Origin: Erpobdella octoculata
Taxonomy: Eukaryota; Annelida; Clitellata; Hirudinida; Erpobdellidae
Reading direction: 5' to 3'
Assembly (NCBI GenBank): GCA_963978895.1
Contig: OZ022238.1
Coordinates: forward strand, 23,034,284 to 23,098,283
Length of the DNA stretch: 64,000 nucleotides
Shown here: positions 1-64,000 of the stretch, piece after piece
How positions within the stretch are numbered: position 1 is the stretch's first letter
How the letters are laid out: each line of letters starts with the position of its first letter
Notes under the pieces: generated by a model
The model's database searches: none
Told to the model about the DNA's origin: nothing
What the model saw: the letters and a program-made list of their open reading frames with translations, nothing else
Program-made: the position numbers and the translations under genes

Positions 1-47
1 CCTTGCAGCAAAGCACTAACCGTTGACAGCAAGCTCAGTATTTTGAC

Positions 48-130
48 ACTGGCATTTGTAAATGTAAATGTAAATTTATAATGCGCTTTTTTTAAAAAGT
101 CACAAAAGCGCGTCGCGTCAAATCATAAAT
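48..130 (-). repeat. LINE 3' end: hairpin plus (ATTTAC)n tail
   Basis: Reading the minus strand after the LINE stop codon, the 3' UTR is only about 80 bp. It holds GCGCTTTT ... AAAAGCGC, an 8-bp stem, then ATTATAAATTTACATTTAC repeats. A very short 3' UTR with a hairpin and a short-repeat tail is usual for CR1/L2-type LINEs. The same structure ends the SINEs at 15.2 and 37.9 kb. Confidence 0.75.
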
Positions 131-1966
131 TTAAGAATAAAGTTCTGTCTTAAGCAGCTTCCTGAAACCGCCGAGGTCCAAAGCTGGATTCCTCAGGTCA
201 GCAGATAGGCTGTTCCAAACAACTGGACCAGCAGTGGAGAATCCGCGCCTGCCGAGAGTCGTTGTCTTTGACGATGGAACGAACAAGTCGCCAGCAGCCG
301 CCGATCGAAGGTGGGACCGACCAGCAAGCGTTGAGATCGGTACACACAATTGCTGCAGGTAGACCGGAGCCGTGTGGTGGAGGCACTTGTATACCATCAG
401 ACCCAACTTGAACTGAATTCTCTGCGGGAAAGGAAGCCAGTGAAGTTGCGTCCGCATGAGATCTGATACGGGAGACCAGCCGGGCAGCTGAAGAACAAGA
501 CGAGCGGCTGCTCGGAGAATGGATTGGAGCCTATTGATTTGAAACTGTCTAAGTCCGGCCATGACACCATTACAGTAATCAAGCCGGCTGTGCACGAGTG
601 CTCTAATGAGTGAATGGGCGGAGTCCATGGTGAGGCTACGGCGGACGACGCGCAGTTGACGGAGATGATAGAAGCATGAACGAGTAAGATGAGAGATGTG
701 TGCCTCCATAGACAAGCTACTGTCGACCATCACGCCAAGATTACGAACATAAGTGGAGGGCCTGACTGAGACACCAGCGATGACCAGATCCCCCTTCGGA
801 CAGAAGCTGAGTCGACCAGGCGAGCCCAACCAGATCACTTCGGTCTTAGAAGGATTGAGTTGCAAGCGATTGCTTGCCATCCAAGTGCCAATCTCGCTGA
901 TACATGCAGACATCCTGGGGACCAGATCGGAACACGACGCTGGCGGGGAGTGATCGTAAATCTGCAGGTCGTCAGCGTAAGAATGGACAGAAAACCGATG
1001 TTTCGTGGCAATATGTAGGACGTCCGCGGAATAGAGAAGAAACAACAACGGGCCCAGAACGGATCCCTGCGGGACGCCACACAGGACAGAGGTAGGCGTG
1101 GACAAAACACCTCCGGAGCGGATGCAGTGGGACCGATCAGTCAAATAGGAACGAAACCATTCGAGGACGACGTCTCCGAAACCATACGAGAAATGGAGCC
1201 TGTTGACCAAAATTTGATGGTCAACAGTGTCGAAAGCAGCGGAGAGGTCCAGAAGTCCCAGTAGCGTGATCCGACCCGAATCAGCCGCAGCGTAAATATC
1301 AGACAGTACCTTCAGGACAGCAGTTTCAGTGGAGTGCTGATTTCTGTACGCCGACTGAAACATCGGGAGAAGGTTGTTTTCACGGAGGTAGATGTTTATC
1401 TGGGCGGCTACGCATCGTTCCAGTAGTTTTGACAGATAGGACAGATTCGAGATTGGGCGGTAGTTACCGGTGTTGAGCGGATCTAGATTCGGCTTCTTCA
1501 GGATCGGTGTGATGACAGCATTTTTCTGGGCAGGAGGAAACTGTCCCCGCTCTAGCGATGAATTTACCAGGAATGTCACAAACGGTGCCAGTTCACTAGA
1601 GTATTGCTTGATCATCCATGTCGGTATTGGGTCCAGGGAACAATTTTTGTTTGGTGAAGATTTGATGAGCCGGGTAATGTCGTCGACACTCACAGGTTTA
1701 AACCTCAGCAGGTCGCAGGAACAACAGCCGGGGTCGAATCGTGGACTGGAAGCATGTGACGTAGACTGGCGGATATCTCTTATCTTATCATTGAACGCTC
1801 TCGAGAAATCATTGGCTGTAAGATCTTTTGGCGAAATCGGGTTGCTCCGAACCCGACCGAGCACCCCAGATAATGTCCGCCATAATCTCCCAGGACTCCC
1901 TCGGCTGTCGTCAATCTTCATCTTCCAGTAGAGATTTTGTTTCTGTCTGTAAAGGTCATGAGACGT
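131..1966 (-). CDS. LINE reverse transcriptase ORF, 5'-truncated (CR1/Jockey-like)
   Basis: About 610 residues of open non-LTR reverse transcriptase, with no endonuclease domain. Visible in order: the SAYRNQHSTETA segment, AFDTVDH (RT motif A), GVPQGSVLGPLLF (motif B), the catalytic SYADDLQIY box, then the long C-terminal region with DYCNGVMAG and LHWLPFPQRIQFK typical of CR1/L2/Jockey-group LINEs. The frame stays open across RT and tail, so the copy looks young. It is 5'-truncated: upstream of SHDLYRQKQ the frame runs into hAT transposase sequence (junction about 1957-1970), as expected when target-primed reverse transcription stops early. It ends about 80 bp before a hairpin plus (ATTTAC)n tail. 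The clade assignment is by motif recognition only. Confidence 0.9.
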   Translation of the reverse strand, partial: TSHDLYRQKQNLYWKMKIDDSRGSPGRLWRTLSGVLGRVRSNPISPKDLTANDFSRAFNDKIRDIRQSTSHASSPRFDPGCCSCDLLRFKPVSVDDITRLIKSSPNKNCSLDPIPTWMIKQYSSELAPFVTFLVNSSLERGQFPPAQKNAVITPILKKPNLDPLNTGNYRPISNLSYLSKLLERCVAAQINIYLRENNLLPMFQSAYRNQHSTETAVLKVLSDIYAAADSGRITLLGLLDLSAAFDTVDHQILVNRLHFSYGFGDVVLEWFRSYLTDRSHCIRSGGVLSTPTSVLCGVPQGSVLGPLLFLLYSADVLHIATKHRFSVHSYADDLQIYDHSPPASCSDLVPRMSACISEIGTWMASNRLQLNPSKTEVIWLGSPGRLSFCPKGDLVIAGVSVRPSTYVRNLGVMVDSSLSMEAHISHLTRSCFYHLRQLRVVRRSLTMDSAHSLIRALVHSRLDYCNGVMAGLRQFQINRLQSILRAAARLVLQLPGWSPVSDLMRTQLHWLPFPQRIQFKLGLMVYKCLHHTAPVYLQQLCVPISTLAGRSHLRSAAAGDLFVPSSKTTTLGRRGFSTAGPVVWNSLSADLRNPALDLGGFRKLLKTELYS

Positions 1967-2806
1967 TCGCAAAAAAATCCTTCTTTGAAACTTTGTTGAG
2001 CAGCCCAGCTGCTTCAACCAACACATCAACCGGAGCTTTTTCTAAGTTGGGAACAATTTTGAGAATCTGCAAAATTTCCTCTCTGTTGTTTTTGACAACC
2101 ATTGCAGATTTATAAGAGCCAGTCCATTTTTGAGCAAGTAACCACTTTATTGTGTCACCTACATACAATTGCTCATATAAGTTAAAAAAGTTGTTCATCT
2201 TTATCTCTGATTCCATAGCGTGCGCAACCACGTGATGGAGTTGGTGATGCAGCGCATGTACGGAATTCGGCGGCCCAGAGTGTCTTGCAATATTTTCTGG
2301 ACACCTCTCTTTCCGCCGTTCATTACACTGGCGTCGTAATAACATTGACTCAAAATTCTAGCGATGTCCAGCTGCTGAGCCTGAAGCTCTGTAAGCAACA
2401 AACGTGTCAGGCTTTTAGAATCTAACTCACTAGCCTTGATCATTGAGATCACGTGCTCTATTGCCTTTCCACAACGCACATAGCGAATGACAATCGACAT
2501 GTCCTCGAAATTGCCCTGATCTTGAGTTTCGTCGCACTTGATCGAATGCCAGTTAATGTCAGAATCTTTGCATTCTTCGACAATCAAAACTTGTACCATC
2601 TGTGCCATCAATTCGATTACCTCGTTTTACTTGGCATTTTGAGGCATGTTTTGTTAAATCCTACACAATTTATCATCCTTCGCATAAATTTGCTTTGTTG
2701 AACTAGACAGCAATACAAAAACTGGTGGGCCTGATTGAGCTAAAGGGCCCGAACAAAACTGGAGGGGGGCCCAGACCCCCCGGCCTAATAGCTGGTTTCG
2801 GCTCTG
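1957..2806 (-). pseudogene. hAT transposase relic (5' part) with terminal repeat
   Basis: Two overlapping minus-strand reading frames (2611-2201 and 2345-1956) together resemble the middle of hAT transposases of the DUF4371/ZMYM-like type: a DETQD block, then IVIRYVR, LLLTELQAQQLD, QCYYDASVMNG and GVQKILQD. A frame change near 2230-2340 breaks the coding sequence. The segment 2740-2806 is G/C-rich and ends, on the minus strand, with CAGAGCCGAAACC, matching the CAGNG start of hAT terminal inverted repeats, so 2806 is the likely element end. The LINE at 1957 interrupts it. The rest of the element is outside the window or lost. Confidence 0.65.
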
Positions 2807-3021
2807 GGTTTTAGAAGCAATAGTTTAACATTTCTGTTTTTCCACTGATTGTGCTGGATCGGATATCAGCTCCAGCTTTTATGGAGCGGATTTTTTGAGT
2901 GTGTGGGATGTTGACAGCTAGCTGACGCAACAGGATGGAATAATTCTTGAAAATGTGTGCTTGGTTAAAAGTAAACCAAAATGTACTTGCTGATCTGGAC
3001 TGTTAATTTTTATTGTTATAC
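2807..3021. other. Unassigned spacer
   Basis: No open reading frame, RNA gene or repeat was recognised between the hAT end and the reversed Helitron. Confidence 0.5.
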
Positions 3022-3768
3022 TAGCGGGGTACCCGGCGTTGCCCATGTTTTTTCATAGATTTTTCTAATGTTTGTATCTCTTGCTCCCGTTTTCTTCCCC
3101 GCTTGCTCTCCCGCTCCCTATCACTTTCCCGTTCCCGATTTTTTTAAAATCTCAATATATATTATTTTTTTAATGTAGCGTACCTCTTTTGATTATTAGG
3201 ACTGACAGCGTACAATTACGTAATAGCTCGGCGTTGCTCGGGGTTTTCAAAGGTTTTTTTAATCGTTTTTCTCTCTTGCTCCGGTTTCCTTCCCCGCTTG
3301 CTTTCCCGCTTCCGGTCGCTTTCCCGTTCCCAGTCGCTTTCCCGTTCCCGGTCGCTTTTCCGTTCCCAGTTGCTTTCCCGTTCCCGCTCACGCTTGCTCT
3401 CCCGTTTCCGTTCCCGCTCACGCTCATTTTTTCTTTTCCACCCTTCCTAACTTCTTTTAGTCCATAAAACGTAAAATAGATTTGCTAAGAGTTGCTTGAA
3501 GTCTTTAAACGTTGTTACGTAGACTATACTTGAATTTTATTACGCAATTACTTTTTATGCTCGTACATAACCACTTTTGGCCTGGAAAGGTTTTTTGGCC
3601 CCCCTGAGCCGGAAGATGGGAGTATGGAGTCCAAATTTTTTTAACTTTCTTTTCCTGTATGAGATCTACCTCCTTGCCAAATTTCATCAAAATCGCTCCA
3701 GCGGTTTGGATTTCTATAAGAGAGAAATTCACAAACTCACAGACATTCATTTATAGATATCTATATAT
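3022..3768 (-). mobile_element. Non-autonomous Helitron-like element, copy A
   Basis: On the minus strand the 3' end reads GGGCAACGCCGGGTACCCCG then CTAGT: a short GC hairpin followed by CTRR, the Helitron 3' signature. The 5' side (about 3768) begins with TCTATAAATGAATGTCTGTG, related to the TCTATATATATAAATGAATG starts of the other copies. The body includes a minisatellite of GTTCCCGGTCGCTTTCC-like units at 3290-3430, which gives a spurious Gly-Asn-Gly-Lys-Ala-Thr reading frame. It encodes no Rep/helicase. Helitron superfamily is known from the ends; the exact 5' end is an estimate. Confidence 0.6.
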
Positions 3769-3780
3769 ATATAAATGAAT

Positions 3781-4131
3781 GTTTGTATGTATGTATGTAT
3801 GTATGTATGTATGTATGTATGTATGTATGTATGTATGTATGTATGTATGTATGTATGTATGTATGTATGTATGTATGTATGTATGTATGTATGTATGTAT
3901 GTATGTATGTATGTATGTATGTATGTATGTATGTATGTATGTATGTATGTATGTATGTATGTATGTATGTATGTATGTATGTATGTATGTATGTATGTAT
4001 GTATGTATGTATGTATGTATGTATGTATGTATGTATGTATGTATGTATGTATGTATGTATGTATGTATGTATGTATGTATGTATGTATGTATGTATGTAT
4101 GTATGTATGTATGTATGTATGTATGTATGTA
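3781..4131 (+). repeat. (TATG)n microsatellite, about 350 bp
   Basis: About 88 nearly uninterrupted copies of TATG. The Met-Tyr-Val-Cys and His-Thr-Tyr-Ile reading frames here are artefacts of the 4-bp repeat, not genes. The tract lies at the same internal position as short (TATG)n runs in copies C and D. Confidence 0.99.
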
Positions 4132-4166
4132 TATATGTATGTTCTTTATGCATTGCTACACCATTC

Positions 4167-6335
4167 CAGGGACGTCATTTCAGCAAAACCTTAGGGGGGC
4201 AAGATGTTTTAGGGGCCAACTCAGGGGTGTAGCTAGGGTCTTCTGCGCCCGGGGACAAAACACAAAATCTGCCTCCTGCATAACATCTTTTGCTTATTTT
4301 TTCCAAAAACCTGATGACAGAGGGTGGGGGGTAGTTGGAGCCAATTTTCAAAAAAAAATCAAAACCCTCGTTTTATTTTTCCTCACAAAAAACCGGGAAA
4401 ACACGGGAAGATCACATACCATAGCATCTGAGTGAGCATAAGAGCATTTCCAGATGTCTGCTGTGACTCTGTGAACAAGGATATTACTATCAAAATCTAC
4501 TGTAAACGGTAATTTGACGCATATTATGCCAATAACTTTTCGATGTCAAATCGCTTAAACGTTCATAGCCACAACTCTATTCATGCAGCTAAACGTTCGT
4601 TCGTTTTCTACTAAAGTAACAGGCAAAGTCAAAACAAGATCTGGATTTAGCATTTTTGCTAAGTAAAAACGCAAGTATTCCAAATTAAGGCAATGAAGAA
4701 ACGTACGATTTTGCAGTGCCAGCTTCAACTTCAACCACGAGAGGGTCGATATTCAACGTTGGATTAAGTTTCGCAAGTGTGCTTATTCGGTTTGCTGAGA
4801 AGAAATTATAAGATTGTGGATTGAAGAAATTCAGGCATGCAAGATCACTATTTTGTGTAAATCGTGCGTTCACGCATACAAAATCTGTTACCTATCTCGT
4901 TCCAATTTGACTGTTCATAACTGTTCTCGATGTGGACCTTCTAGCTTCCTAGTTTCTGTAGCATTTAATCTCTTTTTTAATCTCTATAGACAGCTTACTC
5001 GACCAGGCTATGAATAACGCTAACCTTCCTTATAACCGGACGGCATTTTTTCTATATACGGCCTGATCCTATAACTACAAAAGCTTCTGCGTTTCTCTTC
5101 TAAAATTTCATTAAAACACCTAAAAAATATATCAGGGGCCCATATTTAATAACTATTGGCTTACATGAAAGTTAGGGAGCCCAGTCCCCCTTAAATGATG
5201 TCTCTGAGTTTTGAAAGTAACGGTCTGAAAGGTGCCCATATATTAAACATGGGCCTACTTAAAAGTCAGAAGCCTACATAAAAGCCAGGGAGGGCTACTT
5301 AACAGTCAAGAAAACAGTCAGGAGAGGGTCAGTAAAAAGTCAGGAACGAACCAGTTAAAAGTCAGAAAAGACCAACTAGAGTGCCGGAGGCCACTTAAGT
5401 GCGGAGAGACCTACTTAAGGACGGGAGCCCACTAAAGTGCAGAGGCTCACGTAAGTGCAGGGCCCACTTTAGTGTCGGGATTTTCTTAAGTAAGTGGGGC
5501 TCACTTCATTTCCGAGGGTTCCCTTAACTGCGAGGGGCCCATTTGAGTGCCGAGTGCCCTCTTATGGCCTCGTATGGCCCACTGAGAAGTCCAGGAAAAA
5601 CTGCTTAAAATCAGGAATTGCCCACTTAGGTGCCGAGGGCCCCCTTAAGTGCGAGGGACCCAATTTAGGCCAAGTGCCACCTTAAATGCGTGGGACTTAC
5701 TTCAGGGCCGGGGGCCCCCTTAGGTGCGTGGGGTTAACTTAAGTGCAGAGGCTCACGTAAGAGCAGGGCCCACTTCAGTGCCAGGGGTCATTTTCAGTGT
5801 GTGGGGCTATCTTCATTGCCGAGGGCCCCCTTAAGTGCGAGGGACCCACTTTAGTGCTGAGGGCCCCCTTAAGTGCGTGGAACCTACTTCAATGCCAGGG
5901 GCTCCTTTAAATGCGTGAGGCCCATTTCAGTGCCGAGTGTCTTCTTAAGTGCGTGGGGCCCACTGAAAAGTCCAGGAAAAGACACTTAAAAATCAAGAAA
6001 GGCCCACTTGAGTTCCGAGGGCCCACTTAAGCGTGGGGGAATCACTTAAGGGCAGGGGCCAACTTAAGAGCGTGGGGCCCATTTTAGTGCCGAGTGCCTT
6101 CTTAAGTGCGTGGGGCCCACTGAAAAGTCCAGGAAAAGCCACTTAAAAATCAAGAAAGGCCCACTTGAGTGCCGGGGGCCCACTTAGGCGTGGGGGAACC
6201 ACTTAAGGGCAGGGACCCACTTAAGAGCGTAGGGCCCATTTTAGTGACGGGAGCCACTTAACTTCGCGGGGCCCACCTTAGTGCCGGGGGCCAACTGAAA
6301 AGTCAGGGGGGCGACCCCCCTAATTGACGTCCCTG
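4167..6335. mobile_element. hAT-like DNA transposon with satellite interior
   Basis: Left end CAGGGACGTCATTT and right end AATTGACGTCCCTG are inverted repeats with the CAGGG start common in hAT elements. It is flanked by CACCATTC (4159-4166) and CACTATTT (6336-6343), an 8-bp target duplication with two transitions, inside Helitron copy B. The left 1 kb includes a weak minus-strand frame (about 4685-4873) that I could not identify. The right half is a tandem repeat. It is probably non-autonomous. Confidence 0.65.
5240..6310. repeat. GC-rich degenerate tandem repeat
   Basis: About 30-bp units of the type AAGTGCGTGGGGCCCACTT alternating with GAGGGCCCCCTT, far more GC-rich than its surroundings. 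A higher-order copy of roughly 157 bp is visible: the stretch from about 5935 recurs from about 6092 with few differences. It lies entirely inside the hAT-like element. Confidence 0.85.
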
Positions 6336-6462
6336 CACTATTTATCCGATCGTAATGAAATTTTCACACAACCTTGAGAGTCAAGGGGAATCAAATATAG
6401 AGAGAAAAATTTGAAATCCGTCACAAAATGAGCGGAGCGGAGCGGGTGAGCAAGCGGGAACT

Positions 6463-6655
6463 GTCTATCTATATAAAAATGAATGTTTGTACGTATGTAT
6501 GTATGTATGTATGTCCTTTATGCATTGCTACACCATACATCCGATGTAATGAAATTTTCACACAACCTTGAGAGTCAAGGGGAATCAAATATAGGGAAAA
6601 AAATTTAAAATCCGTCACAAAATGAGCGGAGCGAAGCGGGTGAGTGAGCGGGAAC

Positions 6656-6731
<76 letters not shown>

Positions 6732-6972
6732 CATATACATACATAAATGAGCGAAAACGGGAAGCAAACTGAGAGCAAAAGATGGAGCGGGAAAGGGAAA
6801 GCGACCGAGAACGGGTAAGGGAGCGGGAAAGCGACCAAGAGCTGGAAAACGACCGAGAGCGGGAAAGCGACCGGGAACGCGACGGGAACGGGAAAGCGGA
6901 GAAGGAAACGGGAGCGAGAGAGATAAACATTAAAAAACCTCTAAAAACCCCGGGCAACGCCGGGTGCCCCCG

Positions 6973-6983
<11 letters not shown>
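6463..6983 (+). mobile_element. Non-autonomous Helitron-like element, copy C
   Basis: Starts TCTATCTATATAAAAATGAA with a short (TATG)n run. It carries the conserved ACACAACCTTGAGAGTCAAG block, an (AT)n array (6661-6718), and a minisatellite of GGGAAAGCGACCGGGAACG units (6775-6900). It ends with GGGCAACGCCGGGTGCCCCC followed by CTAAT: hairpin plus CTRR-like end. It is more complete than copy B. No coding capacity; the Arg/Ser-rich frames come from the minisatellite. Confidence 0.7.
6661..6718. repeat. (AT)n microsatellite in Helitron copy C
   Basis: An uninterrupted AT dinucleotide run replacing the short spacer between the conserved block and the minisatellite. Confidence 0.98.

Positions 6984-7036
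<53 letters not shown>
6978..7036. repeat. (AT)n microsatellite
   Basis: An AT run that joins the Helitron 3' end directly to the repetitive ORF of the Penelope-like unit. Confidence 0.98.
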
Positions 7037-7038
<2 letters not shown>

Positions 7039-7779
7039 AGTTGCATCGAGACTGTGCGTTTGATCGAACAGTGCTTTATCGATCCGTCGGCTATCTGCCG
7101 GCCTTCTTCGGACCCGGTGAATGGTGATATGCCACAGGCCTCACCATCGACTGTTCTCCCGCTTTCTCCCTTTGTCACACCTCGTCTTTCGCTCTCAGAT
7201 TTATCTGTACTCCGTACTAGGAGTTCGGCAACCAAAACTACAGGTGTTTCCCATTACAGTTACGACCATCTTTGTGACCAGTACGACAACGGTTCCATTT
7301 CTCGTCGAGTTTTATCTCCTTTGTCTGCCAACGCAATAGACGCTGCCAACGAAATAGACCCTACCAACTGTATCGATGTTTCAAATGCAACCGAACTGTG
7401 CCCTGCCGACCTGCCAAGGACTCCGCTATTCACTGTTCTCCCGCATTCTCCTTTTGTCACACCTCGCCTCTCCTTTTCTGATTTATCTGAACTCCGTACT
7501 AGGAGTTCGCCAACCAAGACTACAAATGTATCTTATCACAGTTATGATCATCCTTGCGACCAATACGACAACGGCCCAGTTTGTGGTCCTGTTTCCTTTC
7601 CTCCATCTACCAACCATATTGAAGCGTTGGACGCGGTCGAACAGTGCTCCACTGGTTTGTCAGCCATGAGCCAACCTCCTCGATGCCTCGAGACTGCTGA
7701 CCTGCGTGATGGTGATGGGACCGGTGCGATGTGTCCGCATTTGATCGATAACTGCAATATTACTATACGTAGACGTTGA
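7036..7779 (+). CDS. Repetitive ORF upstream of a hammerhead-like motif (partial, start not resolved)
   Basis: An open frame that enters from the (AT)n array and ends at 7779, giving about 247 non-(Tyr-Ile) residues with ordinary codon use. A module containing SPFVTPRLS, SDLS, LRTRSS, TKTT and SYDH.CDQYDNG occurs twice, 94 codons apart (from 7150 and 7432), with many synonymous differences between the copies; weaker pieces of the module flank them. I recognise no catalytic motif: it is not an obvious GIY-YIG domain or reverse transcriptase. It lies about 360 bp before the hammerhead-like motif, so it may be the 3' end of a Penelope-like ORF. That link is inference. Confidence 0.45.
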
Positions 7780-8133
7780 TCATTTTCAACTTTTAATTAA
7801 ACTCTTAATTTTATCGATATCCTATTATCTTTGAATTGTAGCTTTAAATTCTTATTTTATTATTTTACCTCTTTGCTTTTATTAGTAATTTTCTTTTAAT
7901 AGTTATATTTTACTACTTAATTTGGTTGTATATTTTAGCATATGTAATTTTTATTTTTTCTTATTTTTTGTTTATTTATTTACTCCGAGGCAAAAAATTT
8001 GGTTGTTTCTTAGCGGTTTTCATATTTTGCTTTTACTCTTCTTTGTACTTTGACCTCGATTGATGTGTAAACATATCTGATATGTCTCGCCATACCACTT
8101 TATATATTTTCGTTGTAGCTGTATATTAGTTTT
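7780..8133. other. Non-coding AT-rich part of the pseudo-LTR
   Basis: No gene seen. It is T-rich and connects the ORF stop to the ribozyme motif. It would be the untranslated and promoter region if the Penelope-like reading is right. Confidence 0.35.
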
Positions 8134-8182
8134 ATGAGTTCTGATGATGGCTAATAAAGCCGAAACCTGCAGGTCAGCTCAT
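8134..8182 (+). ncRNA. Hammerhead-like ribozyme motif (type I, minimal stem III)
   Basis: Stem I 5' strand ATGAGTT (8134-8140) pairs with AGCTCAT (8176-8182), 7 bp with one G-U. The core CTGATGA is at 8141-8147. Stem II is GGC/GCC with loop TAATAAA. GAA lies at 8162-8164, and A8165 would pair with T8174. Stem III is CCTG/CAGG with no loop, so it would need a dimer, as described for Penelope-element hammerheads. H17 would be C8175, with cleavage after it. Odd point: one extra T (8148) lies between CTGATGA and stem II where canonical ribozymes have a G-C closing pair, so activity is uncertain. The second copy at 33.1 kb has the same feature. Confidence 0.6.
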
Positions 8183-8320
8183 GACCAAAACATTAATAAA
8201 AATATATACCAGTTTGTTCAAAAGTGTCTTGGTATTTCTGATTTTCGAAAAGTTTCACGTTTGATAGAAAAAGTTTGTAATAAGAAATGGGCCATAGTCT
8301 TTAATAAAGCGTGTTTGAAA

Positions 8321-9808
<1,488 letters not shown>

Positions 9809-9839
9809 TTTCTTTCTTTATATATATATATATATATAT

Positions 9840-10279
<440 letters not shown>

Positions 10280-10348
10280 ACATTATTACCCCCTTCTTAA
10301 TTCTGTTCGTCCCGAACAGCATAGTCGCTTTTGCGAAATGCGACTCGG

Positions 10349-11287
10349 TCACGAACACCAAAATACCTTGATTTTTACTCGTGGCTTTGACCGCAATTCG
10401 CAAACAACATGGTCAAGTCTCTCGACCGTTTGATGCAGTTTATTCCAGTCCTTCTTTGGCTCATCAACAGAGTCTTTCTTTGGCTCATCGTCGCCATTTC
10501 TGCAGGGTTTATCGGAATTGTCTGCTTTTTCTTCTTCCTTCACATCTTTTAGATCTTTCTCAAGAAACTCTTCAAAAGGTTTTTCGAAAACACCTTCCAT
10601 AAATCCAATAAATCCCTTCATCAAACTGTTATTTGATTTTACCATGACTCTTAGTCTATCTGATCTAGAATCCTCTGTGGATTCATCTGATTTAGAACCC
10701 TCGGTACCGTTTTCTGTTCTTGGCTCATCTTTTTCAGAGTTTTTGCTTGCTGCATTGCTATTGTTGTTTTGGAGATGTTCATCGCCGTCATCTTTGTTTT
10801 CTTCCAAGCTACAATCAAACGTTTTCTTTTCACATTCCAACTCGGCTCTCTCATCGGTGTCAACTTTCGTATCGTCCTTCAAATATTCGCCATCGTCTCG
10901 CAAATCAATGTCTTCTTTTTTTGTCAAATTAGCTTCGACGTATTTCTCGATTGGAGTTTCGTCCGTTTTTAAATCCTTGGTTGCTTCATCCGAGTCAGAT
11001 TCGTCACTAAAATCCGACCCTGAATATTCGGCGCCGTCGTCTGTTATGGAGGCTTCCGTTTCAGAACCGTCGCTGTATGGGTAAAAGCCATAGTTGTTAC
11101 TGCCATTATTATAATCATCATTGTCACTTTCATCCTCATCATTTTGCATTTCGTTTTCAACACTCCTCTCATCTTCTTTAGTTTTGTTTTCGACGTCCAA
11201 ACCGACTGTATCATTGTCACCATCTTTGCATGGTTCATCTTGAGCATCTTTGCAAGGTTCATTATCATGACCGTCTTTGAAAGGCAC
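10349..11287 (-). CDS. Acidic low-complexity ORF before an LTR
   Basis: 312 codons, extremely rich in Asp, Glu, Lys, Asn and Ser. The N-terminal part has short repeats of the KDGHDNEPCKDAQDEP type. The middle is acidic with SDSDE runs, and near the C-terminus there is a hydrophobic patch (LMKGFIGFMEGVFEKPFEEF) and a heptad-like segment (WNKLHQTVERLDHVVCELRS). It sits between unknown DNA and the polypurine tract/LTR, so it is probably the last ORF of the LTR element, but it has no integrase or other pol signature. Function unknown; disordered for most of its length. Confidence 0.5.
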   Translation of the reverse strand: MPFKDGHDNEPCKDAQDEPCKDGDNDTVGLDVENKTKEDERSVENEMQNDEDESDNDDYNNGSNNYGFYPYSDGSETEASITDDGAEYSGSDFSDESDSDEATKDLKTDETPIEKYVEANLTKKEDIDLRDDGEYLKDDTKVDTDERAELECEKKTFDCSLEENKDDGDEHLQNNNSNAASKNSEKDEPRTENGTEGSKSDESTEDSRSDRLRVMVKSNNSLMKGFIGFMEGVFEKPFEEFLEKDLKDVKEEEKADNSDKPCRNGDDEPKKDSVDEPKKDWNKLHQTVERLDHVVCELRSKPRVKIKVFWCS

Positions 11288-11627
11288 AACATCTTGACCG
11301 TCTATGACAGGCTCATCATCATGACCCGTCTAAAAGCTCTTCATGTCCTTCATGTATCCTTTTTCACTTGCCCTATGCATCATCTTGTAAATTGAAATTG
11401 ATTGAAAATAACCTACTGAATATATTTCAAATAAATTCATTCCTTGTTGGCTTTTTTATGTACAAATCTGATTTTGCTCGAACAACCCTTAAAACATTCT
11501 CCCTAAAATGTTCTGGTCCACGATTTTTTTTAGCATCCCGACATCTATTTCCTCTTTGAAAAGTATTTCATTATTCAAAAAATCGTTAAAATTTTACTTA
11601 TTACTACTCGACACATAATTTTATATT
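11288..11627. other. Unassigned spacer
   Basis: About 340 bp upstream of the acidic ORF. The KDG-type repeat continues to about 11330; after that nothing is recognised. Confidence 0.4.
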
Positions 11628-11774
11628 CAGTGGCTTCTATCCCTATACAAGCGGGCGCAGCTTCAGGGGGGAAGAAAAAAAACAGGGGAGAAGAAAATAA
11701 AAAAAGGGGGTGTCAGTGCTGGACCCCCCTCCTTTTTATTCTATTTTAATTCTAGTATATTTAGTATCTTTTAT

Positions 11775-12280
11775 CTTGTGACGTGGAACCCTTTGTGTTA
11801 AAGAGCCAATCAGAGCGCGTGTTGTTTCCCGCAATTAATAGGGGTGTATATTTTTTAATATATTGAGAAATCTACCGATTAATTAATTAAATAAATCTCG
11901 TGGATTATAGTTTATATATATGTTTATAAGTAGTGAAAATCTGATGTCTTCGCGATCGAGATTTAAGGAGCTATTAATATGTTTAGTACTTGTTTATATT
12001 GGTTTATCGATTTCGTGGTTTTTTGCCTTATATAAGGGAGAGCCTCTTGCCTCTGGTCCTCTTCCTCGCTAGACTCTCTTGCTGTTCGTGTTTGTGTGCA
12101 AGGCTACGTTTGCTTGTATATTTTTAGGAGGGAAAGTCCTACGGGATTGTTTCCACGTAGTTTTCTCTAATCGCTAGTTTAAACTCGTTCCTGCTTGCTT
12201 TTGAACAGTTAATAAATTTCGTTCTTGAACTTCTTCAAATAAAACGTAAAAGTTAGTAAGAGTTACGGCAGTTACTGACA
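11775..12280 (+). repeat. Possible solo LTR
   Basis: Starts TGTGACGTGG and may end ACTGACA. It contains a TATA box (CCTTATATAAGGG, about 12029) followed by a pyrimidine-rich start region, and AATAAA near 12211, the order of an LTR promoter/R/U5. No flanking duplication was found, so this is tentative; it could be a promoter fragment of another kind. Confidence 0.35.
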
Positions 12281-12655
12281 GGGGGTAAGGAAAAAATAAA
12301 AAACCCTACTTACATATATTTTCACGCATATAAATTACAGTTGAAGTAGAACTGAACGACGTGTTGCTTCACAACATTAGCCCGAGATTCCTTAATTATC
12401 ATTTAATGACCGTCTTATCTCATCTTATCTGGCGGGATGACTAATTCGATACGTTTCACAATGTAACCACCACGATTTGTGGATGGAACTAACTCTACGC
12501 TGACACCTTTGTACTCTGATAGTTTGTACGAAAGTGAACCTAACATAACTGTCTTTTTGATTCTGTTTTGCTTACGATTTATTTCGTTTGTTGAATAAAA
12601 CTATATACTGCGTGAAAAAAACAATGTAAAGTGGCGCTGTTCAATCAAATAAGTT

Positions 12656-13513
12656 CATTGATGGGCACCAACTACTTCAATTGTAGTTACAACTACATGC
12701 CAACTACCTCATGACAGAAGTAGTTATAACTACATGTTAACAACTTTAGAAGAGAGGTAGTTATAACTAGTTTGTTAACTACTACTAAAGTAGTAAACTA
12801 CTTTACAACTACTTTTTAACTGTAAGATATAAAAACACAACAACAAAAAATAAATTTGCATTTAATAATTTTTTTTTAAAGAATAGTAATGATTGTTAAC
12901 TAAATATAATAAAAACAAAGTATTTTTTAGCAAATATAATAAAAACAAAGTATTTTTAAACAAATATAATAAAAACAAAGTATTTTTAAGCAAATATAAT
13001 AAAAACAAAGTATTTTTAAGCAAATTTTAGAAAAACAAAGTGTTTATTGATACATAAAGGTTGAATGACAAAGTTCAAAATTTGTTAAAACTGAAATGGC
13101 TTTTCAGAAAAACCATACGGTCAAATAAAGTGTCACTCATTTTGCACCTTCGAGGTGTCAAAATCATACCAGCCATGCTTGGAAGAGTAGAATTGGCTTT
13201 TATGAAAGCTCATTCTACAAATGGATAATCCTTCAGTGATTGAACATTCGATGCTTTAGATTATATTTTTAAATTATCTGGCTTTTTAATAATTTTGTTA
13301 CAACGCTAAGTCAAAGTAGTTAGACTAGTTATAACTACCAAACTAGATCATAAAAGTAGTTATAACTACATGGCAACTACTCAAAAACAAAAGTAGTTAT
13401 AACTACATGGCAACTACTCAAAAACAAAAGTAGTTATAACTACCATGTAACTACTATAAATGTAGTTATAACTACAGTAGTTACAACTACAGTAGTTAAA
13501 GTGCCCATCACTG
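12656..13513. mobile_element. hAT MITE with perfect 8-bp target duplication
   Basis: Left end CATTGATGGGCAC and right end GTGCCCATCACTG. Identical 8-bp flanks AATAAGTT at 12648-12655 and 13514-13521. Both subterminal regions are packed with GTAGTTATAACTAC palindromes, typical transposase-binding repeats of hAT elements. The interior is a 30-bp tandem repeat plus unique DNA and no ORF. It sits inside the larger hAT-like element, so it is younger. Confidence 0.85.
12901..13045. repeat. 30-bp tandem repeat
   Basis: About 4.5 copies of CAAATATAATAAAAACAAAG plus TATTTTTAAG, almost identical, within the MITE. Confidence 0.9.
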
Positions 13514-14489
13514 AATAAGTTGAACATAATCATGAATATAAACGTTATTTAAAACGATTAAGTTTTATGCCACAAAAACAAGCCGTCTCGATAATATGTA
13601 CTTGTCACACAAAAAAACCTGGTTGGGAAAAATTCAAATGGACGAAATTATTACCAGAAATTTTCAGAGGACTTAGCAGCATTTTCTTATTTTTTATAAA
13701 TTTACGAAGTTTAACAGAAACTATGTTTTTTTACAGTTTTAAAATTTTTATTGCTTCACCTATTTTGTATCAAAAACATATATATGTATCAAATTTTGGG
13801 ACATTAAAATAAAAAAGAACCCACTTCAAAATCAGAAGACCCACTTTTGAGTGAGTAGAGGCTCGTTTCAAAGCCATAATGACAATTGCTCCATTGTGTC
13901 TTTAATTGACATGGCTGAAAGAGGTGCAACATAACTATCTAAATTTGAACAAACCTACGCGTCTTTAACCCTACTGTCCAAAATGATTTACGAGTATTAA
14001 TATTTTTTATTGGTATGTTTCATTTTTATACTAAAGTTAGATTAAATACCAAAGTTATAAGCTACACGTTTTGTCAAAAGTGTAAAATAAAACATCAATT
14101 ATATAGAGGATCAACTTATCTGTAGACGTTAAATGAAATACTAAAAAAAGAAAATTTCAGCTTGGAATTTTTCGGAGGAAGGAAAGGTCGGCTTTTTAGG
14201 GGGGAATTGAGCCCGGCTGCCTGGGGGGATAGAAGCCACTGATTATATTGTATTGCTTCTCGGTTGGCATTCTGGTTTTGTTTTGTTTTTATATATAGGT
14301 CGTCCGTTAGCGGGAAGTAAATTTTTTTGGATGTACCTTTTGGGCACTTTATTTCGTTTATTCTTGTATATTAGTTAGTTTGGTTCACATTGTGCTCAAT
14401 AAAAAAAATAAAAAAAGAAGGATATATTTGTTTTTGTTTCAAAACATAAATAAATAATTTTTTAAATTAAAAAATATTTTGTTTATTTT

Positions 14490-14650
14490 TAAAATTTAAT
14501 AGAATGTATTGTCAGAAGGAGCAAGCCTACATTTCATATTTTACGTCGATTGGTTGACGGAAGTCAAAATTTCACTTTCAAGGTTTGCAAACATTCAAGC
14601 AAGCAGGCAGGCAACGCCGGTAGTAAAGTTAATATAAGGAATTTAAAAAA
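14490..14650. repeat. Interspersed repeat R1, copy
   Basis: Contains TAATAGAATGTATTGTCAGA, CGATTGGTTGACGGAAGT and AATATAAGGAATTTAAAAA. Related copies lie near 17.6, 19.3, 51.7, 54.6 and 63.2 kb. Family not identified. Confidence 0.55.
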
Positions 14651-15190
14651 TCAAAACGGCGCCAAAACGGTCCAACGTCAAAACGGCGGGTAAAAAATGT
14701 CCAGCGACCAAATAATCTGCTTAGTAAATTTTTTCGTTCTTTCTCTCTCACACACAGTTCAGACTTAATCTATATAGGCACCATATTGGGCAAGCTTCGT
14801 AATTTCTTCAGTCTTTTTTTAATTTTTTACTTTCTCAGCAATATTCATTCATTCATTCATCTTGATACATCAAAAATAAAAGATCATGCAGTCAATTGTT
14901 ATACAATGTCTGAAGCTAAGAAAAAAAGCTGGGTAACATTTTTTCCAGACAAATCGATAAGAAAAGCGGCCACCCACCGACCTTTTTATATCCCCCACTG
15001 GATTCAATACAACAAATATTGCAATAATATCTAAAAAAAAAAAAAAACATTTAGTCCTCTAGCAACAATTCCAGCAAAAAAGTTTAAAAGTACAATTTCC
15101 TTTTTCTAATTATGGCTTAAACGACTTAACAGCAGTTCTTCTCGAACCATACATTAATGAAGACTTAATTGAATTTGTTAGTTATTATAC
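14651..15190. other. Unassigned spacer
   Basis: A small 82-codon frame at 14786-15034 has no recognisable domain and no supporting signals. Nothing else was seen. Confidence 0.4.
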
Positions 15191-15191
15191 T

Positions 15192-15400
15192 ATGGTGCTA
15201 GGTTAGCTGAGCTGGTAGAGCGTTAGCCTTGAATGTGAGAGCTTCATGGTTCGACTCCCACTCACTGCCTAGTAGCCCATGTCAACGGAAAACTTAGCGG
15301 GTAAAATCGTTCTATCCGTGGGGCATGTAAAAGAACAGCGCCTTTGAACAAAGCCGAAAAGGCGCTCAATAAATTATCAAACACACACAAACACATTATG
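15192..15400 (+). repeat. tRNA-derived SINE, copy 1
   Basis: The head has an A box (TAGCTGAGCTGG, about 15205) and a B box (GGTTCGACTCC, about 15249) of an RNA polymerase III promoter. The body includes AACTTAGCGGGTAAAATCG. The 3' end forms AGCGCCTTT ... AAAGGCGCT, a 9-bp stem, followed by AATAAATTATCAAACACAC. It is close in sequence to copy 2 at 37.8-38.0 kb. The stem and tail resemble the 3' end of the LINE at 48-130. Confidence 0.85.
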
Positions 15401-15446
15401 TTTTCTGTTAAATTACTTAAGGATTCATAAAAAAAATTACATCTTT

Positions 15447-15592
15447 GTAGGAATATTTTCCTATTATATAATATAATTTATATTAGGTTTTCTACTCTTA
15501 ATAAGATTTCGTTCATTTCGTAGGAATATTTTCCTATTATATAATATAATTTATATTAGGTTTTCTACTCTTAATAAGATTTCGTTCATTTC
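15447..15592. repeat. 73-bp tandem duplication
   Basis: GTAGGAATATTTTCC ... TTCGTTCATTTC occurs twice in direct tandem with essentially no differences, so it is recent. Confidence 0.9.
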
Positions 15593-15739
15593 GTTCATAC
15601 CTAAAGTTCAAACCATGAAGACACACCCAACTAATTTGAAACAACTTTTGTTTAAAATTGGCGCGTCTGCTTTTGATTGATCAGACGTATTTAATAACTA
15701 TGTAACGAATAATTCGATTAGGTGCTATTTTTAGACGAA

Positions 15740-15899
15740 ACCGCAAAGCCATCTGCCAATCACCAGACAAAACACCTCCTCCGGCGTCCCCTATCGTTTC
15801 TTAGTTATTGGTGGCTGCTGTGTGGCTGTGTTTTGTTGTTCATTTCCTTCGTTTTTCTCCATATTTGACGTTTTTTCGCGTTAGATTTTGTTCGGATCG
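15740..15899 (+). promoter_or_regulatory. Promoter and 5' UTR exon of the small basic gene
   Basis: A locally GC-richer segment (CTCCGGCGTCCCC) leads to a non-coding exon that ends GGATCG before GTGAGT (donor at 15900). The paired acceptor is TACTCCAG at 16035, 14 bp before the ATG. The transcription start is not determined. Confidence 0.5.
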
Positions 15900-16049
15900 G
15901 TGAGTAAATTTTTTATTTTGTCAATGTAAATTAGATTTATCTATCTAATGGTCGATTTGAATGATAACTTCGAAAAAGTTGGTTAATCGTTGTTAATCTA
16001 TCAGATTCTACTACCTCTTTCTCTTCCTACTCCAGTTTGTTAAAAAAAA

Positions 16050-16431
16050 ATGGCTAAACCAAAGAAGAGTGACACGAACCCGGCTGAGCGCAAGTTTTTT
16101 TTAATTTTTAGTAAACAGATCGTAACTTCGTCTCTATTTAAATTTTAAACGATAAACATTTTAGCCAAGCCAAACAACGCAGAAGGCGACGCAAAAGCAG
16201 CAAAGCCGGAAAAGAAACCTGCCAGTGGCGTTAAGAGTGGAAAAGTAGCAAGTGAGATTATTTATGTTATATTTATAGAAAATGTTTGAATCTCTTGGAG
16301 TTTTATATTCGATTTATGCCTTCATATTCTACTGAAGCACCATAAACACATGCATACAAATTTCAGAAAAAGGTAAGAAGGGAGCAAAAGCCAAAAAAGC
16401 TGCAGCTCAGAAGAAGAAATCTGAAAAATGA
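16050..16431 (+). CDS. Small Lys/Ala-rich basic protein, 63 aa, three coding exons
   Basis: Coding exons 16050-16089, 16165-16251 and 16367-16431 join in frame to 63 residues that begin MAKPKKSDTNPAE and end AKAKKAAAQKKKSEK. A 5' UTR intron precedes them. The first coding intron uses a GC donor in the classic GCAAGT context; the others are GT-AG (GTGAGA, CAG). The protein is about one third lysine with Ala, Pro and Gly and no hydrophobic core, like linker-histone tails or HMGN-type nucleosome-binding proteins, but the HMGN core motif RRSARLSA is absent. A nuclear, DNA-binding role is inference. The start is set by the ATG 14 bp after the acceptor. Confidence 0.75.
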
Positions 16432-17600
16432 TTCAATCTTTTCTGTTCATGGTTAACTGTATCACTTGTCTAACATGTTCTGACATTTTTGTAGATGAAA
16501 CTCGTTCCATATTTTATATTTTGCTTGAGTGAAGTTGGCAGAGCACATTGTTCAATATTTCAGTTGCTTGATTTTGATTTAACTTTGTGTGTATGTGCAT
16601 GAAAGGATGAGTTTCTTAGAGTAGACTATATAAGTTAGGAGACCAACAGGTGCAAACTCAACTCAGGTTTGGAACAAAATTAAAGTCTGTAAAAAATCTC
16701 AATAACCATCTTAATATTTCTATTGTGTTTTCCCTTAAGCTACACAGGCATGCTGTTAAGATTATCAAATTATGACTTTTAGCTATTAACTTCTCAGCTG
16801 CTGCTGGTAGATATTTTAAATGAGCTTAACTTGCTCATGTTGGTAATAAGCCATATTTATGTGACTTGTTCTTAATGTGGATCTTTTAGCACTGTTTATT
16901 TTGTGGCAGTGAATTCAAAATAAATGTGGCTACATAGCTTTTTCATGTGTTATTCAACCAATATAAAATGTTTTTGTTGGTTATTTAGAAAATCTAAAAT
17001 AAGTTTGCTTCACTCTGTTGCCAGCTGAAAGTAACCAATGTCAAAACAATTTTTTTGGCTTTTGACAAGTCATAGAAGCTCGTGCAGATTTATTTTCTTT
17101 GAAACATTCTTCATAGCCTGTTTAATGACTGCATTTGTAAGAAAGGAAATACTACAATATGGACATGGACAATCAGTACAACGCTAAAGTATTAGGATTG
17201 AGAGGCTTTTCAGTAGCAGTTCCAGATTTCTGTTACTGATTTTAGCCATTTTTAACCCCTACCCCCATGTAAGGACAAGATTTCTTGGATTCTTCCTCCC
17301 CCTCCTTAAGTTTTTACATGTAAAAACTTTGTCTTTTAAAAATCCTTTAGAATTTTTTAAATCTGTGACTATTAATTGTTTGCAAATTATTTTTTGATGA
17401 TAATAAGTCTATAAAATATAAAAAAAAATTGACCACAACAGTCTCCTATGTGAAGATTGTAAATATAAGAAACTTTCTAATCAATATGGAAAAAATGAAC
17501 TTCTTATAAATGTTCAAATTAAATTATGTTTTATTTAAATAAACTAAAAACTGATGCTTCATTTCTCTACAGAAAATTTGTAATTTAAAAAGAAAAGTTT
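16432..17600. other. 3' flank of the small basic gene
   Basis: Probably includes the 3' UTR: AATAAA occurs near 16918. Beyond that I see no gene or clear repeat. Confidence 0.4.
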
Positions 17601-17619
17601 AAATTGACTTTATTCTATG

Positions 17620-17800
17620 ATTCATTCTGATTGTGTCCAATCGATCTGAAAATTTAATAGAATGTAAAGTCAGCGACAACAAATAAACCCACCAAATTTC
17701 AGCTTGATTGGATAACAGGAAGTTAATTTATTAAGTGTTGAAGGGTTCTAACGTATGGCTCAAGCAGCAAATGCGGTGAAGTTAATATAAAAGATTTAAA
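17620..17800. repeat. Interspersed repeat R1, copy
   Basis: Contains AATTTAATAGAATGTAAAGT, CCAAATTTCAGCTTGATTGG and AATATAAAAGATTTAAAAA, in the same order as the 14.5 kb and 51.7 kb copies. Confidence 0.55.
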
Positions 17801-18109
17801 AATAATTATTTAGTCTTTGGAAAATTCATATTATAAATAATGACAATTAAATTATTAAGATAATTGTGACATTTTCGAGATAGGGTCATGCAGAGATTTT
17901 TTAAACCCCCTCCTCCCTGAATCATCCCTAAGAGAAAATCCTTAGTCTTTTGGTCTTTAAACAATGAATGAGATTTTTTTGTGTTTAATAATTTCAAATC
18001 TTCTGTATTTATGATTAAGTGTCTCTGTCTACAATTAGTCTTTATGGACTCTGACCCGATCATGGAGTCACATGTTTGCAACACTGTCCTCTTATGCTTT
18101 TTTATCTTT

Positions 18110-18450
18110 AGATAGATTAGGAGCTTGAGCAGATCTCTACTCATCCTTTTCCACAGATTGACTATTGCAATTCTGCACTTGTCAGTCTACCTCACAAATC
18201 CATCAACACCTATTCTCCAATATCTCCACTGGCTTCATTTTCCAGAAAGAGTAGTCTATAAAGTCATGCTACGGGCCGTCGGCATGAACGCGGTCTGAAA
18301 TATCTCAGCCTTAATATTCAATCATCCAGCTCTGTTGGTGGCCGTAGGTGACTCAGATCCTTGTTTTTTGGAAACCTCATGCCTGCTTCATGTTTTGGGG
18401 TCATCAGTTCCTAGGCATGGAATGACTGTCAGTTAGCAATTAAACAAGCA
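18110..18450 (+). pseudogene. Old LINE reverse transcriptase C-terminal relic
   Basis: Broken frames give LHWLHFPERVVYK, matching the LHWLPFPQRIQFK block of the 0.1-2 kb LINE, preceded by a DY-CN-like stretch and followed by SSSVGG. Many frameshifts. The tail of such a protein (CNSLPVHFRQSIDTKQFKIR) appears at 19960-20060, so the relic was probably split by later insertions. Confidence 0.55.
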
Positions 18451-19259
18451 GCATTAGAAACTGAGTTCTGTTGAATGCTAAAAACTTTTTTTGGAAATAT
18501 TAATAGTTATTGAAGCTCATTTGAGTGTGGAACCACTTTAAAAAATTACATTTCAATTTAGTTTGCTGATGCCATGAAAACAATTGTATATAGTTTGGTT
18601 TAATTCTTGCTCATGCCCCTCAGCTAAAATTTAAAGAACAACAGATGCCTTAATTTTCATTTTCCAAACATGTAATTATAAATGTAAAGAATAATGATGA
18701 GTTGTATTTAAATACGTTCAGTTGCACAATAATGATTTTTAGAACAATATGCTGTTCTCTGTTATACAGGTTTAAATTTATTAAATGATATTAATGCAAG
18801 TTAATTTTTCAGTGATTTTTAGTGAAATGAATGCAGATCAAGTGAGTGTGAGCGAGATGAGTATATCAAACTCCATATATCATGAAATTGAGTGGTAAGA
18901 TGAAGTAATTGGAGTTGGCTTTCATAAACTCTCAGCGCCTTTGTGATGGCCTCATGGGAGAAGTTACTGGAAGATTCAGGTCTATCTTTCTTCTTCTGAA
19001 GTTATTTTTCAAATCTTGCTTGGAATAGCTGGTAAAATTTTAAGAATTATTGCAATTACAAGCATGCAAAACAAAGATACTATATGAGTACAGTATAATC
19101 CTGCTATAACGTACAATTAGATTCAATGTACTGAACTTTCGGTCCAGTCACAACTGCCTATAGTTATAGTATGAGCCTGGTTATAATATATTTCATATTT
19201 AGATATAACATACATTAAGCTGTAACATATTAAATGTTGGTCCCAGGTACATTATTTTT

Positions 19260-19440
19260 ACACACTTTTACTTAACTTGACTTCTCTATCTGTCTGTCGT
19301 CAAATTTTGCAATCGATTTTAAACTAACTTCCCGATGAGCTAGAGACTTCAAAACTTAAACATACCTCCATACTGATTAACAATGCATTTTATCAAAATT
19401 TCGGATCGATTGGACAAAATTTAATTAAATAATTATTTGT
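19260..19440. repeat. Interspersed repeat R1, diverged copy
   Basis: CTCTATCTGTCTGTCGTCAA then CAATCGATTTTAAACTAACTT and TCGGATCGATTGGAC resemble the 63.2 kb and 51.7 kb copies, in inverted sense relative to the latter. Confidence 0.4.
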
Positions 19441-20379
19441 GATATATTTGTCTAACTATTTATTGTCTATGCTAATATGTTTGTTGTCTATGTAGTAAAA
19501 ATATAAAAGTGTGTTTCTAAAAAACTTTGTTTTTGTTTCACTTGTCTATGTATAGAATGGATTATTTAACACATTTACAAAGCATGACTGGCATAACAAA
19601 CATCTAAATAAAAAAGTGACACTCTCATTTGAGATCACTCAAGTTATCGATCATCAGATGTCTCACAGTGGCATAGACACTCAGACTGGGCCCCTTGGAC
19701 AAGAAAATTTTTTCCCAAATAGCTAATGACCAGACGAACCTAGTTGTGGCTACTATTCCAAATTTTTCCAAAACCTCCTACACTTTTTCCACAAAAACAG
19801 CGATGACCAATGGGGTGGGGTAGTCGTAGCTACTTTAAAAAAAATTACATTTTTTTTTATTGACAAATAAATTTAATAAAAACAATTTTCAATTAAATCT
19901 CGAGGACCCCTTGACTGGTCTTGCCTCCAATTTAGAAACCATGCTTTTACCATTGCAGGTCAGGTTCAATGTAACAGCTTGCCTGTGCATTTTCGACAAT
20001 CTATAGACACTAAACAATTCAAAATCAGGCTAAAGACATATATCTTTTTTAATTCAATGATGCACTCCTTTGCAGAAAACTTTTTTTTTATTAGGGTGCA
20101 TTACAAATGTTATTTGCATTGTATTGTATTGAACTGACATCTCATGAACAATAAGTACAATCTGTTTTTACATAGTATCTTGTTAATGTTTGTCTTTCAT
20201 ATCTTGGATGTAATGGATTTTTGGATTCCCATTTCTATGGCTTCTCGAAATATGTGATAGCGAGATTATACTAATATTTCTTTCTAAAAACTATGCCAAT
20301 GAACAGTTATACAAAGCTAGAAAATCTTATACAACTGAATTGAATAAGTCATTCAGGCAATGGATTCAAAATAACTGAA

Positions 20380-21588
20380 CAACCATTGTTAATAAAAAAA
20401 ATAAATAAAGAGCAATATGGCTTCTTGAGAGGTACATCTACTGTGCTTCAACTTCTGAGATTTCTCGATGATGTGACTCAAAGTTATGATGAAGGAAATA
20501 AATGTCATGTAATTCACACTGATATCGAAAAAGCATTCGATAGAGTCCCACACAACAGGCTGTTATATAAGTTGAAGATTTACGGTGTTGATGAGAAAAA
20601 ATTGTCATGGATTTGCAGTTTCCTGGTCAATAGATCTTTTCGAGTACGAATGAACGATTCATTTTCAGAATGGTTAAATTTCAAGAGCGGAGTTCCACAA
20701 GGCAGTGTGTTGGGACCAATTCTGTTTGTGATTTATATCAACGATTTGATTGATGTGATGGAGGGGGCTGGTGGACTGCTTCTGTTTGCCGATGATACAA
20801 AGATGTATAAAACAATCCTGAAGGAAGAAGACTGTCACAAGGGCCATGACATGGTTTAACAAATGGTTGATGAAAGTTAATGGAAAGTATGGAGTATGAA
20901 AGTTCATGTAGAAAAATGTATGGTACTTAAATTCAGTGGTAAAGTGAGGTTTCATCATACAATGAAAGAAACATAAATGAAGTGGAATCGATCAAGGATT
21001 TGGGAGTGACTTTTGGATAAAAGGTCATTCACGAGTTTGTACACATCGCTGGTAAGAAGCAAGCTGGAGTATGCCGTTACTATCTGGTCGCCTCAGTCAA
21101 TTGGATTGATGGAAGAGTTGGAGAAAGTACAGAGGAGAGCAACGAAAATACCGAAGCAGTGCAAAAATATGAATTACAGACAAAGGATGGAATATTTGAA
21201 CTTGCCGACTCTAAAGTACAGAAGAGACAGGGGCAACATGATCGAGACCTTTAAGATTCTTAAGGGTTTTTAAGATATAAATTGTTCTCCATCCTTAAGA
21301 TTGACGGAAACAAAGAAGACAAGAGGAAATTCATTTAAACTGGTCGTTCTACAGGCGCTTAAAGACATAAGAAAATACATTTTTCCCCTGAGAGTGACCA
21401 GTTTATGGAACAGTTTGACGAATGATGTTGTTTGTGCAGAAACGATGGATGATTTTAAATTGAAATTGGGCGAGGCGTGGATGACGAGGAGACATGTGTG
21501 ATCGTGCAGCGGTTGTTTGAATTTGAAATTGAGAGGCAAGAAGGCAATGTGCCTTACGCCTTATTCAATTAATAATAATAATAATAAA
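20380..21588 (+). pseudogene. Second LINE, reverse transcriptase relic
   Basis: RT motifs in order: KEQYGFLRGTSTVLQL, IEKAFDRVPH (motif A), GVPQGSVLGPILF (motif B) and LLFADDTKMY (catalytic FADD). A frameshift or stop follows at about 20855. The C-terminal parts LEYAVTIWSPQ, LQ-type KVQRRATK and TSLWNSLTNDVV lie in two further frames. It ends in an (AAT)n tail at 21570-21588. This is a different lineage from the 0.1-2 kb LINE. No endonuclease was seen upstream, so it is 5'-truncated. Confidence 0.8.
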
Positions 21589-22015
21589 CAGTGTTGGGGG
21601 GTAACGCGTTACTGTAATAGTATTACTTTTTTCAGTAACTTGTAATAGTAACGATTACTTTTATTTTAAAGCAATATGTAATAGTAATATATTACTTTTT
21701 TGAATAATTTTAACGAATTTTACGTTATTTTTTTCGTTACATATTAAAAAAAAATTATTTGACAATTTGTTGTTGAGCTTACTTGTATGTAAAATATCTA
21801 TGCAAGCTATAAACCCGTTTAGCTAAGCTGTATTTGTCTTCCTTTATCGCAATCGCAGATACTTGGGAGTTACGGGTCACTGGATTGACTCAATATCGAT
21901 AGCCAGAAAACCTGCGACGCTTGCTAGCTATCGCCTAATGGGAACTCATACCTACGATGTGTTAGCTTAAGCACTAGATGGTGTACATGCAAAGTTTGCA
22001 AAACGTGAGAAAGTT

Positions 22016-22715
22016 ATGACATTGACTGACAACGGATCAAACTTTGTAAAAGCATTTAACAAAATCCGTGATGGAAATCTCACATCAAATTTTCATACAA
22101 TTAAAAATCAGCTGGCCCAGGAAGATTGTGATGTTGCTTTCTATGAAGTAAGTCTAATTTTGGAAGAAGATAGTTCATTTAACCAAGCACATATGCTGCC
22201 ACAACACAAGAGATGCAGTGCACATACAATGAATTTAGTTGCTGTTAAGGGTGCAAAAGTAGCTTTGAAAATGAGCTGTTTAAAAAATTAAGTACAAGTG
22301 CTTTGGGAAAATGTTCTGGGTTGTGGAATAAAGCAAGTAGAAGTACAACAGCTGCAGAAGTAGTACATCAAGCTGTAAAATTTGCTCTTATTGTTCCAAA
22401 TAATACAAGCTGGAGCTTGTACTATCACGCAGTAGATAAGATTTGTGATATTGTTCGTAAGTCTTCCAAGACAACTTTTAACAATCCTTGCAACACGTTA
22501 TCCGTGGCGTTATTTCAACTAATAAACGTTTCATTTATCATGGAATATAGTAAAGTGATGCAAACTGTAGATCAAGCACTCGACATTTTACATGGACATT
22601 TTGTTGCTAACATTTGTAGGCCTGAAAAAGCAGCTGCTAAAAACACTTGGAAATTTGAAATTGGCATCTTCTTTTGTTGTTGCTTTTGTGACCGGTGTTG
22701 ACAAGCCATTTAAAG
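22016..22715 (+). pseudogene. hAT transposase, degenerate
   Basis: Two consecutive frames (22016-22291, 22303-22701) include LTDNGSNFVKAF, a hAT catalytic-core block with Asp, then QHKRCSAHTMNLVAV (CxxH-type block) and LWNKASRSTTAAEVV. A frameshift separates them near 22290. The N-terminal BED finger and the C-terminal dimerisation domain are missing, so it is inactive. Confidence 0.75.
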
Positions 22716-23115
22716 GATATCTTACCAGAAATTTTGGTGGCCAGATTCTTACACATTGACACAATCATCTGTCTAATGAAAACTTTGAAATGCAACTCCT
22801 ACTTCATGCTAATAATGGAATATGATTAACATTGTGTTTTTAAAAGCTATTTTTGGACTTTTGCATTAAAATAAAATTTGTTTTTGTGTTGTAGTTTTTT
22901 GTTTATATTTTATATTTGTTTCAGACTGGATTATATAGTTTCTGAACCTGAGCAAACTGTTCAATAAAACTTCGAGCACTTAGTGTCATGAAGTAAAGTA
23001 ATAGCTGTGTAATAGTATTACATTTTGTCAGTAACTTGTAATAGTAATATATTACAAATTTTAAAAAGTAACTTGTAATAGTAATATATAACATTTTTAA
23101 GCCAAGTAACTGTAA

Positions 23116-23335
23116 TCTATATATATAAAAGTCTCATGTCATAGTGTTTGAAATTGAACTCCACCGAAACGGCTGAACCAATTTTTATGAAATTTTTTGC
23201 GTACATTTGGTAGATCTGAGGATAGGTCCATGGCTATTTAAAATATTTTTTTTAAAATTATTTAAAAAAGTTATTTTGGAAAAACAAAAAGGTGCAAATA
23301 TGTCCTTTTTATAGGAAAATGCAACAGATAGACAG

Positions 23336-23416
<81 letters not shown>

Positions 23417-24528
23417 TTGATCAGTGATTTATATTTATACTGTTTCCTATAAAAGAGTATCTTTAACTGTCTGAGATTGAAAATGTTTATCTTCTTGCAT
23501 TTTGAGGTCAAAAACATGGCAGATTCCTTTCAGGTAAACTGCGATACAATACTGTAGAAATGGCAGCGGTTGTTGCTCGCTATGTTCCACTAATGACTGA
23601 TGAACAAAGAATGATTTAGGACCGCATTATACTGGCAGTTTTGGAAGGACAAGGTGGATTCTTTTTTTTTGGATGCACCAGGTGGAACTGGGAAAAAATT
23701 TCTCATTTCTCTAATTCTCGCCGAAATACGATCAAATAATCACATAGCTTTGGCCGTTGCATCGTCTGGCATTGCAGCAACTTTATTGCATGGAGGCAGA
23801 ACAGCTCATTCAGCACTTAAGCAATGTGCAACATAAAAAAGCAATCATCCATGGCCACAGAAAGAGTTATTTTGCAGCAAAAAATGTGGATGTCAATGAT
23901 TTAAATTTTAAGATACACCAGTTGTTGCCAGGCGAATTGGTGTCATACAAATCGATTGATACAGTTTGCGATGCCAGCGTAGCCATAAATTATCCAACAG
24001 AGTTTTTGAACTCATTGGATTTGCCAGGCATGTCACCGCATCGTCTACAACTTAAAGTTGGATCTCCGGTTATTCTACTTCGGAATTTGAACCCACCGCG
24101 GCTGTGCAATGGCACGCGATTAGTAATTAAAAAATTGATTTAAAACATTGTCGTTGCCAGCATTTTGAATGGCAAGTTCCGAGGAGAAAGTGTTTTGCTG
24201 CCACGGATCTCAATAATTTCTACAGAAGTGCATATTGAATTCAAATGAATTCAATTTACAATTAGATTGGCATTCGCAATGACAATTAATAAGTCGCAAG
24301 GCCAAACAATGTCTGTTTGTGGCTTAGATTTGGGTACGCCATATTTTTCTCACGAACAATTACCTATACGTGGCATGTTCTTGCGAGGGCAAACCATCCA
24401 GTTTGTTTGTGTTGGCTAAAGATGATCTGACAAAAAACATTGTTTTTTTTAAATTGACAGAATTAAACTTTTAATAAAAAAAACTAAAATAATTTATAAG
24501 GCAAAACAACGTTTGCTGGGTCAGCTAG
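23116..24528 (+). mobile_element. Helitron with deleted helicase, copy 2
   Basis: Begins TCTATATATATAAAAGTCTC and ends GGGTCAGCTAG (CTRR). It sits between an A and a T of the host hAT repeat with no duplication, as Helitrons do. Helicase fragments: [15 protein letters not shown] (Walker A, GGTGK), then, after an internal deletion, LNFKIHQLLPGELVSYKSID, VGSPVILLRNLN and [20 protein letters not shown]. An (AT)n array is at 23337-23412. Frameshifts make it inactive, and the Rep domain is missing. Confidence 0.9.
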
Positions 24529-24584
24529 TAGTAATATATTACTTTTTAGAGTAATAGTACCCAACACTGTTAATAAACAACCAA

Positions 24585-24854
24585 ATGAAGGTAATGTTCA
24601 ATAGCTACATGAATATAGTAGTGAAATCAAAGTTGTATATAGAAGCTGGTAGGCAAAGTGATTATATGAATCTTTGCATTTCAAAATCAAAACTTTTTAA
24701 TAATGCCAAATTGTATAATCGAAAAAATATAACTCAGACAATACCAACTGACCTATTGAACTTATCAATGAAGGAACTGTCAGGCATTGGTGGCTTTCCA
24801 GAAGAACCAGAGGTGTTTCTGTATAATGTTCAAATAAAGAAGATTACAACATGA
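24585..24854 (+). other. Unassigned 89-codon reading frame
   Basis: An open frame ending LSMKELSGIGGFPEEPEVFL and a short Ile/Lys-rich tail. Composition is protein-like but I do not recognise it and see no splice or promoter support. It could be an exon of an unseen gene or chance. Confidence 0.25.
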
Positions 24855-24859
24855 TAATA

Positions 24860-26200
24860 GCAGACATGTAATACCAAAGATATGCTGTCACAATTGTCAG
24901 TGCAATTACCATGAGTAATTTTAGGAAGATTTTCATTATTAGTGTTTTTTAAATTATTTAATATTTATTTTGAAAAAATGATAGAATATAATCAAGTTAA
25001 ATGAGAAATAATTTAATGGATAATTGGTTCAATAAAAACAAATCTAAATTATGATTATTTCTAGTTAACCCAGATCATCTGATGTTGCAAATGTTAAATT
25101 CTAGATTAACTGACTTTATAAATGGTAAAAACACTTTCAAAAATACAGGCATGGATAATATTCAACTTTTTATGAATGTACACTAATAGTGGGGCAGGTA
25201 AGCTGACCTATTGTGCATTTTTTGATAAAAGCACCAAATTTTCCACAGAGGTAGTCCTACCTATTATGAACAAATTTGGATATTGGGCCAAAGCGTAACT
25301 GCCCCCTGGCGACCGTGGCAGCCATTCTCCCTGTATCTTCTGAACCGCTCGTTCGATTTAAACGATTGACTGGGTTTGGGTCTCAATTTTTATAACGTTC
25401 GAGTTACACGTTTTAAAAATTTCGGGTTTAGGTTCGGGTATCCAGAAAATACTGGGTAGTACTGAACATCGGGTTCGGGTCGGGTACCCACGGCATCCCT
25501 AGATAACATTGTGTTTGTATTGTAGCAGATAAACAAATAGGAAAAGACAGGTTAGATGTTAAAGAGACATGTTATGAAAGACATACATAGATTGATAGTT
25601 AAGTATGTTGATTAAAATATGAGTATTTATCTAGGTCAATTGTTGAGAAAATACAGTTTGAAAATGAGTTCGATAAGAATTTTTGAAGGTCCCATAACCT
25701 AACCCCACCTTAACCACTCTTTAACCAACGTCATAACTTTACAGTTATCTATATCTTCTTTTGAAGAACCCATAATAACCTAACCCTACCTTAACCACTC
25801 TTTAACCAACGTCACGACTTCACAGTTATAAAAATGACTGTCTGTATGTATTTCTGTATGGAAAAGCAAGCGGAAACGGAATGCACAATAGGTTTGAATA
25901 TCCCAGGTAAACAGCCCCACTATAAGTGGCTAGTTATACATATAATACATACAGTGAGGGAGAGGTGAAACCCAAGTTAATGACTTGCAAATGGATGCCT
26001 ATGTGGAAAAAAGGGATGTCCAACAAATGTATAATATGCATATGTTCACAAAAATAAAATAAGCTCTGATTTAGATTTGATTTTTTCTGTGTTAACAATG
26101 GTACAAACATTCTACTATTCTATCTCTCCCCTGCCTGCAATTTTTTTTTATTAAAAGTACCTCTGTATTTTGCTTCTTGCCCCAACAAAAAATAGGAACT
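24860..26200. other. Gene-poor repeat-bearing DNA
   Basis: Holds a hAT-like end near 25420-25500 (GGTTCGGGTCGGGTACCC then CATCCCTAG) and a roughly 92-bp tandem duplication (CCTTAACCACTCTTTAACCA) at about 25690-25830. No gene seen. Confidence 0.45.
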
Positions 26201-26211
26201 CGATGCCTATG

Positions 26212-27073
26212 CAGTGGCATAACATGTCATGGGTTCGTGGGTGTAAAAAGTCCAAGGACCTCCGAGCTTAAAGTGATTTTTTAAAATTCAATGTGTTCAT
26301 TAAAACAAAAATTATGCAAAGATCATGTTAAACTTGTTAGTATTAACTTGGTTATTAATGTCCAACACATTTCTTGTATTTTATTATATATGTTAAATTT
26401 TGTCTAATTATTGTTCTTCCTAGATACATGCTTTCTCAGAATTTTCCTCAATGTGCACTAAGAGGGTGCTCTCTTTAATGCAATATTATGTAAACTTTAA
26501 AAAACTAAGTTATTTTTACAAATTTATCTTGTGGAAAGCCTTAATCAAAAACAGGGATGTCATTTAGGGGAACAGGGGGTTCCTTGCTTTTTCCCCAAAT
26601 TTTGAAGTGGGTCCCTATTGACGTTGAAGTGGACCTCCATTGATTTTTTGAAGTGGGCCTCTTAAAAGAAAAAAGTCGTTATGACTACCCCTTAAGTCAT
26701 CAGCTAATTTAGAAAGAAAAAGTGTAGATGTTTTTTGAAAATTATCTATAACTACCTCCCTCCCTGTTCATCAGCTATTTTGGGAATACAAATTGTAGTA
26801 GTTGCTGGGGAACGTTTTGGAAAAATATCTACAACTACCCACTTCTTCCCGGTCATGGTGTTGCTGTAAAGTCTTTGACTTTTAAGCTTGGGGTCCCGAG
26901 TAAGTAAAATCCCACAACGTGTAACTTCCTTGGGTAGGGTGTTCACTCTTATGGTTTAGCCTTTCATCCCCTGTAGTAGTCAAATGAGTACCAGCAGTTA
27001 CACTGGTAAGGCCCCGTGAGCCCTCCAGACTTTTCTTGTCAAAGAGGCCCCAGCTTAGATTGTTATGCCACTG
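26212..27073. mobile_element. hAT-like MITE with perfect 8-bp target duplication
   Basis: Ends CAGTGGCATAAC and GTTATGCCACTG are perfect 12-bp inverted repeats; identical flanks TGCCTATG at 26204-26211 and 27074-27081. The interior includes CAGGGATGTCATTT-like and GACTACCCCT/TCATCAGCTA repeats shared with many other places in the window. No ORF. Confidence 0.85.
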
Positions 27074-27081
27074 TGCCTATG

Positions 27082-28285
27082 ATATGTCTAAAGAATGACC
27101 TATTAATTATGATCAATTTAAATAAACTTGATAATGTGATACAATAAGATTGATATTTTTAATTATAAATTTTGTGGAAAAATCAGGAGCCTACTCGTTT
27201 GTAAGATTAGTAAAAAAATCGGGCCTTCCCCCATCAAATGATGACTTCTTTCTTCCATATGAGGCTGATGGTTCTCTGCTGTTAATATTACAAAGTAAAA
27301 TGGCTCATTCACATATAAAAATTTAAACCATGGTAAAATTTGATATGCATTTCAAAATGACAAAAATGTGTACTGTTTAAACATGAAATTTAAAAAAAAT
27401 CACTTCACAAAAAAATTATAGTTGATAATTTAAATAAATGACTGAAAATAAAAAATGAATGTCAACCTTCCTGGTCCAATTTTGAACATTTCTGGTCTAT
27501 CATCTATGCTGTTTTGTCTTCTGTTTTCATTACCATTAAGCCTGGTTGAAGAGACCAATGAAGAACTGCTTTCTGCTTTTTCTATGCTAAAATGTTGAGA
27601 AATTATCTATAACATCTTCTTTTTATGAGTTTTCAGCTACTGCACTAGAATAGAATATTTCATTGTTTTATTTATATTCTGCTAAAGAGCCAATGTTTAT
27701 TGACTCAATACCATAATGACTTTTAACACACTTTTGGTGTCATTTTTTTGGTAAATCACTTAGTGAAAGTTGGCTGCTTCAGTCTTCGAAAACCTCTTAC
27801 ATTACATCTCCTGTTATCAAAAAGCTTATTCTCGACATAAGTGACACTGGTTCTTACAACTGTGTAATTTTGTAAAAGTACATTAACAATTTGTTACCGG
27901 CCATACCATCGTGCTCCTTAACATTTTCTACTATTTTAAATCAACTTATGACATAGATGACCCACATGTTTTAAAACCTGAGCATACATTGAATATTTTC
28001 TGCCTGCATCTTATTTGCTAAAACATTTTCCACCAAAATAAGTTTATGAATTGATTTGAATTTTTAATATTTCTAACCTAATAAGCAGGAAATAAAAACG
28101 GTATTAAATGTACTTAATTAAAACAAAATTATAAAAATTAGAAGCAAATCGCAAGATCTGATTTCAGAACACTGGTAAGAAATGATTCTGCAGAAAATGA
28201 AATAATAAGTATAATTTATCTAAAATAGTAATTTATGTAAACAGTTATTGTAAGCATGAATATAAATGATAATAATAATAAATAA
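27082..28285. other. AT-rich DNA downstream of the - strand gene
   Basis: No gene or clear repeat seen. The 3' UTR of the - strand gene probably lies in the right part; a clear poly(A) signal is not decisive because AATAAA-like strings are common here. Confidence 0.4.
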
Positions 28286-31200
28286 TCAAATTAACCAGGT
28301 GGGTTTGTAAGATCCTTGATGAGCATAGAAATTGTTTACATCATCGAGATTGGAAACTTGACGTTCAAACTTTCGAGCATCAAAATTTCCATCAGCAGAC
28401 TGAAAATTTCTTTCATTCGGTTTCTCCATGTAGCCAAAAGACAAGAGTTTTGACATTTCAGATTTTGGTGATTTATAGGATTTCAACCTGTATTAACAAT
28501 GCGAAGATGGTAAAAGATGATTTTAAAGAAGACTGCATAGAAAACAACAAGCATTAGTTGATTTCTATAAAGATCAGTAAAACACTAAAAATGTATCCAG
28601 AATATTAACATAAGCATAAAGTGGAGTATATCAGACTAACGTGGATTAGTTCAAGTGGACTCTGATTATTACCTGAAGAGTGTTGAACAGAAATACGTTT
28701 CGGGTGAAAAATACCAGTTTGATGTTAAAAGAGTTTATGAGGAAACTATAAAGTTACCAACTTTTGTCAGGTTTGCAAAAATGATTAAAAAAACTTTTAG
28801 GAATAGAAACATCTCTGAAATAATTGTCTGGTTTCATAAGGCCACACAAAATTGTAACCCAAGTAATATTCCAGAAATTATTAAAAACTAGATACTTTTA
28901 CATTTCTTATATTAACTTCAGTAATTTATGTTTTTTCCTTGTTTACTGGTTTGGGGACAAATTTTGATTTGAAAATTAGCAAATTTCTTATCATATAATT
29001 AACCTAAAATTTGGAATATAGACTTGCATTCTATTGAATTTTGGAAATTTATTAAAACAATTTATCTAATTTTTTAAATTGTTTTTTTTTTTATAATAAT
29101 AGTTTATAGTTCTTTACACCAGGTGTATGAAATGCCAAATTTCACCTCCTGATGCAGATCATAATTTGACCCTTATTTTTTAACAAAGGGGAGTTATTGT
29201 TTATGCTTAATAAATCTTAAATATAAGGGTCTAACAAAAAAATAAACATCATTTTCTTCGTTTAGTTAGTAAACACACCATGTATAATACATTACAGTTC
29301 AATTATTAATGTAAACATCTCTATAGAAAGCAGATTTCTAATACTTTATATATAGCCCCATGAAGTTAATAAGATTTGATTTTAAATCACAACTAACACT
29401 TAAATTGCACAATGAGAAAATATCACAAAAACATTATAATAAACCTGTTATCTGCATTAGGATTGTTGTCATTAGGAGGGAAATTTGGAACATCTCCTGC
29501 ATTTCTCCAACCTGTTGGCCTACCTAAAACGTTAAGGAAAAATTTGTGAAAAAGAGTGCAAAAACAAATAAATAAAAAATTTAAATCTAAATATGTATGA
29601 TTGAATGAAATTTAAGAAAAAACACTAATGAAAAAAGAAATGCTTAAAAATTTAAAATAAAACAGAGAAGGTAGAATAGTTTTGCTCTTAAATTTTTTAA
29701 AATATGATAAAAAATGCAATAAAATATTTGCATCTGAAAATTAGCAATGATTAAAAACACAATTTTTGGGGAAAAACTTATTATTAACACTAGAACGATG
29801 GCAGAGGTCATTTTGACCGCAACGCTACTTTGCGGTTTAATTACTTCTAAACGTCCAGCTCAATTAAATCCTATGACTTTTCTTATCCTTATAACATTTT
29901 TAGAATGCTAGAAGTTTATTATTGTTGGTTTTATAATAATCAGAAAAAAAATTATACCTAGCATGACTGCAGCGGTCATAATGACTGCCATACAGAGTAA
30001 TTTTATTATAATATCTATTGATGCTGCTGGTTGACGTCATATTGTGTAATAATTATTGCCTAAGCAGATTGCACCAGTCTCTTAGAATAACATTTTTACT
30101 TGAACTTTTTTTTTAAATTTATAAATTTCATAATATTTTATAAAAAAAATGTTTTTTAGGATATTTTATTTAAATTTTTTTTAGATATTTTATTTTATTT
30201 TGAAATCACAACTCTTCCAACATTTCTAGGCAGGCATATATTTAGAACCTTGTTCATGAATGAAGATCACCATACTGTGCAACAAAAAAATTATATCAGG
30301 CATTCTTTTAACAAGTGGAGCAAGAAGTAACACGCGCAGTCAATGCTCGTTCTGTCCTAAAAAAAAACAATATCTGTGTGCATCATGTGAGAAGCCAACC
30401 TGTGAAAATGTAAGGAATACTGCATCATCTTTATAGCTGATGATGACAATGACATTATAATACTATTCATAGTATTTGTTTGATAATTATAAATTATAAT
30501 TATTCAACATAATTTTGTATTATCTTACATGGGTCAAAATGATGACCAATCATGTCATTGATAACAATGAAATTATGCATACATTGAACAATATATTTTG
30601 AAGAATAATACTGCTTATAATTCTATGACATTATTTCTTTGATTGTTACACATAATAATAATAATTATTATTGGACATAATTTTTTATAGCTCACAGCTG
30701 TCAAAATGACCACTCCAGTTGTTAAAGGTAGTTCAAATAGTCCACACTTCTAGTGGTCAACATATTCAAACCATAATTTTTAAATGCTTTATAATAAATT
30801 TCATGGCAAGTTAGATAAGTGGGTTGGTCTCAAATCCAGAATGATTTTGAAAAGAGCTTAATAAATATATGATTGAGGTAAATATTACAAAAACGGTAAG
30901 GCATGTAAGACCAAAATGGTCTGGTAACTAGAGATGGGCGAGTGTGAATGAATCATTCAAAAAGAGCAGATCATTGAAATGAATCAAATGATTCGATTCA
31001 CCGAGACCAAAAAGATTCCTTCAACTCTACCACTTGTTCATATAAATTATATAACTGGCCAGAAAATGTTGTCCCTCCCATAAAAAGCTAAAATTACATC
31101 CCTGCTGAGGTGCATAACTAAAGCAAATAGTGTTGAAAAAAGTGCCTACAACCTCATCCTGACCTAGCTACCCCCCTGATCAGCTAAAAAAAGTGTCGGA

Positions 31201-32798
31201 ATTTCTGACAGAGTTGGGGAGACATTCATCCATGTCCCCCCTCTGGCTACGTGCCTGACTACCCAGTATCATAGTATGAAGTGTAATTTTGTTCTATTTG
31301 AACTTGTAAAACATAAAAAACAATATTAATGAGCTCCCTTTAAGCTCTAAGTGCCCCATATTTCCTTTATTATGGAGACACTTATATAAAAGGAGACCTT
31401 ATAAAAAAAAATTAAGTTCTGTCCCTCCTTGCCATAAGTTCATAAATCCACTACTGTACAGACTCATACTAAACGAGCTATGTAGAAAACAACTTACTGA
31501 ATGAGTGAGTGTACGATTGGCCCAGTACGATTGAACGAATCATCAAGATGAACTGAATCAAGCGAACCAATTCAGTGAAAAGAATCAAACTTCCCATCTC
31601 TACTGGTAACTTTGAAGCATAAAGACAGAAATGATTGAGTAGAAAGAAAATAAAGGAAGACTTAAAACAAAGCCACCAGGAACACCACAATTACATGTTG
31701 AGAACAATAATGATGATAACAAATCATCATAACTAGTAACATAAGTGCTGTAATGAAAATAACTAACTTTTTCCAAAAACAGATCCACTTTCTGACATGA
31801 CAGCTTCATTATGGGTGTAGTCCATCGCAAAAGGAGATTTTGTAGCCAGTGCGGGATTGGACGAAAATCTTTTATGAAGTTGATTAGTTGGTGTCATCAG
31901 CCTCACATTACGGCTATCACCTTTTTGACAGTCGGCCATAGGATGACCAAATGTTTGTCTATTTTCAGATTGAGTTGGTATGGGAGACTTATAGCTTCCA
32001 AACCAGAAAAAATAAAATAAAAGTATATTTTAACCAAATATAAAATATTTAGTAATCCTCTGGTATTACATTCCAAGTCAATTTTAAAACAGAGAAAAAT
32101 TGGAAATAGGAATAAAAATGATTATAATTCAAATTTACCCATTATTATTACTATTATTGGGATGATATTGATTTCCATAATTGTCTGTATCTTCATTTTT
32201 CAGCCAGTCAGGTTTCATATCAGAAACCTGGTTGTTATCAACAGGATAATCATCATAACCATCCCCACCACTACCACCATGAGAAATTTTGTAGTTTGCC
32301 ATGCTGTCTCCATAGTCCATCAAATGATGATCATTGCCAGAAGTAGCAGTCCCATCAAAATGAGTCTGGCGGTGATCATACTGTTCAAAACTATTTTCTC
32401 TTGGCAAAGCCATAATCTTGTTTTCTGATTGTTGGCCATAGTAATCAAGATCGTTTTGTTGAAACCACTGTTTTCTTAATCTTCTTGATGTGTCTTGCTC
32501 ACTGGAATCTTCAATGTTGTAACCAAGGCCAGGAATTTGGGATTTCTGAGGGGCCGGTACAGGTATTCGAGGCATTAGATTCTGATTAGCAGAATGGTTG
32601 AACCATCCTGAAAAGTGTGTGGATATACATTTTTTGAATCAAACATAAAAAAAAAGCGACGAGGAGTGAAGGAGAGGCAACGAAAAAATCAATTTGAAAT
32701 TTGAAAGTATTTATCATAAGAACAGTTAAGAATTTGCATACAAATCAACTACTACTATAAAACAACTAAAAGCTAGTAATATTACCATTCTGTGCCAT
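28286..32798 (-). CDS. Five-exon gene for a 329-aa Asn/Asp/Gly-rich protein of unknown function
   Basis: Exons (minus strand) 32798-32786, 32607-32139, 31994-31768, 29523-29445 and 28487-28286 join in frame to 329 residues; all junctions are GT-AG with phases that agree. The protein starts MAQN and continues GWFNHSANQNLMPRIPVPAP. Exon 2 is rich in Asp, Asn, Gln, Tyr and Gly with a SHGGSGGDGYDDYP stretch. The C-terminal exon is more ordered (MSKLLSFGYMEKPNERNF, then YAHQGSYKPTWLI). No signal peptide, membrane segment or known domain is visible. A SYKSP motif recurs (exon 3 GYKSP, exon 5 SYKSPKSEM). I do not recognise the family. The start is the only ATG before the first donor. A Penelope-like insertion lies about 80 bp upstream. 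Confidence 0.75.
28655..28891 (+). other. Unassigned 78-codon frame inside intron 4
   Basis: A plus-strand frame (YYLKSVEQKYVSGEKYQFD ...) inside an intron of the - strand gene. Composition is Lys/Ile/Asn-rich as expected of AT-rich DNA. No homology recognised; probably chance or a dead element. Confidence 0.2.
29788..30756 (+). mobile_element. piggyBac-like relic
   Basis: Starts after TTAA (29784-29787) with CACTAGAACGATGGCAGAGG and TCATTTTGACC. It ends with CAAAATGACCACTCC ... TTCTAGTG and a degraded TCAA. At 30330-30437 a frame reads CSFCPKK, CASCEKPTCE: the cysteine-rich C-terminal finger of piggyBac transposases. The catalytic core is absent. It lies in intron 3 of the - strand gene. 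Confidence 0.6.
30929..31602. mobile_element. hAT MITE with perfect 8-bp target duplication
   Basis: Ends TAGAGATGGGCGAG and CTTCCCATCTCTA; identical flanks CTGGTAAC at 30921-30928 and 31603-31610. Subterminal GAATCATTC/GATTCGATTC repeats. The interior (31060-31470) contains older repeat sequence and no ORF. In intron 3 of the - strand gene. Confidence 0.85.
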
Positions 32799-32847
32799 CT
32801 TTGTAATATTTTGTTTTCAAAAGCCGCCGAAAACAACTTCAACATCT

Positions 32848-32857
32848 CTATGGCAAC
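32848..32857 (-). promoter_or_regulatory. X-box-like half site upstream of the 329-aa gene
   Basis: GTTGCCATAG on the minus strand, 50-60 bp before the ATG. It matches the left half of the RFX X-box (GTTGCC-AT-GGYAAC) but the right half does not match. It hints at a ciliary or sperm gene; weak on its own. Confidence 0.25.
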
Positions 32858-32872
32858 ACGGTGTCAAGCATA

Positions 32873-33175
<303 letters not shown>

Positions 33176-33299
33176 CACTGATCTCTATAATATAACTGGA
33201 TTGCGCTTAGACCTGTCTGGGTGTCGCCTCGCCGCTGGTCGCCATTTTGGAAGGCCAACTATCTGATGCTATTGACGGAATCTTTTTAGAAGTTTAAAA

Positions 33300-35150
33300 A
33301 TGCCGAATTGCGCTGCTTGTAATTGCTTCAATAGAAAATATAAGGGAGCAAAACAGTCATTTCATTTGTAAGTACTTAATTAAGTTTTTTTTAGCAAGGT
33401 TTATTTGCCGCCTGAGCTATATTTAGCAACACTGTCGTTTGGCTGAGCAAATAACTTAACTATTAACTATGTCAGCCTAGCCTAAATAATTGTGTCCTCA
33501 ACCTCCTTATTGAAAGGTTTAAAAATAGTTTTTGTTTACGTTTTAAGTTCGCAAAGATGAAATGTAGAATTTCTGACTTCGTTTCTATTTTAAGTACTTT
33601 GAGAATTATCTTGATTTAGTTTCAGTTAGTTTGGGTAGAGAGAGATCATATTATATTTTATATTCACTAGCTATTAATTTTTCTTGTAAAACCTGACAAA
33701 AGTAGACGACTATTGAAATGTTTGTAAGTTGTAAACATTGTTTCAATGTCAAAACTGTTTGCTTGTGTCTATATTGAAAAGCAGCAAACATTTTGACTAT
33801 GATATGATGTGCATTTTTCTACAATGTGTCTTTATCACTGAATCATCTCATTTTACTTTTCCCATCAATATAATTATTGTTGCTATCAACATCATTGCAA
33901 ACAGTTCTCTTTTTTAGTCACCTTATGAATTATAGTTTATTCTTATTTTGTTATGGGACAATAAGTGACTGTGATCCTTGAAGAAAAATAACGGTGAATC
34001 ATAAAAATTCTTAACACCTCAACAACCATTAAATTAGAAAACTCCTGTTCTTTGGTCATATTGACTAGCAACTTGTAGGTTTAGGCAATGGAGACTAGTA
34101 AAATGTGCAATATCTTCCTATTTGCAGGTTTCCCTTCACTAAGCCTGAGTTGGGTGGCCAATAGGAATCGTTCAGATTTTAATTGTACAAAGAAGTCTGT
34201 GGTTTGCTCAGAACATTTTGAAGAGAATTGCTTCGATAGAACTGGACAAACAACTCGACTTCGCCATGGTGCTATTCCAACTATTTTTAATTTTCCAGAT
34301 CGCTGCACTGAGGTATAAAAGTTAAATACATATTTATTACTTTACAATAAACTACAATAAAATGTTGTTTTTAGATTATGATTACCATGTAAATTTTTAT
34401 TTTTAAAGTGTACTTATCTTGTAAAATTATTTTAAAATATTTTATTATTTATTGCTTGATCATTTTGTTATTTTCTCAAGTCGAGAAAACCAGGACCACA
34501 TGAAGAGCAACCAACAACTGGAGTTGCAACTGCAGACCCATACATACCTACAATGTCTTGTGAGGTATAAAAACTAAATACATTTTCATTACTTTACATT
34601 AGAATACCTACATTTAGAAAACTACGACAAGATATTATTTTTTCAAGCATGCTTACGTTGTAAAATTTTTAAAAAATCTTTCATGAATTATTGCTTTTGT
34701 ATATTTTGCTAGTTTTCCAAGTCAAGAAAACCAAGACCACATGAAGAGCAATCAATAACTGAAGTCGTATCTGCAGAGTCATACATTCCTTCAAAGTCAT
34801 CAGCTGTTTTAATTTCTAGGGAACACTCGTACAATATTCAAACCACCCCAAAGGCAATGAAAAGACAAATGAATTATATTGTTGATCGAGCTCTGATTAT
34901 GAAAAAAAAATTGAAATCAAGTCAAACACTGGTTCTTAGTGAAGTTGGCATGATCGCTTTCAAATCCTTAGACTTTCACATGTACGATAGCACACCAGAT
35001 AACAATCACATTTTTAATATAATTAAATGTGTTGCTCATAGCTATGCGACTATTAGATTAGATCATTTAGCAAAACAGAAAACTGTAGTTGTTTCGGGTA
35101 TCAACATTCGTAAAGATTTAACTAAACTGATTTTGTTTAAAGGTCAATAA
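33300..35150 (+). pseudogene. THAP-domain P-element protein, deletion derivative with frameshift
   Basis: Exons 33300-33367, 34128-34312, 34481-34564 and 34722-35150. Exon 1 gives MPNCAACNC (THAP Cys pair); exon 2 has WVANRNRS, VCSEHFEENCF (C-x2-H) and LRHGAIPTIFNFP, the conserved end of a THAP finger. Exon 1 and the start of exon 2 (FPFTKPEL) are in one frame and the rest in another, so there is a 1-nt indel near 34140-34155. Exons 3 and 4 are tandem duplicates (SRKP.PHEEQ). The C-terminus ends RKDLTKLILFKGQ, like P/THAP9 proteins. The catalytic core is missing. If expressed, a THAP-only protein could at most bind element ends. Confidence 0.75.
34313..34760 (+). repeat. Tandem duplication of intron plus exon in the THAP gene
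   Basis: The unit from GAGGTATAAAA through the AG acceptor and the SRKP-PHEEQ exon is present twice (about 34311-34560 and 34562-34790). Both copies keep frame and splice sites. Confidence 0.75.
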
Positions 35151-36019
35151 TTAGACAATGACAATTTATATCTTTCAACTTGTTTTCAATAAGTCATGTT
35201 GTGTTTATCTTTGTTCATTTCTGTCTTCGGTATTATATCAGTTTATTTAATATATTTTTTTATAAGTAATAACAAGTTTTTTTTCTCAACCAGATGGGTG
35301 CATATGACTTACATTACATGTAACAAATAATGTCTATTTCACCTGTTAATTTTTAGTTTGGCATTAAATTATTTAATTCAAATATCATTTCCTTCTCATT
35401 TGTAATCTTAAAGCCTAAAAACTGAATCAAATGAAAAACCTTTACAAATGATAAAAATTAAATGAAATTTTAATATGCTATAGTCTACAATACAATGTAA
35501 CTTGTTCAGCCTAAACTCCTAAAGGCCCTAAACTAAGTATATTATTCGTTGACCCATTATTATAGACTAGACTTAGACTTTAGACTATATATATAGTATA
35601 CACCTAGGTGACACAAAAAATACCGTTAACTTTGAAAAAATTCTCAAGGAAAATGTCTTTATTTAATTTCTTTATTAACACAACATAACTTACTACTACA
35701 TTTAACAAACATTTTGATGATAAAAGTTACTATACTAAATAGACTCAAAACTTTTCGAGTCATACAGTTTCTTGTACAAACTATTCTGTACTTGCTAAAC
35801 TAGCTAGCTAAACCATAGCGTAGCGATTTTCTTGCGGTGATCTGCAGCGCGTTTCATCTGTGTGACTGCCAAATCTTTTGCATGTGTTACCGAATAACTA
35901 TCATAATGACCGTAGTAAAAAAAATGTTAAAAATACCGAATAACAAATTTTATTTTCAAGTAAAATAGTTTAATTTAATTAAAACCCCCTAATTGTTCGT
36001 ATATCATGCGACGACCGAC
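35151..36019. other. Non-coding 3' part of the P-family element
   Basis: AT-rich, no ORF seen. Includes short palindromic TATATA strings. It is the region between the THAP stop and the inner micro-element. Confidence 0.45.
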
Positions 36020-36054
36020 CACTGATCTCTATAATATTATTTTAGAGATCAGTG
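36020..36054. mobile_element. 35-bp micro P-type insertion nested in the P-family element
   Basis: CACTGATCTCTA (36020-36031) and TAGAGATCAGTG (36043-36054) are the first 12 bp of the P-family TIR, facing each other across 11 bp. It is flanked by identical 8-bp CGACCGAC at 36012-36019 and 36055-36062. Reads as a second insertion of the same family reduced to its two tips. Confidence 0.75.
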
Positions 36055-36165
36055 CGACCGACGTAAACACGACGGCTGGACTGGTAACATGGCGGCAAAC
36101 TGGCGACAACATTTCTATTGAAACAATGGGCTAAGCGCAATCCAGTTATATTATAGAGATCAGTG

Positions 36166-36440
36166 CATCAGAGCCGTTTAACTTTTTAAAATAAAATGCA
36201 GTGACTAAATGGTAAAAGATACAACTAATTGAAAGGAATTAAAATACAATTTAAATAAAATTTAAATTCATTATATACAAATGTAACAACATAAAAAATA
36301 TTTAAATTAAAATAATTATAATAATAACAGTAATAACTAAATAATTAAGATCAGTTAGTAAAGCCTTTAACAACGGAATTACAGTCAACTTCAAGGACGT
36401 GACTGGAAGAAGAATCACATACATTATCTATAACCTTTGA
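36166..36440 (-). mobile_element. Penelope-like unit, copy 3 (upstream part)
   Basis: Continues copy 3 beyond the P-family element. On the minus strand it reads a short frame ending DCNSVVKGFTN and a stop, then AT-rich DNA to the hammerhead core, the same layout as 7.7-8.1 kb (there the ORF ends NCNITIRRR). Left limit is an (AT)n array near 36449. Confidence 0.4.
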
Positions 36441-36447
36441 AACACCT

Positions 36448-36491
<44 letters not shown>

Positions 36492-36639
36492 AGGTGAAAT
36501 ATATATATAGTTTGGGTTTTAACACACTTTTTTGTTGTTTCTATACACATTTTCCTCAACAATTCGTCTAATTTCGGTATAATACCCAAACACAGAAAAA
36601 CAACACACGTTAATATTGAAAAAATCATTTAAAACTATA

Positions 36640-37183
36640 AATCCAAATCTAAATTTATTTAATTAAAAGTTTCTGTAGCGGTTTTGATGTTGCAGCAAAT
36701 CTATCAATGATTTTATCTACAGGAATGTTTTTCAAAATGTCTTTTTCTGAGGCAAGTATTAATAATGAAGAGAACCAATCATCCAACATTGAGGTCCTTA
36801 ACCGGTTCTTAATGAGTCGAACCCTGCTCATCGCTCTCTCGGCACTAGCGCTTGTAATTGCAAGCGACACAGATATCTTGTACAAGATGTCCAATGCGGG
36901 AAATCCAGACAATTCCTGAAGCGCTCTAAGTGGTTTGACAAAACTTTGTTCGGCCCATTTTTTACATTTATTAATTTTTCAAAATTATTTCTTTTACAAT
37001 GATAAGGTAAGCTAACCTAGTACATTTGAAAGCGTGACGCTTTCGACAATGCTCCATCCATTTATCAGATCGAACCAGGTTCCCGCAGGCTAACTCGCAA
37101 CAACGTAACTTAAACTTGGATTTTTCTCGCGGCATACTCTTTTCTTTAACAAAGTAAACAAATTGTGAACAAGAAGGAGTCAA
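36640..37183 (-). pseudogene. hAT transposase relic: N-terminal finger joined to C-terminal dimerisation domain
   Basis: 37183-36971 gives a CCELACGNLVRSDKWMEHC-RKRH zinc-finger-like N-terminus. 36960-36655 gives ITSASAERAMSRVRLIKNRL and LLILASEKDIL, the conserved hAT C-terminal dimerisation region. The two parts lie almost side by side, so the catalytic middle was deleted near 36965. Non-autonomous. Confidence 0.7.
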
Positions 37184-37830
37184 AAAGAGTCAAGTTTATT
37201 TTATATAGCCGTCATCAGTCGTAGAACTTATCAGCATTCATGGGCTTCAGCATAAATTATGTTCCATGTCCATTCGGTTGCGGCTACATCGTGAAGCGTA
37301 TTAGATGGGCTATGGCTATATGAAAGATAAGATGGACATTAAATGTTGATTAACGAATCTCGAGTCAACGTTGAGAAGCCACACGACGTCTCACGACTCT
37401 CACGTCGTTTAGATGTATTCTTTAGGTTCAATCGAAATTTCGAAATGAATGGATTTTTAAACTTTTTTCCTTACCCCCATTTTTTTCTTTCTTCCCCCCT
37501 GTTTTTTGCCGAGCGAAGCTGCGCCCGGCTGTATATGGATAGAAGCCACTGCCGACAATATATTTTTTACCGACAGCGTGCCGAACAGTGGGGGGTGCTC
37601 CATCCTCCCCCCCACACTCCCCCGTCCCGACGGGCCTGATCAAATGAATCTATTAAAAATCGCTAACCATGAGGCTTTGAATGCAATCTAAGAAAAAACA
37701 GCTGCAGACATGTTTTTCAACAACATATTTCTATCGAAGTGTTTTTAATGTTATTTTTTTCTAAGGAAGTCATCGATTAAAATATTAATATCAATTTCTT
37801 TTGCGATTTCTCGCTTTATTGTAATTTGGC
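37184..37830. other. Spacer with a hAT-like end
   Basis: At 37440-37551 lies a reversed copy of the CAGTGGCTTCTATCC end family (GGATAGAAGCCACTG, with GAGCGAAGCTGCGCCCGG). No gene seen. Confidence 0.45.
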
Positions 37831-37831
37831 T

Positions 37832-38010
37832 GGTAAATGTAAATGTTTGATAATTTATGTAGCGCCTTTTACAAAGCTCAAAGGCGCTGTTCTTTCACGA
37901 TTTTACCCGCTAAGTTTTTCGTTTACCTGGGCTAGTAGGCAGTGAGTCGAATCGTGAAGCTTTCACATTCAAGGCTAACACTCTACCAAATCAGCTAACT
38001 TATTAGCACA
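37832..38010 (-). repeat. tRNA-derived SINE, copy 2
   Basis: On the minus strand: A box TTAGCTGATTTGG, B box near GATTCGACTC, body AACTTAGCGGGTAAAATCG, then AGCGCCTTT ... AAAGGCGCT (9-bp stem) and ATAAATTATCAAACATTTAC with an (ATTTAC)n tail. It carries the LINE-like tail more clearly than copy 1. Confidence 0.85.
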
Positions 38011-38249
38011 TGAACATGAACAGGGAGATAATACAGGTGTATTTACCCATAAATGATTAAAAATGCAATATTCCTAATTTGTCTGGGAGGGGGGCAAGAT
38101 TTGGTCCGGGGGGAGCTTGTCCCGTCGCCCCTCTCTACGCCTATGGGTAGTTATAAAGAAAAACTTTCTCAAAAAACTTCGTAAAACATTTTTTCTGCCC
38201 TCAGTTCTCTAGACGATTCCACTTTTGCAGACAGTGCCCCGGGTCAGGT

Positions 38250-38815
38250 CAGGGACGTCAATTAGGGTGCAGGGAAGCCATTGCCCCCTGAAGCAGTTTT
38301 GTGCCCCAAGAAATAGAAATTTGGTCTTAAAAATGGTCTGAGAAGTGTCAAATTGAAGCTTCAAAAATTTGAATGGGCCCCTTTATAGGTAGGCAGGCAC
38401 TTTTTTAATGGTGAGCTGGGTCTGTGATGTTATAGTGCCCTCTCCAAAAAGTTGTGAGCAAAAATAAGTAGAGGGAGAGGGTTTTGAAAATTTGTTAGAA
38501 AAGTAGGCTCAACTACCTTCACAGTCATCAGCCTTTATGGAAGCAAAAATAGAAAAAGGCTTTCGAAAATTTTTTGGAAGAGTAGCTCCGACTACCTTCC
38601 TTCTGCTTTGACTATCAGCTTTTCTTGAGTGCAAAAATAAAAAGAGGGTTTCAAAAATTTCTTGGAAAAGTAGCTCCGACTACTCCTTCCCCGATCTTCA
38701 ATTTTTTTGGCAGCAAAAATGAAAAGAGGGTTTCGAAAAAAAAGATTTGTATGAAAAAATTGGTGGGCCCTGAAAAAAAGTTGCTCCCCAAGGTTTAGCT
38801 GAAATGACGTCCCTG
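38250..38815. mobile_element. hAT-like non-autonomous element (CAGGGACGTCA family)
   Basis: Ends CAGGGACGTCAATT and GAAATGACGTCCCTG match the 4167-6335 element. The interior is three or four degenerate copies of a GGAAAAGTAGCTCCGACTAC unit plus a TCATCAGC/TTTTATTTTTGC unit. A clear 8-bp duplication was not found. Confidence 0.6.
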
Positions 38816-39678
38816 CCCCGACGCTTTTGTAACTAATTTTTTTTAAATGTTTACTTATTTTCAAACTCTGAGTATAATATAACTATCAACTGGTTTTGGA
38901 AAAATTTTAAAATTTTTTAGAGAATTTGAAACTTTTTAAGTGAATTTTCCACTTCATAACGATATCATCGACGTTTGGCTTCCGCTACAAAAATGTTCTA
39001 AATTAATGAAATGCATTGAGTTGTTATTATTAATGAATACTTTGTTTTAATATTTGACCTAAGGAACATCTCTTCCTGACACTTTGAAATGCGCTTCCGT
39101 AAGTAGTAGCGTCAGTACCGGAAATCAATTTTTTTAAACAACTTATATTTATTTTTTAAACAACTAAATTTTAAAATTAATTACAAATTGCAATTTAAAA
39201 AAAAGTTATAGTCTTGAACATCCAGTTTCTATGGAATGAACGTCGACGAATTTCTTTGCTGTCCTCACTTAGTTCTTTTTTCTATCTGGCTGGTTCGGAG
39301 TGGAGCGTTGTTGTCTGCTGCTTTAAGTGTACCGTTCCTGAATTACTGAATAATTGTTTTATTGTTGCATAACGTTAGTTTTTTTATTGTAAAATTTCAA
39401 TTGGTTTATTTTTGTAGAAATTGAGCGTTAGCTTAACGGTACTTTTGCAAAGTGTGGGATTATGTCGATTATGATGGGCGTATATTATGGCTTTGCATAT
39501 TTCTAAAAAAAATCAGATTTATCTATGAAACCTGTTAGTTTCGCTTTTCGTTAACCTAACAATAGAGCTGCTTTAGAAATTTGAGGATATTTTCCGCTTG
39601 GCTTTCATTGTCTTATTGAGTACAGCAAGTGGTTGCTACAGAAAAGTGTTATCTTTTAAATACATTTCAGTGAATAGA
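38816..39678. promoter_or_regulatory. Upstream region and probable 5' UTR of the PIWI gene
   Basis: 39240-39420 is locally less AT-rich (GGCTGGTTCGGAGTGGAGCG) and may hold the first non-coding exon. An acceptor TACATTTCAG ends at 39670, 8 bp before the ATG, so a 5' UTR intron exists. The donor is not determined. Confidence 0.4.
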
Positions 39679-42600
39679 ATGGAAGGAAGAGCCAGGGGTC
39701 GTGGCATCAACCGCGTCAAAAAGGAAGAGAGCAGTGAAGGTTTTCAATAGCTTTAACATGAATTTATTTTGTTACTTGCCAGTTTTTCCGATGTCAAAGT
39801 TTGGAGTCAGCAGCTTTTTATTTTCTGTTCTAAGTTCTTATTAATTTAAATTCTTTAAGCTAATAGCAAGGAAATGCAGCTGTAAGCTTCATTTCAAATC
39901 AATCTATGCTCAATGCATTTGTGTGTTGTTTTCCAATTAAAAATAAATTTGTGCTTGTTAAATACTTTGCTACATAAGGTTTTCAGAGTAAGCAATACAT
40001 TTTTTTAGGGGTGGGGCCGGTTAGACAACCCTTTTCTCAGAGTGTCAGTTATCAACAGGAGTACAGCCAGGCTCTTGAGCAAACTACATCCAGCTACCAA
40101 AGACAGCAAGGAGAGCAAAAACAGGGAGGTGATGCTCCTGGGCAAACAGCATCCAGTTATCAAAGACAGCAAGGAGAGCCAAAGTATATAGGTGATACTC
40201 TTGGGCAACCTGGACCCAGTTACCAGACGCAGAGAGGTGGACCAAAACATGGTGGTGATGCTATTGGGCCAGCTGAACTCGGTTACCAGAGGAAGCAAGT
40301 GGATCCAAAACGTTCTCCTCATGGTAATGTTTGTGGTGATGTAGCTAAGAGAGCCAGGAAACCCAGAAGAGGAGCAATGACAGTTATAGAAACTGAGAAA
40401 GTGACTAGGGCCAAAGGTTTTGATAAAAAGGGAAGCATTGGACAGCCTGTTTCTGTAACGACAAACCTATTCCGATTTGAGATTGGCAAAATGAACAGCT
40501 TCCAACAATATCATGTCAACTTCTCTCCTCCCGTTGAGTCCATAGGCTTCAAAAGACACTTGATTAAATGCGTACAAGATACTTTAGGCATTAAGGGCAA
40601 GAATATCACCGATGGAATGCAGTTGTTTGTTCCATTTCTGATTGATGAGTCATTGCTCAAAAACCTGGAAGTGACTCTCCCTGGAAAAGAAACATACAAG
40701 ATTGCCATGCAACATGTTGGTAGCATTGCATCTACTTCTCCCTGCATTCTTCAAATGCTAAATGTTCTCTTCAAGACGTATGTTTTATGTTTAGTTTGTA
40801 TCTAACTAATGAATAGCAGCTTTTCTTAATTTTATTTTTTTAAATTGCCTAATGCTCAGTTTTAAAGTTTTTCATTCTTTTAAACTTTCAACATGCATGA
40901 TACTTGAATTTGTTTGTGAAAGATTTTTTTTAATTTGTTGCAAGATTAAGAATTATTTAGATTCAAAGCCATATCATGTTTTGTTCTCATTTTCAGAGTT
41001 GGTCTCCAGGGATGTGGTCTTTCATTGATTGGAGATGGTTACTTTAAGACTCAGGATACAGCAAAAGTCAGTGGGACACAGTGAGTTTGAGTTTTCATCT
41101 TTTTACCTATTCAAATTACTTATCTATAATGTATAGTTAAGGGAGAAGCAGATGTTAGTACTCTGTGAAATCAATATATTCAATACAATTAATTAACTGG
41201 TAGCTTTGTGTTGGCTGATTTAATATCATATTTTCTTTAATGAAATTTTGATTGCCTATTTATTTTTTATACGAATAGTGTTGCCAGTCATTGTTGTATG
41301 GAAGGAAGTTTAATTTTCCTTATCTTTGTGTGTGATCTTACAGTTTGGAAGTTGTGCCTGGTTATTTCTCATCAATTCTGGAGTATGAAGGAGGAGTGAG
41401 GTTGATGCTGGATGTCTCCCACAAGGTTCTCAGCAGCTACACTGTGTTAGATTATGCTAACAACATCATGGAAGACAAACATCTTAGTCAAGATGCCAAA
41501 CTAAGAAAAATCAAAACATTCCTAATAGGAAGAATTGTTATGACTAAGTATGTTTTTATGGTTGTTTCTGTGATATGTTGTTTCTTGTTTTTATTATGTT
41601 AAATGATTTTGCTTCATGCATATGACACGTTTTTCTATTATATCAGATGGAAAAAATAATTTATAAACCTTATTGTTTCCCTGTACTCAGGTATAACAAC
41701 AAAACATATAGAATTGATGATATCGATATGACCAAGACGCCTGCGAGTAAGTTCAGCATGAAAAGAGAAGAAAGTCCAGTCACTTTCGAAGCTTATTACA
41801 GGCAGAGGTATCAAATAAACATCAGGAATCTAAATCAGCCTCTGCTCCTTTCCAAGGCCAAAAGGAGGGACATCAGAGCTGGGGCACCGGAACACATTTA
41901 CCTCATACCTGAACTTTGTCTGATCACAGGTTTGGGCCATGGAAGTCTCTTTAGATTATTTAAGGACAAAAAATCATACTTGTAATTATTTTATAGCTCC
42001 ATCATTGTTGTGTAATTTGTCACATCATCTTCAACTGTGTTCAATTTAATTTTGGTATTGTCGTATGCATACAAATTATGCTGAAACTCTGCAGGCATCT
42101 CAGAAGATGTGAGGTCCAATTTTCAGATGATGAAAAGCCTGGCTCAAGTGACAAAACTTGCCCCTGATGCTCGTGCCAGGAGACTCGATAGTTTGGTTAA
42201 GCAAATGATGCAGTGAGTTGAATTAGATTAAATATATAATGGAATGTTTGAGAGCATGTAAATAAAGAAACTGAAAGTATTAAACTTGGCAGAGTTGTAG
42301 ATGGTTGTGCAGAGGGGCTGACTAAATGGGGCTTGATAAATAGATAAAAATAAAATGTTTTTTTAAGTTTCTAAACTAAACTTGGCCATTCTGTTTTTAT
42401 TTTGCTTGGCAACTTAAATACTGTTTTTTTTTTAATTACGAAAATCTTTTGCAGAAACAGAGAAGTGCAGGAGAAATTCAGAGGATTCAACATTGAAATG
42501 CACCCCAATATGGTTCAACTGGCTGGGAGGAAACTGCCTGACATCAAGCCGCAAACGGGAAAGGTTGAAATTGATGCATTTGTGAAGTATCGTCGGTGCT

Positions 42601-45600
42601 GAATCAATAAATATTTGCATGTTCAAAAAGTGTTTGAATGCGATTGTTTTTATTTGAATGCCAGTCATAACGTTTTATTTATATTTCTCTGTTTGTTATT
42701 GAGACTTAGTGTTGTATATTGGTTAAAATATTTATTTAATAGACATCTTAAATTTAAAGTTGGAGGCAATTAGGATCTTAAAGATGATGATGATAAGTTA
42801 TGAATAAATAATTTACCATCTACTCCATGGTAGGTTCAAAGTTTCATTTTATCCTGTCTTTATGTGCAGGCCTTTCTATCCCTTATAAGATACATAAGTT
42901 TCTGTTCCATGCTGGTCTACCACACACTCACCTTATTCCTTTCTAAATTTTTGTTATTAAACTGATTTGATTGTTTTTTTATGTAAATAATTATCTTGAT
43001 AATGATAATCATGGAACTTCAGGGCAGACTATCAACATGGAACGAGGTGACAAGAGGATCACTCTTAATACCAGTTTCACTCAATAAGTGGACTCTCGTA
43101 TGTCCCAGAATCCATGAAAGTAATACTCCCAATTTTCTGAAATTGTTCCTGCAAGTCTGCCAATCCATGGGTGTGGCTATTAAAGAGCCTAGCAGGTTAA
43201 ATTGTTGTATTTGTTTAAATATTTATTTTTTTGTGGAGACTTTTTTAATCTTTTAATATTAAGCTGCAGATTTAAATTAATTATTATGCAAATGATGCAT
43301 ATGTTTATTTCTTCTACATTCTGATTAATTTAAAAAAAGTTTTTCATGTGCATCTATCTAAATTGATCTGCATGTTGTTAAGATACAAGTGTTTTGATTG
43401 CATACTGTTGTCTAAGTTCATTAATTAATCTAACATGTATTTAGAATCTGCTATGACAATGATCGGGACATGCCAGAAATAGTAAAGAGGTGTGTTGGAG
43501 AAGATCTGGTTGTAGTTGTCCTCAGAACTGCCAACAATTCAAGCTACAGTGCTGTAAAGAGGTACCTCTGCCAGACGACCCCCATCTTAAGTCAGGTCTT
43601 AACTGGAAGAATTTATTTAAAGATGAATTTTTCGATTGCCAGCAAAGTTGCTCTGCAGGTCACTTGCAAGTTAGGTGGTGCTGGATGGACCATGGATAGA
43701 ATTGTGAGTTTGTTTGGATAATGTGTTTTTTAATCAAATGTTGGTAAATCTTCTTCATTTATGTGTAACTAGCGAACGATAAAAAGAGAATTAATGTTTT
43801 TTTTATTTGTTTAAATTGTTTATAATTAAAACAGATAATCTAGTGTGTTTGTATTAATCATTACTGTATAATGATTAAATTAATATCAAAATAGCTAGTC
43901 TAGTTTTATAGTACAAATTATTACTGTATAATGATTGATCATTTTGATGGTATTTTTTCTATTTCCCAGAGCCTTGATGACACGATGATCATCGGCATTG
44001 ACACATACCACGATTCTGAGCAGAGAGGCAAATCCGTGGTTGGAGTTGTTGCCACGCTCGACAGAAATTGCACCAAGTTGGCATCATTATTTGTTTGCTA
44101 TTTTTCAATATTCATGTTTATTATTTTATCATGGTTTATGTGTTCAGTTCAGTTTATTCAAATATTCTATCATGCGTTTTGTGGAACGTCGAATTAACGT
44201 GCTTTGTGGGATGTCAAATTAACGTGTTTTGTGTCGTCACGCAGATTCTTTACAACCTGGGGTTGGCAGCAAAGATCACAAGAAATTGGAACTTGCCTTC
44301 ATCAGGCAATCAGTGGTTAGTTGTTGTTGATCTATATAATTTGTTTCTGATATTAGCTGAATTTAGATTACATAAGAGTAAATTTAGATAGATAGTCAGA
44401 TGAATGGGGGTAGTACTGGATATTTTTTTATTTTTATGACAATTTATATAGCGCCGTGTGCAGCAGAAATCGCTTAAAGGGATATGTAGATATTATGAAA
44501 TTATGAATGCATGTTATTTATATTTGAAAGTAATATTTACGTGATTAGAGTGTCATTGATCTGCTTTGTGCCCAATATTGTGGTCTAAAAACAATTAATT
44601 AAAGGCATATAATTTGAAGTAAAAATGTTTATTTTTCTCTGGTTTAGATTGCTTGAAGGCTTTCAAGAAAGCCAACAAAAAAGATTGCAAACAAGTGATC
44701 CTCTTCAGAGATGGTGTCGGTGATGGACAACTGGCCATTGTACTTGATACAGAAGTCCAACAGATCAAGAATGCCTTTGCCGAGCATGGATTGGGAAAGT
44801 AAGGTGTTCTTTCATCTTTGTGGTAAAGTGAAACATCATATTAATTATTACTGTGTGATGTGATGTACAAGAATGGAGCTGGTGGATGGAGGCACTATTA
44901 GGATATATAATACTTAAATTTTATTTTTTAAATGGAATTATTGAAATCTGGGAAAGTTGCAATATGGATAGCAGAAATAAGTATCAGTTAGGTTCCAACT
45001 TGTTGTGATAGTGTTTTCTCTTCTAGCAGATAATTCTGCATAATTAGTTTTATTATTTCTGTGATATTAAAACAACAAGCTGTGGTTTCAAAAATCTTTT
45101 AATTTGTGTTGTATACCCTACTGATTGATAATACTTATTTTTACACAGCATGGCTTTTGCTATGATTGTTGTCAAGAAGCGCAACAACACCCGATTTTTT
45201 GTGAAAAGTGGGCCACATTACACTAATCCTTCTCCTGGATTGGTCGTAGACACTGAGGCGACTAGACCTATGTGGTATGATTTTTTCCTTGTCAGTCAAG
45301 AAGTCAGAGAAGGTTCAGTAACACCCACTCACTTCAACGTCATATACGACACAACTGCACTCAGTCCGGATTTCATGCAAAATTTAGCTTATAAACAGTG
45401 CCATGGATACTTTAACTGGACCGTGAGTCACTTCTGTGTTTGCTAATGCTGCTTAGGTTCAGTTTCACTTTACAGTTTGAAAATGTTATAAATTTTTATT
45501 AGCGCTTTTGATTGTTATACTGTTACCGATTGGTGCTAAATTTTTAGTGGAAATCTGCCTCTAACGTCTTGTTAATTTATGGAGTTATCATAGTGTATCT

Positions 45601-45888
45601 TGTTCTATTGGCTTGACATCATGCCTGCTTCTTGGAAATTTGAGACTGTGGTAGGATTTGAAACTGGGCATAAACTTTTTTTTAGTGATCGGTAGCCACC
45701 ATTTCCATACATGTCTTGTGTACAAAATAATAATTATTTGGTTAAGCGTGAGATTGCATTTTTATTGCCAGGGACCAATTAGAGTGCCATCTGTGTGCCA
45801 GTATGCCCACAAGGTAGCATTTCTCATAGGGCAGTCCCTACACACCAGTCCTGATGATTCACTGAAGAGCAAGCTCTTTTATCTATAA
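39679..45888 (+). CDS. piwi: PIWI-clade Argonaute, 911 aa, 14 coding exons
   Basis: A germline-type small-RNA-guided slicer of the piRNA pathway by family. Exons: 39679-39739, 40009-40777, 40997-41080, 41344-41547, 41691-41929, 42095-42212, 42455-42563, 43023-43195, 43445-43703, 43970-44076, 44245-44315, 44648-44798, 45149-45422, 45772-45888; all GT-AG and in phase. N-terminus MEGRARGRG has arginine-glycine sites suited to dimethylation and Tudor binding. Residues about 21-110 are tandem repeats. PAZ about 330-452 ([24 protein letters not shown]). PIWI about 590-911 with D683 (IGID), E721 (SQEI), D753 (FRDG) and H843 (PTHFNV): a complete catalytic tetrad. The C-terminus LFYL is the usual Argonaute end. 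Length is slightly above the usual 850-900. Orthology within the PIWI clade is not resolved. Confidence 0.95.
40078..40315 (+). repeat. In-frame tandem repeat in PIWI exon 2
   Basis: Four imperfect units of about 20 residues built on [15 protein letters not shown] ([57 protein letters not shown]). DNA of the first two is almost identical. It lies in the disordered N-terminal region before the N domain. Confidence 0.9.
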
Positions 45889-46560
45889 GAAGCAGATGCT
45901 GGTAACTCTTCCGTGAAATGTACTTGCAAAGATATGTTGGTGCGACAAATTGTTTATGGTGTGTTTTTGTTGAAATTTATCTTCCCATGACCAACTCACA
46001 TGACTATTTTGTTACCGTTTAAGTTTTTCTATTTTGTTAGTGCTTGTGTCTTCTTTTATATTGCGTTATTGATGACTTGCTCATGTCTCGAAGTAGCATG
46101 CTTTGTGCAGAGATGGATAACTTGTTGGTTGTTTTGTTGCTGTCGATTTATTTTTTAATTCTGTATGCATACTGTTTTAAGAGAATTTATTTGAATTATT
46201 GTAAATAACAATTATCCGAATTCATTTTGTTGCGTTTGTACCATATGGTATTTTCTTGTTTTGAGAGTAAACACTGAACTGTTTTAATAGTTGGTTTCAT
46301 TTTTGTATTTGTGAGGATTTTTGATGACCAGTATTCAAGAGATCATCGGTTAAGGTTATTTAATTGCCTGACATGTCGAGAAGAGGTGGTTAATTTTAAT
46401 AGGTATAATGGTGTGTAGAACTCAATGCATATAGTCATTGGATTGGTGATCTGGAGGTATGTGATAGTAGACTTACTCTGTCCATTTTAGGGGTGAGAAA
46501 CAGTGTGAAAGTTGAGGTTAGATCACTTCCATAAATTAGATTACACTGGATCTAAACTGC
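45889..46560. other. PIWI 3' UTR and flank
   Basis: No gene seen. No clear AATAAA was found close to the stop, so the 3' UTR end is not set. Confidence 0.4.
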
Positions 46561-46562
46561 TT

Positions 46563-46800
46563 AGGCGGGCTGGCCAAACTCTCTTGATTTTGCACCCATA
46601 AGCCGTGTTGGAAACCAATAGCCAAAAAATTTCTTTTTCCAAAAATTAGTTAATTTTTTCTCAACATTTGGTTGATGACTGCGTGAAGGGTTGTCAAATA
46701 TCATATTTGGGAAAATTTCTCTTTGAATTAAACTTGTATTAATGGTTCTTAACGGTATTCCGATCAAAATATTTTTTGGCATACAAAAACTGTGAGAGGG
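46563..46800 (+). pseudogene. Tc1/mariner-like transposase fragment
   Basis: A plus-strand frame reads GWPNSLDLAPIS, the WPxxSxDLxPI catalytic block of Tc1/mariner transposases. It is followed by scattered residues compatible with the C-terminus (LVLMVLNGIPIKIF) across stops. Very short and degenerate. Confidence 0.45.
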
Positions 46801-46807
46801 TCATATG

Positions 46808-47760
46808 CACCGGTTTCGCCGGGACAGTCCCGGAATTGGCATAAGGTGTCCCGGGTTTAGTTAGTTGTGTCCCGGAAAATAAAAATAAAAGTATATAATA
46901 ATAAAAGTTACACAAATAAATAAAAAAAAATTACTTATTTATTGATAAAATTTTTAAGCCAATAACAAAGAACGGTGACATGAAATTATTTAGTTTTCTA
47001 AATTGTTTTATCTTTGCTTTCCTTATTGGTCAATTTGCTAAACATGGCGTCTGCTAGCTTTTCTAAATCCGAAATAACAAATTCACCTAAAAATAATAGC
47101 TCGTTGACTCCACCAAAAAAATTAAAGCGTTAATGTGAATTTCGGTGAGAGTGGTTGTCGAAAGACGGTTTAACCTGGCTCAGTAAGGTTGACCAGTTCA
47201 CCGCTTATTGTTCTATTTACCGCCTGTCATTTTCTGTTAAATATGAAAGTAAAACAGCAGTGACGAGTCATTCCGAATCGACAAAACATAAAAAGGTGTT
47301 CCATCACAGTATGAAAATAAAGCAATTTCGTCATTTTTTGTGAAAAAAGCACAACTGATGAAAACAAAATAATTTTGTCGGAACTCGTTGCAACCTATCA
47401 CGGGATTGTACATCACCATAGTTATGCCAGTCAAGACTGTTGTTACAAATTGTTAGCAAAACTGTGTCCAGATTCGTTAATTGCCACAAAATTATCATGT
47501 GGTCGCACTAAAGCCACAAGCTACGTAGAAAATATTCTAAGACCTAAAGCCCAGCAAATAGTTGTTACTGAATTGAAAGAAGTTAATTATTTTAGTATTA
47601 GTTCAGATGCGTTTAATAAAGGAAATAAAAAACTTTTTCCTATTACTGTTAGGTACTTTTTAAGGAAAGAAGGTCTAAAAAATCGCCTTTTTGATTTTTA
47701 TAATGATAGTGATGAAAACAGTCAAACCATCACTGTCAAATTAAAAAAAAACAATTGAAA
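46808..47760 (+). pseudogene. hAT transposase relic with terminal repeat
   Basis: Begins with CACCGGTTTCGCCGGGACAG and repeated GTCCCGG, the subterminal style of one hAT group. Coding pieces: a BED/TTF-type finger (YCSIYR ... SHSESTKHKK, one Cys replaced) at 47155-47343 and a DUF4371-like stretch (LSCGRTKATSYVENIL, FSISSDAFNKGNK) at 47375-47758. A frameshift lies near 47340; the 3' part is lost in an (AT)n region. Confidence 0.65.
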
Positions 47761-47961
47761 GTTTTGATCTTGAATTGCAATCAGTCTTTTAATACAGTGC
47801 AGATAATAAAGTGTATCTGTTAACTTTTGAAAACATTCATCTGATTTTCAAAGATTAATTCAGCACAACAAAAACATTGTCCAAGCTTATTGCAATTGTC
47901 ATGTAATGGACAATTGTGTTAAATATGGTTTGAAAGCATTTGAAACAAATTAAAATTATTG

Positions 47962-47966
<5 letters not shown>

Positions 47967-48020
<54 letters not shown>
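47967..48020. repeat. (AT)n microsatellite
   Basis: An AT run directly before Helitron copy D. Confidence 0.98.
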
Positions 48021-48556
<536 letters not shown>

Positions 48557-50020
48557 AGTATATATATATAAGTGAACATATCAACAAACCATTATAATTT
48601 GTAATGCAAAAAAATGTAAAAATTAATGTCCCGATGTATATCGATGGTTATTTGCAGTCTTAAAACTAAGGTGTCCAATATTATAATATAATTATAAAAT
48701 ATATACAATATAAAGATAAAGATTATCACTTAAACAAGCTTTTATGAAACATAGCAAGTGAAAACTAAAAAATGTTTTTTTTTTTTTTTATAAACAACGC
48801 CCTTAAGCTTACCGGGGGTGGCGGGGTAGTCGTAGGTACTTCTAAAAATTTTCTAAAACTTCCTTCATAATTATTTAAAAAAACACATTTTTGGAAAATT
48901 CTTGGAGGTCAACGGTTTCCCCGGCCACAACTAAAAAATGTTTTTAAACTTCCTCATATTATTTCTAAAAAAAAAATTGAAAATCCTCGGAGCTATAATT
49001 TAATTCTAAAAGTTCTTCCATATTTATTTTTCCAAAAAAGTTTCTGGAAAAAACCTTGGGAGGGGTAGTTTTTCCAACAAAATTTAAATTTTCTTTTTTA
49101 GGAGCCCCCATGCCCTCTCCTTAATGTCGCCACTGGATTAGTGTAATGTTTTCAAGAGTAGGTTTATGTGCAAAAAATGAAGTCAAAAGATCAATGGGAA
49201 GTGGTAGAAAAATCGATTACAAGATTTTTAGAAAGACCTTGGGGGGGGGATCCTTCCAACCGTCCCACCCAAACGACATCTTTGGATTTGTGTAATGTTA
49301 TCAAGAGTAGGTTTATGTGCAAAATTTTAAGTCAAAAGATCAATGGGAAGAGATAGAAAAAACGGATTGGTACAAGTTTTTATTACAACCAAGCAAACAC
49401 CAGGTGAAGTGTGCTAAAAAACAGCAATAGTCGAAATATTTTCAGTACCTACGCATTCTCCTGGCTTATAAAAAAAAAGAATTCTTTTTCGACTCATCTT
49501 TGCAGTGGCGGATCCAGAAATTCCTGGTGTGGGATGCAGGTGCGCTATTTACAAAAAAAATTCTACGACTTTTAAACTTTCTCTTCCCAAAAATCCTTAC
49601 GATAAGTCGTAGGTGCTTAAATTTTCCATTTTTTTTTATTATCTGGTGGGGGATATATCCCTCTATCCACCGTGGATTCGTCCTTGCAATAAATAGTAGG
49701 TATATATTTATATGAATGAGATTAAGTATTTAGTTTAAAAAATTATAAAGCAAATCAATTATGCTGCAGCTACTAAGTAACTTTTTGCAGAATCCGTGTA
49801 ATATATATTTGCCGAGCTAAGGACTAAAGACATTTCTATTTGCGAAATCCTATCCAAATTGATGATTAGAGAGAAATTATTTCATTTTTCCTGACATGCT
49901 GATTTTTGTGTTTTATATTATTTTTTTTGCTTTATTTTTAATGTTTTGTTTTGTCGTTTTTATTGTAAAACGAGCCCTGAGGTGTTACACAAAAGGGCGC
50001 TTAAAATCCAAATAAACTTA
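48557..50020. other. Repeat-derived DNA without genes
   Basis: Degenerate TAGTCGTAGGTACTT/TTTTCCAAAAA units (48800-49090, 49560-49650), shared with hAT-like elements elsewhere; a direct repeat of AGTCAAAAGATCAATGGGAA at 49180 and 49330; and a CAGTGGCGGATCCAG hAT-like end at 49503. Confidence 0.5.
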
Positions 50021-50022
50021 AA

Positions 50023-50081
<59 letters not shown>

Positions 50082-50093
50082 ATATATATATAT

Positions 50094-50176
50094 TGGAGGA
50101 GGGGGGAAAGCTCAGCTACTTAGGAGGGAAATTGAGCCCGGCCACTTGGGGGGGATAGAAGCCACTGATTGTCGGT
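50094..50176. repeat. Truncated hAT-like end
   Basis: GGAGGGAAATTGAGCCCGGC ... GGGATAGAAGCCACTG matches the right end of the 11628-14241 element. The rest is lost at an (AT)n array. Confidence 0.55.
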
Positions 50177-51690
50177 ACAACTTTTATTGTCCGTTAAAAA
50201 TATAGGTATTGCCGGTACAATTTGTTTTTTCAGTTAAAAATATATTGTCGGTACAACTTATATTGTCAGTTAAAAATATATTGTCGGTAAAAATATAATG
50301 TCAGTGAAGATATAATGTTGGTCGTGGTCGGTCGGCTACGCTGTAGGATGAGAGCGCACACCAGCACACACACACACACACATGGAAAAGTGCTGACCAT
50401 GCAGCACAATGGACATTCTGATATATATTAAGAAGTGCATGGCTAATGGATACGCTGTGAAACGAAAGCGCAAACCAGCACACGAGCACATTGGGAAGCT
50501 CTGATAGAGCTAGGTTTCTGAAGGATAGCATGCCTAACGAGAGAACCCGAAGCTAAGTGATGCACAATATAAAGCGGCGGATCCGGGAATTTCGTAATGA
50601 GGGGCCCGAAAATACTTTTTTAGTTTTTTTTTTAAATTTTCATTTCTGTCGTTTAGCAGTCCGTTGTAAGTCATTTTGATTTTTTTATTCAGTAAAACCA
50701 AATATAAGAAATTTAAATTCAACTTTTTATTTAATCTTTTTCCCTTTTTTTCTTTTTCTCCCAATTTCTTTCTGTATTTGTATCTTTCTGTAGCAATGTC
50801 AACCCAGGACACTTCTTTTTTCGTGGTCCAGAAGAGTAGAAGAAAAAAACATTTTCAATTTATTCTCATGAACCGGCTAAAGGTGCGGTTTTAAGGCGGA
50901 CAAGTTCCCAAAGTAAGCGCAACTGCTCATGTTATTCCTGTAGCCATGAAAAACTCTTGCTGTCCAAAATCATAGAAGTAGCCGAGTTTTTCGAGTTTGG
51001 TTTGAATCGTTCCAGTTTAGAGGTTAACATATGGCAGAGTCTCGTATAGTCACTCCCACAAAAACGTCTGCCAATGAACATAAAAAACGATTCTTTTCGA
51101 AAAAAAACAATATTTGGCTATCTGTAATAAGTGATAACTTTTTCCATCTGATTGAAACGATTCTAGTACTTAATACTACAGCTTCAAATGCCTTCAAAGT
51201 TATTCTCAGCGTTGAAGTGTCTGATGACCTAACTCCACAGCACAATGAAAAAAAGGTGATTTTCGCTACAGCGAAAAAAAACAGAAAGAAAGTGAGATAA
51301 AAAAAAGGAAAATGAGTTATTAAAAAGTTTAACTTCAAATCCTTTTGCTTGGTTTTACTGAATAAAGAAAATTATAAATGACTTAAATAGGGCTGCATAA
51401 CGATAGTAATCAAAATTTAAAAACAACTTAACAAGTAAAGGATAAAAACAAGTTTTTCAGCACAAACTTTTATTTCAAATATACTAGATTTAGAAATACG
51501 AAAGATGTTCAAATTATTTTTTTTAAATTGAATCATGTTTTTTCATCCAATATAAAGCAATGCTGAAAGTTTTAGCTTCCTAGCTTGTCAAAAAACTAAC
51601 CCATAAAAACAAAGTTTTTATTATAAATCCTTTATATACGATCCTAGATTTCCAGTACTAATTCTTTTTACAGCCCAGAGCCAAATTCAA
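50177..51690. other. Unassigned DNA
   Basis: TATTGTCGGTACAACTT repeats at 50170-50310; two diverged tandem copies around GCGCACACCAGCACACACAC (50330-50500); an 89-codon frame at 51031-51300 (MAESRIVTPTKTSANEHKK, Lys-rich C-terminus) with no recognised domain. Confidence 0.35.
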
Positions 51691-51699
51691 AAATTAAAA

Positions 51700-51905
51700 A
51701 TCCGTTAAAATTTGGTGTTTTTTGAAAAACTTAATTATACAATATCCGATCAAACTGAAATTTTGATAGATTCAATTGTCTCGCAGCCCAAGTCGATGTG
51801 CCAAATTTCAGCTCGATCGGATAACGGGAAGTGAGTTAATTTTGAGACTCAAAGTTTGTGACCGACAGACGGGAAGACAATCGAAAATAATATAAAGGAT
51901 TTAAA
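51700..51905. repeat. Interspersed repeat R1, copy
   Basis: GTGCCAAATTTCAGCTCGAT, CGGATAACGGGAAGTGAGTT, GTGACCGACAGACGGGAAGA and AATATAAAGGATTTAAAAAG: the fullest copy of this repeat in the window. Confidence 0.55.
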
Positions 51906-52559
51906 AAGCTGGTTAAATTTTACTTGCAAGATTTGCGTACAAAGAAAGCCACGCACAAACAAAGATTGTAACAAAACTAAAAAATTTAAAAAAATACATA
52001 TTTTCAGACTCTCTCCTTTATGAAATTTCTGAATCCACCACAACCGAAATTAGATTTTTTTTAATAAAGAATTTAAAGGTAAAACCAGTAATTTATTTGT
52101 AAGAAATGACTAAAAAAATTGTCGGTAAAATTGGACGGTTACACCCCCCAGGATCGGCATGTTAGCTACGGCCCTGCGTTTAATAGAAAAGTTGCTCCGA
52201 GTCTTGCCTCTTGCTTCCCCCCACCGGAAAAATGGGAATTCTATGCCCGTGCGACTATCCCATTCGGTCAACAGCTATTTTTGGAGAAAAACTAGTTTTA
52301 TAAAAAAATGTGAAAAGTAGGTACTTACGACAATTCTGTTTCTGGAAGAAATATTTAGCATTAGTACTATAAAACTAGTTTGATCGGAGCAGACGCCTGT
52401 TTTTTTTTAAATCTAGGCTACATAGTTATAAAATCATTAAATAATAGTCACGCTGTCTCTTTGAATCTATGTGGGATGGGCGGGTAAAAACCGAATAAAT
52501 TTTCCTTCCAACCCCCCCACGCACGGTCATTAGGTTTTTTTGACAGGAAAAGTGTGTAT

Positions 52560-52740
52560 CTTATATATAAAATGTTCGATTCGTTCTTAATATTCAGTTC
52601 GTCGAATAGAATGTTCGGTTCGTTCGATAAAATAATCGGTTCATTAAATATCGTTCACTATAATATTCGGTTCGTCGAATATTGTTCACTAAAATATTCG
52701 GTTCGGTGAATATCGTTCACTAAATATCGACACCATTCGC
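52560..52740. repeat. Tandem TTCGGTTCGTCGAATA repeat
   Basis: About five degenerate units of about 30 bp (ATTCGGTTCGTCGAATATTG TTCACTAAA). Confidence 0.75.
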
Positions 52741-52767
52741 AACAGTTTTGAACAAAAACGATGACCC

Positions 52768-52786
52768 GATCCCACTTCTGACACCA
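52768..52786 (-). promoter_or_regulatory. Primer binding site complementary to tRNA-Leu
   Basis: On the minus strand TGGTGTCAGAAGTGGGATC, matching the 3' end of animal tRNA-Leu with CCA. Directly beside it on the plus strand is AAATGTGACGAG, so an LTR of a minus-strand element would start at 52789. Confidence 0.6.
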
Positions 52787-52788
52787 AA

Positions 52789-53030
52789 TGTGACGAGATT
52801 CTGCTCGGGTATTGATGCCTGACGACGAAACAACTGACTCGAGACTAACAAGGTTTAAAATTGTATTAAGATAAAATTAATCTATATCATATCCAAAAAT
52901 CATAACTGTAAGTACATACTGAGAGAAATCGGACAAACAAATAAACAAACGACTTTGTGACCTAATAAAAACGTTGCAAAAAAGAGAAGTTGCTCGCGTA
53001 AATAAAATGAGAGCTACCCAAAATAAATTT
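52789..53030 (-). repeat. 5' LTR fragment of an LTR retrotransposon
   Basis: Adjacent to the primer binding site. On the minus strand it ends CAGAATCTCGTCACA. The outer boundary is not seen, and no gag or pol follows, so only the LTR and PBS survive. Confidence 0.45.
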
Positions 53031-53214
53031 AACTGCAAAGACAGTTTATGTTTCTCATTTAATTAGATAACATAAATCTTTAATTTTATACTTAAAACAT
53101 ATTTATTTGTTTGCACATTTAAAAAAAATTAAACATTTTTAGTTTTTAGTAGACGATCGACCGAAATTCGTGTCGCGATCGACTGGTAGATCGCGATCAC
53201 CGGGTTGGGCAGCC

Positions 53215-53345
53215 CTGGCATACACCAACTCAATCATCCTGGGGAACTTAAACGCATACTATGTAGTGTTTGGTGCTGACACATCAAATAAGAGAGGAAA
53301 ATTAATTGAAAAACTACTGGATCAGCATAATTTGCGATGTGGAAA
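53215..53345 (+). pseudogene. LINE endonuclease fragment
   Basis: The frame reads TNSIILGNLNAYYVVFGAD then KRGKLIEKLLDQHNLRC, matching the GDFNAHH ... RG..L...L.....L block of Jockey-type apurinic endonucleases, with the catalytic Asp of GDFN replaced by Asn. Truncated by a CCCC-rich tandem repeat at 53345-53520. Confidence 0.6.
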
Positions 53346-53520
53346 GTTCGCCCCTGGTTTTTTGCCCCCTAGAAAGTTCGCCCCCGCGTTTTTCGTCCCT
53401 GGGAAAGTTTGCCCCCGGTTTTTCACCCCCGCCTTTTTGCCCCCATTTTCGCCCCCGGCTTTTTGCTCTTAGTTTTTCACCTTTGGCAAAATTTGCTCCC
53501 AGTTTTTTATCCCGATTTGT
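53345..53520. repeat. Degenerate GTTCGCCCCC tandem repeat
   Basis: Seven or more units of about 20-25 bp (GTTCGCCCCCGGTTTTTCAC). Confidence 0.8.
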
Positions 53521-53548
53521 ATGTTTGTATGATCAAGCATCAAATGAA

Positions 53549-53713
<165 letters not shown>

Positions 53714-53734
53714 ACGGATAACCCACTGTGAGCG

Positions 53735-54260
53735 AAAGAGCGAGCAGGAAAAGTGACAAGAAAGAGGAGAGCAAGCTGGAGCGGGAAAGCGACCAAGAGC
53801 GAGAAAGCGAACGGGAGCAGGAAAGAAACCGGGAGCGGGAAAGCGGCCGAGACCGAGAAAGCGACCGCGAGTGGGAAAACGAACGGGAACGGGAAAGCAA
53901 GCGGTGAAGGAAACCAGAGCAAGAGAAAAACAATAGAAAAACTTCTAAAATCTCCGGGCAACTGCTGACTAAAACGTTTTTTGTCCATAAAACACCAACG
54001 TATTAACAAATTTTTGTCAAACTTGACACAAACCACCGCCTGATTATCTTACTTAAGTGTGAGCGGAAAAGCAACCGAGATCGAAAAAAGCGAGAAGGAA
54101 AAAGGACCAAGAAGAGGAGAGCAAGCTGGAGCAGGAAAATGTAAAAGCGACTGGGAGCGGGAAAACAACCGAGAACGGGAAAACGACCGGGAGCGGGAGA
54201 GCAAGCGGTGAAGGTAACGGGAGCAAGAGAGAAAAACGATAGAAAAACCTTTAAAAACCC
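53735..54260. repeat. Helitron-type minisatellite remains
   Basis: Two blocks of GCGGGAAAGCGACCGAGA-like units (53740-53920 and 54060-54220), each ending with a degraded CCGGGCAAC hairpin (53957 and 54262). They match the interior and 3' end of Helitron copies C and D. Confidence 0.6.
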
Positions 54261-56110
54261 CGGGAAAAAGTGCCTACGACTACCCCTCCCCCAATCAGCA
54301 GATTTTTTCAGAAGACGAAATAAATGTGTTTAAATTTTTTTAAAAGGATAGGATTGTTAGCCCCCTTCTACAAATACTGAGGTCTTTCAAAAAATTTTTG
54401 GACCCCCTCTTGCAAGTACTGAGCACCCCCTAAAAAATTTAACTGGCTACGTGGCTGCTTATATTTCATGATCGCCGGCTTTACATTTTAATGCAATTTT
54501 TTAAATATTTTTTGAATTTATATATATAAACATCTATCAAATTGTGGTTGATTTGTTTTTGTTTTAAAACATAGTTAATTATTATTTTTAGTTAAATTTT
54601 TAAGATTTAATAGAATGCATTGTCATAAGGGGCGAGCTCAAATTTGAGCTCGATTGGTTAGTTAATAATCATTTTCAAGATTTGAATTCAAGCAAGCAAG
54701 CAAGGCCAGGGGCGTTATTTCAGCAAAACCTTAGGGGGGGGCAAACAATTTTTATAAAACCCACAGATTCCAAAATTTATTTAATGCTATATTTTTTCCA
54801 AAATTAGCGGATATCGTGGAGGCTGTAGTCGTAGATACTTTCAAAAAATTTATTAAAATCTCATACACTTTTTCTCCAAAAAAAAACTGGGACTGGAGAA
54901 AAAAGTATGCTGTAGCCAGTGACGGATTTATGTGAAGACCCACATTGTGTGCCCCCGTTCATTGGCTAATTTTGGGAGAAAATGTGTTCAAGGTTTTCAA
55001 AAAAAGTTTGGAAAAGTACCTACTACAATTACTTCACCCAATCATCAGCTCCGTTTGGTGGAACAATTTACAGATATGATTTTTTAAGAGCGTATTCCTT
55101 AGACTTTGCCCAGGGTGCCAAAAACTTAAGCTATGCCACTGCAAAGTACTGCACCGAACACGTCCCAAGCAGGGCTCTAGTTTGGTACCAACTCTGATCA
55201 ATGTTTTTAGAGTAAAATTTTTTATGTTACACAGATGAAATGGAAAAAACACATTGTGAACCACTGGCGGATCTAGCCAACTTTTGAGGGGGGCAAGTTT
55301 GAAGCAAATTACACAATGTTTGTACAGCTCCCAGAGCCGTAAAAGTTTTATAATTAAGGTACAGGGGCGTTATTTGGTAGGGCTGGCTGCCCCTTAAAAA
55401 TTTTTCAAAAATAATTTTTGTAAAAATATCTACGAAGCTTTTTAAAAAAATTCAGAAAAGTACTTACAATTCCACTCCTCGGTTATCAGCTATTTTTGGA
55501 GGAAAAAGTGATTGAAAACATTTTTGGAAAAGTACCTACGACTACCCCCCCCCCCTCCGTACCCCGTTCTGCTATTTTGAAAAGAAGAATTTAGCATCAA
55601 GAAGATTCACATTTGAATTATATTGGTTTGCGCCCCCAAGATTTTTCTGAAATGATTCTCCTGAGGCGGTAAGTTTAAACCCACTATCCATGTCAACTTT
55701 TGAAGATGAAAGGGTGAATGAATGCTCATATCTTCTGCAAATAGAGGATGGAAACAATTAAGAACGATGCGGCCACCATCTCTGTGTCGTCTCAGTCGAA
55801 TATTCTTAATTGCAGCAAATTTAGAGGTCTCAACAATTGATGCAAACGCTTTTCTATCTGCAACACTTGCTATGTTCTTTGTGTGAGTTAACTTAGAGAT
55901 CTACGTGACTTGTAGTTTGTAGCATAAATTCAAGTGCTAAAGCTGCATTTGTGACGTGAACACTAAACTGATCAAGAAAATCCAGTGCACCATTCTTGCC
56001 AGTAAGGTTTGGAAAATTCGTTAGCGAACAGGCAAGAAGTTAGAAGTTTACCCATTCTTTCACCATAGCACGCATGGGACACACCAAAGAGTACACATAA
56101 TGCATACCAA
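54261..56110. other. Mosaic of hAT-like repeat fragments
   Basis: ACCTACGACTACCCC and AATCAGC units (54280, 54840, 55030, 55440, 55530); ends such as CAGGGGCGTTATTTCAGC (54708) and CACTGGCGGATCTAGCC (55262); an R1 copy (54595-54705); possible coding remnants on the minus strand at 55760-56100, not identified. Confidence 0.45.
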
Positions 56111-56139
56111 ACTTGTTATATCTTTATTATTCTAATTAA

Positions 56140-57634
56140 CCCGTTTTAGACCATCGTACGTTTTACGAACACACTTATATTTAGCGTTGCATAAAATTCA
56201 GCTGTAATTTTTTTCCTGTTAAAAGTTTTGTTTTATGTTAAGAAAGCTTCAATACACTGTATAAAATTTTTTAAATAATTTTTTTATTCGTATTAAGTAG
56301 TTTAATCTGGGTTAGAATATGAGCATTTTCAAGGTTTTCGACCGATATTACTTTAAAAATTTATTATGCTAATTTCATGAGAGTTATCATAACAAAAGTT
56401 TGAAATATCGAAAGAGGATGTACTCAAAAGTAAACAGCAACGTTAATTAAATTTTATTGTGTTTACACTAACCCACAATGTGAACATGTATGAGTCATGC
56501 TCGTTCTACGATCGTTGGGCGTATAGAGTACTTTATGCGAACGAGTCGAAACTAGTTTATTCAGCTTATAGTTGTGCAGTGGTTGACTTGGTGATAGTGT
56601 TTTTTGCTAATTTCATTCTTGGAATGAAATGTTTGTAAAGTTTAAAAATGAAAGGCGTCAAACAGAACGTTTTTTCACGTTGAAAGAAGCTATGTAACTA
56701 ATTCTTGATGATGATGATAGCATTGAGGTTGACATACTTGTCATTCTTCCGCCCGGCGCATCATAACACGTGACTGATGAATAAGCAAATGAAGAAGAAA
56801 TGTTATTCTTTGAAATATATCCGGGAACGTAGAAGTTGATTATACTAATAATGGGATGGGATAAGACTGTGTCGGTTCTTTGGGTGAAGAAATTTAGGTC
56901 GCAAATACGGTCAGTTCAATGCCGCGGCAACCAAAACGCCAAAAACGATTGAAATGCACTTGGACCAAAAAGAGTCATTTGAATAGCCACTTTTAAAACA
57001 GTCTATATATAACGAGTTTGAAACACCACAATGGTGCTTTGCTTGAAAACCCCCATATAGGCTGTTTAGGTTGTTTTATACCGATGAAATGAATTCATGC
57101 ACGGTTGAAAAAACAAAACGATAGGAAAGATTCAGCAACTGGCCATGGTCACGAACTGGAAAAGGTGAAAACAGTAGGTCGCTACAAGCTGGAAAATTGT
57201 GGCAAAACACTGTACATGTGGGCCAAGTGTGGCAAACGACTTCATCGGAATTGTTTTGGTGCTTTCCGCACACTCCGGTTCTGAAACAACTATCATGAAC
57301 TGCTTGACTGATATATTGAATGTTAAATTTTTGGATTTTATTGAACTGTGTTACTAATAAAGTCAGAAATGTGTTTTTAGCTTTTCTGTTTATAGCCTAA
57401 AATTTATATTATAATTGTTTGCGTTGAGAAAAAAAAGAAATTGACTTTTAAACATTTTGTCGTTTTCAGTAGTCTATACGACCACCGTTCGAAAAACGAG
57501 CATAGAGAATTTTCATAGTTTTCTTTCAAATAAAAAATAATTAAAAATAAATCTGTTAAAACATAAGCAAGTAACTTAGAAATAACAAAAAAAATAATAG
57601 AAATCTAATTAATAAAGTTTTGGACCTAAACGGG
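56140..57634 (+). mobile_element. Internally deleted piggyBac element in the gypsy LTR
   Basis: Flanked by TTAA on both sides (56136-56139, 57635-57638). Ends CCCGTTTTAGACC and GGTCCAAAACTTT on the opposite strand give near-perfect terminal repeats starting CCCG. Removing it restores the LTR sequence seen at 62.1 kb. Coding remains: an acidic N-terminus (DDDDS ... ILPPG ... VTDE) at 56640-56800 and a C-terminal Cys-rich finger (YKLENCGKTLYMWAKCGKRL HRNCF) at 57160-57290. The DDD catalytic middle is deleted. Confidence 0.9.
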
Positions 57635-57778
57635 TTAAATGATAATAATTATAATCTAACTAATGTGGTTGCTAAATACTTATTAGATCTTTTGTTGATT
57701 ATTAATGAAATTATATCTGCTTTGTTTTTATGACATAACTAAATAGGAAATATAATAAAACTTATAGATATATATGTA

Positions 57779-57888
<110 letters not shown>

Positions 57889-57900
57889 CTTTATAGAAAA

Positions 57901-58490
57901 TCATATATCATATGATTTTCTACTGGGATCCAGTACTATCCGTTTTGCAGGGTTGCAATAACGTTTAGGTCTTGCCTCCGGTTCTATTCCTGTTGGAATG
58001 TGTGTCAACTCCTCCGGATTGGCTTCATTATCCATATGACTCGGAACATGGTCTCCTTGTCTATTCTCTCCATCCTCATTCTCCGTAACCCGAGGGGTTG
58101 CGTTTATGTCTGGTTCCAACATCTCTTCCTCTCCTGGGAACACAATTCTTACTGGGGCTTTCTCTCCATCACTTTTATCTTGAAGAGGTACTGGCATGTC
58201 GAATGTCTCAAACATTTCTTTAAGTGCCCAATCTAAATTCATTAGTCTTAAATGATTTGTATGTCTTTTTGTAATCCTTCTGTCAATCTCAACTTCGTAA
58301 GCCGTTTTTCCATTTCTTTTTAAAATCTTTCCTGGTATCCATCTGGGATGGTTTGGATTTTTATAATCTCTAGCGTACACCGCATCTTGTTCTTTAAAGA
58401 CTTTCGGTCTTGCCCCATTCCTTTTGTCAAACTGTCTCTTCACGCAAGATTTTTTTTCTGAATACTTTTCGTCTTTTTTAGTACTTAATT
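57901..58490 (-). pseudogene. gypsy integrase C-terminal region
   Basis: KRQFDKRNGARPKVF, VYARDYKNPNHPRWIPGKIL and RHTNHLRL: the post-core region of K02A2.6-type gypsy integrases, followed by an acidic tail ending SRKSYDI and then the polypurine tract. Separated from the core by a frame change near 58450. Confidence 0.85.
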
Positions 58491-58865
58491 GTAAGTCTGA
58501 TAGTGGTGTTCTAATTTATCTCCCCAAAACATTTTCTGCGGGGGATTTTTGATGTAGACTAAATGGGCATGGTGTAGATCTATAACACAATAAAATCTTT
58601 CAAATTCCATAGAAGTAAACTGTGTTCCGTTATCTGATACCAATGTCTTTGGAAATCCATACCGAGCAAACATTCTGTTCAGCTCGCGAATTGTCGTTGT
58701 TGAGGTAGCCGCACTCATTTGTATTATTTCTGGCCATTTTGAATATGCGTCCACAACAACCAGAAACATTGAATTCTCCATTGGTCCGGCAAAATCAATG
58801 TGAATTCTCTCCCAGGTCTGTGATGGTTCAAGCCATGGTGACAACGTGTTTTTATAGGCATTTTA
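58491..58865 (-). pseudogene. gypsy integrase catalytic core, third acidic residue lost
   Basis: WERIHIDFAGPM holds the first Asp, LVSDNGTQFTS the second. After EFERF the sequence jumps to the region that normally follows the catalytic Glu, so the block with NGQAER-type Glu is deleted. A frame change lies near 58550. Confidence 0.8.
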
Positions 58866-59760
58866 GCTGCTTTTTGAAATGCATCACAGGTTTTCACCAT
58901 ACTTTCAATATCTCTATCGATTCCATGCCAATACACCGACTGTCTGGCCAGCATTTTCATTCTCGTAATTCCTGGATGACCCTGATGTAGCATCATCAAT
59001 ATACGCTGTTGCAGTTTTTTTGGAATCACTGCTCTTACACCCATAAATAGAATGCCATCATGTAAAGTCAAATCAGTTGCTTTACTTTGGAATGCATTCC
59101 AGTTTGATCCAGGTTTAACTTTTGGCCAAAATCCCTTTTTAATGATCTCACTTAACTCTCTGAGTTCAGAGTCTTCTTCTGTCATAATTTGAATATCTTT
59201 CTTACTAACAGGTAATTGTCTCATCGTATCCTCTTGTATCATTGTGATGTCTTCGTTTACACCTGCTATTATCAAATCCTCATTTCCTGTTGTTTTTTTG
59301 GAATCAACGAGTCTTGATAAGGCATCAGCTTGACCAAAATTTGCTGTTCGTCGATATTCGATCTCAAAATCATAAGCTAAGAGTATCAGTTCCCATCTCT
59401 GCAGTCTGTTTGCAGCGTGTGCAGATATTCCTTTCTTTGAACCAAATACTGACAAGAGAGGCTTGTGATCGGTCAATAGCGTAAACCGCCTTCCATAAAC
59501 AAATCTATGGAATTTTCTTACTGCAAAAACTAGGGCTAAAGCTTCTTTTTCTATTTGGCCGTAATTCTTTTCTGCTTGGGTCAGTGCACGGCCCGCATGA
59601 GCGACTGCTTTTTCTGTTCCATTAAGAAATCGGTGTGAAATCACTGCTCCAATTCCGTATTCACATGCATCAGCAGCTATTACGATGTCTCTTTTGGGAT
59701 CATAATGCGTCAGCAATAAATTTGATTGTAACACCTTCTTAAGACTTGTGAAAGATTCCT
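58724..59760 (-). pseudogene. gypsy RNase H and integrase zinc finger
   Basis: IAADACEYGIGAVISHR (RNase H first Asp), EKEALALVFAVRKFHRF (Glu), LLTDHKPLL (Asp) and the tail NFGQADALSRL. Then HQGHPGITRMKMLAR ... YWHGIDRDIE ... CDAFQ: the HHCC integrase finger with its last Cys changed to Phe. A long frame, broken only at both ends. Confidence 0.9.
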
Positions 59761-60560
59761 GGTGTACTCTTAACCATTCAAACTTCTAATTTTTTTTTAA
59801 GTCATCTAGTGTGCCTCTCATTTGTCTCATCTTTGGTACAAAAACAGAATAGTAACTAACCATACCCAAAAACGATTTTAACTGTTTTCTGTCTTTTGGT
59901 GGGGGCATTTCTATAATTGCTGTTATTTTTCTGGGTCTGGTTTTCGGCTTTCTTTGCTGATAATATGGCCTAGAAATTTAATCTCTTTCTTGGCAAAAGA
60001 GCAATTGTCCATCTTGACTCTAAATCCAAAATCTGAAATCCGTTTGAATAGTTCAAAAACATTCATATTGTGTTCTTCCAATGTGCCGGTCACAATTACA
60101 TCGTCCAGGTAAGCCGCACAACCTTTTAACCCTGAAGTTAAATTATCTATTGTTTCCTGGAAAATACCTGGTGCACTTTTTACTCCAAAGAAAAGTCTCT
60201 GGTACTGATATAGACCTTTAGGAGTGTTGATCGTAACGAGCTCTTTTGACGATTCGTCCATTTCCAACTGTAGATATGCATCAGCAAAATCTACTTGAGT
60301 AAACCAAGCTCCTTGGTTTAATTTTGAAAAAAATTCATCCGTTAAGGCCTGTTTTAAAATCAGCACAGATGCGCACCGTTCCGCTTTTCTTTGGAACAAC
60401 CACAATCGGTGCCGCCCAGTGACTGTATTCAACTTTTTTAAGAACTCCTTCATTGACTAATTTTTCAAGTTCCCTAATGGTTATTTCTTCGTAAGCAAAA
60501 GGTATTTTTCGTGGTCTGCAAAATTTTGGCTGAGACTCTGATTTAAAGAGCAATCTTGCC
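59761..60560 (-). pseudogene. gypsy reverse transcriptase
   Basis: GVLKKVEYSHWAAPIVVVPK, FTQVDFADAYLQLEM (motif A Asp), the FFGVKSAPGIFQ block and CAAYLDDVIVTG (catalytic YLDD). A frameshift near 60345 divides it and another near 59900 separates it from the thumb. Catalytic residues are intact. Confidence 0.9.
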
Positions 60561-60645
60561 TTTTTTTACTGCAATGGCCCAATTCTTCTTTGAAAACATT
60601 TGGAAACTCTGTTTGTAACCGAACAGCTAAACCGTTTTCTTCCTG

Positions 60646-61851
60646 CTAAGGCTTTTCTGCAACAGAAAAACAGATTGCATCAAACGCTTTTATCATTGGT
60701 GGAAGTTGATCCATCCATTCAATTCCCAGAAGTTGTGTTGTATTTTTGGCCACAAAACAGCGTCCATTGCCTGTGAATCTTGCGCACGAAAATTTGGTTT
60801 GAAATTCACCTAGTACTTGAATTTCAGTACCGTTTGCAGCACCAATTTTTGTTGTTGTCTTATTTAGCCTTGGTGAACCAATCTTCACCCAAGTTTTTGT
60901 ACTGATGATTGTGACATCGGCTCCGGAGTCCAGCTGCATCCTAATTTCGACATCACCAAATTTCACCGTGGTGTATCTTCTATTGGCTGCTATAATTGTT
61001 CGCTTGCTGGGAATTGTCTTGACTTGCCGTATTTCGTGTCGTCTATACGACAGACTTGGACTCCTCCTTAAGCTTGGACTTCTCTTTCTACTGAAAAGTC
61101 TTTTGGGACTTTTATCATCAGTTCTGCAGTTGGTAGCAAAATGTCCCGGTTTTCCACAGCGAAAACAAACATTTTTATTTACGGGTGAACCCCGGATTTC
61201 TTGGCTGGAAGATTTTTTAGGTGATATTTCTGAATAGTAATTAACCTTACTAACTAAGGTTTCTGAAATCATCATTTGTTCTGTATGTAACAGTTTTATC
61301 CTTTCACATTCTTCAATAAGCTCTTCCAGTGAGCATTCTTGTTCTACCCTGACCAGTAATTTGTGCTTAATGTTCAAATATTTCGGATCCTTCAATCCCC
61401 ATATAAAATGTAAGCACATACTGGCTTCTTTTGTGAAATTTTCCCATTGTGCTTCGTTGCACAGCCTGTTCACCCTTGTGCCGAATGCTCTGAAAGTCTC
61501 TGAGTTCCTTATTTGGAGGTTTTCAAAATCAAACCGTCTTTGATGAATGCTTTTTTTATTACCAAACAGTTTTTCTAGCCAACCTTTTGTCTCCTCATAG
61601 TTTAGACTCTCGATTGTTCTCGGCAATATACTACCCTTAAGTAGCGTGTATTCGTTTTGTTGAAGCTTCCCGGACAGAGTTGCTCTTTTTTCTGAATCGC
61701 TCATTGATTCGCCTCCGACTGACTGAACAGCTTCTTCAAATTGCCCAATCCAATCAGTGAATGTAAGGCCTTGATCTGGATCGTAAACAAATTGCTCAAT
61801 TCGTTTGTAGAGGTCTGGTCTTACTTCGACGGATCTATTGTCCTGCATCAT
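60646..61851 (-). CDS. gag: gypsy gag with zinc knuckle and aspartic protease
   Basis: 401 codons. The capsid-like part has FTDWIGQFEEAVQSVG and a QIRNSETFRAFGTRVNRLC block. A CCHC knuckle CFRCGKPGHFATNC lies near residue 235. A basic RS-like linker follows, then the protease MQLDSGADVTIISTK with DSG catalytic motif near residue 310. The frame is open throughout; the start at 61851 is the first ATG of the frame. Joined to RT only through a stop/frame change at about 60650. Confidence 0.9.
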   Translation of the reverse strand: MMQDNRSVEVRPDLYKRIEQFVYDPDQGLTFTDWIGQFEEAVQSVGGESMSDSEKRATLSGKLQQNEYTLLKGSILPRTIESLNYEETKGWLEKLFGNKKSIHQRRFDFENLQIRNSETFRAFGTRVNRLCNEAQWENFTKEASMCLHFIWGLKDPKYLNIKHKLLVRVEQECSLEELIEECERIKLLHTEQMMISETLVSKVNYYSEISPKKSSSQEIRGSPVNKNVCFRCGKPGHFATNCRTDDKSPKRLFSRKRSPSLRRSPSLSYRRHEIRQVKTIPSKRTIIAANRRYTTVKFGDVEIRMQLDSGADVTIISTKTWVKIGSPRLNKTTTKIGAANGTEIQVLGEFQTKFSCARFTGNGRCFVAKNTTQLLGIEWMDQLPPMIKAFDAICFSVAEKP

Positions 61852-61857
61852 TGAGAT

Positions 61858-62091
61858 TTACTGAAAAACATGTTTTTCAGTTTTTTCTTTTTCAATTCTC
61901 TTTTCTTCTTTTTCTCGAGCTTCCCTCTCAAGTTTCTCTTCTTTTTCAATTCTCTTTTCTTCTTTTTCTCGAGCCTCTTTTTCAAGTTTTTCTTGTTTTT
62001 CTCGAGCTTCCCTCTCAAGTTTCTCTTCCATTAGAAACATAAGCAATTGTGCTATGTTTGAATCTTGGTCCTTTGACATCCTGGTCGCCAA
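61858..62091 (-). CDS. Short charged coiled-coil ORF before gag
   Basis: 77 codons starting MATRMSKDQDSNIAQLLMFL with tandem EKLEREAREKEEKRIEKE units, a strong coiled coil. It begins almost at the primer site and ends seven bases before gag; a frame shift could join it to gag as its N-terminus. Confidence 0.6.
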   Translation of the reverse strand: MATRMSKDQDSNIAQLLMFLMEEKLEREAREKQEKLEKEAREKEEKRIEKEEKLEREAREKEEKRIEKEKTEKHVFQ

Positions 62092-62298
62092 TTTTTATAT
62101 CTTTATTATTCTAATTAAATGATAATAATTAAAATCTAACTAATGTGGTTGCTAAATACTTATTAGATCTTTTATTGATTAATAATGAAATTATATCTGC
62201 TTTGTTTTTATGACAAAACTAAATAGGAAACAGAATAAAACTTATAAATATATAAATAAATATATATAGATAAATATTCGGATAAAACTGGAGTTTTG

Positions 62299-62868
<570 letters not shown>

Positions 62869-63006
62869 TGATTTTCCATACACTAAGCTCACTTGATAGG
62901 GAGAGGGCATTGCTGGAATGTGGAACATAATGTAGACAAAAAAAATCCAGTGCTCTCACTTCAAAATTTCTAGTTATGACTCACCTCCGACTACCGTCCC
63001 TGTCAT

Positions 63007-64000
63007 CAGTGGCGTAGTAACCTAATATTTCACTAGGGGCGGAGGAAAAAAATGCCGCCCTTAATTTTTACGAATTTTCTCGGCATCTTCACCGAAACTA
63101 TCCCGCTTAGGTTTAACTATCCAATTAGGCGTAACTCCGTTTTTACCAATGCTTTTATTAACTCGTCGTCTCTGTTTCTCTGTCTGTCTGTTTCTCTGTC
63201 TGTTTCAAATCTTGCAATCAATTTTTGAGTCACTTCCTGATGATAGATTTTTTTCAAATTTTGCATACATGCTCAAAATAGAAGACAATGCAATATTCAA
63301 TTATTAGTTTTACAATAAGTCAGTTAATTTAGTTAATTTTAATTAATTTCGATATTTCGATATAATTAAGATATTTCGACTTTAATATAAAATAAAAGAG
63401 TAATATAAGAAAAAATTGATTGCAAAATTTGTGTTTTAATTACATATAAGAGCATTGGTTTTAAAAATTCGTTTTTAATTTACTTGTTAAGTTTAGCAAC
63501 ATTTCAAACAATTTTCACACATTTTCACGCGAATTGTATAATTTCCTCTAATATTTTATATGATTCAATGAATCTTTTTTTATTGGTTATGAACTGGCCA
63601 AATAGAAGTTATTAAACCAAAGTAAATAGTATTGTAAGCATGAATAGTACCTATATAGGAACGCAATATACTGGAATGAAAGAGTACAGCATCATATCTT
63701 TCTTGCTTTAATGGCTACAAAATCTCTCAAGATTTCATCAGCATCGAGTTTTTCAGCAGCTTCTTTTTCTATGGAAAGAATAGCCACATTTTTAAGTCGC
63801 TTTTGAGTCATTGTTGATCGGAGAAACGTTTTTTTTAAGCTTTAGCTTAAAGAAGCTGCGTTCGCAACTTGCCACGGAGACACCAATCGTAAGGAAAATG
63901 CGAAGAAAAATAGTGAGATTTGGTAAGCATTCAATAAGAGTCCACTTCACAATCCACTGCAGCATCTCCAAAGATCCAAACTGTGAAACGTCTTCTTCCG
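63007..64000 (-). mobile_element. hAT element, right part (continues beyond the window)
   Basis: Terminal CAGTGGCGTAGTAACC at 63007. Coding on the minus strand from 64000 to 63690: LRIFLTIGVSVASCERSFFK LKLKK, then MTQKRLKNVAILSIEKEAAE KL, the hAT C-terminal dimerisation domain of the ZMYM-like type, with a frameshift at the A-run near 63830. Non-coding AT-rich DNA and an R1 repeat lie between the stop and the terminus. Confidence 0.75.
63160..63330. repeat. Interspersed repeat R1, diverged copy
   Basis: CTCTGTCTGTCTGTTTCTCT, CTTGCAATCAATTTTTGAGT and CACTTCCTGATGATAG resemble the 19.3 kb copy. Confidence 0.4.

Follow-up and report, generated by a model that had tools for sequence, protein, structure and literature searches.

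The window, i.e., the whole 64,000-nucleotide stretch of Erpobdella octoculata contig OZ022238.1 analysed here, holds remnants of three Penelope-like elements (PLEs), two of which include a hammerhead-like motif. The first, at 7034-8323 on the forward strand, is a 5′-truncated PLE flanked on both sides by (TA)n, and comprises the end of one unit's open reading frame (ORF), the pseudo-LTR (pLTR), the hammerhead, and the first 177 nt of the next ORF. It is 96.3% identical over 1,312 aligned columns to a tandem unit elsewhere in the genome (locus L009, described below). A C-terminal piece of the PLE ORF at 7037-7779 (+), in the frame and with the ending of the intact L009 ORF (...LIDNCNITIRRR and a stop codon), is followed at 7780-8146 (+) by an untranslated leader, or pLTR, that lies between the two ORF pieces and runs into the ribozyme. 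The next PLE ORF is represented at 8147-8323 (+) by its first 59 codons (...NKACLKE), which give way to (TA)n at a 3′ limit of the type designated type 1 below. This copy is a dead insertion with an intact-looking ribozyme and no intact ORF. The second remnant, a divergent PLE tail at 32998-33176 on the reverse strand, contains a hammerhead core from 33173 with an extra T, a palindromic stem III (ATAGATCTAT) and a stem I of 3 bp; its AUGs and the reverse transcriptase (RT) remnant are in different frames. Thirty-nine nucleotides abutting this core (33175-33213, −) are repeated at 36128-36166, and a shorter stretch matches in inverted orientation at 36017-36037. As these nucleotides recur elsewhere, the 33173 copy is probably 5′-truncated at this point, and the repeat suggests another mobile element beside the truncated PLE tail. 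The third remnant, a tail fragment some 100 nt long and bounded by (TA)n runs (~9843-9941, +), passes from the PLE frame into (TA)n and is too short for a ribozyme.

The motif at 8132-8184 (+) is a type-I hammerhead with one extra U after A9, recognized from its sequence and pairing, a fold descriptor, and a local Rfam scan below threshold. Direct reading bears out each of the hammerhead parts originally predicted: the core is formed by CTGATGA (8141-8147) followed by the extra T (8148), GAA (8162-8164) and C8175; stem II by GGC (8149-8151) and GCC (8159-8161) plus a U-A pair, closed by a loop at 8152-8158; and stem III by the palindrome ACCTGCAGGT (8165-8174), through which two ribozyme copies could pair over 10 bp. 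Stem I pairs 8132-8140 with 8176-8184; the 7 bp first reported are correct and become nine pairs when G-U is counted. Cleavage is predicted 3′ of C8175, the position originally proposed. The CUGANGA...GAA...UH core and the three helices follow in type-I order, while the canonical stem II pair 10.1-11.1 is separated from A9 by one U. The ribozyme is therefore filed under a PLE form rather than the canonical hammerhead, because the ribozyme of PAc, the Poseidon element of Anolis carolinensis, has the same insert and is reported to cleave (PMC11167929). The monomeric hammerhead evaluates at −10.9 kcal/mol, against −14.7 kcal/mol for the competing best monomer fold, and a one-core dimer at −28.9 kcal/mol, although comparisons between two-strand and one-strand energies are indicative only.

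A fold descriptor demanding a stem I of at least 4 bp, applied to both strands, has 8132-8184 as its only site in the window, and 300 resamplings of the window under a first-order Markov model gave one site. Relaxed to at least 3 bp, it finds this site and 33173(−), with eight sites in the 300 resamplings. Searching Rfam, the check first suggested for the motif, gave no match in the window at the gathering score. With E ≤ 10, the 60 matches across the whole window, mostly simple-repeat or unrelated, include no hammerhead, and the type-I family RF00163 is not among them. Scanning 8110-8200 alone (91 bases) yielded five matches from 4227 families, the top one being RF02275 (Hammerhead_HH9; 15.2 bits, E 0.15; gathering score 52), whose alignment is in register at 8132-8184 and treats the extra U as an insert. 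A local scan of the 33173(−) copy yields no hammerhead match. The shortness of the motif and its sub-threshold Rfam score are what would be expected of a hammerhead-like string without history, produced by chance or decay. That origin is nevertheless extremely improbable, given one match in 300 resampled windows, the sequence identity of 37 of 39 genomic copies, and the same architecture in PAc.

The copies were found by searching the genome (G000; 386 Mb, 94 contigs) with a 231-base query. Of 486 candidates 40 were scored, all 98-100% identical, and at least 39 copies were found in at least 31 loci. The 55-nt motif is identical in 37 of the 39; one of the two deviating copies has a C to T change in stem II that keeps a G-U pair, the other a change in the stem III loop. 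Locus L009 contains three ribozymes in tandem, spaced 3,830 and 3,829 nt (3.83-kb units), and two intact ORFs of 1,147 codons each, counted from the second AUG. The L009 protein (P0001) matches RVT_1 (E 1.5e-8), and its RT, with 458 homologs at E ≤ 0.001, is PLE-related. Pfam detects no GIY-YIG domain in P0001 itself; its C-terminus can be aligned, YIG.T....L..R included, to the PF01541-matching part of P0127, a homolog of P0080 with both RVT_1 and GIY-YIG. By this alignment, a putative C-terminal GIY-YIG endonuclease is present in the L009 element. Pseudo-LTRs are evident from the L009 tandem and from a partial pLTR-ORF-pLTR arrangement at L018/L038. A retrozyme would be a small non-coding unit between two hammerheads, whereas this unit measures 3.83 kb and has a 1,147-codon ORF. 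Tandem units, an RT, and a C-terminus alignable with GIY-YIG identify the element as Penelope-like. The original prediction had placed the ribozyme in such an element and named the absence of a neighboring RT from intact copies as contrary evidence; intact tandem copies in the genome encode the RT/GIY-YIG frame, and at L009 the RT frame is present. Searches of viral contigs and genome contigs for related loci, made with the protein and with a 14-protein alignment, did not find relatives, and a search for homologous proteins with residues 2-90 alone gave 13 candidates, none of which was scored.

The core of the ribozyme coincides with the start of the ORF. The frame reads CTG ATG ATG: the first AUG (8144-8146) corresponds to A6-U7-G8, and the second (8147-8149, +), which the extra U creates, corresponds to A9, that U and G10.1. 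The second has A at −3, which is A6, and G at +4. An A at −3 combined with G at +4 is a favorable start context. Two codons ahead of the first AUG the frame is closed by a TGA, and apart from the two methionines encoded by the ribozyme core the protein has none until residue 400, so that, barring a spliced upstream exon, no other in-frame AUG precedes the conserved N-terminus. The second AUG is also at the position of the published PAc start codon. The extra T, noticed from the outset in both window copies and seen at 8148 and in the 33173(−) copy, had been interpreted as possibly a variant core rather than decay. The first half of that interpretation is not quite right, since PAc has the same arrangement and the core is not a new one, and the second holds, in view of the 37 identical copies among 39 and of PAc: the extra T belongs to the AUG (A9-U-G10.1) with which the frame starts.

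The resemblance to PAc (PMC11167929) is extensive. Both are PLEs with an RT and GIY-YIG, tandem pLTRs, and a hammerhead overlapping the ORF start; in both, an extra U between A9 and stem II gives the AUG, stem III is palindromic, and 29 nt separate the A of the AUG from the cleavage site. Both also have AT-rich targets and a pair of neighboring sites within the ORF at which RT starts. PMC11167929 places the beginning of the PAc ORF at stem II and the cut 26 bp past the start codon. The printed PAc RNA, compared with both window copies, has CUGAGGA, the extra U, stem II GCC/GGC, GAA, ACGU, and C. The two elements differ at position 7 (G7 in PAc, U7 in the window element), in stem III (ACGU against ACCTGCAGGT), in the length of stem I (three pairs against nine), and in stem II, whose first three pairs are G-C, C-G, C-G in PAc and G-C, G-C, C-G here. 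The pair 10.2-11.2 thus covaries between elements (C-G in PAc, G-C here). As the overlap has already been published for PAc, the present case is the same arrangement in another genome. In the literature searched, ribozyme/start overlap was found only in the text available from PMC11167929, and not in that from PMC7229834, PMC6155905, PMC7761336, PMC6431247, or PMC10085705; this is not a claim that it is unpublished elsewhere. A literature search for CUGAUGAUG with a hammerhead found no paper.

It is likely (probability about 0.8) that the motif is a minimal, dimer-prone type-I hammerhead of a tandem PLE, fused with the start of the ORF in such a way that cleavage would remove the AUG. Stem II, the GAA, and both stem III and the 3′ strand of stem I fall within the first codons. 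In a tandem RNA, two ribozymes would pair through the palindromic stem III, perhaps aided by bound protein, and a cut after C17, 29 nt into the ORF, would leave a downstream piece without a start codon. Cleavage may have a role in shutting off translation. RNA serving as insertion template would be left uncut at its 3′ ribozyme.

The ends of genomic insertions bear on what cleavage may do. Among 41 BLAST rows spanning the cleavage site, 37 have a readable 3′ end; the readable 5′ ends number 36. All 37 of the 3′ ends lie beyond the ribozyme, inside the ORF of the next unit, from which it follows that the RNA used as template extended across an uncut 3′ ribozyme. They fall into two narrow ranges, type 1 (n = 12; after ...TTGAAAGAA) and type 2 (n = 25), 24-27 bases further on. 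In the copies inspected, (TA)n or similar repeats follow. Measured from the ORF start, these ranges lie at about 177 nt and at 201-204 nt, compared with the 111-118 nt reported for PAc. The 36 BLAST-defined 5′ ends all miss the cleavage site; even the closest is 24 nt away, inside the ribozyme (L036). Cleavage as a common setter of insertion 5′ ends was rejected on this count; as most 5′ ends are truncations, they are evidence only against cleavage commonly setting ends.

Head-to-head pairs of 5′-truncated copies, with no or nearly no gap, were observed at L015, L016, L018/L038, L019, L020, L024, and L036. The six head-to-head insertions in which both outer ends could be read have one end of type 1 and the other of type 2. 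This looks as if two cut strands had been primed at different sites, a strand difference not seen with PAc in vitro (PMC11167929).

Alternatively, the ribozyme may serve RNA processing only, trimming tandem transcripts to monomeric or circular templates, with an incidental overlap at the start. The tandem placement of ribozymes 3.83 kb apart would suit this, as would the circles made by retrozymes with type-I hammerheads (PMC7229834), and a circular template may have been read past its junction. However, neither the 5′ nor the 3′ ends described above are those expected of trimmed templates, and in vitro insertion of PAc did not need cleavage (PMC11167929), which leaves processing alone a rather doubtful account.

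For PAc, PMC11167929 reports that the ribozyme cleaved only when protein was added and needed C3 and G8, that insertion in vitro was independent of cleavage, ribozyme mutants still being inserted, and that no RNA-seq reads started or ended at the cleavage site. The insertion of mutants and the lack of such reads, together with the fact that the ribozyme stretch is coding, are also compatible with the ribozyme being a passenger, its sequence kept for the N-terminus that it encodes and its cleavage having no current role. Three elements have perfect palindromes that differ in sequence, and this argues against a passenger.

A second argument against it comes from the N-termini of related proteins. 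Covariation within the element's own family, where 37 of 39 copies are identical, offered nothing countable. The comparison of 195 homologs (120 listed of 458 and 120 listed of 748, overlapping) used proteins with inferred codons. For stem II to form, the residue after Met (N1 N2 N) must pair with the residue before E (N2′ N1′ C); E-T-S fits GAA-ACG-UC, the PAc arrangement, and the test was framed after the N-termini had been seen. E-T-S occurs within the first 20 residues of 11 of the 195 homologs listed. In P0038, P0087, and P0101 no Met lies far enough ahead to accommodate stem II, and seven of the remaining eight permit three stem II pairs, the misfit being P0169. The stem II readings are GAN/TCC (P0070, P0080, and P0100), ACN/GTC (P0146), AAN/TTC (P0147), TTN/AAC (P0161), and TCN/GAC (P0166). 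At control places, those with E before a residue other than T or I, 9 of 187 fit, and random N-terminal residue pairs fit in 8.5% of cases (binomial 2.3e-7). When residues were reshuffled among the eight proteins, seven fits were reached in 20 of 20,000 tries (mean 2.5). With 61% (P0070) and 62% (P0100) identity to P0080, the three are not independent; counted once, they leave 5/6 fits, or about 2e-5 (by hand). E-T without S fits at 2 of 12 places with room (P0002 and P0097), E-I-S at the single place found (P0176), and all Met-E combinations, P0001 included, at 12 of 81. P0002, the closest among the homologs listed, starts MAAAETGR, readable with inferred codons as GCN...GCC-GAA-ACC-GGT. Coding alone does not predict residues compatible with stem II before E-T-S in seven of eight differing proteins, and the passenger explanation is accordingly unlikely. 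Covariation across copies, which the original prediction had looked to, is not visible within the family but does appear at one stem II pair relative to PAc, and the related N-termini suggest that stem II covaries among the elements encoding these proteins. Most of the 195 listed N-termini have no ribozyme-like peptide, so the fusion may not be general.

It is tempting to speculate that in a wide subset of PLEs the ribozyme and the start codon form a single conserved unit, with the catalytic A6 as the −3 base, an obligatory U and a covarying stem II, and that cleavage acts as a one-way translation switch. The protein would bind the RNA of the next unit and promote dimer cleavage just past the AUG, halting its own synthesis, and the start codon would be restored only by ligation, as in a circle. 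This extension of the preferred reading is tentative and, on the whole, improbable. If the core is the start codon in many PLEs, translation shutoff becomes directly testable, and ribozymes would be recognizable from protein N-termini alone.

Minimal type-I folds in PLE pseudo-LTRs, the kind of hammerhead seen in the present element, were reportedly described by Cervera 2014 and Lunse et al. 2017, with cleavage as a dimer proposed. The HDV-like ribozymes of non-LTR retrotransposons, also self-cleaving near the 5′ end but of another ribozyme class, are said to be linked to translation initiation, to go by the title of Ruminski et al. 2011. Metazoan retrozymes likewise have type-I hammerheads in tandem repeats and form circles, but are small and non-autonomous, with RNAs of about 170-400 nt, in contrast to the coding 3.83-kb unit described here (PMC7229834). 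Terminons are PLE-related and have a hammerhead adjoining the 3′ junction; they are giant and located on telomeric repeats, and the accessible part of PMC6431247 does not mention start-codon overlap. PMC7761336 describes the function of PLE hammerheads as unknown.

The window contains further mobile-element sequences. RVT_1 frames at 134-2041 (−) and 20344-20856 (+) are, by eye, not PLE-like, and 58488-61857 (−) resembles an LTR retrotransposon with protease plus zinc knuckle, RT, RNase H, and integrase (Pfam, in 4/4 frames searched). Strong but sub-threshold Rfam matches to mir-1923 (gathering score 94) are located at 8876-8958 (+; 70 bits) and 24093-24175 (−; 64.5 bits). The latter coincides in part with an ORF (23748-24140) encoding a Pif1 2B domain, and the mir-1923 family may therefore derive from Helitron-like helicase sequence.
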